From: a virus
DNA: 35,526 nt
Reading direction: 5' to 3' (one strand)
Virus record (IMG/VR): IMGVR_UViG_3300042406_000228
Span: 1-35,526 of that record
Shown here one piece after another: positions 1-35,526 of this stretch. The notes under the pieces were generated by a model. That model was not told the DNA's origin, made no database searches, and saw nothing but the letters and a program-made list of their open reading frames with translations. Numbering within the stretch: position 1 is the stretch's first letter; every line of letters begins with the position of its first letter. The position numbers and the translations under genes are program-made.

Positions 1-8
1 AAATAAAA

Positions 9-473
9 ATGCAACTAAGTAAAAATCTAGCATTGTCAGAAGTAACTAGAAGTGAAACTGCAAAAAGAAGAGGTATCTCTAATATGCCTACACCTGAGCA
101 CATTGAGAACTTTAAATTATTGGCTGAGAAAGTATTTCAACCAATCCGTGACCATTTTGGTGTTCCTATCCGTATTAGTTCAGGATACCGCAGCAAAGAG
201 TTAAATACAGCTATTGGTGGCTCATTATCTTCACAGCATTGTCAAGGTGAAGCTATTGATATTGACATGGATGGCACAACAGTAACTAATGCTGAAATCT
301 TTAACTACATTAAAGACAATCTAAACTTTGATCAACTTATCTGGGAATTTGGTACAGATACTAATCCTGATTGGGTACATGTATCTTATGATTCAGCTGG
401 TAAGCAACGTAAGCAAATCCTAAAAGCTAAAAGAGCAGCTGGTGGAAAAACTACGTATGTTCCATATAAATAA
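9..473 (+). CDS. M15-family peptidoglycan peptidase (probable endolysin)
   Basis: A 154-residue zinc peptidase of the M15 (D,D-/L,D-carboxypeptidase, DUF882-like) type. The core signature is visible: SGYRSKELN at residues 58-66, SSQHCQGEAIDID at 74-86 and WVHVSY at 122-127. By analogy with the family the zinc ligands are His77, Asp84 and His124, with Glu113 in the IWEF segment as the likely catalytic acid. It would cut peptide cross-links in the host cell wall. There is no signal peptide or membrane segment, so release would need a holin or another route; no holin is recognisable next to it. A TAA three bases upstream (4-6) suggests a preceding gene ends just outside the window. The length is normal for a single-domain phage M15 endolysin. 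Family call is confident; the lysis role is inferred. Confidence 0.88.
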   Translation: MQLSKNLALSEVTRSETAKRRGISNMPTPEHIENFKLLAEKVFQPIRDHFGVPIRISSGYRSKELNTAIGGSLSSQHCQGEAIDIDMDGTTVTNAEIFNYIKDNLNFDQLIWEFGTDTNPDWVHVSYDSAGKQRKQILKAKRAAGGKTTYVPYK

Positions 474-479
474 GTACGT

Positions 480-638
480 ATGAAGTTCAGAAATGGTTGG
501 AATACTTATTCTAAACAATGGGATAAGTTAGCTATTAAAGTAAGGTTCTCATTCATTGACATCTTATCTATTGAGATAGATGTGTCTAGAGACTTTTATC
601 TTTTAACTATCTTAAACTTTACTATTAAAAATAGATAA
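480..638 (+). CDS. Small hypothetical protein (52 aa)
   Basis: An open frame of 52 codons fills the gap between the M15 gene and the next gene: it starts six bases after the upstream TAA and stops one base before the downstream ATG. This tight tiling is typical of real genes in this window. The product starts MKFRNGWNTYSKQWDKLAIK and continues with alternating hydrophobic and polar residues rich in Ile, Phe and Leu, suggesting beta strands or a short amphipathic segment rather than a clear membrane helix. It is not recognised. The packing is the main evidence; a chance frame cannot be excluded. Confidence 0.5.
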   Translation: MKFRNGWNTYSKQWDKLAIKVRFSFIDILSIEIDVSRDFYLLTILNFTIKNR

Positions 639-639
639 A

Positions 640-921
640 ATGAAAAATTCAAAAGGACTTAAAGGAACAACAGATGCACTAGCATATTGTAAGTCAATGT
701 ATGCAAAAGGTGGATCAGCTGGTAAAAATCAAATGATCCGTTCTATGAAAAGTTATGAGATGGGAGGTACAACTCAATCAGCTGATTTAGGTGATGATCT
801 TAAAAGAGGATGGAGAAAAGTTAAAAGAGCTGTTAGAAATACAGTTAATAGTATGAAAAATCCAAGTCATACTCCAACATTTAAGAAATCTAAATGTGGT
901 GGCGCAGGCTGCTGGAACTAA
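640..921 (+). CDS. Small basic x-GG protein (93 aa), possible virion component
   Basis: A 93-residue basic protein, not recognised as a whole. It carries AKGGSAGK (residues 23-30), YEMGGTT (39-45) and a C-terminal KCGGAGCWN. The same [K/M/D/E/N]-G-G pattern is repeated in the small proteins downstream of the capsid gene, in the 1273-residue hydrolase fusion and in the last partial gene, so it probably belongs to the same functional group. The middle (about 52-75) is a Lys/Arg-rich amphipathic stretch that could bind DNA or other virion proteins. It is the last gene before a strong terminator at 941-970, closing a transcription unit with the M15 endolysin. Function unknown. Confidence 0.7.
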   Translation: MKNSKGLKGTTDALAYCKSMYAKGGSAGKNQMIRSMKSYEMGGTTQSADLGDDLKRGWRKVKRAVRNTVNSMKNPSHTPTFKKSKCGGAGCWN

Positions 922-940
922 TTTTAACTAACATATAGAG

Positions 941-970
941 ATCCAGGTACTTATAGTATCTGGATTTTTT
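941..970 (+). terminator. Intrinsic terminator
   Basis: A 10-bp stem (941-950 pairing with 956-965, one G-T pair) with loop TTATA runs directly into a T tract (965-970). It lies 20 bases after the stop of the gene ending at 921 and just before a candidate promoter. Confidence 0.8.
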
Positions 971-993
971 ATTTAAACAATATACATTTAAAC

Positions 994-1007
994 TTATTTT
1001 GTATATT
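994..1007 (+). promoter_or_regulatory. Candidate promoter motif TTATTTTGTATATT
   Basis: The 14-mer TTATTTTGTATATT lies between a terminator and the first gene of the packaging block, 28 bases before the ATG at 1035. It recurs exactly at 9075-9088 and as variants at 16851, 21291, 23311 and 35031. Bases 1002-1009 (TATATTTG) also fit the TAnnTTTG -7 box of Bacteroidota promoters; no clear -33 TTTG is seen. Confidence 0.5.
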
Positions 1008-1034
1008 TGTTGTAAACCAAATAAATTAAATATC

Positions 1035-1322
1035 ATGGAAAACCAACAAGAAAGAGAATTTACAGCTGAAGAACTAGCTGCTCAAAAAGAACAAATGCTT
1101 CAATTCTATACTGAGTCTATTCCATACTTAGAAGCTCAACTTAAGTATGAAGAATATCTTATGAAGATTGATGAAGCAAGGTACAAGAGAAATACTATTC
1201 AGATGCAGTGGGCAATGATGATGCAAGCTCAACAAGAACAAGAATCAGAAGGATCTGATTCTGATATTGACAATGAACCTAATATTCCTGAACAAGGTAA
1301 AAGGAAGCTTAGAAAAGGATAG
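1035..1322 (+). CDS. Coiled-coil hypothetical protein (95 aa)
   Basis: Start chosen at ATG 1035 (MENQQEREFT): an in-frame TTG at 999 would begin inside the candidate promoter motif and add an unlikely Cys-rich leader. The product is an acidic-to-mixed, almost wholly helical protein with heptad-like spacing from about residue 10 to 65, a Gln/Met-rich stretch (QMQWAMMMQAQQEQ) and a charged tail ending GKRKLRKG. It is the first gene of the unit leading to the terminase and portal, 2 bases before the winged-helix gene. It could be a small DNA-packaging or scaffolding accessory, but no family was recognised. It ends in TAG. Confidence 0.65.
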   Translation: MENQQEREFTAEELAAQKEQMLQFYTESIPYLEAQLKYEEYLMKIDEARYKRNTIQMQWAMMMQAQQEQESEGSDSDIDNEPNIPEQGKRKLRKG

Positions 1323-1324
1323 TC

Positions 1325-1702
1325 ATGGCTTTAGTAAATCAAGTACAGAAACGTGTAAAAATGCCTAAATGGGATATAGTAAAGTTCCAGATATTAGTGC
1401 ATTGTTACATTAATAGAATTACCATGAGTGATTCTGATTTAAACTGTCTTACTTTACTAAGTCTTAATGAACCAATTGAACTTACTGAATTTTGTTATGA
1501 AGCCTCTTCAGAAGAGGAATGGATTTTTAAATCACCACAGACTGTTAGAAACTGTATTAATAAAGCAGAAAAAAATGGTATTGTAGTTAAAAACCCAGAT
1601 AATAAAAAGATAATATCTATTAATCCAAGTTTAAAAATTCAAACTGAAGGTACAGTATTACTTGATTATAAATTCTTAGGGAATGAATCCACGGAAGTCT
1701 AG
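1325..1702 (+). CDS. Winged-helix DNA-binding protein
   Basis: A 125-residue protein with a helix-turn-helix-like region at about residues 70-90 (SPQTVRNCINKAEKNGIVVK) followed by a two-strand wing (NKKIISINPSLKIQ), as in winged-helix proteins of replication initiators and some phage regulators. The N-terminal half is helical. It overlaps the HU-like gene by 20 bases, so the two are probably translated together. Its place at the head of the terminase operon makes it a positional candidate for small-terminase-type DNA recognition or for a late regulator; neither is shown by sequence. It ends in TAG. Confidence 0.6.
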   Translation: MALVNQVQKRVKMPKWDIVKFQILVHCYINRITMSDSDLNCLTLLSLNEPIELTEFCYEASSEEEWIFKSPQTVRNCINKAEKNGIVVKNPDNKKIISINPSLKIQTEGTVLLDYKFLGNESTEV

Positions 1703-2063
1703 TAAATTATATAAAACAGTTTCAGAAGATTTAAATATAAGTGAAACACTTGTAGAGAATATAATAGAACATTATTATAAAGAGGTTAGAACTTGCATGT
1801 CAGAATTAAACCATGCTAGATTGAATGTAACTGGACTAGGACATTTTTTTGCAAAACCTCAAAAAGTAAAAAAAGATATTGTAAGTATCACTGCTATTCT
1901 TAAGACACATGATGTATCTACATTCAAAGCATATTTTAGTAAGAAAAACTATGAAGAGACTTTAGATAAACTAATCATTTTAGATAAAGAATTGACAGAA
2001 CAAAAACAACTAAGAGTAAAATATAAAGATGAAAGCAGCACTAAAAGCAATCTGGGAGAATAG
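1683..2063 (+). CDS. HU/IHF-like DNA-binding protein
   Basis: A 126-residue protein whose first about 65 residues follow the HU/IHF plan: two N-terminal helices (LYKTVSEDLNISETLVENII) and then LNVTGLGHFFAKPQKV (about 46-61), matching the HU V-x-L-x-G-F-G-T-F strand signature. The RNP-containing DNA-clamping arm of true HU is not visible; the strand runs instead into a second helical region rich in Lys and Glu. HU/IHF-type subunits near the packaging genes are known in crAss-like phages. Probable role: bending or compacting DNA, or architectural help in packaging or transcription. It starts inside the winged-helix gene and itself overlaps the next gene by 35 bases, suggesting coupled translation. 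Confidence 0.72.
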   Translation: MNPRKSSKLYKTVSEDLNISETLVENIIEHYYKEVRTCMSELNHARLNVTGLGHFFAKPQKVKKDIVSITAILKTHDVSTFKAYFSKKNYEETLDKLIILDKELTEQKQLRVKYKDESSTKSNLGE

Positions 2064-2337
2064 AAAAGGAATTCTAGAAGGTGTAAAAAACTCAATTATT
2101 AGAGATGAGTTAGTAGAAGACATTGCAAGAATGAGATATGATATTTGTGATGAATGTGAACATATAGATGTCAAAGGAAAAAAATGTGCTGTAAAAGGTA
2201 CTCAACCTTGTTGTGCTGAATGTGGATGTTCCCTTCAATTTAAAACAAGATCTCTTTCATCAGAATGTCCTCTTGGTAAATGGCAAGCAATTGCTACAGA
2301 AGAAGAAGAAGATAAATTAGACAACCTTAAAGATTAA
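2029..2337 (+). CDS. Cys-rich zinc-binding protein (102 aa)
   Basis: After an N-terminal helix (about 1-35) comes a cysteine cluster: CDECEHID (about 40-47), KKCAVKGTQPCCAECGCSL (about 51-69) and a final CPLGKW. Two C-x2-C pairs plus extra Cys suggest one or two structural zinc sites (zinc ribbon or treble-clef like). The acidic tail ends EEEEDKLDNLKD. The pattern recalls a conserved small protein of Bacteroidota phages, function unknown. It lies between the HU-like gene and the nuclease in the packaging unit, with a 35-base overlap at its start. Zinc binding is inferred from spacing. Confidence 0.68.
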   Translation: MKAALKAIWENRKGILEGVKNSIIRDELVEDIARMRYDICDECEHIDVKGKKCAVKGTQPCCAECGCSLQFKTRSLSSECPLGKWQAIATEEEEDKLDNLKD

Positions 2338-2341
2338 TGTT

Positions 2342-2704
2342 ATGTCTTTTAAATTAAACGTAGGTAGTATTTCTAGTTCCAATAATCTTAATATTGTTAC
2401 TAATCCAAGTTCTAAAATAATTGTTGGTGAATCAAAGATTATTTTTAGTGATCCTAATGATACTTTATCTTCTCATTCTGTTTGGGATACTATAACTTCT
2501 AAAGGTATTAGTTTAAAGGATACTCTTGATGCGTTAAGTAATGAAATAAATATGCTTAGAACAGAAAATAAATTAATGAAGTTAAATCTACTTGCTATTG
2601 AGGGTAAGTTTGATAAAGATGAAATTAATAATATCCGCCAAATGCTTTTATCTGAAGATGAAGCATCTAGAACATTAGCTAATTCAATTATAGAAAATGC
2701 ATAA
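2342..2704 (+). CDS. Hypothetical protein with coiled-coil C-half (120 aa)
   Basis: Unrecognised. The first about 45 residues are Ser/Asn/Ile-rich and probably beta or disordered; residues about 55-90 (LKDTLDALSNEINMLRTENK) have leucine heptads typical of an oligomerising coiled coil; the rest is helical and acidic. Serine is mostly coded by AGT/TCT as in its neighbours. It is tightly packed (4 bases after the zinc protein, 2 before the nuclease). It could be a small structural or packaging protein, but nothing in the sequence decides this. Confidence 0.6.
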   Translation: MSFKLNVGSISSSNNLNIVTNPSSKIIVGESKIIFSDPNDTLSSHSVWDTITSKGISLKDTLDALSNEINMLRTENKLMKLNLLAIEGKFDKDEINNIRQMLLSEDEASRTLANSIIENA

Positions 2705-2706
2705 CT

Positions 2707-3543
2707 ATGAGCATAGTATTTAATGCAGATGATCACAGCTACAAGAGTGTAGATCCCAATGATGAAATCAAGTGGGTTAGTGTGACTACTCTACTGTCTA
2801 GTCTTAAGAAACCTTTTGATGCTAAGAAGGTAGCTGAGAGAGTAAGTAAGAATAAGAAGTCTAAATGGTATGGCGTAGATCCTAAAACAATTATTCAGAT
2901 TTGGGATAATGAAGCTAACAGAGCTACAACACTAGGTACATTCTATCATAACCAAAGAGAATCTGATTTATGCTCACTTGCATCTATTGAAAGAGAAGGT
3001 GTAACTGTTCCTATTTTTAAACCCTATGAACAACCAAATGGTTTAAAGATTGCACCTATGCAAAAGCTTGATCCAGGCGTGTACCCAGAACATATGGTCT
3101 ATCTTAAGTCAGCAGGCTTATGTGGCCAATCAGATTTAGTTGAAGTAGTCAATGGTAGAGTAAATATCATTGACTACAAAACTAATAAGGAGATTAAAAC
3201 AGAATCATTCAAGAACTGGGAAGGAATGTCTGAAAAGATGTTACCACCAGTAGAACATTTGGATGATTGCAACTTTAATCACTATGCTTTACAGTTAAGT
3301 ATCTACATGTATATTATCTTAAAGCATAATCCTAAACTTCAACCAGGAAAAATATTTATTCATCACATTACATTTGAAACAGAAGGTGAAGATCAATATG
3401 GATATCCTATTGCTAAACTGGATGGAAATGGAGAACCAAAGGTATTAGAAGTAATACCAATGCCGGTACCTTATCTTTATGATGAGGTTATCTCAGTTAT
3501 CAATTACCTTAAGGAGAATCCTTATATTATTAAAAAGAAGTAA
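2707..3543 (+). CDS. PD-(D/E)XK nuclease (RecB/Cas4-like exonuclease fold)
   Basis: A 278-residue nuclease with the full PD-(D/E)XK set visible: Glu128 in YPEHMVY, Asp143 in CGQSDLVEV, Asp156 and Lys158 in IIDYKTNKEI, and the trailing QLSIY motif (196-200) seen in RecB/AddB/Cas4-type enzymes. The N-terminal part (SVTTLLSSLKKPFDAKKVA) is also typical of the phage members. No four-cysteine iron-sulphur cluster is seen, so it is not a classical Cas4. Nucleases of this type sit near the terminase in crAss-like and related phages and are thought to act in DNA end processing or recombination. Catalytic competence is likely; the substrate is not known. Confidence 0.85.
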   Translation: MSIVFNADDHSYKSVDPNDEIKWVSVTTLLSSLKKPFDAKKVAERVSKNKKSKWYGVDPKTIIQIWDNEANRATTLGTFYHNQRESDLCSLASIEREGVTVPIFKPYEQPNGLKIAPMQKLDPGVYPEHMVYLKSAGLCGQSDLVEVVNGRVNIIDYKTNKEIKTESFKNWEGMSEKMLPPVEHLDDCNFNHYALQLSIYMYIILKHNPKLQPGKIFIHHITFETEGEDQYGYPIAKLDGNGEPKVLEVIPMPVPYLYDEVISVINYLKENPYIIKKK

Positions 3544-3544
3544 T

Positions 3545-4060
3545 ATGATTGTAAGACTATTTGATGTTCAAAATGGTAAAGTAATTCCTACAGAACATTG
3601 CTATACATTAAAAGCACTTAAAGACATTATGGATAATTATCCAGATGATTATCTTAAAATATACCTCTACCTATTTTATATGACATGTCCTAATCCAGAC
3701 ATGAATCCTTTCTTTCATACTCCAGAGATAGATAAAGAACACATTATTCTAAAAGAAATACAAGCAGAGTTCTCAACAGAAGATGATGATATACATACTG
3801 CTTTATTATTTTGCCAAAGAATGTATGAAACACCAACATCTAGAGCATATAAAGGAATGGCATCTATGTTAGATAGATTAGCTAGATACATGGAAACAAC
3901 TACTATTACTGCTGGTAGAGATGGAAATATTAATTCACTAGTAGCTGCAGCCAAAAACTTTGATCAGATTAGAGCATCATTTAAAGGAGTATACAAAGAT
4001 CTTCAAGATGAACAATCAAGTAAAGTAAGAGGTGGACAAGGATTAGCTTATGACAGTTAA
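3545..4060 (+). CDS. Conserved pre-terminase protein (171 aa)
   Basis: Start chosen at ATG 3545 (MIVRLFDVQNGKVIPTEHCY): the in-frame ATG at 3479 would overlap the nuclease by 65 bases and add a spurious basic leader. The product is mostly helical, with a long C-terminal helical region containing DRLARYMETTTITAGRDGN and ending in a charged RGGQGLAYDS tail. It sits directly upstream of the large terminase (2 bases), the usual place of a small terminase. It has no recognisable helix-turn-helix. It resembles a conserved protein found just before TerL in Bacteroidota phages. TerS is a positional guess only. Confidence 0.62.
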   Translation: MIVRLFDVQNGKVIPTEHCYTLKALKDIMDNYPDDYLKIYLYLFYMTCPNPDMNPFFHTPEIDKEHIILKEIQAEFSTEDDDIHTALLFCQRMYETPTSRAYKGMASMLDRLARYMETTTITAGRDGNINSLVAAAKNFDQIRASFKGVYKDLQDEQSSKVRGGQGLAYDS

Positions 4061-4062
4061 TT

Positions 4063-6270
4063 ATGAGTGAGATTTATCAAGACATACCAACCTATGACAA
4101 TGGAACATGGACAACAACAAGCTTTGAATCCAGAGAGAACTTCAGCAACTTCATATTTGGAGTTTTCAAAGAACCCGGTAGTTACGGATTTAACAGTACA
4201 ACTAATCAGGTATTTATATCTGAGTCAAGAAAGTTTAGAGATACTGGAGTATATTGCACAGCCCCGTTCAAATCAAAAGACTTCATTGCCTATTGGGATG
4301 ATCAAAAAGCAAAATGCAGGAAGGGGATAATTGTAAAAGATGGTGATAACATATGGTTTCTTGCAAGGGAATACTATATGTGGTTAAACTTTTTGCCAAT
4401 CTTTGATAAGGAACAACAGAAGTTTGACTTTGCTAAAATTAGGGATGCACAGTATCATATGGCTCTATATGAGTTATTAGCTGAGTTAAACTATAAACAT
4501 GCTGCTATTCTAAAGAAACGTCAGATTGCATCTTCTTATTACCATATGGGTAAGTTTATAAATCAGCAGTGGTTTGAAGCTGGGGTCACACTTAAGATGG
4601 GAGCAAGTCTTAAAGATTATATCAATGAGAAAGGATCCTGGAAATTCTTACAGGAATATGCAGCATTCTTAAATGAGCATACCGCATGGTATAGACCTAT
4701 GTCTCCAGACAAGGTGATGATGTGGCAACAAAAGATTGAAGTAAGAAAAGGAGATAGAAAAACAGAAGTTGGTCTCAAAGGTACTATACAAGGTATGTCA
4801 TTTGAGAAAGATCCAACAAATGGTGTAGGGGGTCCAGTAAAATACTTCTTTCATGAGGAAGCAGGTATTGCACCTAAGATGGATCAGACATATGAGTACA
4901 TGCGCCCGGCCATGCGCTCAGGTATGGTAACTACAGGTATGTTTATTGCAGCAGGATCTGTGGGTGACTTGTCTCAGTGTAATCCTTTGAGAGATATGAT
5001 TCTTAATCCACTTTCTAAAGATATCTATGCAGTAGAAACTGATCTTATAGATAACAAAGGAACTGTAGGTTTGTCAGGTTTGTTTATTCCTGAACAATGG
5101 TCAATGCCACCATATATTGATGAGTTTGGTAATTCAAAAGTAGAAGAAGCTCTTATAGCTTTAGATGCTCAATTTGAGCAATGGAAAAAAGAACTTTCTC
5201 CGGAAGACTATCAATTAAGGATTTCTCAGCATCCAAGAAATATCCAAGAAGCCTTTGCACACAGATCTGTATCAATATTTCCAACTCACTTGGTTGCTGC
5301 TCAGAGCAGAAGAATTGAAGAGAAAGAATATGCTTATGAGTATTTAGATATTTATACTGATGAGACAGGAAAAGTTGCTGTAAAACCTACAGATAAACAA
5401 CCTATTAAAGAATTTCCAATAAGTAAAAAGACAGAAGATAAAACTGGTGTACTTGTTGTATGGGAAAGACCAATTAAAGATCCTACCTTTGGACAGTACT
5501 ATGCATCTATTGACCCCGTTTCTGAAGGTAAGACAACAACATCAGAATCTTTATGTTCTATCTATATCATGAAAGCTCCTGTAGAAGTTACTAAAGTAAC
5601 TGTAGGAGAAACAGAAACATACATAGAACCGGATAAAATTGTAGCTGCTTGGTGCGGTAGATTTGATGATATTAATAAAACTCACCAAAGGTTAGAACTA
5701 ATTATAGAATGGTATAATGCTTGGACAGTAATAGAGAATAACATTTCACTATTCATTCAGTATATGATATCAAGAAAAAAACAAAGATATCTAGTACCAA
5801 AAAGTCAGATATTATTTTTAAAAGACTTAGGTGCTAATGCTAATGTATTCCAGGAGTATGGTTGGAAAAATACCGGTACATTATTTAAGGCACACTTACT
5901 AAGTTATACTATTGAATACTGCAAAGAAGAATTAGATGTAGAAACTAAGACTGATGGTACTATTGTAAGAACTAAGTATGGTATAGAACGTATTCCAGAC
6001 CCAATGTTACTTAAAGAAATGCAAGAGTATGCTGATGGAGTCAACGTGGATAGACTTGTATCATTTGCAGCACTTGTGGCATTTATGAGAATCCAGCAAG
6101 CTAATAGAGGTTATTCTAAAAGAGTTATCATGGATGATGCTTCTAAAAACTTGCAAAAGTCAGATAATTTGTTTAAATTAAATAGAACCCCGTTCCGTCA
6201 TATGGGTGGATCAGGTAAAGTTATTAATGGTCAAGTTTTTAATAGGTCAGCCTTTAAGAACTTAAAATAA
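4063..6270 (+). CDS. terL: Terminase large subunit (DNA-packaging ATPase/nuclease)
   Basis: A 735-residue terminase motor that pumps DNA through the portal and cuts it. ATPase domain: a Walker A-like KKRQIASSY (151-159) that departs from GxxxxGK(S/T), Walker B-like YFFHEEA (261-267, Glu265/Glu266), and coupling motif IAAGSVGD (295-302). Nuclease domain (RNase H fold): Asp484 in ASIDP, Glu558 in VIENN and Asp663 in NVDRLVSF are the likely metal-binding acids. The deviant Walker A is common in phages of Bacteroidota. The C-terminal tail (HMGGSGKVINGQVFNRSAF) is basic and carries an MGG motif like many virion-associated proteins here. It is followed by the portal gene after 5 bases. Confidence 0.92.
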   Translation: MSEIYQDIPTYDNGTWTTTSFESRENFSNFIFGVFKEPGSYGFNSTTNQVFISESRKFRDTGVYCTAPFKSKDFIAYWDDQKAKCRKGIIVKDGDNIWFLAREYYMWLNFLPIFDKEQQKFDFAKIRDAQYHMALYELLAELNYKHAAILKKRQIASSYYHMGKFINQQWFEAGVTLKMGASLKDYINEKGSWKFLQEYAAFLNEHTAWYRPMSPDKVMMWQQKIEVRKGDRKTEVGLKGTIQGMSFEKDPTNGVGGPVKYFFHEEAGIAPKMDQTYEYMRPAMRSGMVTTGMFIAAGSVGDLSQCNPLRDMILNPLSKDIYAVETDLIDNKGTVGLSGLFIPEQWSMPPYIDEFGNSKVEEALIALDAQFEQWKKELSPEDYQLRISQHPRNIQEAFAHRSVSIFPTHLVAAQSRRIEEKEYAYEYLDIYTDETGKVAVKPTDKQPIKEFPISKKTEDKTGVLVVWERPIKDPTFGQYYASIDPVSEGKTTTSESLCSIYIMKAPVEVTKVTVGETETYIEPDKIVAAWCGRFDDINKTHQRLELIIEWYNAWTVIENNISLFIQYMISRKKQRYLVPKSQILFLKDLGANANVFQEYGWKNTGTLFKAHLLSYTIEYCKEELDVETKTDGTIVRTKYGIERIPDPMLLKEMQEYADGVNVDRLVSFAALVAFMRIQQANRGYSKRVIMDDASKNLQKSDNLFKLNRTPFRHMGGSGKVINGQVFNRSAFKNLK

Positions 6271-6275
6271 TAGAT

Positions 6276-9020
6276 ATGCAGGTATATAATGCTTTACAGT
6301 TAAAAAAGGGAGCAAAAGTTGAACAGAATAGGATGGGTAGTGTTACCCAACCTCTTCAATTTATTCCTAAGAAAGATAAGGATGAAGAATGGGCAGCTTG
6401 GAATCTTGACTGGCTTGAGTGGAATGGTTTAAAACAAATCCGTAGAAATGCACGCAGGCTTATGAAAAACTATAAGCTTGCAAAAGGTATTATTGATAAG
6501 TCTGATTATATAGTTGAAGAAAATAATGAATATAGAGATGTTGTTGAGTTACTTACTAGAGAAGATCCTACAGCATTAGAACTTAAGTTCTATCCTATTA
6601 TTCCAAATGTTATTAATGTTCTTGTAGCTGAATTTGCAAAAAGAACTACTAAACTTACATACAGAGCAGTTGATGAGTTCTCATATAATGAGATGATTGA
6701 GCAAAAAAGAAAAATGGTTGAGGAAACTCTTATGGCCAATGCTCAAATGAAAATTGTAACTGCTATGTTAGATGCTGGTTTAGATCCAAATTCTCCAGAG
6801 GCACAAGAGCAAATAAATCCTGAAAATCTAAAAACACTTCCTGAGATTGAATCTTTCTTTAAGAAAGACTATAGATCAATGATAGAACAGTGGGCGTCAC
6901 ACCAACATAAAGTAGATGTTGAAAGATTCCGTATGGATGAATTAGAAGAAAGAGGTTTTAGAGATTCACTTATTACAGATAGAGAGTTCTGGCATTTCCA
7001 TATGATGGAAGATGATTATGAAGTAGAACTTTGGAATCCTGCTGTTGTATTCTATCATAAGTCTCCAGATGCAAGATATATTTCTCAAGGTAACTGGGTA
7101 GGTAAAATTGATATGTTTACTGTTGCTGATGTTATTGATAAATATGGATACATGATGACAGAAGAGCAGTTAAAAGCTCTTGAAGCAATTTATCCTATTA
7201 GATCTGCAGGTTATAATATTGGAGGATTGCAGAATGATGGTTCATATTATGATGCAACTAAAACTCATGAATGGAATACTAATATGCCTTCTCTTGCATA
7301 CAGACAATATACATCTGCTGTTGCAAATTCAATTTATAATGGAGGTGATATTATAAATCAAATCTTATCACAAGGTGAAGATTACTTTGATCAAGGTACC
7401 GCATTCTTACTTAGAGTAACTACCGCATATTGGAAGTCTCAAAGAAAAGTAGGACATCTTACTAAAATTACAGAAGAAGGAGAAGTTATCAATGAGATTG
7501 TTACTGAAGATTACTCAGTTACTGAAAAGCCAATATATGATACAAGACTCTTTAAAAATAAAACTAAAGAGAATCTTGTATTTGGTGAACATATTGATTG
7601 GATCTGGATTAATGAAACTTGGGGTGGAGTAAAGATTGGTCCAAATCTTCCTTCATTCTGGGGTATGAATAATCCTGGAGGATTCTCTCCTATTTATATT
7701 GGAGTTGGTAAGAATCATATTGGCCCACTTAAATTCCAATTTAAAGGTGACTCATCATTATATGGTTGTAAACTTCCAGTAGAAGGAGCTGTATTCTCTG
7801 ATAGAAATACTAAGTCTACTGCTCTTATTGATTTAATGAAGCCATATCAAATTGGATACAATATTGTAAACAACCAGATTGCAGATATTCTAGTAGATGA
7901 ACTTGGTACTGTAATCATGCTTGATCAGAATACATTGCCTAAACATTCACTTGGTGAAGACTGGGGTAAAGGTAATTATGCTAATGCATATGTTGCAATG
8001 AAGAACTTCCAGATTCTTCCTCTTGATACATCTATTACAAATACAGAGAATGCATTAAACTTCCAGCATTTTCAAAAACTTGATCTTGAGCAAACCAATA
8101 GGCTCATGTCAAGAATTCAACTTGGAAACTACTTTAAGCAACAAGCATATGAAGTAATTGGTGTTAACCCACAAAGAATGGGACAACAATTATCTCAGAC
8201 TACTGCTACTGGAGTAGAACAAGCTATGGCAGCATCATATGCACAGACAGAGATATACTTTATCCAACACTGTGATTATCTAATGCCTAGAGTACACCAA
8301 ATGCGTACTGACTTAGCACAATATTATAACTCTACAAAACCATCTGCTAGACTATCTTATATTACATCTGCAGATGAAAAAGTAAACTTTGAAATAGAAG
8401 GTACAGATTTATTAATGAGAGATCTTAATATTTTTGCTACAACTACTGCTAACCATAGAGCTGTTCTTGAACAGTTAAAGCAAATGGCAATGCAGAATAA
8501 TACTACTGGTGCTTCTATTTATGATCTTGGTAAAGTTGTTCAATCTGATTCAATTGCTGAATTAAATAATGCTCTTAAAGATTCTGAGCAAAAACAACAG
8601 CAAATGAAACAACAAGAGATGCAACAACAACAGCAAATGCAAGAACAAGCTCTTCAGGCTAAAGCTCAAGAAGAAAAACTCAAGAGAGACTTTGATATGG
8701 CTGAAGCTGAGAAAAACAGACAAAGAGATATTCTCATTGCTGAAATTAGAGCTGCAGGTTATGGCGCTGCTGTTGATGTTAACAAAAATGAAATGTCTGA
8801 CTATCAAGATGCAATGAAAGATATCAGACAAAGTGAGCAATATCAAGAGCAAAACAATCTACAAAGAGAGAAGCAAGTAAATGAAAATATGAGACAATCT
8901 CAAAAAATGGATATTGAAAGAGAAAAAATTCAAGCCCAAAAAGAGATTGCAGATAAGCAATTACAGATAGCAAGAGAGAATAAAAATAAATTTGATAATA
9001 AAACAGAAAAGAAGAAATAA
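6276..9020 (+). CDS. Portal protein
   Basis: A 914-residue portal, the dodecameric DNA gate at one capsid vertex. The call rests on position straight after TerL and before scaffold and capsid genes, on size, and on a helical, Trp-rich N-terminus (EEWAAWNLDWLEWNGLKQIR, 37-56) followed by the mixed alpha/beta body of the large portals seen in crAss-like phages. The last about 150 residues (from about 766) are an extreme Gln/Lys/Glu coiled coil (KQQQMKQQEMQQQQQMQEQA and onward), expected to form the long C-terminal barrel or to bind cargo. Segments such as ERGFRDSLITDREFWHFHM are typical of the clip/wing region in relatives. No frameshift seen. Confidence 0.88.
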   Translation: MQVYNALQLKKGAKVEQNRMGSVTQPLQFIPKKDKDEEWAAWNLDWLEWNGLKQIRRNARRLMKNYKLAKGIIDKSDYIVEENNEYRDVVELLTREDPTALELKFYPIIPNVINVLVAEFAKRTTKLTYRAVDEFSYNEMIEQKRKMVEETLMANAQMKIVTAMLDAGLDPNSPEAQEQINPENLKTLPEIESFFKKDYRSMIEQWASHQHKVDVERFRMDELEERGFRDSLITDREFWHFHMMEDDYEVELWNPAVVFYHKSPDARYISQGNWVGKIDMFTVADVIDKYGYMMTEEQLKALEAIYPIRSAGYNIGGLQNDGSYYDATKTHEWNTNMPSLAYRQYTSAVANSIYNGGDIINQILSQGEDYFDQGTAFLLRVTTAYWKSQRKVGHLTKITEEGEVINEIVTEDYSVTEKPIYDTRLFKNKTKENLVFGEHIDWIWINETWGGVKIGPNLPSFWGMNNPGGFSPIYIGVGKNHIGPLKFQFKGDSSLYGCKLPVEGAVFSDRNTKSTALIDLMKPYQIGYNIVNNQIADILVDELGTVIMLDQNTLPKHSLGEDWGKGNYANAYVAMKNFQILPLDTSITNTENALNFQHFQKLDLEQTNRLMSRIQLGNYFKQQAYEVIGVNPQRMGQQLSQTTATGVEQAMAASYAQTEIYFIQHCDYLMPRVHQMRTDLAQYYNSTKPSARLSYITSADEKVNFEIEGTDLLMRDLNIFATTTANHRAVLEQLKQMAMQNNTTGASIYDLGKVVQSDSIAELNNALKDSEQKQQQMKQQEMQQQQQMQEQALQAKAQEEKLKRDFDMAEAEKNRQRDILIAEIRAAGYGAAVDVNKNEMSDYQDAMKDIRQSEQYQEQNNLQREKQVNENMRQSQKMDIEREKIQAQKEIADKQLQIARENKNKFDNKTEKKK

Positions 9021-9074
9021 TCTTTTAGCTATATAGTCCAGAAAATTATGCTAACTGTTTTAAATATTTGAAGT

Positions 9075-9088
9075 TTATTTTGTATATT
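9075..9088 (+). promoter_or_regulatory. Candidate promoter motif TTATTTTGTATATT
   Basis: An exact second copy of the 14-mer at 994-1007, in the 92-base gap between portal and scaffold genes and 25 bases before the scaffold ATG. It would give the scaffold/capsid pair their own transcript. No clear terminator is seen between 9021 and 9074. Confidence 0.5.
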
Positions 9089-9101
9089 AAATTATAAACA
9101 A

Positions 9102-9111
9102 AACCAACAAA
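9102..9111 (+). promoter_or_regulatory. AACCAACAAA leader next to start codon
   Basis: The 10-mer AACCAACAAA ends one base before the scaffold ATG. It recurs at 12085, 12101 and 19194, always just upstream of an ATG. It does not complement the 16S anti-Shine-Dalgarno; it may be an A-rich translation enhancer. Confidence 0.45.
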
Positions 9112-9112
9112 T

Positions 9113-10384
9113 ATGGAAGAAACCAACAAAAAACCTGATGATCAGGTCCAAGACTCTACAACGGTAGGTCAGGTAGATGTAAATATTGATGAGCTATTTG
9201 GAATGCCTGGTGCTGAAAGTGTAATGCTTCCATCAGATGATTCAGATAATAATAAACAAACGTCAGTCTTTTCTAAACCAAAAGATGTAGACACAACGTT
9301 CCTTGACAAACCTGCAACTAAAGCAGGTGATGATAGTAGTGATAACAACACTAATGTTTCTTCAGCAGAAGTTGATGATGCAATTGCTCAACTTGATGAC
9401 ATGATCACTCAAGAAGAAGAGACTGGAAATAAAGGAAGACCAAAGGTTGATAAATCTGGTCTTTCTGAGTTAGCTCAGAAAATGATTGAGGAAGGTACAC
9501 TTATTCCATTTGATGATGATAAACCATTAGAGGAATATACTACCAAAGATTTCCGTGAATTATTTGAAGCTAATTTTCAAGAAAGAGAAAATAAAATTAG
9601 ACAAGATACTCCAAGAGAGTTCTTTCAATCTCTTCCAGAAGAACTTCAGATTGCAGCTAAATATGTAGCAGATGGTGGAACAGACCTTAAGTCTTTATTT
9701 AGAACTCTTGCTCAAGTTGAAGAAGTAGTTCAATTAGATCCATCAAATGAATATGATCAAGCAGAGATTGCAAGACAATATCTTTATGCTACCCAATTTG
9801 GCACTCCTGAAGAAATTGAATCTGAAATTAATGATTGGGCTGATCTAGGTAAACTTGAGCAAAAAGCAAATCAGTTTAAGCCTAAGTTAGATGCAATGCA
9901 AGAAGAAATTATTGCAAGACAGTTAGCAGAGCAAGAAGCAAGAAAAGAACAACAAGCTGCACAGGCAAAAATGTATACAGATAATGTATATAATACTTTG
10001 TCAAAAGGAGAACTTGGTGGAGTTAAACTTGATAGAAAAGTACAAAGTTTATTGTACTCTGGATTAGTTCAACCTAACTATCCATCCATATCAGGTAAAC
10101 CTACTAACATGTTAGGTCACTTACTAGAAAAGTATCAGTTTGTTGAACCAAGACATGATCTTATTGCAGAAGCACTTTGGTTGCTTGCAGATCCAGATGG
10201 ATATAAAGGTAAGATAAAAGAACAAGGTTCAAAGAAAACAGTTGAAGATACTGTAAGAAAATTAAAAACAGAAGAAAGTAGAAAGATTAGTTCATCTACT
10301 ATTTCTGAAGATGATAATACAAGAAGAACACAAAAACAACAAAGAACCCTCTCAAGACCAAATAATTTGTTCAAGAGATTTTAA
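9113..10384 (+). CDS. Capsid scaffolding protein (predicted)
   Basis: A 423-residue protein between portal and major capsid genes, the standard scaffold position. The N-terminal about 110 residues are acidic and disordered (many Asp, Ser, Asn), the centre is helical, and about 245-285 is a Gln/Glu/Ala coiled coil (EEIIARQLAEQEARKEQQAA). The C-terminus is basic and ends RTLSRPNNLFKRF, like the short basic tails by which scaffolds bind coat protein. It does not show a prohead protease signature. It has its own promoter-like motif and AACCAACAAA leader. Scaffold function is inferred from place and architecture. Confidence 0.75.
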   Translation: MEETNKKPDDQVQDSTTVGQVDVNIDELFGMPGAESVMLPSDDSDNNKQTSVFSKPKDVDTTFLDKPATKAGDDSSDNNTNVSSAEVDDAIAQLDDMITQEEETGNKGRPKVDKSGLSELAQKMIEEGTLIPFDDDKPLEEYTTKDFRELFEANFQERENKIRQDTPREFFQSLPEELQIAAKYVADGGTDLKSLFRTLAQVEEVVQLDPSNEYDQAEIARQYLYATQFGTPEEIESEINDWADLGKLEQKANQFKPKLDAMQEEIIARQLAEQEARKEQQAAQAKMYTDNVYNTLSKGELGGVKLDRKVQSLLYSGLVQPNYPSISGKPTNMLGHLLEKYQFVEPRHDLIAEALWLLADPDGYKGKIKEQGSKKTVEDTVRKLKTEESRKISSSTISEDDNTRRTQKQQRTLSRPNNLFKRF

Positions 10385-10412
10385 TTAGTAACAATTTAAA
10401 TTAATATATACA

Positions 10413-12029
10413 ATGGCAACTCCAGTAATGAACAATGGTATATTCCTTAGGGATACCGCTTACAACGCAAGTTCCCATGTGGATTCTTACCACTTGGTGA
10501 ACATGCTGAAAGATGCAGAGCCAATGGACCTTGGTCCAGTGGATCTTTGGGCTATGTCCCAAAAGGTTGAAATGCCTCTTTATCAAATGTCATCATTTGG
10601 TGGAAAAAATGTTATCATGGTTGATAACGCACGTGGGGAATACAGATGGCAAACTCCGGTTTCTATTGACCTTCCTTACATTGTTGAAGATGTTGAACCA
10701 GGCAATGACTTTAAAGGTGTTGATGGTACTACATTCCGTATCAAACTTAACAAAAGAGAATTTGGACATGGTGATATCATTACCTATGACAAATACAATG
10801 GAGTTGAGATGTACATCACTGCAGAAGATATTCTTCCATTAGGTGATGGTTTTATCTATACTGTTCAGTTGGTAAACAATGACAACTACAAATACATTGA
10901 TAACAAGTATTTGGCTAATGGTACAAAAGTATTCCGTAAAGGTTCTGCAAGAGGTGAGTATGGTGAAAGATTTTCTGACATCATTACTAATGCTGGTTTC
11001 CGTGAATTCTACAACTACGTAGGTGGTGCAGAAGCTCACGTACACTATTCTATTTCTAGCCGTGCTGACTTGATGATCAAAGGTGGAATGAATGCAGATG
11101 GTACAGTTCCTGTAACTGAGATCTGGAGATCATTTGACAAAACTATGGATCCATCAATCACTTCTTTGGAAGACATGGTTAAAGTAATGGGTAAAGATGC
11201 TGTTAAAAAAGCATTTGACAATGGCAACTTGTCACGTACATTCTTAACTAATATGGAAGCTGCTCACTTGAGCAAAATTGCAATTGACATTGAAACATAC
11301 CTCATGTGGGGTCATGGTGGTAGAGTACGTCAGGATGGTCCAGATGATGTTAGATTGTCTGTGGGTCTTTGGAAGCAGTTGGATAACTCATTCAAAAGAG
11401 TATACAACAAAAATAACTTCACACTTGACTTGTTCCGTTCTGAGATCTACAACTTCTTCAATGGTAAAGTTGAATTCCAAGGTCCAGATCCAAAACGTAG
11501 CCTAGTTGTACAAACTGGTATGGGTGGTATGCGTATGGTTAATGAGGCTATCAAACAAGAGGCTATCTCTTCTGGTCTTCTTATCCAGGCTGCTGATATC
11601 GGTGCAATCACTGGTAAAGGTATGGACTTGAACTTTGGTTTTGCTTACACTTCTTATGTTATCCCATTCTTGGCTAACGTTAAGTTTGTGTTGAACCCAG
11701 CATTTGATAACGTTCATACAAATGATATTGAGAACCCAATCATTGATGGTTTCCCATTATCTTCTTACTCATTCATTATCTTTGATATCACTGATAACAC
11801 TAATGACAACATCTTCTTGTTGAAATTGTCTTGGGATAATCAATTGAAGTGGTGGTATCAAAATGGTACTATGGACTACATGGGCCGTACACAAGGCTTC
11901 CAGTCTTCTGGTCAGTTCAATGGTTACCGTGTAATGATGAGCCAAACAATGCCAGCTATCTGGGTTAAAGACCCAACTAAAGTTTTGAAAATTGTTATGA
12001 GAAACCCTGTAACTGGTGGATCATTCTAA
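10413..12029 (+). CDS. Major capsid protein (HK97-fold, predicted)
   Basis: A 538-residue major coat protein. Evidence: position after scaffold, size, a strong terminator straight after it, and codon use unlike its neighbours (many CGT, AAC, TTC, TAC and GAC codons), as expected for the most abundant virion protein. The N-terminus (MATPVMNNGIFLRDTAYNAS) is short, without an obvious long scaffold-like delta domain. The middle (SISSRADLMIKGGMNADGTV, about 210-230) and the C-terminal beta-rich half (PAFDNVHTNDIENPIIDGFP, about 430-450) recall crAss-like coat proteins. HK97 fold is inferred from the phage group rather than from a motif. Confidence 0.87.
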   Translation: MATPVMNNGIFLRDTAYNASSHVDSYHLVNMLKDAEPMDLGPVDLWAMSQKVEMPLYQMSSFGGKNVIMVDNARGEYRWQTPVSIDLPYIVEDVEPGNDFKGVDGTTFRIKLNKREFGHGDIITYDKYNGVEMYITAEDILPLGDGFIYTVQLVNNDNYKYIDNKYLANGTKVFRKGSARGEYGERFSDIITNAGFREFYNYVGGAEAHVHYSISSRADLMIKGGMNADGTVPVTEIWRSFDKTMDPSITSLEDMVKVMGKDAVKKAFDNGNLSRTFLTNMEAAHLSKIAIDIETYLMWGHGGRVRQDGPDDVRLSVGLWKQLDNSFKRVYNKNNFTLDLFRSEIYNFFNGKVEFQGPDPKRSLVVQTGMGGMRMVNEAIKQEAISSGLLIQAADIGAITGKGMDLNFGFAYTSYVIPFLANVKFVLNPAFDNVHTNDIENPIIDGFPLSSYSFIIFDITDNTNDNIFLLKLSWDNQLKWWYQNGTMDYMGRTQGFQSSGQFNGYRVMMSQTMPAIWVKDPTKVLKIVMRNPVTGGSF

Positions 12030-12046
12030 TCTAAACTAGAAAGGAT

Positions 12047-12074
12047 AGGGAGGGGGAAACTCCTCCCTTTTTTT
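12047..12074 (+). terminator. Strong intrinsic terminator after capsid gene
   Basis: The 9-bp stem 12047-12055 / 12060-12068, nearly all G-C with one G-T pair, closes on a GAAA tetraloop and is followed by a run of T (12068-12074). It isolates the scaffold/capsid transcript from the genes downstream. Confidence 0.9.
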
Positions 12075-12084
12075 CTTTATATTT

Positions 12085-12110
12085 AACCAACAAATAATAA
12101 AACCAACAAA
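12085..12110 (+). promoter_or_regulatory. Two tandem AACCAACAAA leader motifs
   Basis: AACCAACAAA occurs at 12085-12094 and again at 12101-12110, two bases before the ATG at 12113. No GTATATT-type motif lies in this gap; TTTATATTTAA at 12077-12087 is the only AT box. Confidence 0.45.
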
Positions 12111-12112
12111 AC

Positions 12113-13129
12113 ATGGAAAATTTCACAATGGTAGAAACCGGTGGAGGAAGAGTAAAGCAAACAGCTATTGCAGTCCGCCCGTTCTTTGACAACTCAGTCT
12201 CTAATATGGGATTGGAAAATTATGGCTTATCTCTATATGATGGAGTTAAGCACTTTGAACAACTTGCTTGCCTTGAGCAAAATGGAGTTATTAGATATCT
12301 TACTGGTCTAAATGAATTTGCACCAGAGATTAAACTTCTTAAAGCTGAAGACAAAGAAGCAAGAGTAAGAGAAATTAGAACTGCTGTTGCTGAACTTGAA
12401 ACAGAGTTAGCAGCAAATGTTTTAGATATTGAGGATCCTCAGTTCTGGAATAAAGTAAAATTACTTAAACCTGACAATAAAGAATTCTGGAATAGAATTA
12501 ATATTGCTTGTGGTAATGAACCTGTATTCTTAGATCCTACAGATCCCTATGATAGAATTAAACTATATGCTATTGAAGCTGGTGGTTTTTCTATTGTAGC
12601 AAAAAGTTTTGATGATGCAAGATCAAGAGCTGTTCCGCCTAAGTTTTACTTAGATAAACAAGAGCAGACAGTTATTGCAAGAACTGAATACAAGAAAATG
12701 CGTAACAAAGCACTTTCTGAACTTCAGAAATTATTTGACAAGAACAGTACTAAACTATTCTACGTAGCTAAAGTAGTGGATGGTAACAGTACACAATATA
12801 GAAAGTCAACACCTAATGATGTTATGTATGAGAATATGGACTTGTATATTAATGGAGAAGGAGTTGAAAGCAACAAAGAAAGAGCAGCTAAGTCTTTCCT
12901 TGAAGCTGTAAACATGGATATGGAAACACTTAAAATTAAATCAATTGTAAGAGATTCCGTATTTTTTAAGTATATTATTAATAAGGCTGATGGTTATATT
13001 TATCACGCTAAGACTAATGCATTATTAGGAAGAAACGTGTCAGATGTAATTGAGTATTTAAAGAGTCCTCTTAATGAGGATGTTCTTACAGATCTCAACA
13101 AAGCCTGTGAGAAATTTTGGAACTCTTAA
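12113..13129 (+). CDS. Post-capsid structural protein (338 aa)
   Basis: Unrecognised beyond position. The N-terminal VETGGGRVKQTAIAVRPFFD region is followed by a largely helical protein containing ELETELAANVLDIEDPQFWN (about 92-111) and a C-terminal helical segment ending ACEKFWNS. It lies straight after the major capsid gene on a new transcript, as do conserved minor virion proteins in crAss-like phages. No enzyme motif is visible. It may be an auxiliary head or portal-vertex protein. Its last 12 bases (TGGAACTCTTAA) begin a direct repeat shared with 14929-14960. Confidence 0.68.
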   Translation: MENFTMVETGGGRVKQTAIAVRPFFDNSVSNMGLENYGLSLYDGVKHFEQLACLEQNGVIRYLTGLNEFAPEIKLLKAEDKEARVREIRTAVAELETELAANVLDIEDPQFWNKVKLLKPDNKEFWNRINIACGNEPVFLDPTDPYDRIKLYAIEAGGFSIVAKSFDDARSRAVPPKFYLDKQEQTVIARTEYKKMRNKALSELQKLFDKNSTKLFYVAKVVDGNSTQYRKSTPNDVMYENMDLYINGEGVESNKERAAKSFLEAVNMDMETLKIKSIVRDSVFFKYIINKADGYIYHAKTNALLGRNVSDVIEYLKSPLNEDVLTDLNKACEKFWNS

Positions 13130-13149
13130 AACTAAATAAAATGAAAAAA
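13118..13149 (+). repeat. Direct repeat at gene junction (copy A)
   Basis: Starts TGGAACTCTTAAAACTA and runs into ATGAAAAAA of the next gene. It matches 14929-14960 at 27 of 32 positions by eye. A shorter copy (TGGAACTGTTAA) is at 14522-14533. Each copy spans the last codons and stop of one gene. Confidence 0.55.
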
Positions 13150-13461
13150 TATCAATCTGGTGGTAGTCCTATGAGACCTACAATGAAACCTTCTACAAAA
13201 ACAGGACCTGGTTATAAACCCTCTCAAGGTGCACCAAAAGTAACTATAACACCAAAAGCAAAAACAGGTGGTATGGTAAATTCAAATGCTAAAGTATCTG
13301 CATTAAAAACTGCAGGATCAAAAGGCGTTAAGTCTGGTGTTAATCCTAAAGTTACTGCATCCAAAGTTGCTAAAGGTAGAGTTGGTGGAACAAGTGCTGC
13401 ACCAAAGACTGCTGTACCAAAAGCAAAAATGGGTGGTAGTATGAAAGGTAAAAAATGTTAA
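13141..13461 (+). CDS. Small basic x-GG protein (106 aa)
   Basis: Start chosen at ATG 13141 (MKKYQSGGS); an in-frame TTG at 13117 would lie in the preceding gene's end. The protein is low-complexity, rich in Lys, Gly, Ser, Thr, Ala and Pro, with almost no hydrophobic core. x-GG motifs: YQSGGS (4-9), AKTGGMV (40-46), GRVGGTS (79-85) and AKMGGSMKG (95-103), ending KKC. Such a composition suggests a disordered DNA-compacting or virion-internal protein. It begins the cassette of tiny basic genes after the capsid block and sits one base before the next gene. Function unknown. Confidence 0.72.
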   Translation: MKKYQSGGSPMRPTMKPSTKTGPGYKPSQGAPKVTITPKAKTGGMVNSNAKVSALKTAGSKGVKSGVNPKVTASKVAKGRVGGTSAAPKTAVPKAKMGGSMKGKKC

Positions 13462-13462
13462 G

Positions 13463-13801
13463 ATGCCAAAAGACGCATGCTATAATAAAGTAAAAGCACA
13501 GTATGCTGTGTTTCCTTCAGCAAGAGCTTCACAAGCAATTGCTAAATGTAGGAAGGGTTCTGGTAATGTTAGAAAAACAAAAGCAGGGGCTGACTTAAAA
13601 AGATGGCAAGCAGAAAAATGGCAAGATACAAAATCTGGTAAACCTTGTGGATCCGGTGGTAAAAATGAATACTGCCGGCCAACAAGGAAAGTATCTAAGG
13701 ATACACCTAAAACTAAATATGAATTAACTCCTTCTAAACTTGCTGCTAAAAAAGCTGAAAAGTCAAGAGTAGGTATGGGTAGAAGAGTTAAAAAAGCATA
13801 A
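13463..13801 (+). CDS. DUF5872-like small protein (112 aa)
   Basis: Two short modules are visible. Residues about 4-31 (DACYNKVKAQYAVFPSARAS and onward to KCRK) are a short Cys-containing module seen at the start of many aquatic-phage proteins. Residues about 43-90 (RWQAEKWQDTKSGKPCG, then EYCRPTRKVSKDTPKT) resemble DUF5872, known from phages and giant viruses. The tail KSRVGMGRRVKKA is basic. Six Lys/Arg-rich clusters suggest nucleic-acid contact or a virion-internal role. The DUF match is from memory of the motif. It lies in the basic small-gene cassette, one base after its neighbour and two before the next. Function unknown. Confidence 0.7.
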   Translation: MPKDACYNKVKAQYAVFPSARASQAIAKCRKGSGNVRKTKAGADLKRWQAEKWQDTKSGKPCGSGGKNEYCRPTRKVSKDTPKTKYELTPSKLAAKKAEKSRVGMGRRVKKA

Positions 13802-13803
13802 CT

Positions 13804-14250
13804 ATGGCAAAGACTAGAGCGCAACAAGCAGCAATTGCTATCTCAATGAAGAAAGCTGGTAAGAAACCAAAAATGCAAAATGGTGGAAGTTCCTCTATAA
13901 CTGTAAGAAAAGTATCTTCAAATGATCCTTATGAAAAAGCAAAAAGAGATTATGAAATGAAGAAACTTACTTTAGATGCTAAACATAAAATGGATAAATT
14001 AAAAGCATCTAAAAAAATGCAAGATGGTGGTTCTACAAGATCTGTTCAAGGTGCGCCTAAACCAGCTAAATTAATTCCACCACAAACAATGAAAACTGTT
14101 AGATGGGATGGTGGTAATACTGGCTTACAAGTACCTAGTTATATGGTAAATGAAACAGGTAGCCCATTACCTCAGTATGAAGCAACGATAAAAGATAGAC
14201 TTAAGAAAGCAGGTAAATTATCTTTTGGTGGTACAATAAAGAAAAAATAA
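13804..14250 (+). CDS. Small basic x-GG protein (148 aa)
   Basis: The N-terminus AKTRAQQAAIAISMKKAGKK (2-21) is a short module I recognise from other phage virion-type proteins of unknown role. It is followed by KMQNGGSSS (23-31), a helical Lys/Glu-rich segment, KMQDGGS (71-77), VRWDGGNTG (99-107) and the C-terminal LSFGGTIKKK. The near-identical KMQ(N/D)GGS pair shows the x-GG motif is repeated on purpose inside one protein. Predicted basic, partly disordered; a virion-internal or assembly role is inferred from context only. Confidence 0.7.
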   Translation: MAKTRAQQAAIAISMKKAGKKPKMQNGGSSSITVRKVSSNDPYEKAKRDYEMKKLTLDAKHKMDKLKASKKMQDGGSTRSVQGAPKPAKLIPPQTMKTVRWDGGNTGLQVPSYMVNETGSPLPQYEATIKDRLKKAGKLSFGGTIKKK

Positions 14251-14251
14251 A

Positions 14252-14533
14252 ATGGCAAAGTCACCAGCATGGCAAAGAAAAGCAGGAAAGAATCCATCAG
14301 GAGGTCTTAATGCTAAAGGTGTGGCTTCTTATAGAAGAGAGAATCCGGGCAGCAAACTTAAAACTGCTGTGACAACTAAACCATCAAAACTTGCTCCAGA
14401 TAGTAAAGATGCTAAAAGAAGAAAATCTTTTTGTGCTAGAATGGAAGGGCACAAAAAGAAAAATACATCAGCTAAAACTGCAAGGGATCCAAATAGTAGA
14501 ATAAATAAATCTTTACGTAAATGGAACTGTTAA
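14252..14533 (+). CDS. DUF6321-like small protein (93 aa)
   Basis: The pattern SPAWQRKAGKNPSGGLNAKG (4-23), ASYRREN, KSFCARMEGHKKK (58-70) and SRINKSLRKWNC (82-93) matches DUF6321, a short domain common in marine tailed phages, often fused to larger virion proteins. The conserved C-terminus RKWNC is intact. It is very basic. Its last 13 bases overlap the start of the HNH gene, whose ATG lies inside the AAA-TGG codons of this gene. The family match is from memory of its motifs; function unknown, probably virion-associated. Confidence 0.75.
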   Translation: MAKSPAWQRKAGKNPSGGLNAKGVASYRRENPGSKLKTAVTTKPSKLAPDSKDAKRRKSFCARMEGHKKKNTSAKTARDPNSRINKSLRKWNC

Positions 14534-14940
14534 ATAAAACATGTACAAAATGTAAAGTAGATAAGCCTCAATCTGCTGAGTATTTTCCATTACATAATAA
14601 AACAAAGTCTGGATTTGATAGTTGGTGTAAAAGTTGTAGAGCTAACTATAGAAGTGAGACAAGAAGAGGTACATATAGATCTATGATATCAGATACAGAG
14701 TTAAAAGATATAATAGAAACAGTAACGGAATGTGTGATTTGCGGGTCAACTGAAAAACTAGTAGTTGATCATTGTCATACCACAAATGTTATTAGAGGAA
14801 TGCTTTGTAATCATTGTAATAGAGGACTGGGTCATTTTAAAGATGATCCACAACTATTAGAGTTTGCAAGAATATATTTATTATCTTATAATAAAGATTC
14901 TTCTGAAGCCAATGATTATTTAAGAAAGTGGAACTGTTAA
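14521..14940 (+). CDS. HNH endonuclease (endonuclease VII-like), probable homing enzyme
   Basis: A 139-residue nuclease. The N-terminal zinc finger uses Cys8/Cys11 and Cys36/Cys39; the core has CVICG (71-75), VVDHCHTTN (81-89), RGMLCNHCNRGLGHFKDDP (92-110), that is the recombination endonuclease VII type of HNH/beta-beta-alpha-metal site with zinc Cys71/74/96/99 and catalytic Asp83/His84/His86. It cuts DNA and in phages commonly acts as a free-standing homing endonuclease. It lies amid virion genes, overlaps the gene before it, and its C-terminus (NDYLRKWNC) copies that gene's end (NKSLRKWNC) with different codons. This marks it as an intruder that preserves its neighbour. It likely borrows its neighbours' transcription. 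Confidence 0.88.
   Translation: MELLNKTCTKCKVDKPQSAEYFPLHNKTKSGFDSWCKSCRANYRSETRRGTYRSMISDTELKDIIETVTECVICGSTEKLVVDHCHTTNVIRGMLCNHCNRGLGHFKDDPQLLEFARIYLLSYNKDSSEANDYLRKWNC
14522..14533 (+). repeat. Short direct repeat TGGAACTGTTAA
   Basis: Encodes the W-N-C-stop end of the DUF6321-like gene and overlaps the HNH start. An identical 12-mer is at 14929-14940, ending the HNH gene, so the endonuclease is bracketed by the repeat. Confidence 0.7.
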
Positions 14941-14960
14941 AATTATATATTATGAAAAAA
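14929..14960 (+). repeat. Direct repeat at gene junction (copy B)
   Basis: Begins TGGAACTGTTAAAATTA at the HNH stop and ends in ATGAAAAAA of the next gene. It is the partner of 13118-13149 (27 of 32 identical by eye) and its first 12 bases equal 14522-14533. Confidence 0.55.
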
Positions 14961-15368
14961 ATGTGTGCTAAGTGTGGCGGCTCTGTGAAAAAAATGGCTA
15001 AAGGTGGTTCAATGAAAACTACTGTAGGTTCTAAGTCTGCTAAATCTTTTATTGCTGGTATTCCAAATAGTGGTCCAACAGGTCCTAACTATCAAGGCGT
15101 AGATACTATGAAAAAAGGTGGTATTGCAAAAGCAAAATTTGGTGCAACAGTTGCTGTAAAAGCATCTTGTAAAAAAGGAATGGTTAGAGGTGCTGATGGT
15201 AAATGTGTTATGGAAAGACCTAAGTTTGCTAAAGGTGGCTCATCATTTGGCATGCTTTCAGTAAAAGCTGGTATTGATAAAAATCCAAAACCTACTGCTG
15301 CTGATAGAATTGCTGGTGCTACTAGAAAAATGAAATCTGGTGGTATGATGAAAGCTAAAAAGAAATAA
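14952..15368 (+). CDS. Small basic x-GG protein with Cys pairs (138 aa)
   Basis: Start set at ATG 14952 (MKKMCAKCGGS); a GTG at 14928 would lie in the HNH end. x-GG motifs: AKCGGSV (6-12), MAKGGSMK (15-22), KKGGIAK (54-60), FAKGGSS (92-98) and MKSGGMMKA (127-135). There is also the segment CKKGMVRGADGKCV (73-86), a Cys-bounded turn seen in other phage proteins. It is Lys-rich and low in aromatic residues. The protein is the densest carrier of the x-GG motif in the window. Role unknown; probably virion-associated like its neighbours. Without the HNH insertion it would directly follow the DUF6321-like gene. Confidence 0.72.
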   Translation: MKKMCAKCGGSVKKMAKGGSMKTTVGSKSAKSFIAGIPNSGPTGPNYQGVDTMKKGGIAKAKFGATVAVKASCKKGMVRGADGKCVMERPKFAKGGSSFGMLSVKAGIDKNPKPTAADRIAGATRKMKSGGMMKAKKK

Positions 15369-15370
15369 TC

Positions 15371-15658
15371 ATGAAATCACCTGGCAAATTAAAACCAATG
15401 ATTGGTCCTGTACCTAGTACAGTTAAGAAACCATTAAAAGCTGGTATGTATGCTAAACCTGTACCAAAAAAAATGGCAGAAGGTGGTAACTGGATTCAAG
15501 GTGCTATTAAAAAACCAGGAGCTCTTAGAGAGCAACTTGGTGTAAAAAAAGGTGAAAAGATTCCTAAAGCTAAATTAGCGGCAGCTGCTAAGAAAGGTGG
15601 TAAGCTTGGTCAAAGAGCAAGACTTGCAATTACTCTTGGTAAAATGCGTAAAAAATAA
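15371..15658 (+). CDS. Small basic protein with KPGALR/KGGKLGQRARLA domain (95 aa)
   Basis: After a Pro/Lys-rich N-terminus and KKMAEGGN (33-40) comes a compact C-terminal domain: WIQGAIKKPGALREQLGVKK (41-60), KIPKAKLAAAAKKGGKLGQR (63-82), then ARLAITLGKMRKK. This short basic helical domain is familiar from many tailed phages, where it is often appended to other virion proteins; its function is not known to me. It closes the cassette of tiny basic genes, 2 bases after the previous gene and 6 before the neck protein. DNA or capsid contact is plausible from charge only. Confidence 0.75.
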   Translation: MKSPGKLKPMIGPVPSTVKKPLKAGMYAKPVPKKMAEGGNWIQGAIKKPGALREQLGVKKGEKIPKAKLAAAAKKGGKLGQRARLAITLGKMRKK

Positions 15659-15664
15659 TAACAA

Positions 15665-16363
15665 ATGTTAAACAGTACAATTGAAATAAAGATCAAGCAA
15701 CGGCTAAATAAATTAGATAGCCAAGACTATGACAACATTGAATGTTGGCAAATAGTTGAGGCATTTAATAAAGCTCAAGTTGAGTGGACTAGAAGACAAT
15801 TGCACGGAATTAATATTGTTAAAGAAGGTGATGAAGGTTCAACTAGAAGAAAAGATGATCTTCAAGTTCTTTTAAATACTCAAGCTATTTCACTTACTAA
15901 TGAGCAATACTATTATTTTGGAAATCTTCCAGAAAATTATCTTCAGTGGAAAAGGGTAGATGCTTATGCTAAAAATGAGTGTTGTGAAAAAAGAAGAATG
16001 ACAGTTTATCTTGTACAAGAAGGAGATCTTAACATTCTTTTAAGAGATAAAGCTAAACAACCAAATTTTGAATGGGCCGAAACTTTTGCTACTCTTATTG
16101 GTAATACAACACACATATATACAGATGGTAAATTTGAAATTCAAAATGCTAATCTTATATATTATAGACAACCCATTAAAATTCAAATTCAAGGTTGTGT
16201 AGATCCTTATACAGGAATTCAATCCACACAAAATGTAGAATGTGAATTTAAAGATGATATAGTAGAAGTAATAATTGATGAAGCAGTAAGTATTCTTGCC
16301 GGAGATATTGAATCAGGTAATCAGTTCTCAAGAGGAACAGAAACTGCAGAACGTAACAACTAA
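15665..16363 (+). CDS. Head-tail connector / neck ring protein
   Basis: A 232-residue protein resembling the conserved neck (P22 gp4-like, 'ring') proteins of crAss-like phages. Features: an N-terminal helical part with LNKLDSQDYDNIECWQIVEA (15-34) and VEWTRRQLHG (about 40-49), a beta-rich middle (YFGNLPENYLQWKRVDAYAK, about 87-106), and a C-terminal DDIVEVIIDEAVSILAGDIE helix (about 199-218). Helical bundle plus beta insert fits a protein docked under the portal. It is separated from the other two ring proteins (23917, 24579) by the Cys-rich block. The call rests on resemblance and context. Confidence 0.7.
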   Translation: MLNSTIEIKIKQRLNKLDSQDYDNIECWQIVEAFNKAQVEWTRRQLHGINIVKEGDEGSTRRKDDLQVLLNTQAISLTNEQYYYFGNLPENYLQWKRVDAYAKNECCEKRRMTVYLVQEGDLNILLRDKAKQPNFEWAETFATLIGNTTHIYTDGKFEIQNANLIYYRQPIKIQIQGCVDPYTGIQSTQNVECEFKDDIVEVIIDEAVSILAGDIESGNQFSRGTETAERNN

Positions 16364-16368
16364 TAAAA

Positions 16369-16821
16369 ATGGATAAACCTAGAATGTTAAAAAGAGATGC
16401 TGCCCCTGTTGCAACTTATGCAACTGCAAGTTCATCAGCAAATTGTGATACAATGACAGCAGCATGTGTATCTGAACTTATGAATGCAGGAACAAGTTTT
16501 CATAAGTTGCACTTAAAAGTAACTGGTACTGGATCATTTGCAGCACATAAAGCTTTAAATGAATTATATGATGCATTTCCTGGGCATGCTGATGATTTAG
16601 CAGAAGGTTATCAAGGTGCTGCAGAAAAGTTACTTACATACTCTGAAGTAGCTCCAAGAACATTAAATTCAGTAGATGATGCTTTATCTTACTTAAGAGA
16701 TCTTACGAATATGGTAAATGCATTACAAGCAAAAATGCCCTATTCAGAAATTGTAAATAGTCTAGATGGAGTAAAAGATACAATCAACTCTGGTAAATAT
16801 AAATTAAAGTTCCTAAAATAA
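16369..16821 (+). CDS. Dps-like ferritin-fold protein (DUF5856-like)
   Basis: A 150-residue, mainly helical protein. The stretch SFHKLHLKVTGTGSFAAHKA (43-62) followed by HADDLAEGYQG (73-83) fits the Dps ferroxidase region. His48, His60, Asp75 and Glu79 have the same spacing (+12, +15, +19) as His51, His63, Asp78 and Glu82 of E. coli Dps; the position of Dps Asp67 is Asn64 here. Dps proteins oxidise and store iron and shield DNA. Ferritin-like proteins of this type occur in several tailed phages. It lies between a neck protein and an abundant structural protein, so a virion role is possible. No terminator is evident after it. Confidence 0.72.
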   Translation: MDKPRMLKRDAAPVATYATASSSANCDTMTAACVSELMNAGTSFHKLHLKVTGTGSFAAHKALNELYDAFPGHADDLAEGYQGAAEKLLTYSEVAPRTLNSVDDALSYLRDLTNMVNALQAKMPYSEIVNSLDGVKDTINSGKYKLKFLK

Positions 16822-16841
16822 TTTTGGAAGTTTAAAAAACT

Positions 16842-16863
16842 TTCACTATATTATAGTATATAT
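16842..16863 (+). promoter_or_regulatory. Candidate promoter motif (TATTATAGTATATAT)
   Basis: An AT-rich variant of the GTATATT motif (GTATAT at 16856-16861), 31 bases before the ATG of the 554-residue structural protein, the same spacing as the copy at 9082. It is preceded by TCACTATATT (16843-16852), also found at 23289-23298. Confidence 0.4.
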
Positions 16864-16886
16864 TTATTAATTAAAACTTAGAAAAA

Positions 16887-18551
16887 ATGGCTTATTTTAA
16901 TCATGCTTTTGAAAAAGCATTTTTAGGTACAGGTGCTAGCCGTGTAGGTGCTACTGTAACTAAATTAGATGGCACAACAGTTTCTACAAGTACTAGCTTT
17001 GGTTATGTAACTACAGATGGTGTGCCTACTTATGGATTAAACCAATTAAAAGCATCAGCTGCATCAGAGTATGCAAATGGTTATTTTGGTTTCTTTAGTC
17101 CATCAACTAACCTAACTATTACTCCAACTGGTTGTTGCAATGTTTATCTTGCAGGTTCTGCAATTTATGACAATGACAAAATTGGTCCATTAGCAGGTGG
17201 TTATCAAGAGACTAACAAGTCTAAAATGATCAATCCTAAATATGTATCACATTTTTATTCAGTAGCTCCATGTAGCCCACAGAATAATGTAATTCACGTA
17301 GGTTCTACTTACTGGACTGCAGGTGGTGGTGTATTAACCGGATCTATTACAACTCCAGGTGTAGGATATGCTCCTAACTCTGCTACTCCAACAGTAGTAG
17401 GTACAGTAAATGTAACTGGTACAGGTACAGGTTTGGAATTAGCAATTACAATTGCTGCTGGTGTTCCAACAGTAACAGAAATTATTAATCCTGGTAAAGG
17501 TTATGTAGCAGGTAATACTGTAAGAATTGCATCACCTACAGGAACTCCAGGTACTTTTGCAGTTTATACTATTGGTACTGTAACTGCTTCACATCCACAA
17601 ACAGGATGTGGTGCTACTTATGAGTGCTGCAAAGAATTCTTATGTGGTGAAACTTATTATCTCCGTTTGGATGTTAAAGGTTCTCCTGCACTACGTTTCT
17701 TAAATCACAATGCTTATGCAACTATTGATGCATATACAGGATGCTGTGCTCCAGATGCTATTTCTCCAACTCCAGTAGATTCTACTCTTGTAATGATTGC
17801 TTGGGCAAATGGAATTGTAAACAATCCAATTGTTTCTCCATTTATTCAACCAGTAGTACAAGCTGAAAATGGATCTATTTGGTATGCTCCAGGAACTTCT
17901 GCTGCTTTCTTAACTGCAAATGGTGCTGATACTTGGGATAACTATGTATCTGCTGGTCATATTGATGGTGCTTGTGCAGGTTTGATTTTGAATGGTGCTT
18001 ATGTTGACACTAGATTTGGTGACTGTACATTCCAAGTTTCTGACTTCTATGAAAAAGAGCCAGTTAGACTTTATGCTTCTGAGGTTGACTTAACCGGTGA
18101 GCCATGTTTATTTGATAGTCTATGTGTAGTTACTGAGTGTGAAGGTTTGCAAGTTCAAGGTTTAGGTGAGACAGTTCTTAGAGAACTTACTCTTTCTGAA
18201 TCTTACAGACAAAACTTCTTAGCTACTGACTTCCGTATCCGTGAGATTACTCAAGGTAACCAAATTATTGGTGCTATTGACCGTGGTGGTTTATACTACA
18301 GATACGTACTTATCCACAATGTACCACGTTTCAATAACCCAACTGGTACATTTGATAATGATCAATATGCATTAACTATTTACTCACAAAATGCTTTAGC
18401 TACTTTTGTTTCTGAAGTAACATCATGGTTGACAAGTTGTGATAATGCATGTAACATTGAGGCATTCTCATGTGATACTGTATGTGACGTTCCAATTAAC
18501 TTCCCTACAGTTCCAGTGTACAATCCTTACAATGTAGTTTCTTGTAACTAA
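16887..18551 (+). CDS. Abundant structural protein with inserted beta-domain (554 aa)
   Basis: A glycine-, threonine- and cysteine-rich beta protein with its own promoter-like motif and terminator, the same arrangement as the capsid gene, suggesting high expression. An inner module at about residues 148-233 (TTPGVGYAPNS, INPGKGYVAGN) has the G-x-GY repeats of small Ig-like/beta decoration domains and looks inserted between TYWT (141-144) and a Cys-rich core CGATYECCKEFLCGETYYLR (241-260). The 3' part uses CGT, TAC and AAC codons like the capsid gene. Cysteine pairs recur at 83-84, 247-248 and 286-287 and near the C-terminus. It may be a head decoration or fibre protein, or a major tail protein if the phage had a long tail; the sequence does not settle this. 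Confidence 0.7.
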   Translation: MAYFNHAFEKAFLGTGASRVGATVTKLDGTTVSTSTSFGYVTTDGVPTYGLNQLKASAASEYANGYFGFFSPSTNLTITPTGCCNVYLAGSAIYDNDKIGPLAGGYQETNKSKMINPKYVSHFYSVAPCSPQNNVIHVGSTYWTAGGGVLTGSITTPGVGYAPNSATPTVVGTVNVTGTGTGLELAITIAAGVPTVTEIINPGKGYVAGNTVRIASPTGTPGTFAVYTIGTVTASHPQTGCGATYECCKEFLCGETYYLRLDVKGSPALRFLNHNAYATIDAYTGCCAPDAISPTPVDSTLVMIAWANGIVNNPIVSPFIQPVVQAENGSIWYAPGTSAAFLTANGADTWDNYVSAGHIDGACAGLILNGAYVDTRFGDCTFQVSDFYEKEPVRLYASEVDLTGEPCLFDSLCVVTECEGLQVQGLGETVLRELTLSESYRQNFLATDFRIREITQGNQIIGAIDRGGLYYRYVLIHNVPRFNNPTGTFDNDQYALTIYSQNALATFVSEVTSWLTSCDNACNIEAFSCDTVCDVPINFPTVPVYNPYNVVSCN

Positions 18552-18573
18552 GAGTAACAAAGAATAAAAATCT

Positions 18574-18613
18574 AAAAGGGGAGAAGAGTTACAAACTCCT
18601 ATCCCCTTTTTTT
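18574..18613 (+). terminator. Intrinsic terminator
   Basis: AAAAGGGGA (18574-18582) pairs with TCCCCTTTT (18602-18610), with an inner hairpin GAGTT/AACTC (18586-18590 / 18594-18598), and is followed by more T (to 18613). It lies 23 bases after the stop of the abundant structural gene and 11 before the next ATG. Confidence 0.85.
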
Positions 18614-18624
18614 ATTAAATACTT

Positions 18625-19185
18625 ATGGCTAATCACGTATTAAGTTTAGAAGTTCCAACAGTTATGAATACCTGTATCCTAAAGATTATGGATACAAGTG
18701 TATATTCTGATTTGTTGCCAGTAACATGTCCTACATTAAATGTAACTGTTCCTGGGTTTGCATACTCTGTTCAACTAGAAGGAACTCAAATGATTGAGTT
18801 TGTAGCAAGTGGACATATTACACTAACAGCTTGTGATCTTAATTTACAGACATCAAACTGTGGAACTCAGTACGCTAATTTACCAGATGGTATTTATGTA
18901 ATTAAGTATAGTGTTTCTCCTAATGATCAGGTATTTGTAGAATACAATCATATGAGAATTAGTTATGCTTTAAATAAGTATTATAATATTTTGTGTGAGG
19001 TGGACGCTAATGCATGTGAGCCACCACTTAAAACAAAACAAAGACTTGAGCAACTTGGCTTAATCAAAATGTATTTAGAAGCAGCTAAAGCAAAAGTAGA
19101 ATTTTGTCATGAGCCGCAGAAAGGTATGACACTTTATAACTACGCTCTAAAAATGTTAAATAAACTAGACTGCGTAAATTGCTAA
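18625..19185 (+). CDS. Conserved Cys-containing virion/appendage protein (186 aa)
   Basis: A beta-rich N-terminal half (SLEVPTVMNTCILKIMDTSV, LPDGIYVIKYSVSPNDQVFV) resembling a beta sandwich, followed by a helical C-terminal half: KQRLEQLGLIKMYLEAAKAK (133-152), then VEFCHEPQKGMTLYNYALKM, ending NKLDCVNC. The pattern recalls a conserved protein of unknown role in Bacteroidota phages, usually next to fibre-like genes. Cysteines are frequent throughout. It begins the transcript after the terminator at 18574-18613 without a clear promoter motif. Likely a structural adaptor. Confidence 0.66.
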   Translation: MANHVLSLEVPTVMNTCILKIMDTSVYSDLLPVTCPTLNVTVPGFAYSVQLEGTQMIEFVASGHITLTACDLNLQTSNCGTQYANLPDGIYVIKYSVSPNDQVFVEYNHMRISYALNKYYNILCEVDANACEPPLKTKQRLEQLGLIKMYLEAAKAKVEFCHEPQKGMTLYNYALKMLNKLDCVNC

Positions 19186-19193
19186 CAATTTAA

Positions 19194-19203
19194 AACCAAC
19201 AAA
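19194..19203 (+). promoter_or_regulatory. AACCAACAAA leader next to start codon
   Basis: Fourth copy of AACCAACAAA, ending four bases before the ATG at 19208, inside a 22-base gap. Because no terminator or promoter motif lies here, a translational rather than transcriptional role is favoured. Confidence 0.45.
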
Positions 19204-19207
19204 AAAT

Positions 19208-19399
19208 ATGGCAACGTGTCCTAATTGTAAAAACAAAATGTCATGTGGATGTCAGAAAAGACAAGCATCAGATGGCAAAACAGTATGTTCAAAATGCCTC
19301 AATAATTATGAGGCAGATTTGAAACAAAGACAAACAATGGAAACAGTATCTCAAACAAATCAAGTTTGGGGAAAAGATAGATATAAAACAACTACATAA
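19208..19399 (+). CDS. Small zinc-finger-like protein (63 aa)
   Basis: Contains CPNCKNKMSCGCQKR (4-18) and CSKCLNN (27-33): C-x2-C ... C-x-C ... C-x2-C, suggesting one structural zinc site. The C-terminal half (ADLKQRQTMETVSQTNQVWG) is polar and probably helical. It sits just before the large Cys-rich protein, sharing TAATG (stop and start overlap by one base), so translation is probably coupled. It could be a chaperone or adaptor for that protein; no family is recognised with confidence. Confidence 0.65.
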   Translation: MATCPNCKNKMSCGCQKRQASDGKTVCSKCLNNYEADLKQRQTMETVSQTNQVWGKDRYKTTT

Positions 19400-21288
19400 T
19401 GTCATTTCCACCACCACCCCCTCCTCCTGGATTTTCTGCAACATGGTTTGCTTTTGAGCCTTGCTGTGGAGGAAACATTATATATTTTAGACATGATGGA
19501 ACAACTTTTGCTCCAAATGAAGGTATAAGTATATATACGGGTCCAGCAATTCAGGGGTATGATACTGAAAATGAAGAATATGTTACTTTAACAAATCAGT
19601 GTTATAAAATTTATAGGGGTGATGCAACTGATCCAGCAAGTCCAATTAATGGAACAAACTATTACAACTTAAATGAAGTTCCAAGTTTTACTCCTTCTAA
19701 TTATACTTGGGACAGTACAACAACATATGAAACTGCTTGTGGAGATGAGACTCCTGGATTTTGTCCAGAGTGTGTAACGCAATGTTATTCTCTTTATCCA
19801 TGTGCAGGTGATATTCCTCCAGTTACAACTGATACAGATTTATCTGCATATGTAGGTACTTATGCGTGGATACAAGTAAATGCTGATTTTGGTTATGCAT
19901 GTTTTTTTGTAGCTCTTGCACCAGATTGTCTCAATGCAATTACAGTATCTGTAGATGGTGATACACCATGTTCATGTAACTGTGAGTGTTATGAAATTAT
20001 TGGTACTGCAAAAGTAGATTATGTAGATTGTGATGGTACTCCTGTAAGTACATTTGTAGATGGTTATTGGAAAGGATGTTCTCAAGTATATCCATTTACA
20101 AATCCAAGTCCAGGACTTAATCTTACAGTTGTAAGTCATGGTAATTGTATAGAAGGTCAATGTCCAACAGAATGTTATGAACTTAGAGATTGTGATGAAA
20201 TATTAGATTCAATATTTTCTACAGCAGAATCTTTATCTCCATATGCAACACTTGGGCAAATAGTACAAATTGAAGGATATACAAATTGTTGGAGAGTAAC
20301 TACAGCAGAATCATGTGATTGTGCTATTAATGTAGTGGTTACGCAAGTATATGATACATGTGAAGAATGTAATCCTGCACCTAACTATTTACTTACTAAC
20401 TGTGATGATTCAACTACACTAATTTATACATCATCTGATCTTAGTACATATGTTGATCAAGTTGTAGAATTAAATCCTGATTGTCCAGGTTGTTGGATTG
20501 TCAGTGAAATCAATGGACCAATTCCATCTGATGTACCAGTTTCAGTTTTAGTAGCATTTGATGATTGTGAAGCATGTAAAACTACATACTATGTACTTTC
20601 AGATTGTGCAGAAATTGAAGCTGACATAATTACATCAACGGATTTATCAGATTATATTGGTCAAACAATTACTCTTGAATGGTGTCCTACAACATGTTGG
20701 ACTGTAGCAGTATCACAAACAAGTTTAAATGCAGGTGTTCTTGGAAATATAGCACAAGAATTTGATACTTGTTTAGCATGCCTTACAAGCTTTCCTTGTA
20801 TATGTTCAAGAATTAAAAATCATGATACAGTAGCACATAACTATGACTATCTAGATTGTGAAGGAACTGTACAAACTATTACATTACTTTCAGGAGAAAG
20901 ATCTGAAAGAATATGTATGGCACATTGGTTATCATCTTATCCAACAGATTATGTAGAATACTTTGGTAATTGTACTAATGGTGAATGTCCTCCACAAATT
21001 TATCCAAAAAGAAATGTAGAACCAGGATATGTTACCCCAATCTGTAGTACAGAGAAATATGAAAAGATAACATGTAAGGCTTCAGAAATATTATACAAGT
21101 CAGTTCTAGAACTTAGATATGGTATTAGTAATTGTTGTCCTGAAGAAAATGATAAATGGTTAGTTAAAAAACAATTAATTGATTTGCAAGCTTTAAGAGA
21201 TCCATTATATGTATGTGAAGTTCCTGCATGTGGATGCGGTCAAACTACATGTGGTTGTAATACCTTAAACACTTGTAATTGTAATTAA
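19399..21288 (+). CDS. Cys-rich repeat protein with poly-proline N-terminus (629 aa)
   Basis: Starts MSFPPPPPPPGFSATW. About 50 cysteines in 629 residues, far above normal for a phage protein. Four tandem repeats of about 66 residues begin near 129, 259, 329 and 397: C-Y-x-L-x2-C (first Cys lost in the last two), then a T-x-x-D-L-S-x-Y segment, a C-W-x-V (CFFV in the first) strand, and a D-x-C-x2-C end. Two copies of a second type (about 197-257, YVDCDGTPVS and GNCIEGQCP; 467-531, YLDCEGTVQT and GNCTNGECP) are interleaved. The tail is CGCGQTTCGCNTLNTCNCN. The repeats look like small beta domains cross-linked by disulphides or metal, suiting an exposed fibre or adhesin. Role inferred. Confidence 0.75.
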   Translation: MSFPPPPPPPGFSATWFAFEPCCGGNIIYFRHDGTTFAPNEGISIYTGPAIQGYDTENEEYVTLTNQCYKIYRGDATDPASPINGTNYYNLNEVPSFTPSNYTWDSTTTYETACGDETPGFCPECVTQCYSLYPCAGDIPPVTTDTDLSAYVGTYAWIQVNADFGYACFFVALAPDCLNAITVSVDGDTPCSCNCECYEIIGTAKVDYVDCDGTPVSTFVDGYWKGCSQVYPFTNPSPGLNLTVVSHGNCIEGQCPTECYELRDCDEILDSIFSTAESLSPYATLGQIVQIEGYTNCWRVTTAESCDCAINVVVTQVYDTCEECNPAPNYLLTNCDDSTTLIYTSSDLSTYVDQVVELNPDCPGCWIVSEINGPIPSDVPVSVLVAFDDCEACKTTYYVLSDCAEIEADIITSTDLSDYIGQTITLEWCPTTCWTVAVSQTSLNAGVLGNIAQEFDTCLACLTSFPCICSRIKNHDTVAHNYDYLDCEGTVQTITLLSGERSERICMAHWLSSYPTDYVEYFGNCTNGECPPQIYPKRNVEPGYVTPICSTEKYEKITCKASEILYKSVLELRYGISNCCPEENDKWLVKKQLIDLQALRDPLYVCEVPACGCGQTTCGCNTLNTCNCN

Positions 21289-21290
21289 TA

Positions 21291-21301
21291 ATTAGTATAT
21301 T
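21291..21301 (+). promoter_or_regulatory. Weak GTATATT-type motif
   Basis: ATTAGTATATT lies in the 19-base gap before the ATG at 21308, 13 bases upstream of it. It shares TTAGTATAT with 23318-23325 and 35042-35049. A promoter is possible but the spacing is short. Confidence 0.25.
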
Positions 21302-21307
21302 ATAGAT

Positions 21308-22972
21308 ATGAAACCTTTGAACCTAGATAATAAACCTTGTAGTCCAATTTCCTCTAACTGTGTGATTTGGCAAGGACCAGATATCCCATGCATTAAGCTT
21401 TGCACAGGTGACACTGTATCAGATGTTGTTGGTAAATTGGCTACAGAATTATGTGCAGTTCTAGATACATTAAATGTTACAAATTATGATTTGTCATGTT
21501 TTAATTTAACAGCATGTGGTCCAAATGATTTTCAAGCACTTGTACAATTTTTAATTGAACAGATTTGTGCATTACAAACTGAAGTAAATACACTTGCTGA
21601 TCCAGCTACTAGTCCAATTGTAAATACAACTAAATCAACAGGAGCAGATACATTAGTTTCTGTTGCACCATGTTTTGTTGTAGGTACAACTACTGTAATG
21701 ACTGTATCAGAATATGCTCAAGCAATTGGAACTAAAGTGTGTTCAATAGTTTCTCAAATTTCTGCAATTAACGCAAATATTAATAACTTAGATATAAGAG
21801 TTACTGCTCTTGAATCAGCACCTGCTCCTGTATTTACATTACCATCAATTCCTGTTGACTGTACACTTAGTGGTACTATTGTTTCTCCAGGGTCTTATGT
21901 AATTGATCAAGTTTTAAATGCTTTAATCAATGATGATACTTATGGTTACTGTGCATTAAAATCTGCAACAGGAGAACCTGCAGCAATTACATCTGCAGTT
22001 CTTTCTCAATGTATTGCAGACACTGATTTGTCATTAGAATTTGGAACTCAGTTTCAAGTTGCATATGCTGGTACATGGGTTACATCTGCAAGTTTAAATA
22101 CTGCAGCAGACGCAATTAATAATTTGTGGATTGCAATTTGTGATATTTATAACTATGTAAGTAATTATTCAGTTACAGTTGCTAACACAGCAACAGTAAA
22201 TCTTGATAATACAACAAATGTAATTACTGCAAATATTACAGATTCTGGTTGGGTAGATCTTCAAGGATTTGCATTTTACTCAGGAGTAACAAAACCACAA
22301 TGTAGAAGAATTGGTAATCAAATTCACTTTAGAGGAACTGTCTTTGTTCCATTAGAAAATCCAGCTTCTGCAGGAAGTGTAATTGTATTAACATCAACTA
22401 GTGCATATAATTCTATTGCAGGTTGTACAACTTGGAGTGGTGTAGGTGGATGTTCAATTAGTGCAAATGGAGCTATTTCATTTAACAATGGCGGTTCTGT
22501 AATCCCAACATCAGTCACTGCAGGAAACTTAGATAGTATTTATACAAAAGCTTGGGATGTTGCTCTTAGACCAATTGATGTTAATCCTTCTTATGGTACA
22601 TGTTTAACATCTGCAATTAGAGTTAGTATTACTTCAACAAAAGGATTGACAGTTCAGTTAGTTCATGATATTGAAATTACTACAACTAGAGGTGCAGGTA
22701 TTCAAGGTAATTCACCATTAAGATTAATTACAAGTAATGTGAGAGCGGGTGAATATCTTCCTAACTATATTGCTACCGGAACAGATATTCATAATGCACC
22801 ATCTAATGCTAATTTTCCATTAGTATCAGATACATTTAATTTAACATGGCCATTCACTTGTGATGCTGGTAATGAAAATCAAATTGGAGGATTTAACTTT
22901 TCAATTGATGGTTTAGTAGCTTATGTAGATCCATGTAATACTGAAACCGGATTCTCAACTGTTTGTCCATAA
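21308..22972 (+). CDS. Tail fibre / appendage-like protein (554 aa)
   Basis: The N-terminal about 60 residues carry C-V-I-W-Q-G-P-D-I-P-C (19-29) and DTVSDVVGKLATELCAVLDT (35-54), a module also found in the 77-residue protein encoded just downstream. After it come a helical stretch (LIEQICALQTEVNTL), then a long beta-rich body with GWVDLQGFAFYSGVTKPQCR (about 311-330) and IHFRGTVFVPLENP (about 338-351), typical of phage receptor-binding or fibre tips. This order (short attachment module, trimeric neck, beta C-terminus) fits a fibre. Many Asn/Thr/Ser and few charged residues. No lyase motif seen. Confidence 0.68.
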   Translation: MKPLNLDNKPCSPISSNCVIWQGPDIPCIKLCTGDTVSDVVGKLATELCAVLDTLNVTNYDLSCFNLTACGPNDFQALVQFLIEQICALQTEVNTLADPATSPIVNTTKSTGADTLVSVAPCFVVGTTTVMTVSEYAQAIGTKVCSIVSQISAINANINNLDIRVTALESAPAPVFTLPSIPVDCTLSGTIVSPGSYVIDQVLNALINDDTYGYCALKSATGEPAAITSAVLSQCIADTDLSLEFGTQFQVAYAGTWVTSASLNTAADAINNLWIAICDIYNYVSNYSVTVANTATVNLDNTTNVITANITDSGWVDLQGFAFYSGVTKPQCRRIGNQIHFRGTVFVPLENPASAGSVIVLTSTSAYNSIAGCTTWSGVGGCSISANGAISFNNGGSVIPTSVTAGNLDSIYTKAWDVALRPIDVNPSYGTCLTSAIRVSITSTKGLTVQLVHDIEITTTRGAGIQGNSPLRLITSNVRAGEYLPNYIATGTDIHNAPSNANFPLVSDTFNLTWPFTCDAGNENQIGGFNFSIDGLVAYVDPCNTETGFSTVCP

Positions 22973-22984
22973 TACTAAAAAGAT

Positions 22985-23218
22985 ATGTCACTAAATAAAT
23001 GCAAAAATTGTGGATGTGAAGATGGCTTAGTTACTCTTCCACCATGTCCTACACCAGCAGGTTGTCCAGATCCAGAACCATGTTCAGAAGTATTTGATGC
23101 ACAATGTATTATTTACACTGGTACACCTATTGTATGTGGGGATGTAGAAATTGTTCCTAGTAATACAAATGTTGCTGAAGCATTAAGATTAATTGTTCAG
23201 TATCTCTGTCAAGGATAA
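22985..23218 (+). CDS. Stand-alone Cys attachment-module protein (77 aa)
   Basis: A 77-residue protein: CKNCGC at the N-terminus (6-11), a Pro/Cys-rich linker (LPPCPTPAGCPDPEPCSEVF) and then a domain with C-I-I-Y-T-G-x2-I-x-C (41-51) and NTNVAEALRLIVQYLCQG. The last part matches the N-terminal module of the 554-residue fibre-like protein just upstream (both: C, aromatic, G, I-x-C, then T-x-V and L-x3-L-C). It may be a free copy used as an adaptor or cap at the same attachment site. It ends the Cys-rich block, 38 bases before a terminator. Confidence 0.62.
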   Translation: MSLNKCKNCGCEDGLVTLPPCPTPAGCPDPEPCSEVFDAQCIIYTGTPIVCGDVEIVPSNTNVAEALRLIVQYLCQG

Positions 23219-23256
23219 AAGAAGTTACAGTTTGTTGGTTTCTGTGACAACAAGGC

Positions 23257-23286
23257 AAAGCCCCTGCACTCGCGGGGGTTTTGTTT
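23257..23286 (+). terminator. Intrinsic terminator
   Basis: CCCCTGC (23261-23267) pairs with GCGGGGG/CGGGGG (23272-23278) around loop ACTC, extended by AAAG/TTTT, and followed by GTTTT. It closes the Cys-rich unit and lies just before a promoter-like motif. Confidence 0.9.
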
Positions 23287-23310
23287 TATCACTATATTTG
23301 CTAAAGTGAG

Positions 23311-23326
23311 TTATTTTTAGTATATT
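23311..23326 (+). promoter_or_regulatory. Candidate promoter motif TTATTTTTAGTATATT
   Basis: Two bases longer than the 994/9075 motif but otherwise alike, placed between a terminator and the ATG at 23339 that begins the ring/tail unit. TATATTTG at 23293-23300, just upstream, also fits the TAnnTTTG box of Bacteroidota. Confidence 0.45.
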
Positions 23327-23338
23327 AATCTATATAGT

Positions 23339-23920
23339 ATGAAAGATTTTAAAACCCCAGATCTTAAAGCTCCACGCTTTAGACCAAAGGTTCATAATAT
23401 AGCAAACAAAAAGTTCTTTGATAGTTTTAGAAAGAAGTATCCAAAGTATAAAGACTTAAAGGATTCAGAGCTTAGAAAAATAATTAAATATTTTAATAAG
23501 CAGGCATATCATCTTGCGGTAGAAAACAGAGATGGTATACAACTACCTGAGTCAGTAGGTTGGATATTTATTGGGACATGCCAAACAAGTGTAAAGAAAA
23601 ATATTGATTTTGCTAAGTCAACAAAGTATGGAGTGACAGTAACAAATAAAAATTGGGAAACAGATGGTAAACTAGCTAAAATATTTTATACAAATTATGC
23701 TATTAAGCATAAGATGAAAAATAAAGAGTATTGGGGATTTACAGCTTGTAGAGATTTTAAAAGATTAGTATCTAAAACTTATCCTGAAAACTGGCCAATG
23801 TATATAGTAGTTGACCCCCATCAAAAAATAAAACTAGACTATCAAAAAACTTATTATAAAGACCTGTTACAAAAAAGAGAACAGGAGGCATTAAAAAATT
23901 ATAATGACTTTGATCTATGA
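23339..23920 (+). CDS. Conserved tail-region protein (193 aa)
   Basis: Basic 193-residue protein with N-terminal LKAPRFRPKVHNIANKKFFD (9-28), a helical KDLKDSELRKIIKYFNKQAY region (37-56) and central segments ESVGWIFIGTC (71-81) and NKNWETDGKLAKIFYTNYAI (98-117). It strongly recalls a conserved family found before the ring-protein genes in crAss-like and other Bacteroidota phages, whose function I cannot name. It has no catalytic signature that I can see. Its stop overlaps the next start (ATGA), implying coupled translation with the first ring protein. Virion or assembly role inferred from its unit. Confidence 0.68.
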   Translation: MKDFKTPDLKAPRFRPKVHNIANKKFFDSFRKKYPKYKDLKDSELRKIIKYFNKQAYHLAVENRDGIQLPESVGWIFIGTCQTSVKKNIDFAKSTKYGVTVTNKNWETDGKLAKIFYTNYAIKHKMKNKEYWGFTACRDFKRLVSKTYPENWPMYIVVDPHQKIKLDYQKTYYKDLLQKREQEALKNYNDFDL

Positions 23921-24579
23921 GTACAATTGGTGAATCAATATCTAGAGTTAGGAATGCTCTTAAAGCTGTTAAAGAAGATGCCTTCTTAACAGATAGGACC
24001 ATCTTTTTTGCTATAACTAAATATGCTCAAACTCTTCTCAAGAGAGAAGATAATCAGTTTAAACTGATGAAGATGAGTTCTATATTTCAAGTGTTACCTT
24101 ATCTTGAACTTATAGATGTTGATAAAGTTCAAGCAGGATGTATTGGTGTACATTCAGGTTGTTATTTTAAAAGAACAAAAGATAAAGTACCAAGTATTTT
24201 AAATGGATCATTTGGACCAATTATACGTACAGTATCTTCAATTGATGGAACTTTAGAACTATATAGAACGGAGCCAGGTATTTGGCTTTCTATGACTAAG
24301 ACAACAACTTTTAAATATAATAAAAATTTGTACTTCTGGTACTTAGATGACTATTTGTACTTTCCTAATTTAGATTGGGAAGCTATAAGAATGGAAGCAA
24401 TTTTTGATGGATATGTGGAGTCTTGTTCAAGTGATCCATGTGAACTAAAACAAAATATGCCTTTAAATATTCCTGCATATTTATTTTCTGAAGTAGAACA
24501 ATATACTGTCAAGGAACTAGCAATGAGTTTACAAATACCGCCTGATCAAGTTGATGATGGTCAAAATATTCTTAGATAA
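23917..24579 (+). CDS. Neck/tail ring protein (crAss-like)
   Basis: A 220-residue protein resembling a conserved ring/tail-tube-type protein of crAss-like phages: ESISRVRNALKAVKEDAFLT (6-25), KYAQTLLKRED (35-45), LELIDVDKVQ (63-72), KRTKDKVPS (85-93), GPIIRTVSSIDGT (100-112) and LYFWYLDDYLYFPNLDWEAI (138-157). Helical N-terminus, beta-rich middle. It would form part of the connector under the portal. It overlaps both neighbours (ATGA upstream, TAATG downstream), so it is co-translated with the second ring protein. Family resemblance is strong; the exact place in the neck is not determined. Confidence 0.76.
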   Translation: MSTIGESISRVRNALKAVKEDAFLTDRTIFFAITKYAQTLLKREDNQFKLMKMSSIFQVLPYLELIDVDKVQAGCIGVHSGCYFKRTKDKVPSILNGSFGPIIRTVSSIDGTLELYRTEPGIWLSMTKTTTFKYNKNLYFWYLDDYLYFPNLDWEAIRMEAIFDGYVESCSSDPCELKQNMPLNIPAYLFSEVEQYTVKELAMSLQIPPDQVDDGQNILR

Positions 24580-25637
24580 TGGATTTTAACTACACATTAA
24601 GATATAGAACCTTTGATGAATTATTACATGATGTAATGATTGATTTCAGTACTTTCTCTTTAGAGAATATGATTGAACCTCAGCAGTTAATTAAACTTGT
24701 AAAGAAGATTAACTATGATCTTGGTTTAAGAATTAATCAAACAAGAGAAGTAATTTTAGATGTATCACATGGTAATGTAAAACTGCCAGATGATTTTTAT
24801 ACATTCAATTTTGCATCAATTTGTGGACATTTTACAGAGCACATTGGTTATGATGGTTATGTTGGTGGTACAAATATTCAAGAAGTACCTTATGTTGAAA
24901 CACCAGCTACAGTAGATGTATGTGCACCTATTACTATAAACTGCTCTGTATGCAACGCAAATCCATGTAATCATACTGCAGCATGTCCAGACAATACATG
25001 TCCTGCTACATGTATTCCTGATCCTATTCCTACAGAATATAATCCTTTAGCTCCTTATGGAGATGTTTGCACAAGACCAAGAGTTTTTATGAACTGTAAA
25101 GGAGATAAGTATGAACTTATTCAAGTTATTAGCAATCCTGGTGTAACAAGAGTATATACACAATTGCTTCCATTAAGAATGAGAGCAAGTGAAAATATAG
25201 ATTGTGAATGTCCAAACTTATATTGGAATGTTCCAAATGAAGGTTGGATAAAAGGAGGATTCTTATTTACTACATTTGACACAGGTAAAGTATATTTAAA
25301 CTACCAGGGTCAAATGGAAGATGAGAATGGTAACTTATTAGTTCCAGATCATGATCTTCTTAATGAATATTATGAGTATGCACTTAAGTCTAGAATACTT
25401 GAGAACTTATATATGAATGGAGAAGATGTTGCACAAAGAATACAGTTAATAGAACAAAGACTAAGATCTGCAAGAAATGCTGCATTAAGTCTTGTTAATA
25501 CACCAAACTTTAGAGAAATGGCTCAAATGTGGTGGATAAATAGAAAAGCTATGTATAGTAAGTACTATGATATGTTTAAGTCATATGATATACTTAAAGG
25601 ATATAATAGAGTACCTGGGTCCAATACAATAAGATAA
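24579..25637 (+). CDS. Neck/tail ring protein 2 (crAss-like)
   Basis: A 352-residue protein with an N-terminal helical domain typical of the crAss-like ring proteins: RYRTFDELLHDVMIDFSTFS (8-27), QLIKLVKKINYDLGLRINQT (36-55), and VKLPDDFYTFNFA (67-79). The middle has an inserted Cys-rich loop (about 112-146: CAPITINCSVCNANPCNHTA and a further CPDNTCPATC) that looks like an addition to the basic fold. The beta-rich centre and helical C-terminus (EYALKSRILENLYMNG) follow. The Cys-rich insert resembles the style of the appendage genes and might be a contact for them. Shares TAATG junctions with both neighbours. Confidence 0.75.
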   Translation: MDFNYTLRYRTFDELLHDVMIDFSTFSLENMIEPQQLIKLVKKINYDLGLRINQTREVILDVSHGNVKLPDDFYTFNFASICGHFTEHIGYDGYVGGTNIQEVPYVETPATVDVCAPITINCSVCNANPCNHTAACPDNTCPATCIPDPIPTEYNPLAPYGDVCTRPRVFMNCKGDKYELIQVISNPGVTRVYTQLLPLRMRASENIDCECPNLYWNVPNEGWIKGGFLFTTFDTGKVYLNYQGQMEDENGNLLVPDHDLLNEYYEYALKSRILENLYMNGEDVAQRIQLIEQRLRSARNAALSLVNTPNFREMAQMWWINRKAMYSKYYDMFKSYDILKGYNRVPGSNTIR

Positions 25638-28600
25638 TGGCAAAGAATATCCAGAATACATCTCAAAATGTTACTAACACATTTATAAAAGGTCTTAATA
25701 AAGACTCTGATCCTTCATTTGTACAAGAAGGAATGTGGACACATGCACGTAACGCTTCTAATAATACTATAGAAGGTAACTTAGGCACATTATCTAATGA
25801 AGCCTCTAACTTTTTATGCATTACAACTGGTGCTACAATGCCTGCATTTGGTACTAATCCTGTTGTAACTAAATATATTGTTGGAGCAATACAGTTATTT
25901 TCAGATAAATGGATTATATATACAGCAGGTCATGATGCTAATGGAGTATCAATCATGTCAGAAATTGGTTTGTTAGAAGAAGAAAGATGCATCTATAGAC
26001 CTATTGTTCAAGATGAATGTCTTGGTTTTGATAAAAGATTTTTAATATCTGGTTCTGCAAGGGAAAAAGAAGATTGTTCTTGGCAAGTATATTGGGCAGA
26101 TGGATTAAATCCTGATAGAATATTAAATGTTGGAGATCCACAAACTTGGCCAGATAGTTCATTTCAATGGGAAGCTAATACACTAATTAATCCCAATCAA
26201 TCATCTTATAATAGTGTTATTAACTATTATGTAGATTCTAATGGTGATAGAATACTATGGCCAGGTGTAGCATGGATTCAGGATTGTGATCCATCTCCTG
26301 CTTGTACAATTTGTGTTGATACTAATGAATTAGATTGTAATGCAATTAGATTAGCAAGATTAGTAAAAACTCCATGCTTAAATGTAAAACTTGGTGAAGC
26401 TGGTGGTAACCTTAGAAATGGTACATACTTTGCTACTCTTGCATATGCAATAAAAGGTCAAAGAGTTACTGATTATTATTCTCCAAGTAATACTCAACCT
26501 ATTTATTTTTCAGATGATCTTCAAGGTGCATTAACTATTGATGTAGAAGCTGATACAGAAAACTTTGATGAGTTTATTTTAGTTGTAGTACAAAATATTA
26601 ATCAAGGCACTCTTGCTAAAGAGATTGGAATATATTCTACTAAGACTAATTCAATTGAGTTAGATCAAATTAAAGATGAGCTAATAACTGTACCATTAGA
26701 GATTATTCCAATTTCTAATCCGGTATATGAAACATCTGATCAAATTACTGATGCAAATAATTACTTATTAAGAGTTGGTCCAAGATCTAAATTTGATTTT
26801 AACTATCAACCTTTAGCTAACTTAATTAAAACCAAATGGGTATCTGTTGAGTATCCTGCAAATTATTATGTTAAAGGAGGTCATAAAGGAAGTTATCTTA
26901 GAGATGAAGTCTATGCTTTCTTTATTAGATGGGTCTATGATACCGGAGACAAATCCGCCTCTTATCATATTCCTGGAAGATATCCTAAAAATTACACATA
27001 TATAAGAAGTGGATCTAATGTTCAGATAACTCAAAATGAAAAAGAAGAAGCTGTACCAAATGGTTTTGAAGATTTTAATACCTTAAGCACTACTGATCAG
27101 TTATTTGAAATGTATAATACTGCTAATCTTAGTGGTAACCCTGCAATATTAAATACTATTCTACCTGATGGTGGGAAAGTTGTAGCTAGTGGGGAAATGG
27201 GATACTGGGAATCTACTGAAGTATATCCAGATAATCAACCTGATATTTGGAATTCTAGTACACATTGTTGGACTGGGTTTGAAGGAGCTACTCAAAGATA
27301 TGATTTATGTGGACTTAACATTAGACATCACAAGTTTCCAGATAATTACTTAAGTCCTAAGACTCTTCACTATGAACCTGCTGCTGGACAAAATGACCCA
27401 AATCTTTTAAATATTAGATTAATGGGAGTAATGTTTGAAAACATTCCTTTTCCAAAAGATAATGAAGGTAATGATATTCCAAACATTGTAGGTTATGAAA
27501 TATTAAGAGGTTCTAGAGAAGGTAACCGTAGCATTATTGCTAAAGGTATGATCAATAACTTTAGAACTTATGAAATTAAAGGAGATGTTGCTAGAGATAG
27601 ATTAGGTTTATATGCTAACTATCCATTCAATACTATTAAGTCACCAATGAATACAGGATCAGGAACTGATCATAATATTGGTTTTAATGATCCTTACATA
27701 AAGACATCTCCTTATCAACAAACTGTTCCTAAAGAAATTATTAGTTTCCATTCTCCAGATACTATGTTTAGAACTCCTTTCTTGGAGTCAACAGAACTTA
27801 AGTTGTATGGAGCTATTTCTGGTTGGTCAGATCAAAATTTTCAACAACCAAGTCAACATCCTAAGTTTAAATTGCTTAGTGATCTAACAATGGTATTTGC
27901 TTTTGTTGCTGGTGTAGCTGAAGGTTTAATTTCAATGCTTGGTAAAAAAACAATTACTCAACCAGGAGCAAGTTTTACATCTCAAGCAATTCCAAATGTA
28001 TCTGGAATTATGACAAGTGGTAGTGGTAATATTACAACAACTCCACAATGGGCTCCTACATCAACTCTTCAAGCAGAACTTATTTCTGGTAATCCAAATT
28101 TAAATACACCACCTACTTCTTATTTTGGAAAATTAAATTCTTACTTTAATCTAGGTCAAATTTTTACAAACACAACACAAGTAACAAATACGGTTGAAGA
28201 AATATTTAATGATTTTAATTATCAAATGGGTTTTATTAATGGAGGTACATTTACGGCACCTTCTATTAATACTGATTTATCTGCAGCTGTATTTTTAGGT
28301 GGTGCTGCAGGACAAGCTGTACTTTCTGGTTTAGGTATTGCAAATAAATTCCTTTACTATTTTGCTGAAGGTACTGATGTAGCTTTGCAAGCAATTTATG
28401 CTTTTATTAAATATGATCAGTATGCATTGCAAATGATATCTCATGGTCTTTATGATTCATTTATATCTCCTGCAAGTTTACAAACATCAATTGTAAATGG
28501 ATCTCCAGTTCTTGATGCATACATTACAAGATTTAAAATTGGAGATGCATTTTATATCAGAGATAATATACAAGAAGTACAAACATTTGGCCCCCCTGCA

Positions 28601-31180
28601 TCTCAAAAAAGATATAGCATTAATAACTTAAAAAGATCTGATACAGTAGTATTAAGAACTAAAACTGGTCCTTATGCTGTACCAGGGTTTACTGATGGTG
28701 TAGATGATGGACCAAAGTATATTGTTACTCCTGGAGGAACTTACTATGACCAGTCATTAGTTACCTTATCTTATTATGATAATAACTCTTCAGGACAAGG
28801 TAATCAATGGGGTAATGCAGTACAACCTAATTTTAAAAATAGCATTGATACTCCATTCTCATTACCTATTGCAAGTCATTATGGTGCAATTAAAATTAGA
28901 AAAAGAAATCAATACGGCCAGTTACAATCTATAAAACAAATTGCAATTACACCATGTGAACAAAAACTATCTGATCCTTATTATTCTTCACATATTTATA
29001 CTGAAAATTATGTGTGTCCAACAGGAGATACATACAAGATTAAGAAGATAACATATACGCCAGTATTTTTTGGTGGTGATACTTTTGTAAATAGATATAC
29101 AGAAAAGAATACAATGTTCTTTTTCTATGATTGGTTATATAGTCAACCTGATGGATTTGAGTTTAACTATTTGCTAAGACAAATGATACCAGAACCAAGA
29201 TTCTGGGTTAACTCAAATGAGTATGACTTTGCTGAGTTTACAGATATTTTTCAAACTATTTTTAATCAAGGGACTCTTCCTCCAGGAACAGGTTGGAAAC
29301 CAAGTAATTTCTATAACATGGATTGTAAAAACTATGATTATAGAGATGATCAAATTGGAAACTATCCTGGATTATTTAGACCAAAAGATTGCTACTTCTA
29401 TATCACAGCTTCTGCAGTTAGAGATTTCTTTGTTGAAAGTGAAGTACTTGTAGACTTTAGAATTCAAGGTATTACAGATGCTGAGAAGCATTATGATCCA
29501 TATAGATACACTGATCTTGAATCAATGTTTAATACAGATCCTCAGATTATAACTAGAGGTAATGAGTATAGATATGATTACTCACTTAGTATTACTAAAG
29601 CCTTTAGTCAATATTTTTCTGCCGGTAATTTACAAAGCAGATATTATAATCCACTTGTTGCACAACTTTGCTACACTTATTACCCAGATAGAATTATCTA
29701 TTCATTACCACAACAACAAGAATCTTTTAAAGATAGTTGGTCTATATACTTAGTAAATAACTATAAAGAGTTTACATCTCAGATTAGTGGTATTAAAACA
29801 GTTAATAAGAATGGTATCATAATTACATTTAAGAATGATAGTCCAATAATGTATCAGGGTGTAGATACTTTGCAAACTGATTTAGGTACAAAAATTACTA
29901 TCGGAGATGGTGGATTATTTAGTCAACCAGAACAATCAGTAGTTAATGCAGATAGATCTTATGAATATGGATCATCTCAAAATAGATTATCTGTACTTTC
30001 ATCACCTGCAGGTATTTATTATATCTCACAAAATCAAGCTAAGGTATTTGCATTTGGTCAAGGATTAAAAGAGATTTCCCAGATTGGACTTAAATGGTGG
30101 TTTACTAATTTCTTACCGTACAAGTTAACAGAAGATTTTCCAGAGTATCCATATCAAGATAATCCAGTTTCTGGTATTGGTTGTCAATCATTATATGATA
30201 ATGAGAATACTATTATTTATTTTAGTAAAAAAGACTACAAACTTAAACCAGAATGGATAGGGCAAGTAATATATGTCCCATTGATTACTTTTGGTAAAAG
30301 AAAAGGTTTCGGAGATTATTTTCAGATTGTAAATTCTGATGGTACTATTCAACCAGCACAATATCAACTAGGTGATCCTATATTATTTGAAGATGCTTCT
30401 TGGACATTAAGTTTTGATCCTAAGAATGAATTATGGATTTCATTTCATGACTGGCATCCTGATCTTTCAATTCCAACTAAAAATACTTTCCTTACAACTA
30501 AAGGAAATACTATTTGGAAACATAATGCATTATGTAATAGTTTTTGTAATTACTATGGAATACAATATCCATTTGAAGTAGAACTACCAATTACAACAGG
30601 CCAGACAATTACTACAATGAAGTCTGTTGAATATATACTTGAATGTTATAGAAGAAAATCATTTAATTGTGTAGATCAGTTCCATGTACTTGATTATAAC
30701 TTTGATAAAGCAGTAGTATATAACTCAGAACAAGTATCTGGATTCTTAAATCTTAATATATTTCCAAAGAATAATGTTACTTTAAGTCAAGAGTATCCTA
30801 AGTTAAATCAATCTAATTTATCTTCATTTGATATTTTATTTAGTAAAGAAGAAAATAAGTATAGATTTAATCAGTTCTGGGATATTACAAAAGACCGTGG
30901 TGAATTCCCTAATGGATCAGACTATCCACCAACAGGACCCGTTGTGCCTGGAACAACAGTATTACAAGGTAACTATGATGAAAACATTATTTGGAATACT
31001 GCATCTAATGGTTATATAAGACAATTAAATTCTACCAACCTAGATTACAATAAACCTCAGTTACAAAGAAAGAAATTTAGACACTATTTAAATTACTTAA
31101 CTTTGATTAGAGAGAATAGTTCAGATACTAACATGATATTGAAACTTGTAAATACTAAAAATCAAATATCTCTTAGATAA
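25637..31180 (+). CDS. Giant tail stabilisation / muzzle-type protein (1847 aa)
   Basis: The N-terminus NTFIKGLNKDSDPSFVQEGM (14-33) followed by WTHARNASNNTIEGNLG (34-50) is the signature of the large tail (stabilisation or 'muzzle') proteins of crAss-like and related phages, analogous to P22 gp10-type tail proteins. The rest is beta-rich with many Tyr, Asn, Gly and Pro and several aromatic repeats, as in beta-propeller or tail-tip proteins. A hydrophobic, Gly/Ala/Ser-rich segment at about 745-950 (MVFAFVAGVAEGLISMLGKK; SAAVFLGGAAGQAVLSGLGI) could be a membrane-interacting or buried region. It is expected at the tail tip, contacting the host and gating DNA exit. It shares TAATG with the gene before and TAATGA with the one after. 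Confidence 0.8.
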   Translation: MAKNIQNTSQNVTNTFIKGLNKDSDPSFVQEGMWTHARNASNNTIEGNLGTLSNEASNFLCITTGATMPAFGTNPVVTKYIVGAIQLFSDKWIIYTAGHDANGVSIMSEIGLLEEERCIYRPIVQDECLGFDKRFLISGSAREKEDCSWQVYWADGLNPDRILNVGDPQTWPDSSFQWEANTLINPNQSSYNSVINYYVDSNGDRILWPGVAWIQDCDPSPACTICVDTNELDCNAIRLARLVKTPCLNVKLGEAGGNLRNGTYFATLAYAIKGQRVTDYYSPSNTQPIYFSDDLQGALTIDVEADTENFDEFILVVVQNINQGTLAKEIGIYSTKTNSIELDQIKDELITVPLEIIPISNPVYETSDQITDANNYLLRVGPRSKFDFNYQPLANLIKTKWVSVEYPANYYVKGGHKGSYLRDEVYAFFIRWVYDTGDKSASYHIPGRYPKNYTYIRSGSNVQITQNEKEEAVPNGFEDFNTLSTTDQLFEMYNTANLSGNPAILNTILPDGGKVVASGEMGYWESTEVYPDNQPDIWNSSTHCWTGFEGATQRYDLCGLNIRHHKFPDNYLSPKTLHYEPAAGQNDPNLLNIRLMGVMFENIPFPKDNEGNDIPNIVGYEILRGSREGNRSIIAKGMINNFRTYEIKGDVARDRLGLYANYPFNTIKSPMNTGSGTDHNIGFNDPYIKTSPYQQTVPKEIISFHSPDTMFRTPFLESTELKLYGAISGWSDQNFQQPSQHPKFKLLSDLTMVFAFVAGVAEGLISMLGKKTITQPGASFTSQAIPNVSGIMTSGSGNITTTPQWAPTSTLQAELISGNPNLNTPPTSYFGKLNSYFNLGQIFTNTTQVTNTVEEIFNDFNYQMGFINGGTFTAPSINTDLSAAVFLGGAAGQAVLSGLGIANKFLYYFAEGTDVALQAIYAFIKYDQYALQMISHGLYDSFISPASLQTSIVNGSPVLDAYITRFKIGDAFYIRDNIQEVQTFGPPASQKRYSINNLKRSDTVVLRTKTGPYAVPGFTDGVDDGPKYIVTPGGTYYDQSLVTLSYYDNNSSGQGNQWGNAVQPNFKNSIDTPFSLPIASHYGAIKIRKRNQYGQLQSIKQIAITPCEQKLSDPYYSSHIYTENYVCPTGDTYKIKKITYTPVFFGGDTFVNRYTEKNTMFFFYDWLYSQPDGFEFNYLLRQMIPEPRFWVNSNEYDFAEFTDIFQTIFNQGTLPPGTGWKPSNFYNMDCKNYDYRDDQIGNYPGLFRPKDCYFYITASAVRDFFVESEVLVDFRIQGITDAEKHYDPYRYTDLESMFNTDPQIITRGNEYRYDYSLSITKAFSQYFSAGNLQSRYYNPLVAQLCYTYYPDRIIYSLPQQQESFKDSWSIYLVNNYKEFTSQISGIKTVNKNGIIITFKNDSPIMYQGVDTLQTDLGTKITIGDGGLFSQPEQSVVNADRSYEYGSSQNRLSVLSSPAGIYYISQNQAKVFAFGQGLKEISQIGLKWWFTNFLPYKLTEDFPEYPYQDNPVSGIGCQSLYDNENTIIYFSKKDYKLKPEWIGQVIYVPLITFGKRKGFGDYFQIVNSDGTIQPAQYQLGDPILFEDASWTLSFDPKNELWISFHDWHPDLSIPTKNTFLTTKGNTIWKHNALCNSFCNYYGIQYPFEVELPITTGQTITTMKSVEYILECYRRKSFNCVDQFHVLDYNFDKAVVYNSEQVSGFLNLNIFPKNNVTLSQEYPKLNQSNLSSFDILFSKEENKYRFNQFWDITKDRGEFPNGSDYPPTGPVVPGTTVLQGNYDENIIWNTASNGYIRQLNSTNLDYNKPQLQRKKFRHYLNYLTLIRENSSDTNMILKLVNTKNQISLR

Positions 31181-34100
31181 TGAGAAAGTTAAAAGTAGAT
31201 AAGTCTAAAATTGCTGGTAAAGGTTTATTTACCACAGATGTTTTTGAGCAAGGTGAAATGATTGGATTGGCACATGAAAATGACCAACCCACTACTTTTA
31301 TTGGTAAGTACCATAATCACTCTGATGAACCGAATGCTGAAAGTGTAAAGCTTGGGGATAAAAGATATCTTATGGCTAAAAGACCGCTTAAGAAGGGAGA
31401 AGAGATTACTACTAATTATAGACTTCAACCTGAGCTTGAACAACCTGAGGATTTTGCAAAAGGGGGACTTGTAAGAATGCCAAAACCTAGTAAGAAGGGT
31501 CTAGCATCTAAAAAGTTTTCTAGAAGCTTAGAAGCAACAAATAGATTTTTTACACAGAATCCATTATTTGAAAAACCCAAATCTAGAAAAAGAAAAGTAT
31601 TTGATCCAAATGCTAAGTATTATGAAGATGGAGGTGAGTTACCTATGGCAGAATATGGTATGCCTATGGGTGCTGGTATGTCTCAAAACTATCAAGGTAG
31701 AAAAAGATTTATTCATCAAGATGGTGGTATAATTTCACAAGAAGACATAGATGCTGCTAACAATGCAATGATGAAAGCAAGATTAGCTTATGCAAATATG
31801 CATGGTAATCCTGCGGCTCAAAGAATGGTTGTTGCACCAGACCAACCATATGATTTTGGTGACGATGTCACAGGTACTCATTATATGGCATCTATGGATA
31901 ACTATGCTGTACCTCAGATACAAGATATCAATGGTCAACTCATGTTAGGAGATTATGGTCCTGACTCTGCAGAAGCTATAAGATTTGATAATCCTGAAGA
32001 TGCAATGTACTTTGCAGAACATTACAAAGAAATTACTCCTGATGCATCTTATAGACAAGAAGAGTATGCAGTAGGCGGTGTAGCATTTCCTATGGATCTT
32101 GATCCAAAGACAATGAAAAAATATAAAGAAGCTCTTAAGCTTCAAGAAAATTCAATTAAGTCTGGATATAAGAAATCAGAAGATAAATGGTATCCACATA
32201 AAAGTCCTGAAGGTGGAGCTGATACTATTGGATATGGTCATAAACTTTTAGGAGCAGATGCTAGTAAATATTATAAAGGAATAAGTTCAGCAGATGCTGA
32301 TAAATTACTTGAGTCAGATATATTAAAACATCAATCTATTGCTGAAAAAATAGTAGACCAGAAATATGGTAAAGGTACCTTTGATGGTTTACCACAAGAT
32401 TCTCAAATGCTCCTTGTAGATTATGCTTATAATGGTGTATTAAACAAGTTTCCAACATTTATGGGGGCTGTTGTTCAAGGTGATAAAAATACTATGCTTA
32501 AAGAATATGAAAGATCTGGAGCTGGTGGTTTATTAAAAGAAAGAAATGCCTGGACAAAAGATACTATTCTTGAAGGAGATTTTAATACTCCATCTAGTTT
32601 ACCTGGAAAAGGTCCTCAACAAGTATCATTAAATAGCAATAGAGATAAATGGGGTAGAAGTCCAAATACAATATGGTATGGATTTAATCCTGATACAAAA
32701 CAATATGAACAAGAAGGTTTAGATTGGGAACAGTATGGTGATCCTGGACCAGGTATTGAAGGGCCCGGAGCAGGTGCTTATGTAACTCCTGGTGAAAGAT
32801 TAGAAACATATCGAAAAAATAATCTTAAAAAACAACAAGAGGGTGGAGATATTATTTCTCAACAAGGATGGGATTATATAAAAGAAGGTGACAAATACTT
32901 AACAAGAAAAACTGGTACTCAAGATTGGATAGAAGCCCAAGGCAGACCACTACAAGCTATTAAACAAAGCATATATCAAGAGGCGCCAGTTGTAACATCA
33001 GTTGTATCTGAATCTACTACACCAACAACTCAACCTGTAATAGGAGATCCAAAAGTTTTAGAAATACAGAAAAAACTAAAAGATGCTGGATATGATCTTG
33101 GAAAATATGGTCCTAATAAAGATGGTATTGATGGTATAATGGGTAATACAACTAAGTTGGCTTATGATGCTTACAAAGCAAATATCCCACCTAATGAAGT
33201 TAAAGTACCTAAGAAAACTACTAAACCTACAATTAACTATACAGTTAATAGAGATCTTCCAGATGGATATCTTCCCGTAATACAGCCAGGTCAAGAAGCA
33301 TGTGTAGAAGGTAAGGGTTGCTCATTTAATGTTAGTGTTAAAATGGGTGACTTATTAGGAAATATTGCTGATGGACCATTATGGGCAAATGATGCTTGGT
33401 TTAATAAATCTGATATACTAAATAAGGGCGGTGATTTAATTTATGATAGTAATTCTAAAATCTATAATGAAATGGGTAAGGTTCCAAAAGAAGTTTACTC
33501 AAAACTGCAAGTCGGAGATTATGTACAATTAAATAGAACAGATACTGCATCAAGTGGTAAGTTTGCTGCTCAAACAAAAGAAGGACTTCAGAATGAACAG
33601 ATTGAACACTTAGGCTTTGTTGTAGGTAAAGACAAAGATGGTACTCCATTAATTTGGCATGGTTCAGAAACTGGTAAAGCATTTATTAAAAGAATAGATG
33701 AGCCAATTACTTTAGATGATCATGATAAAAATATCTTTACATACAAAGTATCTTCAATTGTAAGATCTCCTAATCTTAAAGATGTAGACTTTTCTGGTCT
33801 ACAAAATTCTCCATACTATACTCCTGTTGATCCTAACAAAAAGTTAGTTCCTAAAAAAGGAGCTACTGAAACACAAGTAGAAGCAACTAAATCATTTAAC
33901 AATGCTGTAGGACAATTTAAAAACCTAGGTTATTCCCAAGATGATACTAACTATGTTGGTCAACTTCTTATTGGTGGTATCATGCAAAATGAAACTAAAG
34001 GTAATACAGATTGGAAAACTGTTCCTAAAGAAGCAGCTGCAACGGTTTGGAAAAACTATTTAGGTCAAGGTAATTTTGAAGGTGATGAAGCCAGTATTGG

Positions 34101-35001
34101 TGTTTATCAAATGAAACCTAACTATAATTTTAAAAACCAAGATGGTGGTTTAAATCCTTTAGGTAAAAAGTTACAAAAACTTGGAGTTAATGTAGATGAC
34201 ATTACAAATGATAATATACAAGCACAAACTATAGCTGGTACACTTATATTACTTGATAATTATAAAAAGTTAAAAGAAGATCCAGACTTTGATCCTAAAA
34301 CTAATTTATATAAAGAAAAAATTCCTGCATCTTATATCTTAGCTAAATCATGGCAAGCAGGGGCTGGTTGGGAATCAAGAGAAAAATACAAGAAATTTTT
34401 AAATGATCTTGATATTGACTATAGTGATAATGCATTACAGTCTGCTGTGTGGAATATTGATGTTACAGATGGTAAATCTGTTAATTCAGAATTGACACAA
34501 ATAAAAACTAATCAAGATATTATAAATGAAAAAAAGCAACAAGAGGCCGCTAAAAAACAAATGGCTATTAAACAACAAGAACTTGCTGTAAGAGCAGACA
34601 CTGTAAGAAAGTTTCCTACTATTGCTGAGTCTACTGCTGTAAATACAAATTATACACAGAGAGGTCCTAAACCTTTTGATGTTGCTTCATATACACAACA
34701 GGGCCCTACTAAAACTATTTATACATATTCTGGAAGACCTGGAGCAATGTATAAGAAAGATAGTAGAGGAAACTGGTATATTAATCTTGGAACTAAAACA
34801 GGAAATCAATTTGTTAAAATACAAGATCCAGATGGTAGTAGAACGGCCTTATTGAATAAAGGAGCTGTACCATCAGTACCAAAAGGAAATCTTCCCTCTG
34901 TACCAAGAACATTTAAAAATGGTGGTATATACATGGAACTTTCAGATTCTGAAATTGAAGAGTTTAGAAGAGGTGGTTATATCATTGAGGATCTGGATTA
35001 A
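31180..35001 (+). CDS. SET domain + GH24 lysozyme + PG-binding + NlpC-like + SLT-like fusion (1273 aa)
   Basis: Domains in order: minimal SET lysine methyltransferase-like domain (1-82) with GKGLFTT (13-19), NHSDEPN (46-52) and GEEITTNY (73-80), the expected cofactor and catalytic motifs; an x-GG-rich linker (95, 151, 182, 299); a GH24 lysozyme-like domain (about 312-460; Glu323 candidate, DTIGYGHKL at 348-356); a peptidoglycan-binding domain (about 624-666); an NlpC/CHAP-like cysteine peptidase region (about 690-865; Cys714, His810, His827 as candidates); a lytic-transglycosylase-like domain (about 905-1085; Glu938 in QNETKG, SIGVYQMKP); and a C-terminal x-GG tail (FKNGGIYMEL, FRRGGYIIEDLD). 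Probably a virion-borne wall-degrading enzyme used in entry. The GH24 aspartate is not obvious, so that domain may be altered. Confidence 0.8.
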   Translation: MRKLKVDKSKIAGKGLFTTDVFEQGEMIGLAHENDQPTTFIGKYHNHSDEPNAESVKLGDKRYLMAKRPLKKGEEITTNYRLQPELEQPEDFAKGGLVRMPKPSKKGLASKKFSRSLEATNRFFTQNPLFEKPKSRKRKVFDPNAKYYEDGGELPMAEYGMPMGAGMSQNYQGRKRFIHQDGGIISQEDIDAANNAMMKARLAYANMHGNPAAQRMVVAPDQPYDFGDDVTGTHYMASMDNYAVPQIQDINGQLMLGDYGPDSAEAIRFDNPEDAMYFAEHYKEITPDASYRQEEYAVGGVAFPMDLDPKTMKKYKEALKLQENSIKSGYKKSEDKWYPHKSPEGGADTIGYGHKLLGADASKYYKGISSADADKLLESDILKHQSIAEKIVDQKYGKGTFDGLPQDSQMLLVDYAYNGVLNKFPTFMGAVVQGDKNTMLKEYERSGAGGLLKERNAWTKDTILEGDFNTPSSLPGKGPQQVSLNSNRDKWGRSPNTIWYGFNPDTKQYEQEGLDWEQYGDPGPGIEGPGAGAYVTPGERLETYRKNNLKKQQEGGDIISQQGWDYIKEGDKYLTRKTGTQDWIEAQGRPLQAIKQSIYQEAPVVTSVVSESTTPTTQPVIGDPKVLEIQKKLKDAGYDLGKYGPNKDGIDGIMGNTTKLAYDAYKANIPPNEVKVPKKTTKPTINYTVNRDLPDGYLPVIQPGQEACVEGKGCSFNVSVKMGDLLGNIADGPLWANDAWFNKSDILNKGGDLIYDSNSKIYNEMGKVPKEVYSKLQVGDYVQLNRTDTASSGKFAAQTKEGLQNEQIEHLGFVVGKDKDGTPLIWHGSETGKAFIKRIDEPITLDDHDKNIFTYKVSSIVRSPNLKDVDFSGLQNSPYYTPVDPNKKLVPKKGATETQVEATKSFNNAVGQFKNLGYSQDDTNYVGQLLIGGIMQNETKGNTDWKTVPKEAAATVWKNYLGQGNFEGDEASIGVYQMKPNYNFKNQDGGLNPLGKKLQKLGVNVDDITNDNIQAQTIAGTLILLDNYKKLKEDPDFDPKTNLYKEKIPASYILAKSWQAGAGWESREKYKKFLNDLDIDYSDNALQSAVWNIDVTDGKSVNSELTQIKTNQDIINEKKQQEAAKKQMAIKQQELAVRADTVRKFPTIAESTAVNTNYTQRGPKPFDVASYTQQGPTKTIYTYSGRPGAMYKKDSRGNWYINLGTKTGNQFVKIQDPDGSRTALLNKGAVPSVPKGNLPSVPRTFKNGGIYMELSDSEIEEFRRGGYIIEDLD

Positions 35002-35030
35002 ACCTATAAAGTTTAAGGCTTAAAATAAAA

Positions 35031-35050
35031 TTTATTATATTTAGTATATA
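35031..35050 (+). promoter_or_regulatory. Candidate promoter motif (TTATATTTAGTATATA)
   Basis: GTATATA at 35044-35050, preceded by TTTATTATATTTA, in the 58-base gap before the final gene. Fits the GTATATT family; no terminator is evident between 35002 and 35030. Confidence 0.4.
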
Positions 35051-35059
35051 CCCAACATA

Positions 35060-35526
35060 ATGAAAAAAAGAGTCAAAGTATATAAAGCAGAAGATGGTCA
35101 AGGTGCTTACAGAAGCAACCTTTCTAAGTTTTTGCAAAAAGCTCAAATGGGAGGTCAACCATCTATGGAACAAATGAGTTATCCTGGTGATCAACAAAGT
35201 CAAGAAATGGATGAAAACCAAGTAATCAATATGATTGCTATGGATATAACTGGAGGAAAACCAAAGGAAGAAACTATGGCTAAACTTACTAATATTGTAG
35301 GTTTAGACTTTCAGACAGCTGATCAATTTTTTGAAAGTGTTAGGGAACAACTTAATTCTAGAAAGACTGAAGTAGAAGAAGAGTCTGTAGAAGAAGAGTC
35401 AACTCCAGCAGATCCTTCTGGTAATCAACAAGCCGTTGAGAAAGAAGAAGATGAGGAAGAGGAAGAAGGCCCATCTAATAATGATATTGCTTATCAAGAT
35501 GCTTTAAATGATGACTCTGATGAAGC
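35060..35526 (+). CDS. Acidic x-GG virion-type protein, 5' part only
   Basis: An open frame starting at ATG 35060 (MKKRVKVYKAEDGQGAYRSN) runs off the window without a stop; 155 codons are visible. It carries FLQKAQMGGQPS (25-36) and ITGGKPKEE (64-72), the x-GG motif of the virion-type genes. Past residue 100 the sequence turns strongly acidic (VEEESVEEEST; EEDEEEEEG) and is probably disordered. The basic start with RVKVYKA recalls proteins at the head of structural units in Bacteroidota phages. It has its own candidate promoter. The full length and function cannot be told from this window. Confidence 0.72.
   Translation, partial: MKKRVKVYKAEDGQGAYRSNLSKFLQKAQMGGQPSMEQMSYPGDQQSQEMDENQVINMIAMDITGGKPKEETMAKLTNIVGLDFQTADQFFESVREQLNSRKTEVEEESVEEESTPADPSGNQQAVEKEEDEEEEEGPSNNDIAYQDALNDDSDE

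Follow-up and report, generated by a model that had tools for sequence, protein, structure and literature searches.

Why would a phage join a SET domain, of a type that methylates lysines in proteins, to enzymes that degrade the cell wall? The question is raised by one gene in the window, that is, the whole stretch of viral DNA analysed here (35,526 nucleotides). A sequence-only reading had described its product as a 1273-residue fusion of a minimal SET domain with a triple peptidoglycan hydrolase. It offered three options for the SET part: methylation of a virion protein during assembly, modification of a host protein during entry, or a docking function.

The SET domain and its fusion partners

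The gene (31180..35001, + strand) lies directly behind the muzzle gene, whose stop codon overlaps its ATG (TAATG). It is a single intact open reading frame of 1273 codons without internal stops, starting at an ATG. The same continuous SET-plus-hydrolase frame is found in four independent IMG/VR contigs (L001, L002, L003 and L004) at 80–95% identity. A frame error, with the SET part as a separate gene, is therefore excluded, and the description as one protein holds.

The compact SET domain covers residues 1–84 (31180..31431, +), with the GKG and NH motifs and the catalytic Tyr80. It matches Pfam PF00856 with an E-value of 1.8e-7 (32 bits; the cutoff is 22.4), and a SET profile run against PDB chains reaches 5e-11 for MLL and 3e-10 for vSET. 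The AlphaFold2 model of the domain has a mean pLDDT of 86. In Foldseek, its top PDB match is vSET (3kma; E 2e-6, probability 1.0), among 180 PDB matches at E<1e-3. The Pfam match, the vSET fold match and the PDB profile search rule out a chance motif, and the fold proposed for residues 1–82 is confirmed together with its named motifs. Across 22 aligned sequences, S9, G13, G15, H32, G42, N46, H47, E75 and Y80 are invariant; none of the 22 phage SETs, stand-alone copies included, departs from GxG, NH or the catalytic Tyr. The SET module is under strong purifying selection, with a dN/dS of 0.07 (muzzle 0.11, module C 0.046). The domain is apparently intact, and these features suggest that it is an active methyltransferase.

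The domain is short, at about 82 residues versus 119 in vSET, which leaves little room for a substrate-recognition insert. It is followed by the post-SET motif LQPELEQPEDFAKGG at residues 82–96 (31423..31467, +). The pattern LExPxDF is kept behind most SETs of this protein family, and a similar LQPDLEQP follows the SET in phage proteins that combine it with a DHH domain.

These results bear on the plainest alternative, namely that the protein is simply a cell-wall hydrolase of the tail, to which a SET fragment of no importance has become attached by chance or recent capture. Relatives do often have lysozyme-type genes close to the muzzle. However, purifying selection (0.07) maintains the SET domain, which reappears in this gene slot across many lineages, including crAss-like phages with only 35–42% muzzle identity. 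This alternative is already contradicted by the conservation and is very improbable. Recent capture from a host gene was likewise rejected, as the search for SET relatives found no close cellular SET; cellular matches covering most of the domain were only about 26–35% identical (Woesearchaeota, candidate phyla and a few Bacteroidota). The wider search for SET relatives used six closer alignment rows.

The hydrolase parts differ in how clearly they can be recognized. The GH24-type phage lysozyme domain occupies residues 299–463 (32074..32568, +) and shows the catalytic Glu and the motifs QENS, WYPH and TIGYGH, the usual Asp of YxD reading as His in WYPH. Its Pfam match (PF00959, residues 345–441) scores 22.4 bits, just above the cutoff of 22.3. 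A putative peptidoglycan-binding domain lies at residues 624–672 (33049..33195, +); PG_binding_1 (PF01471) scores 15.7 bits there at 624–660, under the cutoff of 23, and matches three members of the relatives' set at up to 3.6e-7. From their motifs, we read a putative papain-like NlpC/CHAP-type domain at about residues 696–880 (33265..33819, +) and a putative lytic transglycosylase-like domain at about residues 896–1130 (33865..34569, +; GGIMQNET and SIGVYQMKP, the latter of the G.YQMxP type). No Pfam match of those names was obtained for either. The AlphaFold2 model of residues 594–1140 is poor (pLDDT 58), and the Foldseek matches to papain-like/PlyPy/CHAP structures and to MltE are weak, none having an E below 0.07. 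A SET domain fused to one or more cell-wall hydrolases thus stands. The "triple hydrolase" becomes one supported domain, the lysozyme, at the Pfam cutoff, plus two plausible ones, the matches for the peptidoglycan-binding, CHAP-like and transglycosylase-like parts being weak.

Four further elements complete the layout. Anchor module B (residues 94–153; 31459..31638, +; ..KKFSRSLEATN.LF..PLF.KPKSRKRK.FDPNA..GG) is the hallmark of the family. Module C, of unknown function, spans residues 182–298 (31723..32073, +). The short module N (GG-DIISQQGWDYIKEGDKYLTRK...) lies at residues 556–600 (32845..32979, +) and occurs in two copies in relative L011. The C-terminal motif T (GGIYMELSDSEIEEFRRGGYIIEDLD; 34912..34998, +) often has internal copies too in relatives. 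The anchor, module C, the C-terminal repeat motif and the muzzle-adjacent context were all missing from the original domain list.

A modular protein family behind the muzzle gene

The window is a crAss-like phage. It contains terminase and portal genes, the crAss major capsid protein (10413..12029, +; PF23898, PHROG 11589), tail ring proteins 2 (23917..24579, +; PF25702) and 1 (24579..25637, +; PF24228), and the muzzle protein, the tail-tip gatekeeper (25637..31180, +; PF25731, E 4.4e-31). Among annotated phages, the top muzzle matches come from Cellulophaga phages phi17:2 and phi4:1 (about 27% identity). In phi17:2, the gene that follows the muzzle gene encodes a tail lysozyme (E 9e-32). In the phi4:1 record, the muzzle gene and the next four genes are annotated "experimental MS/MS proteomics"; one of these, gp040, contains module A of the present family (E 1.5e-12). 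In crAss001, the genes behind the muzzle encode cargo proteins that mass spectrometry detected in virions (PMC10172136).

To survey this slot, we took 80 loci of the 394 relatives found by a muzzle-based search, mapped modules by profiles in 72 post-muzzle proteins and searched 67 of these with Pfam. Phages near the window are over-represented in this sample, and the frequencies below are not order-wide. The stop and start codons overlap in nearly all loci, and the first gene behind the muzzle encodes 363 to 2191 residues among the complete ones kept. Anchor B is present in 61/72 proteins, module A in 54/72 and motif T in 62/72, while lysozyme occurs in 24/72, module C in 23/72 and SET in 17/72; one further locus has a SET in the second post-muzzle gene. 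Pfam also identified ART-PolyVal (6.6e-13), PARP, DUF3990, GNAT, SLT, amidases and YkuD; the GNAT, ADP-ribosyltransferase-like, amidase, SLT and YkuD domains are each found in single or few proteins. In L123, the SET is accompanied by DUF6782. The zincin-like motif HExxH is present in 21 of the 72 proteins, some of them with SET. It occurs 24 times versus 0.73 expected (33-fold over chance) and 0 times in the muzzle control; the window protein itself has no HExxH metallopeptidase motif.

Several observations concern how these modules are joined. GG follows module B in 61/61 proteins, and GG totals 730 versus 530 expected. We considered GG linkers as protease sites and rejected the idea, since the next genes are enriched in GG as well and the pattern amounts to no more than a linker rule. 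The L007 protein (L007:7755-13025) carries SET, HAD-like (FDYDDTLT), zinc-ribbon-like, GNAT and peptidoglycan-binding modules, bounded by GG and repeated copies of motif T. That motif (ELTxxEIxxYRxGGYIVEE) has at least two copies in 35/72 proteins and also ends some following genes; it is possibly a packaging tag or a gene-fusion scar. At L013:16354-16986, the reading frame of a GIY-YIG-like homing endonuclease opens with MATYLQ, copied from the start of the late gene that comes next. Between phages whose muzzles are only about 55–72% identical, module C reaches identities of up to about 90% and, judged by these values, seems to spread horizontally among the cargo proteins.

The SET module also moves. 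It starts at residue 1, about 48, about 82, about 480 or about 576, in most cases immediately ahead of anchor B. On the muzzle tree (70 phages; a fast tree with some long branches), it switches between present and absent at least seven times. The window SET shares 62% identity with its counterpart in L007, whose muzzle is distant, and only 43% with that of L052, which is nearer on the muzzle tree. This suggests exchange of SET between lineages. More distant crAss-like phages (35–42% muzzle identity) have a SET in the same slot, in L143 together with LysM and SLT. Lysozyme is present in 3/17 SET proteins versus 21/55 without SET (p 0.15), so that the fusion of SET with lysozyme, whose frequency in related phages had been left to be counted, occurs in three of the 72 post-muzzle proteins. 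Lysozyme is not enriched with SET, and their coupling is therefore module shuffling; the functional coupling of SET and hydrolase in the sequence-only reading is unsupported.

Outside crAss-like phages, the same SET is found stand-alone or fused to DHH phosphoesterase, nucleotidyltransferase or cupin-like domains. L128-L152 (e.g., L151:4396-6642) form a family of about 690–750 residues that combines a DHH phosphoesterase-like domain with SET and the LQPDLEQP tail. Some of these proteins, and some neighbouring open reading frames, have MKIIITESQ-like peptides at their start, similar to capsid-targeting sequences; only in L151 and its close relatives is the sequence suggestive of a T4-type capsid targeting peptide. 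In L118:1870-3207 (also in L119 and L120), a 446-residue protein has a nucleotidyltransferase-like N-terminus and a C-terminal SET. In L025 (Phage zth2-2; 3419-4294), SET follows a cupin-like domain. This gene has the terminase gene on one side and, on the other, a GNAT-like gene close to the portal, so that here too a SET is encoded among virion genes.

Where the SET domain may act

The SET fold belongs to the beta-clip folds, which include structural proteins, and it could serve as a non-catalytic docking or structural module that replaces the N-terminal module A. SET and module A are indeed nearly exclusive: module A occurs in 4/17 SET proteins versus 50/55 others (Fisher p 2e-7, relatedness uncorrected). 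SET thus usually stands in place of module A, and a structural role is conceivable. However, four proteins contain both, SET is also internal in some (residues about 480 and 576), and in other phages it is joined to the other partners described above. Moreover, the invariance of GxG, NH and the catalytic Tyr in all 22 aligned phage SETs makes a docking domain less likely, and we consider this option improbable.

If the domain is catalytic, its cofactor restricts where it can work. S-adenosylmethionine is cytoplasmic and peptidoglycan is periplasmic; therefore, the SET and the hydrolases cannot act in the same place. Because SET needs S-adenosylmethionine, it works only in a cytoplasm, which can be that of the producing cell or that of the next host after ejection.

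While virions are assembled in the producing cell, SET would methylate the capsid, the muzzle or the cargo protein itself, and it would then be packaged as a passenger. S-adenosylmethionine is available there, the gene sits in a late structural operon, and virion proteins of Cellulophaga phages have been seen methylated (PMC13288928). However, the phages of that study are not known to encode a methyltransferase, and host enzymes suffice. That some close relatives have SET and others lack it speaks against a step required for assembly. The lysine-rich anchor beside SET would be an obvious substrate in cis, but its lysines are equally conserved in relatives that lack SET. There is thus no sign of a cis substrate, and self-methylation of the anchor was rejected. 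We regard action in the producing cell as unlikely, although it is the best placed of the alternatives.

The reading that we favor, with a probability of roughly 0.6, is that the gene encodes a modular cargo protein of the polyvalent type, which is ejected with the DNA and whose SET domain methylates a host protein. The protein would be synthesized late and loaded into the virion behind the muzzle, to enter the next host by ejection, either before the DNA or together with it. The lysozyme, and perhaps the CHAP-like and transglycosylase-like modules, may help to breach the peptidoglycan on the way in. Once inside the new host cell, SET would methylate lysines of a host protein, in the service of takeover or counter-defence. 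The presumed late expression, the cargo slot, the patchy presence of SET and its GNAT/ART companions point to such an injected protein-modifying effector. Points against it are the lack of homology to crAss001 gp45–gp47, the very short SET and the absence of an HExxH motif that could free the SET. Still, modification of a host protein during entry fits best of the three original options, given the cargo slot, the invariant catalytic residues and the GNAT, ART and zincin sisters. A broader and more tentative proposal, which we hold at somewhat less than even odds, is that the crAss-like post-muzzle slot is a swappable, virion-delivered effector cassette, many of whose members would use SET to methylate host proteins in the first minutes of infection. 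The proteins ejected by this dominant phage group might then form a modular set of effectors and not just components of a channel and a polymerase.

A 2026 study of infected Cellulophaga reports that the share of methylated peptides about doubles and that host methylation is raised early (PMC13288928). This makes the idea of an injected SET timely but concerns other phages. Phage protein methylation is nearly unexplored, and the SET in the crAss-like cargo slot is a concrete candidate enzyme.

Comparison with known systems

The nearest counterparts by position are gp45 (C1) and gp46 (C2) of crAss001, which, like the window protein, are large and directly behind the muzzle; a SET or hydrolase was not found in their description in the excerpts of that study (PMC10172136). 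They have no sequence similarity to the modules of the window protein, and a comparison of gp45–gp47 with profiles of ten modules gave no significant match. They represent a different family in the same slot.

By architecture, the closest precedent is the polyvalent proteins, in which unrelated enzyme domains occur in one phage polypeptide with proposed DNA co-injection (Iyer et al. 2017; PMC5512222). The window family has in common with them the lysozyme, ART, GNAT and zincin-like domains, the shuffling of architectures and a gene location beside virion genes. At least two disparate activities are combined in one protein: SET and lysozyme in the window, SET, GNAT and peptidoglycan binding in L007, and SET, LysM and SLT in L143. 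Shuffling is evident from the 72 mapped architectures and the changes of SET on the muzzle tree, and linkage to virion and late genes from the ring, muzzle, capsid and portal genes in the window. A zincin-like processing peptidase, a common but not defining polyvalent theme, is absent from the window protein. SET and lysine methylation, however, go unmentioned in PMC5512222. The window family also differs in its location, the crAss post-muzzle slot, and in having a distinct anchor, GG linkers and C-terminal motif.

The best structural match, PBCV-1 vSET (A612L), is a viral histone H3K27 methyltransferase, also a minimal SET with a catalytic Tyr and an NHS motif. However, vSET is a stand-alone 119-residue protein of a eukaryotic virus that acts on histones, whereas the window SET has about 82 residues, is fused to wall enzymes and belongs to a phage of a bacterial host. 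Small SETs of marine podoviruses, cyanophages P-SSM7 and P-RSM6, Pseudoalteromonas phage PH1 and zth2-2 are similarly compact. Those of the podoviruses are separate short genes that share the invariant residues with the window SET. None of these small SETs was seen with wall hydrolases, that of zth2-2 being joined to the cupin-like domain. In the open-access literature, our searches turned up no previous description of a SET-hydrolase fusion in a phage or of a SET delivered by virions.

Phage enzymes that modify host proteins, as proposed for this SET, are known from T4 Alt, an ADP-ribosyltransferase that is packaged and injected (PMC9026906), and from the Pseudomonas phage acetyltransferase Rac (PMC7824862). 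They belong to different enzyme families and catalyze ADP-ribosylation and acetylation rather than methylation. If our reading is correct, a phage-injected SET would add protein methylation to these two as an injected takeover chemistry.
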